Below, piece by piece: positions 1 through 8,637 of a stretch of DNA of 8,637 nucleotides. The stretch's first letter is position 1, and the number at the start of each line of letters is the position of its first letter. Location: assembly GCA_002474415.1 (NCBI GenBank), contig DLQV01000071.1, positions 1 to 8,637 of the forward strand, given 5' to 3'. Under the pieces are notes generated by a model, which was not told the origin of the DNA, made no database searches, and saw only the letters and a list, made by a program, of their open reading frames with translations. The translations under genes were made by a program, and so were the position numbers. This stretch comes from Lachnospiraceae bacterium UBA7598. GTDB lineage: Bacteria; Bacillota; Clostridia; Lachnospirales; Lachnospiraceae.

Positions 1-315
1 AAGTGCGCCGTCATAAATCATAATTGCAGTCCACCCTACAAGCTGTAACACATTTAAGACAGCAAACAGAAGGCTTCCTCTCTCTCCAAAACTCATTTTC
101 ACTGTTTCCATGGCGCTTTTTCGTTCTTTGGCTCCAATCATTCCTGCAGCAAACATCATAAGTCCGCCGATCAGATGTCCCAGTAAAATTGCTGCCATGG
201 CTTTTCCAAATCCAAGCGGTGCAAAATAAGTACCTGTCAGTATTTCCGCCAGGGATACACCTGCACCAAACCAAATTAATCCGTTACTGAACACGGAAGT
301 TCCTTTTTTTTCCAT
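1..315 (-). CDS. cytX: CytX-type hydroxymethylpyrimidine transporter, N-terminal part
   Basis: This is the first 105 codons of a membrane transporter; the reading frame stays open to the window edge, so the 3' end is missing. The start is the ATG at 315-313, with an AAGAGGAG ribosome binding site at 323-330, seven bases upstream. The protein opens with FSNGLIWFGAGVSLAEILTG, followed by the loop APLGFGKAMAAI, a hydrophobic stretch GHLIGGLMMFAAGMIGA (about 46-62) and a third one around LFAVLNVLQLVGWTAIMI (83-100). This matches the CytX branch of the NCS1 nucleobase transporters, which are assigned to import of hydroxymethylpyrimidine (HMP). It follows thiD, the kinase for that substrate, after 51 bp, which supports the assignment. 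The gap holds a small CCGGC/GCCGG inverted repeat (345-349 and 359-363) without a T tract, so it is not an obvious terminator. No TPP riboswitch fits in the gap. Confidence 0.85.
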   Translation of the reverse strand, partial: MEKKGTSVFSNGLIWFGAGVSLAEILTGTYFAPLGFGKAMAAILLGHLIGGLMMFAAGMIGAKERKSAMETVKMSFGERGSLLFAVLNVLQLVGWTAIMIYDGAL

Positions 316-366
316 TTGTACACTCCTCTTAACCTATGATAAACCCGGCCTCACATTTGCCGGATA

Positions 367-1161
367 CTAATATTCTCCTTCAATTGCAAATGCATGGTCC
401 ATTGGTCCGCTTCCTTTTCCAAGGTCAAGCATGGCGGCAAGTGCACCGGAAATATAATTTTTTGCATACTTCACCGACGTTTCAAGATCTCTTCCTTTTG
501 CAAGGTTTGATGCAATCGCAGAAGAAAGCGTACAGCCTGTCCCGTGTGTATTTGGATTGTCAATCCGCTTTCCCTCAAACCATACCGGCTCTTTTCCCTT
601 CTGGAAGAGTAAGTCATTGGCATCATTTAACTGATGACCGCCCTTTAATAAAACGGCACAGCCCAATGTGTCACAAATAATTTCTGCTGCTTGTTCCATA
701 TCTGCATTGGTTTTGATCTGCATTTCGGAAAGCACTTCCGCTTCCGGAATATTTGGCGTGATCACCGTTGCAAGCGGTAATAATTTACTTTTCAATGTGC
801 TGATGGCATCTTCACTGATCAGTCTTGCCCCACTGGTTGCCACCATAACAGGATCTACGACAATATTTTTTGCGTGATACTCTGTCAGCTTCTGTGCAAT
901 CGTCTCAATCAGTTCACTGGAAGCAACCATTCCGGTTTTAATTGCATCCGGATAGATATCCGTAAAAATACTGTCCAACTGCTCTGCCAAAAACTTTGGA
1001 GTCACCTCCATAATATCTGTTACACCGGTCGTATTCTGGGCAGTCAAAGCCGTGATCGCGCTCATTGCGTAAACATGGTTTGCTGTCATTGTCTTAATAT
1101 CTGCCTGAATGCCGGCACCTCCACTGGAATCACTTCCAGCAATTGTTAATGCTGTGTACAT
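367..1161 (-). CDS. thiD: Hydroxymethylpyrimidine/phosphomethylpyrimidine kinase ThiD
   Basis: ThiD phosphorylates HMP to HMP-P and then HMP-PP, the pyrimidine half of thiamine, in the cytoplasm. At 264 residues it is full length for the family. Visible signatures of the ribokinase-like fold are GSDSSGGAGIQADIKT (9-24, substrate loop), DPVMVATSG (103-111), TPNIPEAEVL (135-144), LLKGGH (171-176) and the C-terminal anion-hole motif THGTGCTLSSAIAS (205-218), with Cys210 in the position of the catalytic cysteine. The start is ATG at 1161-1159. Its AAGGAGG ribosome binding site (1167-1173) overlaps the TAA stop of the upstream GGDEF/EAL gene, which indicates co-transcription and probably coupled translation. 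cytX follows downstream. No ThiE domain is fused to it. Without other thiamine genes in the window, the pair reads as a salvage module. Confidence 0.95.
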   Translation of the reverse strand: MYTALTIAGSDSSGGAGIQADIKTMTANHVYAMSAITALTAQNTTGVTDIMEVTPKFLAEQLDSIFTDIYPDAIKTGMVASSELIETIAQKLTEYHAKNIVVDPVMVATSGARLISEDAISTLKSKLLPLATVITPNIPEAEVLSEMQIKTNADMEQAAEIICDTLGCAVLLKGGHQLNDANDLLFQKGKEPVWFEGKRIDNPNTHGTGCTLSSAIASNLAKGRDLETSVKYAKNYISGALAAMLDLGKGSGPMDHAFAIEGEY

Positions 1162-1171
1162 ATCATCCTCC

Positions 1172-3799
1172 TTATATTAGATATTTCTTTTCAAAATCTT
1201 CGATCTTCATCGGTTTTCCATAAAAATACCCCTGAATCATATGGATACCCATCTTTTTTACAATATCTCTCTGGCGCTTAGTCTCCACACCTTCCACGCA
1301 TACGCGTACATTGATGGCATTTGCCAGTTCCGAAACCATCCGCACAAAGGCATTGGAAAAATCGTCCTCGCCCAGATGTTCAATAAAACAACGGTCAATC
1401 TTGATGACATCCAAAGGCATCTCCCGGATATGATTGAGGGATGAATATCCTGTTCCAAAATCATCCAGTGCCACGCGTACACCAAGACTCCGGATCTCAC
1501 TTAATATCTTCTTCATCCGGACCATATCATTGATCGCCAGACTCTCCGTTACTTCCAGTGTCAGATTCTGTGGTGTGATACGGGTTTCTTCCAGAACCTT
1601 CGCTATCTTTTTTACAATGTCATTCTGCAACAGCTGTACAACCGACAAATTTACATTGACATGATAATCCGGATGCCCCATGTCATTCCAGTATTTACAC
1701 CGCAATGCCGCATTTCTCATTACATATTCTCCGATCGGATTGATCAGTCCCAGGTACTCTGCAAGCGGAATAAAATCTGCCGGATTCACAAAACCAAGCG
1801 CTCTGGAATTCCAGCGGATTAACGCTTCCGCACCACAACACGGTTCCCCTGGCTGACAGACATCGATGATCGGCTGATAAAACACTTCAAATTCCGTACA
1901 TGCGTTCATGGCTGCGGTACGCATATTTTTTTCCAGATCCAATCTGCGGTAAGAGGAAGACGCGTCCATCTCATCATAATATTCCACACGGTTTTTGCCC
2001 CTGCGTTTTGCCGACAGCAGAGCAATATCTGCCTTGCGGACAAGTTCCTCCACCGTTTTTCCGTCCTTCGGGAAATATACAATTCCCATACTCATGGTGC
2101 AATAATAATCTTCTCCCTTTAAAAACCACGGTTTCTTAAATATGGATGTCACATCCCGCACAATCCGTTCCAGCTCCGGATACATGGAATCCGGAACAAT
2201 CACAACAAACTCATCTCCCCCCATACGGTAACAGGTATTTTCAACGCCATCTACCCTGCGCAGACTATGGGAAATTGCCTTTAACAGAATGTCTCCATAC
2301 TGATGTCCCAGACCATCATTGATATGTTTGAAATCGTCCAGATCCATATAAAGCAACGCCCCTGTTGCTTCTTTTTTCCGTGTCTTTCGAATAAATTGCC
2401 CCAGATCCTGTTCGCAGCGCATGCGGTTAAACAGCCCTGTCAGGAAATCATTGTTTGCCTGGTTTTCAATCTCCTTCTGATAAATTTTCTTTTCGGTAAT
2501 ATCATAGAGTGTACACATGGCAACTTTTCTACCATCCACCCAGTCAATCTCGGTCTTATGCACATCCAGCCAGCGTTCCTCAACAACCGAATAAATTTCC
2601 TCATAATACTGGCTGCGCTTTGTTTCCCTGTCGGAAAAAAGCATCTTTTCCAGATGATTTCCTGCGATACTGCGGGAGAAAAGTTCTTTGAATTTGTGAT
2701 TCATATAAAGAATCGAATTCGTATGATAATCAACTACATAAATTCCACATCCGGTATTTTCCAGAATTGCCTCTAAAGATGTATAGGAACTTGCCAGCGA
2801 ATTCTTTGCAATTCTTTTGAGCATGATACTCTGCACAACTCTTCGCACATCACTGACAAATTTGATATCTCTGTTCTCCCAGATTCTTGTTTTTTCATTA
2901 TCATACACGCAAAAATACATTGCCGTGCGGTTTTGTATTTCAATCGGTTCAAAAATTCCGGCACTGATATGACAGGTTTTAAATAAATGTGCAAACGGTT
3001 CCGGCATGATGGAGTCCGATGAGATCATATAAGGCTTACCATTATAAAACGGCAGTGCATCGATCGGAATATTCTGTCCCTCCGCAATAACGGAATTGTC
3101 TGGTTCTTTTGTATACTCGCAGATCATGTCCGCCGTATTTTCCCCCACATTCTCGCGCAGCAGACATCCACCGGAAATTTCCAGACTTTCGCATGTTTCC
3201 CGCAAAATATCCTCAACCACTTTTTCGAAACTGTTATCCGAATCCATCATCTGCAAAATTTCGGTCATTGCCCGGCTGCGATGCAGCTGATATTCCATCG
3301 CCAGTTCGGAAACAGAACTCTTTTCCATTGCTTTCTGCGCAATCATCTGATTTCTGCGACTTTCAAACAACTGTCCGGAAAGCAGTGACAAAAACTCTAC
3401 CGATGCATAAAATTGTTCTTCCGTTGTAATAAGCATTTTCTCCGGCAAATGCGTCTCCGGTGTCAGATGCTCCTTTATAATGCCCATAACAATCCAGACA
3501 ACCTGCAGCTGATCTTCTACTTTTGTGGAAACAGCACACAATTTCATAAAGTCCTGTGCCGTCTCCCGTTCCACAACCGTTTCCATCCGGTCATGCTGCA
3601 TCTGGTCTACCAGTTCCATATAGACATGTTTATCGACCAGTGTACGTAAAAACCCCACCTGTTCTTCCGTTCCAAACGGTTTTGTCACAACACCCTTATT
3701 TTTATCCACACACATCAGATACAAATGATCTGCACAGCAAAACTGATCCTGCAGCTGCTGCAACATTGATATATCTATCAGATTCGTATCATCGTTCAT
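1172..3799 (-). CDS. Sensor GGDEF-EAL protein (PocR-like, GAF, PAS, GGDEF, EAL)
   Basis: An 875-residue cytoplasmic c-di-GMP turnover protein with no predicted membrane segment. The N terminus (about 10-115, LQDQFCCADHLYLMCVDKNK onward) resembles PocR-type sensory domains. A helical linker leads to a GAF-like region (about 185-330) and a PAS domain (about 340-440, ending DITEKK). The diguanylate cyclase domain has DLDDFKHIND (486-495) and an intact GGDEF (527-531). The phosphodiesterase domain has EAL (658-660), NVNLS (715-719), EVTES (749-753), DDFGTGYSSL (779-788), KID (800-802), EGVE (836-839) and QGYFYGKP (856-863), so the usual metal and catalytic residues are present. An RxxD (514-517) lies nine residues before GGDEF rather than the canonical five, so the inhibitory I-site is doubtful. 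The gene starts 4 bp after the methyltransferase stop, and its ribosome binding site lies in that gene's last codons. Net direction of activity cannot be read from the sequence; the sensory ligand is unknown. Confidence 0.93.
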   Translation of the reverse strand: MNDDTNLIDISMLQQLQDQFCCADHLYLMCVDKNKGVVTKPFGTEEQVGFLRTLVDKHVYMELVDQMQHDRMETVVERETAQDFMKLCAVSTKVEDQLQVVWIVMGIIKEHLTPETHLPEKMLITTEEQFYASVEFLSLLSGQLFESRRNQMIAQKAMEKSSVSELAMEYQLHRSRAMTEILQMMDSDNSFEKVVEDILRETCESLEISGGCLLRENVGENTADMICEYTKEPDNSVIAEGQNIPIDALPFYNGKPYMISSDSIMPEPFAHLFKTCHISAGIFEPIEIQNRTAMYFCVYDNEKTRIWENRDIKFVSDVRRVVQSIMLKRIAKNSLASSYTSLEAILENTGCGIYVVDYHTNSILYMNHKFKELFSRSIAGNHLEKMLFSDRETKRSQYYEEIYSVVEERWLDVHKTEIDWVDGRKVAMCTLYDITEKKIYQKEIENQANNDFLTGLFNRMRCEQDLGQFIRKTRKKEATGALLYMDLDDFKHINDGLGHQYGDILLKAISHSLRRVDGVENTCYRMGGDEFVVIVPDSMYPELERIVRDVTSIFKKPWFLKGEDYYCTMSMGIVYFPKDGKTVEELVRKADIALLSAKRRGKNRVEYYDEMDASSSYRRLDLEKNMRTAAMNACTEFEVFYQPIIDVCQPGEPCCGAEALIRWNSRALGFVNPADFIPLAEYLGLINPIGEYVMRNAALRCKYWNDMGHPDYHVNVNLSVVQLLQNDIVKKIAKVLEETRITPQNLTLEVTESLAINDMVRMKKILSEIRSLGVRVALDDFGTGYSSLNHIREMPLDVIKIDRCFIEHLGEDDFSNAFVRMVSELANAINVRVCVEGVETKRQRDIVKKMGIHMIQGYFYGKPMKIEDFEKKYLI

Positions 3800-3803
3800 G
3801 CCA

Positions 3804-5279
3804 TTACCTCTTTACTCCTATAATTAACAAATAAAATCCTGTCTTACTCTGCATACAATATTCTTCCAAAAGAGAAAATTCCCTGTGAAGACGCAACTGT
3901 TTCTTCACAAATCCGATTTCTCCTGTATACATCACAATCACAGCTTCCTTTCCCAGAATGGTTAATGCTTTCCGGAAAAATTTCTCATACAGACTGTCCA
4001 GCTGCTCCCGCGTCATTTTTCCCCGCACCGGCATATTGGTTACAATCTCATCAAACAAATAGTCATGCTTGAAGTCAAAGAAATCCCTATGGATAAAATT
4101 AATCTGTTCCCCTGCCAGAGCCGCATTCTCCCGTGCTCCGTCAATTGCTTCTCCAAAAATATCCGTACCGTATTTTTCACGTGCCGGGACGCGGATATCC
4201 CGCTCAATCAGCATCGTTCCCACGCCACAAAACGGATCTATGATCTGTGCATTCTCTTTCAGATATGGAGCCGCCAGTTCCATAATCAACGCCGCAAGCG
4301 AAGGGTGCATGGAAGCTGCAATTGCATGTTTGCGATATGCAAACCGGTGATCTGGAAGCGTATAAAATTTCAATGCCGGGAAAAACTTTCCCTCACGATT
4401 TGCAACCAGCCGAAGTTCTACCTCATAATCTCCCGGAGAATTCACCAGTTTTCCACCCGACAACTGTTCGATGGCAGATCCCAGCTTTTTGACAAACCGG
4501 CTTCTTTGTTCCAGTGTCATTGCGGCTCTGCACTCAATCCGGAAAAAGAATGGCTTGTCTTCCCGGTGGTATTTTGCACAGATTGCAAGCATTGGCTTCC
4601 ACACCGCCTCTGCTGCTTTTTCCGGTTCCTGCTCCAGAAGTCCTTTGACCGGAAGCAAAAACAGCATGTCCCGATATGTGCGGATCTGCAACAGCTGCAA
4701 CAGATCATCCGTCTGTACAATCACACCGAGCGGATGCGCCTTTCCCCCGGTCTGATTTTCCAGTATTCCGCGATGATTGCGGTTTGTCACCAATAGTACA
4801 TGATTGTTCTTTTGTTTTATATCAAAATGATGGGTATCGATTCCTTCATACTGAATGAAGATTGCCCGCAGTGCCCGCAGTTCTGCTTCGCGATGTTTCC
4901 GGTTTTCTTCGGTGACCGGCTCTCCTTCCAACTCAGCCAGACGATCTTTCAGCTGCGGAAGGATTTCTTCTGCATGAAGTGCCTTCATAGCTTCCAGATA
5001 TGCACTTTTTACGAACAGTGTCTGTTCCCTGGTATATGCTTTCCAAAGCGGCTGCAAAGCATTCTGTACTGCCAGGTCTCCCAGAAGAAGCGCTGCATTC
5101 TTCCGTGTTTTTGCATCCTCTTCCTGTAGAAATCCAAACACCAGATCTTCATGCCCGCGCACAAATTCTATAGCCTGTGCTTTTTGCTCTTCCGTCGCTT
5201 CTTTCAGGCTGGCACGCAGAGCACTCAGATTACTTCTTACATTTTTCTTTTCCTGTAATTCCGTAAATAGTTGTATCAA
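3804..5279 (-). CDS. HEAT-repeat protein with C-terminal UPF0020/Trm14-like SAM methyltransferase domain
   Basis: A 491-residue soluble protein. Residues about 1-145 are helical and HEAT-like (for example AKTRKNAALLLGDLAVQNAL, 56-75). A middle region (about 155-320) could be a THUMP-like RNA-binding part, but this is a weak call. The C-terminal third is a Rossmann methyltransferase: SAM motif I is IIDPFCGVGTMLIER (346-360), followed by YGTDIFGEAIDGARENA (370-386). The motif IV position reads TNMPVRG (414-420) where N-methyltransferases such as RlmL or Trm14 carry NPPYG. The likely target is an RNA guanine, but the substrate is not shown by the sequence. The start is TTG at 5279-5277, chosen because AGAGGAG lies six bases upstream and the next in-frame Met is at about residue 98. 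It is the first gene of the run leading to the c-di-GMP gene, thiD and cytX. Confidence 0.85.
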   Translation of the reverse strand: MIQLFTELQEKKNVRSNLSALRASLKEATEEQKAQAIEFVRGHEDLVFGFLQEEDAKTRKNAALLLGDLAVQNALQPLWKAYTREQTLFVKSAYLEAMKALHAEEILPQLKDRLAELEGEPVTEENRKHREAELRALRAIFIQYEGIDTHHFDIKQKNNHVLLVTNRNHRGILENQTGGKAHPLGVIVQTDDLLQLLQIRTYRDMLFLLPVKGLLEQEPEKAAEAVWKPMLAICAKYHREDKPFFFRIECRAAMTLEQRSRFVKKLGSAIEQLSGGKLVNSPGDYEVELRLVANREGKFFPALKFYTLPDHRFAYRKHAIAASMHPSLAALIMELAAPYLKENAQIIDPFCGVGTMLIERDIRVPAREKYGTDIFGEAIDGARENAALAGEQINFIHRDFFDFKHDYLFDEIVTNMPVRGKMTREQLDSLYEKFFRKALTILGKEAVIVMYTGEIGFVKKQLRLHREFSLLEEYCMQSKTGFYLLIIGVKR

Positions 5280-5285
5280 AAATTT

Positions 5286-5292
5286 CTCCTCT
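5286..5292 (-). promoter_or_regulatory. Ribosome binding site that fixes a TTG start
   Basis: AGAGGAG on the minus strand, six bases before the TTG at 5279. No ATG or GTG is available in frame nearby, so this site decides the start of the methyltransferase gene. Confidence 0.75.
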
Positions 5293-5331
5293 GTTCCGTT
5301 AATTATTCAGAATACTTCCTATATTTAATTT

Positions 5332-5360
5332 ATTGTAGATGATTTTTTATTCTTTGTCTA
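5332..5360 (-). promoter_or_regulatory. Candidate sigma-A promoter for the methyltransferase/GGDEF-EAL/thiD/cytX run
   Basis: On the minus strand, TAGACA (5355-5360) matches the -35 consensus TTGACA at 5 of 6 bases. TACAAT (5332-5337) matches TATAAT at 5 of 6, with the ideal 17-bp spacer. The -35 lies inside the last codons of the amidase gene. The start codon is about 50 bases downstream, in an AT-rich leader without any THI-box or other riboswitch core that I recognise. The match is good by eye, but no transcript evidence is available. Confidence 0.6.
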
Positions 5361-6060
5361 CTCCATTTTTTGCAATATAAGCTGCCAGATCATCATGAAA
5401 ATCTTCCCATGCACTCTCATGTTCCACAAAATATTTCGGACAGTTTTTGCCTGTCACATCATAATGCCGGATCACATCCTCAATTCCAAGATCATATCTT
5501 CCGATCAGCCAGGTTGTCAATTGGATCAATGACTGATACGTACTGTCATTGAATTTTCCGGTGTCATCCGGAATACAGCATTCGATTGCGATTGTATCAC
5601 TGTTTCGGTTATTGGATGCATATGCGATTTCATTGCAGGGAATGCACTGTACAATTTCTCCATCCAGCCCGATCACGAAATGGCTGCTTGCCTTGGTCTG
5701 GTGAGATTGTTCCAGTCCTGCAAAATAGTTCCGGTTCTGGATGGCAGTTGTTCCTGGATTGGCCGTGTAATGAACAACAATTCCACGAATCTTTTTGAGT
5801 GCAATCCCCGGGCGGGAATATTTGTTGACCGGAAGCAGTTCCACGTCTAATTCCGGTCGCTGGTCAACGTATTTTTTATCTGTAATATCCCAGCTGCTGT
5901 CAGACACAGTCTGCTGCGTCCGGTCCTGCTTCACTTTATGTATGATCCCCAGAATTGATCCCAGCAAAATTACGGCAATGATAATCATTAAAATGCGCAG
6001 CTGCAGCTGCTCTTTTCTTGTTCTTCGTTTTTTATTTTTCTTTCGATAGGTTGGAGCCAT
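5347..6060 (-). CDS. Membrane-anchored N-acetylmuramoyl-L-alanine amidase (amidase_2 family)
   Basis: This 237-residue protein would cut the bond between N-acetylmuramic acid and L-alanine in peptidoglycan. A very basic N terminus (KKNKKRRTRK, 7-16) precedes a single hydrophobic segment (about 23-41, ILMIIIAVILLGSILGII), so it is a type II anchor with the catalytic part outside the cell. The amidase_2/PGRP fold shows VVHYTANPGT (95-104), SHFVIGLDGEIVQCIP (126-141), IAIECC (157-162) and RHYDVTGKNCP (198-208). By comparison with T7 lysozyme and AmpD, zinc ligands would be His97, His199 and Cys207, with Lys205 in the catalytic-lysine position. The start is ATG with AGGAG ten bases upstream. It is preceded by the long repeat region and followed after 67 bp by the methyltransferase gene, which has its own candidate promoter. 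A housekeeping or sporulation wall role is possible, and the sequence does not decide. Confidence 0.92.
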   Translation of the reverse strand: MAPTYRKKNKKRRTRKEQLQLRILMIIIAVILLGSILGIIHKVKQDRTQQTVSDSSWDITDKKYVDQRPELDVELLPVNKYSRPGIALKKIRGIVVHYTANPGTTAIQNRNYFAGLEQSHQTKASSHFVIGLDGEIVQCIPCNEIAYASNNRNSDTIAIECCIPDDTGKFNDSTYQSLIQLTTWLIGRYDLGIEDVIRHYDVTGKNCPKYFVEHESAWEDFHDDLAAYIAKNGVDKE

Positions 6061-6111
6061 AAATACATATCTCCTGTTTTGTTTTTGCTGCCCTTTGTGG
6101 GGGCTTATTTC

Positions 6112-6140
6112 TATCTTCTCACATATTGCGTATCTGTCAA
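6112..6140 (-). promoter_or_regulatory. Possible promoter for the amidase gene
   Basis: A perfect TTGACA -35 sits on the minus strand at 6135-6140. The hexamer at 17-bp spacing (AAGATA, 6112-6117) is poor, and GATAGA two bases further on is only 3 of 6. It is placed about 50-80 bases before the amidase start, in the right orientation and just outside the repeat island. The call rests almost entirely on the -35. Confidence 0.35.
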
Positions 6141-6143
6141 TGC

Positions 6144-6230
6144 TTTTTTCGATGCAATGGATTTGTGGGAATATTTTTAGATATAAGTTTTTTCAATGCA
6201 GTGGATTTCTACGAGTGTTTTAGATATAAG
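6144..6230 (+). repeat. Two tandem copies of a ~44-bp unit at the left edge of the repeat island
   Basis: Unit 1 is 6144-6187 and unit 2 is 6188-6230. Both begin TTTTTTC and end TTTTAGATATAAG, and they agree at 36 of 44 aligned positions with one gap. The end of unit 2 is also the outer tip of the left structured element. At the far end of the island, the minus-strand sequence before the right element reads GGGAAT then TTTTAGATATAAG, which matches unit 1 (6167-6187) better than unit 2. The unit therefore seems to be part of the element's outer border. Confidence 0.75.
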
Positions 6231-6423
6231 TTTTCTCAAAGTGACGGAAGAAGGCGTATATTCTCTTTCTACAGAAAAATTTCCAAGTTAGCTCTGGCGT
6301 TGGTTTCAAATTCTTTACGTAAATTTTATCATCTTACGCAATTCGCTTTATTGTAGTGTGTGCCAGAGCAAGTTGCAAATTTATTCTTCCGAAAGAAATA
6401 TACGTCTTCTCCCTGTTGGTTGG
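6217..6423 (+). ncRNA. Left copy of a structured repeat element (candidate RNA or palindromic mobile element)
   Basis: A 207-bp element whose ends match the right element (6776-7008) in inverted orientation. Read on plus it folds into stacked stems. P1 pairs 6246-6269 with 6391-6412 (22 pairs, a G-U pair at 6254/6405, single-base bulges at 6248 and 6263). P2 pairs 6277-6286 with 6373-6382, with one C/C mismatch. P3 pairs GCTCTGGC (6291-6298) with GCCAGAGC (6362-6369). The tip (6300-6360) is AT-rich and differs from the other copy. The G-U pairs work only if plus is the transcribed strand. It contains no convincing coding sequence. The fold is seen directly by complementarity; whether it is a functional RNA or a relic of a mobile palindrome is not shown. 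Confidence 0.6.
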
Positions 6424-6448
6424 AGAAAAGATAATTTGAAAAATGTGC

Positions 6449-6527
6449 TGGTATCTATACAAAGAAAATTTGCATCAAAAATACCGTTATGGTATCTATA
6501 CACTTAAAATTTAACATTTAGATACCA
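6449..6527. repeat. Paired TGGTATCTATAC repeats forming competing hairpins
   Basis: TGGTATCTATAC occurs twice as an exact direct repeat (6449-6460 and 6490-6501). The second copy can pair over nine bases with TAGATACCA (6519-6527). The first has a weaker local partner ATACC (6481-6485), but could equally take the 6519-6527 partner, so the two pairings exclude each other. The function is unknown. Confidence 0.6.
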
Positions 6528-6544
6528 CAAAGTCTCTATGGAAT

Positions 6545-6604
6545 AAAAATTGCTTCTTCAGGTACCATTTTTTCAAAAAATCGGTACCTGAAGAAGCAAT
6601 TTTT
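6545..6604. terminator. Perfect 22-bp palindromic hairpin, bidirectional terminator-like
   Basis: The 22 bases at 6545-6566 are exactly complementary to 6583-6604. The inner part ATTTTTT/AAAAAAT (6567-6573 and 6575-6581) extends the stem almost to the tip. On each strand the 3' arm ends in a run of T, as an intrinsic terminator would. The stem includes GGTACC and a GAAGAAGC tract but is not GC-rich. It lies between ilvE (ending 7024) and the amidase gene, so it could stop read-through in either direction. It may instead be a structural piece of the repeat island. Confidence 0.45.
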
Positions 6605-6611
6605 CTCTTAT

Positions 6612-6661
6612 AGGTGACATTCCTTTATTTTAGGCATTGAAAACAAGAAAATGTGTCACCT
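6612..6661. repeat. AGGTGACA/TGTCACCT hairpin
   Basis: AGGTGACA (6612-6619) pairs perfectly with TGTCACCT (6654-6661), enclosing an AT-rich loop of 34 bases. It is the fourth hairpin in a row after those starting at 6449, 6490 and 6545. All have a GGT near the 5' base of the stem and ACC near its 3' base. Confidence 0.5.
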
Positions 6662-6690
6662 TAATCTCTATTTTTTATCAATAAATCCCA

Positions 6691-6779
6691 TTTACAGAAT
6701 TTATGAAAATCGATCTTTTTCTTACACTTTTCCAATCTGCAGAATTTGTAAGAATCGTTTTTACTTATAATTTTCCCAA
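6691..6779 (-). repeat. ~45-bp tandem repeat, two full copies
   Basis: Unit 1 is 6691-6735 and unit 2 about 6736-6779. They share CAGAATTT, AATCG, TTTTT, CTTA and a TTTT..CCAA tail, with about 35 matching positions and short gaps. A degenerate tail of a third copy (TTTTTTATCAATAAATCCCA) precedes at about 6671-6690. The units lie just inside the right structured element and give short open frames an artificial repeated look. Confidence 0.6.
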
Positions 6780-7008
6780 CCAACAGGAAGACGGGGTACA
6801 TTTCTTTCGGAAGAATAAATTTACAACTGCGCCGTAGTTCCATCACATAACGCTAATAGCGTAAATGTAAAGCTTTTATAAAACCAACCTGAAATCAATA
6901 TCGGCGCAAGGCGATACATCAAAGATGTACCGCAGGACTTGTAAACTTTTTTGTAGAAAGAGAATGTACCCCGTCTTCCGTCACCTCGAGAAAACTTATA
7001 TCTAAAAC
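6776..7008 (-). ncRNA. Right copy of the structured repeat element, downstream of ilvE
   Basis: A 233-bp inverted relative of 6217-6423. Read on minus, P1 pairs 6979-6956 with 6808-6786: 23 pairs and one unpaired C, the same bulged C as in the left copy. P2 joins AAGTTTACAA (6948-6939) to the complementary strand near 6818-6827, with one G-U pair. P3 pairs CGGCGCA with TGCGCCG (plus positions 6902-6908 and 6828-6834). Two extra local hairpins lie at 6911-6933 (arms TACATC/GATGTA) and 6850-6862 (ACGCT/AGCGT). Stem sequences differ from the left copy but stay paired. It begins 15 bases after the ilvE stop on the same strand, so it would form part of the ilvE 3' end if that transcript reads on. 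No T tract follows P1, so it is not a standard terminator. Confidence 0.6.
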
Positions 7009-7023
7009 AATTCCCTCATAGAC

Positions 7024-8046
7024 TTACATAATCTTGTGAACCCAGCCTTCCGGTCCTTCAATCTCGCCCATCTGGATTCCGGTAAGTGTCTCACGCAGTT
7101 TCTTTGTGTATGGTCCCATTTCTTCCATTCCACTTGGGAAGCAGATCTCTTTGCCATGATCAACAACCTTTCCAATTGGAGAAATAACTGCTGCAGTACC
7201 GCAGAGTCCACACTCTGCAAAATCAGGTACTTCTGAGAATTTAACCTGTCTGTGCTCTACCGGCATATGCAGATACTTTTCAGCAACAACCATCAGAGAT
7301 CTTCTTGTAATGGAAGGTAAAATACTGTCTGACTTTGGTGTTACGAATTTTCCGTCTTTGGTAATGAAAATGAAGTTTGCTCCACCGGTCTCCTCTACAT
7401 AAGTTCTTGTAGCAGGATCCAGATACATATTCTCAGCATATCCCTGAGCATGTGCATCTACGATTGCATGTAAACTCATAGCGTAGTTCAGTCCGGCTTT
7501 GATATGTCCGGTTCCGTGAGGTGCTGCACGGTCAAAATCAGAAACACGGATTGTAATTGGCTTTGCGCCGCCCTTGAAGTAAGGACCAACCGGTGTACAA
7601 AATACACGGAACTGATACTCATCTGCCGGCTTAACGCCGATAACCGGGTTACTTCCGAACATATATGGACGGATGTAAAGAGTTGCTCCAGAGCCATATG
7701 GTGGTACCCAGTCAATGTTTGCTTCCACCGTCTTTACGACTGCATCTACCCACTTATCTTCTGGATATACAGGCATCTCCAGACGCTTGCAGGAATCTGC
7801 CATACGGGATGCATTTAAGTCAGGACGGAAAATAACGATCTGTCCCTTCTCTGTTGTATATGCCTTCAAACCTTCAAAACATGTCTGTGCATACTGAAGC
7901 ACGCCTGCACACTCACTCAGAGTAACGGTTGCGTCATCTGTCAGCACACCGTCATCCCATGCACCATTCTTGTAGTTTGATACGAAACGCTTATCTGTCT
8001 GCACATAGCCAAAGCCGAGTGAAGACCAATCAATATTTTTGCTCAT
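7024..8046 (-). CDS. ilvE: Branched-chain amino acid aminotransferase
   Basis: This PLP enzyme of fold type IV interconverts leucine, isoleucine and valine with their 2-oxo acids, using glutamate/2-oxoglutarate, in the cytoplasm. At 340 residues it fits the longer branched-chain aminotransferase group (IlvE_II type, also in eukaryotic BCATs). Visible signatures are QTCFEGLKAY (54-63), YIRPYMFGS (124-132), GHIKAGLNYAMSL (180-192) with Lys183 as the PLP Schiff-base lysine, YVEETGGANFIFI (216-228) and CGTAAVISPIG (282-292) near the cofactor phosphate. The start is ATG with AAAGGAAG eight bases upstream. ridA lies 130 bp upstream on the same strand. That gap has a candidate promoter but no T-box element that I can see. 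The 3' side runs directly into the repeat island. Confidence 0.96.
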   Translation of the reverse strand: MSKNIDWSSLGFGYVQTDKRFVSNYKNGAWDDGVLTDDATVTLSECAGVLQYAQTCFEGLKAYTTEKGQIVIFRPDLNASRMADSCKRLEMPVYPEDKWVDAVVKTVEANIDWVPPYGSGATLYIRPYMFGSNPVIGVKPADEYQFRVFCTPVGPYFKGGAKPITIRVSDFDRAAPHGTGHIKAGLNYAMSLHAIVDAHAQGYAENMYLDPATRTYVEETGGANFIFITKDGKFVTPKSDSILPSITRRSLMVVAEKYLHMPVEHRQVKFSEVPDFAECGLCGTAAVISPIGKVVDHGKEICFPSGMEEMGPYTKKLRETLTGIQMGEIEGPEGWVHKIM

Positions 8047-8088
8047 GATCTATTACTTCCTTTCCCTCATGCGTATTATCTGCCCTTT

Positions 8089-8116
8089 ATTTTACCACGC
8101 ATATGTAATTATGCAA
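8089..8116 (-). promoter_or_regulatory. Possible ilvE promoter with a small inverted repeat
   Basis: On the minus strand TTGCAT (8111-8116) and TAAAAT (8089-8094, 5 of 6 to the -10 consensus) are 16 bp apart, about 45 bases before the ilvE start. The spacer contains the inverted repeat GCATA/TATGC (8099-8103 and 8110-8114), which could be an operator. The -35 is weak (3 of 6). CAAGCA/TGCTTG (8114-8119 and 8144-8149) could form a loose hairpin just upstream. Confidence 0.4.
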
Positions 8117-8176
8117 GCAGAAAATAACATAATCGAGCGATTTTGCTTGTTTTAACTGTTCAAAATGTTTATTTTA

Positions 8177-8557
8177 TTATTTTTTGAGTGCAATTGCCTC
8201 GATTTCAATCTTCACGTCCTTTGGAAGTCTTGCAACCTCTACACAGGAACGCGCCGGACAGTCCTTCTCAAAGAATGTCGCATATACTTCATTCACTGCG
8301 GCGAAATCATTCATATCCTTGATAAATACGGTTGTCTTTATCACATGGTCTGCATCACTGCCTGCCTCGTTTAACAGTGCAATCAGGTTTCCAATCGCCT
8401 GCTTTGCCTGTGCCTTGACATCGCCTGTCTCAAGTTCACCTGTCTCCGGAATGATCGGAATCATACCAGATGTATAAATCATATCTCCCACTGCAATTGC
8501 CTGTGAATACGGTCCAATTGCTGCCGGTGCCTTTGGTGTCTGAATCACTGTCTTCAT
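8177..8557 (-). CDS. ridA: RidA family 2-iminobutanoate/2-iminopropanoate deaminase
   Basis: RidA hydrolyses reactive enamine/imine intermediates such as 2-aminoacrylate, released by PLP-dependent serine/threonine dehydratases, to harmless 2-oxo acids and ammonia; it is a cytoplasmic trimer. At 126 residues the protein is of standard length. It shows AIGPYSQAI (13-21), YTSGMIP (28-34), the ..CPARSCVEVARLPKDVKIEIEAIA C-terminal block (from 100), with Arg103 as the substrate-carboxylate arginine and Glu120 as the conserved acidic residue. The start is ATG with AGGAGGT nine bases upstream. It sits directly before ilvE. IlvE is one of the enzymes shown in Salmonella to lose activity when RidA is absent, so the neighbourhood fits the known role. 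Confidence 0.95.
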   Translation of the reverse strand: MKTVIQTPKAPAAIGPYSQAIAVGDMIYTSGMIPIIPETGELETGDVKAQAKQAIGNLIALLNEAGSDADHVIKTTVFIKDMNDFAAVNEVYATFFEKDCPARSCVEVARLPKDVKIEIEAIALKK

Positions 8558-8571
8558 AATATAAGTACCTC

Positions 8572-8637
8572 CTATTGTGGTGTTGCCCCCTCACATTCGT
8601 TCGGCGGCATGTCGTCGGCGCATCCTAAATATGTGCT
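8572..8637 (-). CDS. Possible C-terminal end of an unidentified upstream gene
   Basis: One minus-strand frame is open from the window edge to a TAG at 8574-8572, giving 21 residues that end ADDMPPNECEGATPQ. Its stop overlaps the ridA ribosome binding site, the arrangement expected in an operon. It is too short to identify, and the open frame could be chance; the other two frames have stops within this stretch. Confidence 0.3.
   Translation of the reverse strand, partial: STYLGCADDMPPNECEGATPQ

What the first reader, a model, noticed from the sequence alone, without database searches (positions are those of the whole stretch)
6217..7008. Two facing copies of a structured element with compensatory base changes
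The copies at 6217-6423 (plus) and 6776-7008 (minus) keep the same stacked stems P1-P2-P3 although the bases differ. In P1 three pairs have changed on both sides: T6259-A6400 corresponds to C-G (6966/6799), C6255-G6404 to G-C (6970/6795), and A6252-T6407 to C-G (6973/6792). A fourth pair, G6254-U6405, is G-C in the other copy (6971/6794). Both keep the same bulged C. P3 is GCTCTGGC/GCCAGAGC in one and CGGCGCA/TGCGCCG in the other: unrelated sequence, yet fully paired. This suggests selection on a fold, as in a structured RNA or a hairpin handled as single-stranded DNA. I do not recognise it as a known family.
Basis: partly seen in the sequence, partly recalled or inferred. Interest (0 to 1): 0.75.

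Follow-up and report, generated by a model that had tools for sequence, protein, structure and literature searches.

The report
Facing hairpins of a jumping repeat
The two facing hairpins in this Roseburia window belong to a gene-less hairpin repeat family scattered through at least eight related genomes; they are likely the two ends of a small mobile DNA element rather than an RNA gene.

Summary
In detail: the four P1 pairs, the extra C and both P3 stems are as described, and both copies fold far better than shuffles. The window is Roseburia faecis-like.

The copies belong to a hairpin repeat family: 10 full cores in R. faecis M72 and matches in 8 of 62 genomes of its genus. Between species the stems differ yet stay paired: 22 of 24 pairs change on both sides; 90.7% of cells pair, against 33-44% in slid controls. 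A few unpaired bases are kept.

Three results favour mobile DNA over an RNA gene. G-U is 0.6% of standard P2/P3 pairs, against 8.2% in 23 tRNAs from the fetched loci. Between two close genomes, same-locus stem changes broke pairs 36 times and compensated 3 times, and stems change as fast as flanks. In genome G048 all 7 facing pairs join one A and one B hairpin, and identical B cores lie on different contigs.

Most likely a REPIN/MITE-like non-autonomous element with long hairpin ends, moved in trans. The enzyme, a target-site duplication and movement itself are not shown.

The parts
6175..6239 (+). Left-arm sequence TTTTAGATATAAGTTTT(T/C)TCAA present twice, 43 nt apart (tandem half-arm before copy 1)
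   Evidence: the repeat finder family D1
6217..6429 (+). Hairpin copy 1, subtype A. P1 6246-6269/6391-6413, P2 6273-6286/6373-6387, P3 6291-6298/6362-6369; core 6273-6387
   Evidence: Fold z -6.4; alignment A1; coordinates; core found by model R2
6449..6526 (.). Linker hairpin GGTATC...GATACC
   Evidence: Sequence; fold of the region; same module in M72 copies
6536..6613 (.). Linker hairpin: inverted repeat with 38-nt arms, 84% complementary over the whole arms, with A and T runs at its ends (terminator-like)
   Evidence: the repeat finder I3
6613..6660 (.). Linker hairpin GGTGACA...TGTCACC
   Evidence: Sequence; fold of the region
6771..7007 (-). Hairpin copy 2, subtype B, facing copy 1. P1 6956-6979/6786-6808, P2 6939-6952/6812-6826, P3 6902-6908/6828-6834
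   Evidence: Fold z -8.2; alignment A1; coordinates
6909..6935 (-). 27-nt insertion, itself hairpin-like, present in copy 2 and in none of the other 17 R. faecis copies aligned
   Evidence: A1; fold; coordinates

Best explanation
The two copies are inward-facing members of a multi-copy, non-coding family of long DNA hairpins that is likely a non-autonomous mobile element, predicted to be moved in trans by an unidentified enzyme that would recognise the folded core. Shown: hairpins of about 200 nt or more with a few kept unpaired core bases and exchanged but still paired stems; two subtypes, A and B, that face each other in composite units; no gene inside; presence in 8 of 62 genomes of the genus; loss of pairing in place at single loci. 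Inferred: A and B are the two ends of the moving unit, and the family keeps its pairing because only copies that still fold get copied, so compensation accumulates in source copies and stops after insertion. Arm-to-arm templated repair may add to it. Tandem half-arms and hairpins nested in hairpins likely arise by repeated insertion, deletion and recombination among copies.
For: Repeat family: 14 blastn matches in M72, 10 full cores; G008 6, G040 6, G045 12, G030 1; G010 1, G037 8, G048 26. Covariation between species: 22 of 24 pairs, 90.7% paired vs 33-44% slid. G-U 4, A-C 6 among 736 P2/P3 cells against 46 G-U in 559 tRNA pairs. Same-locus changes: 36 broken, 3 compensated; stem rate equals flank rate. 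All 7 facing pairs of G048 are A+B; 3 of 5 two-hairpin pieces of R. faecis are A+B. Boundary word GGCTGCC in 21 of 24 and GGCAGCC in 22 of 25 G048 ends in view. Identical B cores on contigs C113 and C83. Composites without long reading frames: longest 44-77 codons in 7. Half-deleted copies.
Against: No target-site duplication: outer flanks of 5 G048 composites share no consistent word. No empty site found; the one locus tried was a half-deleted copy. No autonomous copy or linked transposase found in M72. Within hairpins, paired sites differ less than unpaired ones (65/1448 vs 47/633, p 0.008), which some selection on the fold or arm repair could cause. G008, G040 and G045 all carry a copy after the same histidine kinase gene, unexpected for random insertion. 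Subtype C+A (M72 C70) and A+A (L002) pairs break the A+B rule.
Confidence: 0.68

Rival explanations
1. A structured non-coding RNA, or an RNA-mobilised SINE-like element: the fold works as RNA, and the compensatory changes reflect selection on the transcript.
For: Covarying stems with kept unpaired bases across species; folds with z -6.4 and -8.2; along whole arms G-U slightly exceeds A-C (36:27 and 94:75; B copies of G048 49:32); paired sites change less than unpaired.
Against: G-U nearly absent in P2/P3 and no commoner than A-C (4 vs 6; tRNA control 8.2% G-U); A copies of G048 lean the other way (6:16); pairing lost in place; facing copies in one unit cannot both lie in sense in one transcript; no Rfam match. 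Transcription was not tested.
Confidence: 0.14
2. Palindrome bookkeeping only: stems stay paired because one arm is copied onto the other during replication (quasi-palindrome correction), with no recognition of the fold.
For: Almost pure Watson-Crick stems; swaps such as G-C to C-G without intermediates.
Against: Unpaired core bases are kept while stems change; 36 uncorrected pair breaks against 3 compensations at shared loci; does not explain many copies or A+B facing units.
Confidence: 0.1
3. A dead relic family: once mobile, now only decaying and recombining, possibly kept as terminators between genes.
For: Half copies; R. faecis loci compared are shared between strains; linker hairpin 6536-6613 looks like a two-way terminator.
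Against: 26 copies in G048 with two identical B cores on different contigs; absence from 54 of 62 genus genomes.
Confidence: 0.08

Closest known systems
REPINs / BIMEs (inverted REP doublets, RAYT transposases)
   Same: Inverted doublets of palindromes as the proposed mobile unit, extragenic, with compensatory changes on both sides described as common (PMC3116915, abstract and passages).
   Different: REPs are 20-40 bp and usually above 100 copies per genome (abstracts of PMC3733652 and PMC2817692 in the listing); here each half is about 200 nt or more, with 1-26 cores per genome and no RAYT found in M72.
MITEs
   Same: Non-coding, AT-rich, intergenic, terminal inverted repeats, highly base-paired (features as given in PMC3049150 and PMC10969869, passages).
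   Different: No target-site duplication and no parent insertion sequence found; each end is itself a large hairpin with a core kept across species.
BOX elements of pneumococcus
   Same: Modular composite repeats with predicted folds, flanking modules and a variable middle (PMC3049150, passages).
   Different: Different size and organisation (two facing hairpins); sequences of the two were not compared here.
IS200/IS605 ends
   Same: Secondary structures near the ends recognised by the transposase (abstract of PMC6006769 in the listing).
   Different: Hairpins here are far longer (recalled size of IS608 hairpins), face each other as inverted repeats, and lie 19 kb or more from the broken IS605 of M72.

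Membership tests
REPIN | Two inverted palindromic repeats forming the unit | tested here: met
   7 of 7 two-core contigs of G048 with facing A and B hairpins; window and M72 C37
REPIN | Short REP (20-40 bp) in high copy | tested here: not met
   Hairpins of about 200 nt or more; 1-26 cores per positive genome
REPIN | Associated RAYT (Y1) transposase | tested here: not met
   M72 only: Y1 matches are IS605-type fragments 19 kb or more from the hairpins; other positive genomes not tested
MITE | Non-coding, intergenic, terminal inverted repeats | tested here: met
MITE | Target-site duplication | tested here: not met
   5 G048 composites with both outer flanks in view, no consistent repeat; a short or target-like word such as TATA (2 of 5) is not excluded
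MITE | Ends shared with an autonomous insertion sequence | tested here: inconclusive
   M72: 11 sites with up to 3 mismatches to the end pattern; the 6 with up to 2 lie in known copies, the 5 with 3 were not examined; other genomes not tested
Structured RNA family (Rfam) | Match to a curated family | tested here: not met
   no match at or above a gathering score on the hairpins
Structured RNA gene | Discrete transcript | not testable with these tools
   No expression data
Structured RNA gene | Pairing kept at each locus by compensation, with wobble pairs | tested here: not met
IS200/IS605 | Y1 transposase linked to the ends | tested here: not met
   M72 only
BOX element | boxA/boxB/boxC modules | not tested
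   Resemblance from passages of PMC3049150 only

The most novel reading that the evidence does not exclude
A new class of transposable element whose two ends are distinct long folded hairpins (A and B) sharing an unpaired recognition core, excised and inserted as folded single strands by an enzyme not yet described, and growing by inserting into its own kind to give hairpins nested in hairpins.
Probability: 0.2. Interest if true: 0.72.

Novelty: new variant of a known kind. Interest (0 to 1): 0.5.

Why it matters
Compensatory base changes are normally read as the mark of an RNA gene. Here they likely come from a DNA repeat that is selected only while it spreads, and two cheap tests (share of G-U pairs; fate of pairs at shared loci) tell the two apart. 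If the mover is found, it would be a transposition system of common human gut bacteria with unusually large folded ends. Two metagenomic contigs join loci exactly through these repeats, so they may also drive rearrangement or mislead assembly.

Tried and rejected
Rfam: no family. Exact patterns in viral contigs and genome contigs gave nothing; plasmids nothing. Blastn over 62 genus genomes found only M72, and the first, narrow model found 1 of 397 family and 2 of 392 order genomes, M72 included in both (stricter filters, 9 candidates scored per genome). That looked like a one-species repeat until wider models showed otherwise. RAYT/HUH origin in M72: only IS605-type fragments. Autonomous copy in M72: none at the 6 best end sites; 5 weaker sites not examined. 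Empty site at the prfB locus of G040: it was a half-deleted copy. Inversion of the window element relative to the amidase, suggested by L001, was set aside: L001 and L002 each join two M72 loci, which recombination or misassembly could equally cause. PDDEXK_2 nuclease as mover: in G045 one 301-aa neighbour matches PF12784, while two 339-aa and one 118-aa neighbours match no Pfam family; not pursued. Literature: ten searches listed no description of such repeats in Roseburia, Eubacterium rectale, Agathobacter or Lachnospiraceae; listings only, open-licence PMC papers only, and only 10 of 54 hits were shown. Papers opened: abstract and passages of PMC3116915, passages of PMC2267715, PMC3049150, PMC10969869.

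Full report
What is in the window. The window is from a Roseburia faecis-like chromosome: its amidase is 96% identical (aa) to that of R. faecis M72, and DNA matches at 94-97% over 1-6148 and 86% over the aminotransferase. The finding lies in the gap between the aminotransferase (7024-8046, -) and the amidase (5347-6060, -). Both copies fold much better than shuffles, and Rfam has no match to them.

A repeat family in R. faecis. Copy 1 gives 14 blastn matches in M72, genome G001; 10 full cores are found there by model R3. Five unannotated human-fecal records filed as phage also carry copies or parts; the stretches compared match M72 at 95-99%, so they are most likely bacterial contigs. The 18 full copies aligned fall into subtypes A (GCTCTGGC stem), B (GCGCCG) and others; two (C70b of M72 and its strain counterpart L005, here called C) have wholly different P1/P2 letters. 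In that alignment 37 P1/P2 pairs are 95.0% paired, 18 with changes on both sides, against 47-58% and 1-5 for slid partners. The two C rows carry a good part of this: among the 16 other copies 8 of 37 pairs show more than one Watson-Crick type. The largest unit, on contig C37 of M72, is about 1.25 kb: a B hairpin, an array of smaller hairpins, then an A hairpin facing back, with closely similar ends; its longest stop-free stretch is 108 codons. At the 12 M72 places looked at, 4 of them fragments, the repeat lies between long ORFs or just touches an ORF end, in divergent, co-directional and convergent gaps alike.

A family across species. A covariance model of the 114-nt core (P2, P3, P4 and loops) built from 8 B and C copies found one relative in another genus member, G008. 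Models rebuilt with more members gave matches in 4 of 40 relatives of G008, 24 of them in the genus and all 4 among those, and in 4 of the other 38 genus genomes, M72 included: 8 of 62. The first 24 were searched with the narrower model R2, so this is a lower bound. Cores: G001 10, G008 6, G040 6, G045 12, G030 1, G010 1, G037 8, G048 26, two of those in G045 weak (E 9e-4 and 4e-3); blastn with one G008 copy lists 15 places in G008 and 12 in G040.

Covariation between species. Alignment A9 holds 38 cores from the window and five genomes (G001, G008, G040, G030, G045). It leaves out the strain counterparts L001-L005, two M72 copies, near duplicates, the two weak G045 matches, and G010, G037 and G048, found later. 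22 of 24 pairs change on both sides; 90.7% of cells pair against 33-44% when slid; no shuffle of 500 reaches four of the five measures, but 83 of 500 reach the fifth, further pair types. P2 and P3 are 92.5% and 98.2% paired; P4 only 66.7%, so P4 is doubtful. This alignment was fitted to the structure and leans towards it; A1 was not. The row of window copy 2 is partly misaligned because of its insertion. Of the unpaired columns 11 are kept in at least 80% of rows: T17, T33, C36, G38, ATG-GAA (110-116) and G128; 13 of 48 stem columns reach that too, 35 do not.

RNA or DNA. In P2 and P3 of A9 there are 690 Watson-Crick, 4 G-U, 6 A-C and 36 other cells (P4 left out, where A7 has 4 G-U and 11 A-C). 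G-U is 0.6% of standard pairs; 23 distinct tRNAs from the fetched loci have 46 G-U in 559 pairs, 8.2% (ARAGORN draws only standard pairs, so this control says nothing on A-C). If one strand were selected as a fold, G-U should exceed A-C. Along whole arms the G-U:A-C counts are 36:27 in R. faecis and 94:75 in the others; against subtype consensus in G048 they are A 6:16 and B 49:32; among R. faecis A/B copies 5:8 events. There is no steady bias; the larger sets lean to G-U.

Fate of single copies. G008 and G040 share 10 loci compared here (11 comparisons, one locus having a tandem pair in G008). Using the fold of the G008 copy, 661 pairs are unchanged; 31 single changes broke a Watson-Crick pair, 5 broke a G-U pair, 13 gave G-U, 8 went from G-U to Watson-Crick; 3 double changes compensated, 1 broke; 4 pairs met gaps. 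One decayed locus (L219/L227) supplies 12 of the 31 and 2 of the 5. Paired sites differ at 65 of 1448 (4.5%), unpaired sites at 47 of 633 (7.4%, p 0.008) and flanks at 181 of 4819 (3.8%, p 0.22 against paired; flanks include genes). So stems change as fast as their surroundings, though less than the loops. Close R. faecis pairs hardly differ; M72 against the window at the amidase-side copy gives 11 broken, 4 to G-U and 1 compensated. Another G008 copy is half deleted in G040. Single copies lose pairing in place, while the family keeps it.

Two ends. In G048 seven contigs hold two cores on opposite strands with starts 244-631 nt apart, always facing and always one A with one B. GGCTGCC bounds 21 of 24 outer ends in view and GGCAGCC 22 of 25 inner ends. 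The seven composites have no reading frame over 77 codons. B cores on contigs C113 and C83 are identical; median identity is 94% among 16 B, 93% among 8 A and 72% between A and B (the divergent copies L260 and L267 left out). In R. faecis five pieces hold two hairpins: window A+B, L001 A+B, M72 C37 B+A, M72 C70 C+A, L002 A+A; L001 and L002 each join two M72 loci and may be chimeric. More inverted repeats surround some G048 B hairpins, and L260, L264 and L267 sit inside palindromes of their own locus (read by eye). The outer flanks of five G048 composites show no consistent direct repeat; L255 and L257 share TATA.

Mechanism. Shown: structure, dispersal, facing A and B, decay in place, patchy presence. 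Inferred: a non-autonomous mobile element, A and B as its ends, recognition of the folded core in trans, and selection on the fold only during copying. Unknown: the enzyme, the strand state, the target, and whether any copy still moves. The best precedent is the REPIN, where inverted doublets of palindromes are proposed as the mobile unit and compensatory changes are called common (PMC3116915). Size, copy number and the lack of a linked RAYT in M72 speak against filing it there. MITE features are met in part.

Verdict. Observation confirmed; interpretation partly supported. A new variant of a known kind (mobile palindromic repeats), interest 0.5.

Noticed in passing
window 8575-8637 (-): GA-cis RNA (RF02987), 49.5 bits against a gathering score of 34.7, cut by the window end, just upstream of the RidA-like gene 8177-8557 (-).
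   Followed up: no
L001-L005 (MT837983, MT837195, MT836634, MT838206, MT835935): Five 'UNVERIFIED: Bacteriophage sp.' records from human feces match the R. faecis M72 chromosome at 95-99% over the stretches compared; likely bacterial DNA filed as phage.
   Followed up: partly
L001 1-1500; L002 1-2480: Each contig joins two loci that lie apart in M72 (C59 with C70; C37:187k with C37:153k), through the repeat: recombination or misassembly.
   Followed up: partly
L195 (G008), L161/L231 (G040), L188 (G045): All three genomes carry a copy behind what looks like the same histidine kinase gene, with species-specific stems: shared ancestry with homogenisation, or a preferred site.
   Followed up: partly
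L185 4544-4656 and 6104-6216; L187 4839-4951 (G045): Three copies lie 53-111 nt from ORFs that look like Rpn-type nuclease genes or their pieces; one is PDDEXK_2 (PF12784), the others match no Pfam family.
   Followed up: partly
L163, L166, L169 (G045) upstream of the core: Left half-arms repeated in tandem before the full hairpin, as with the 43-nt half-arms of R. faecis.
   Followed up: no
L216, L220 (G008) against L223, L228 (G040): Two direct copies about 230-240 nt apart in G008 where G040 has one: tandem gain or loss.
   Followed up: partly
L196, query positions 513-562: A separate repeat of about 50 bp with several matches in G008 and G040.
   Followed up: no
G001:C70:134704-138162 (L157-L159): IS605-type element with an interrupted tnpA and an open 367-aa tnpB-like frame, plus a second tnpA-like fragment.
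   Followed up: partly
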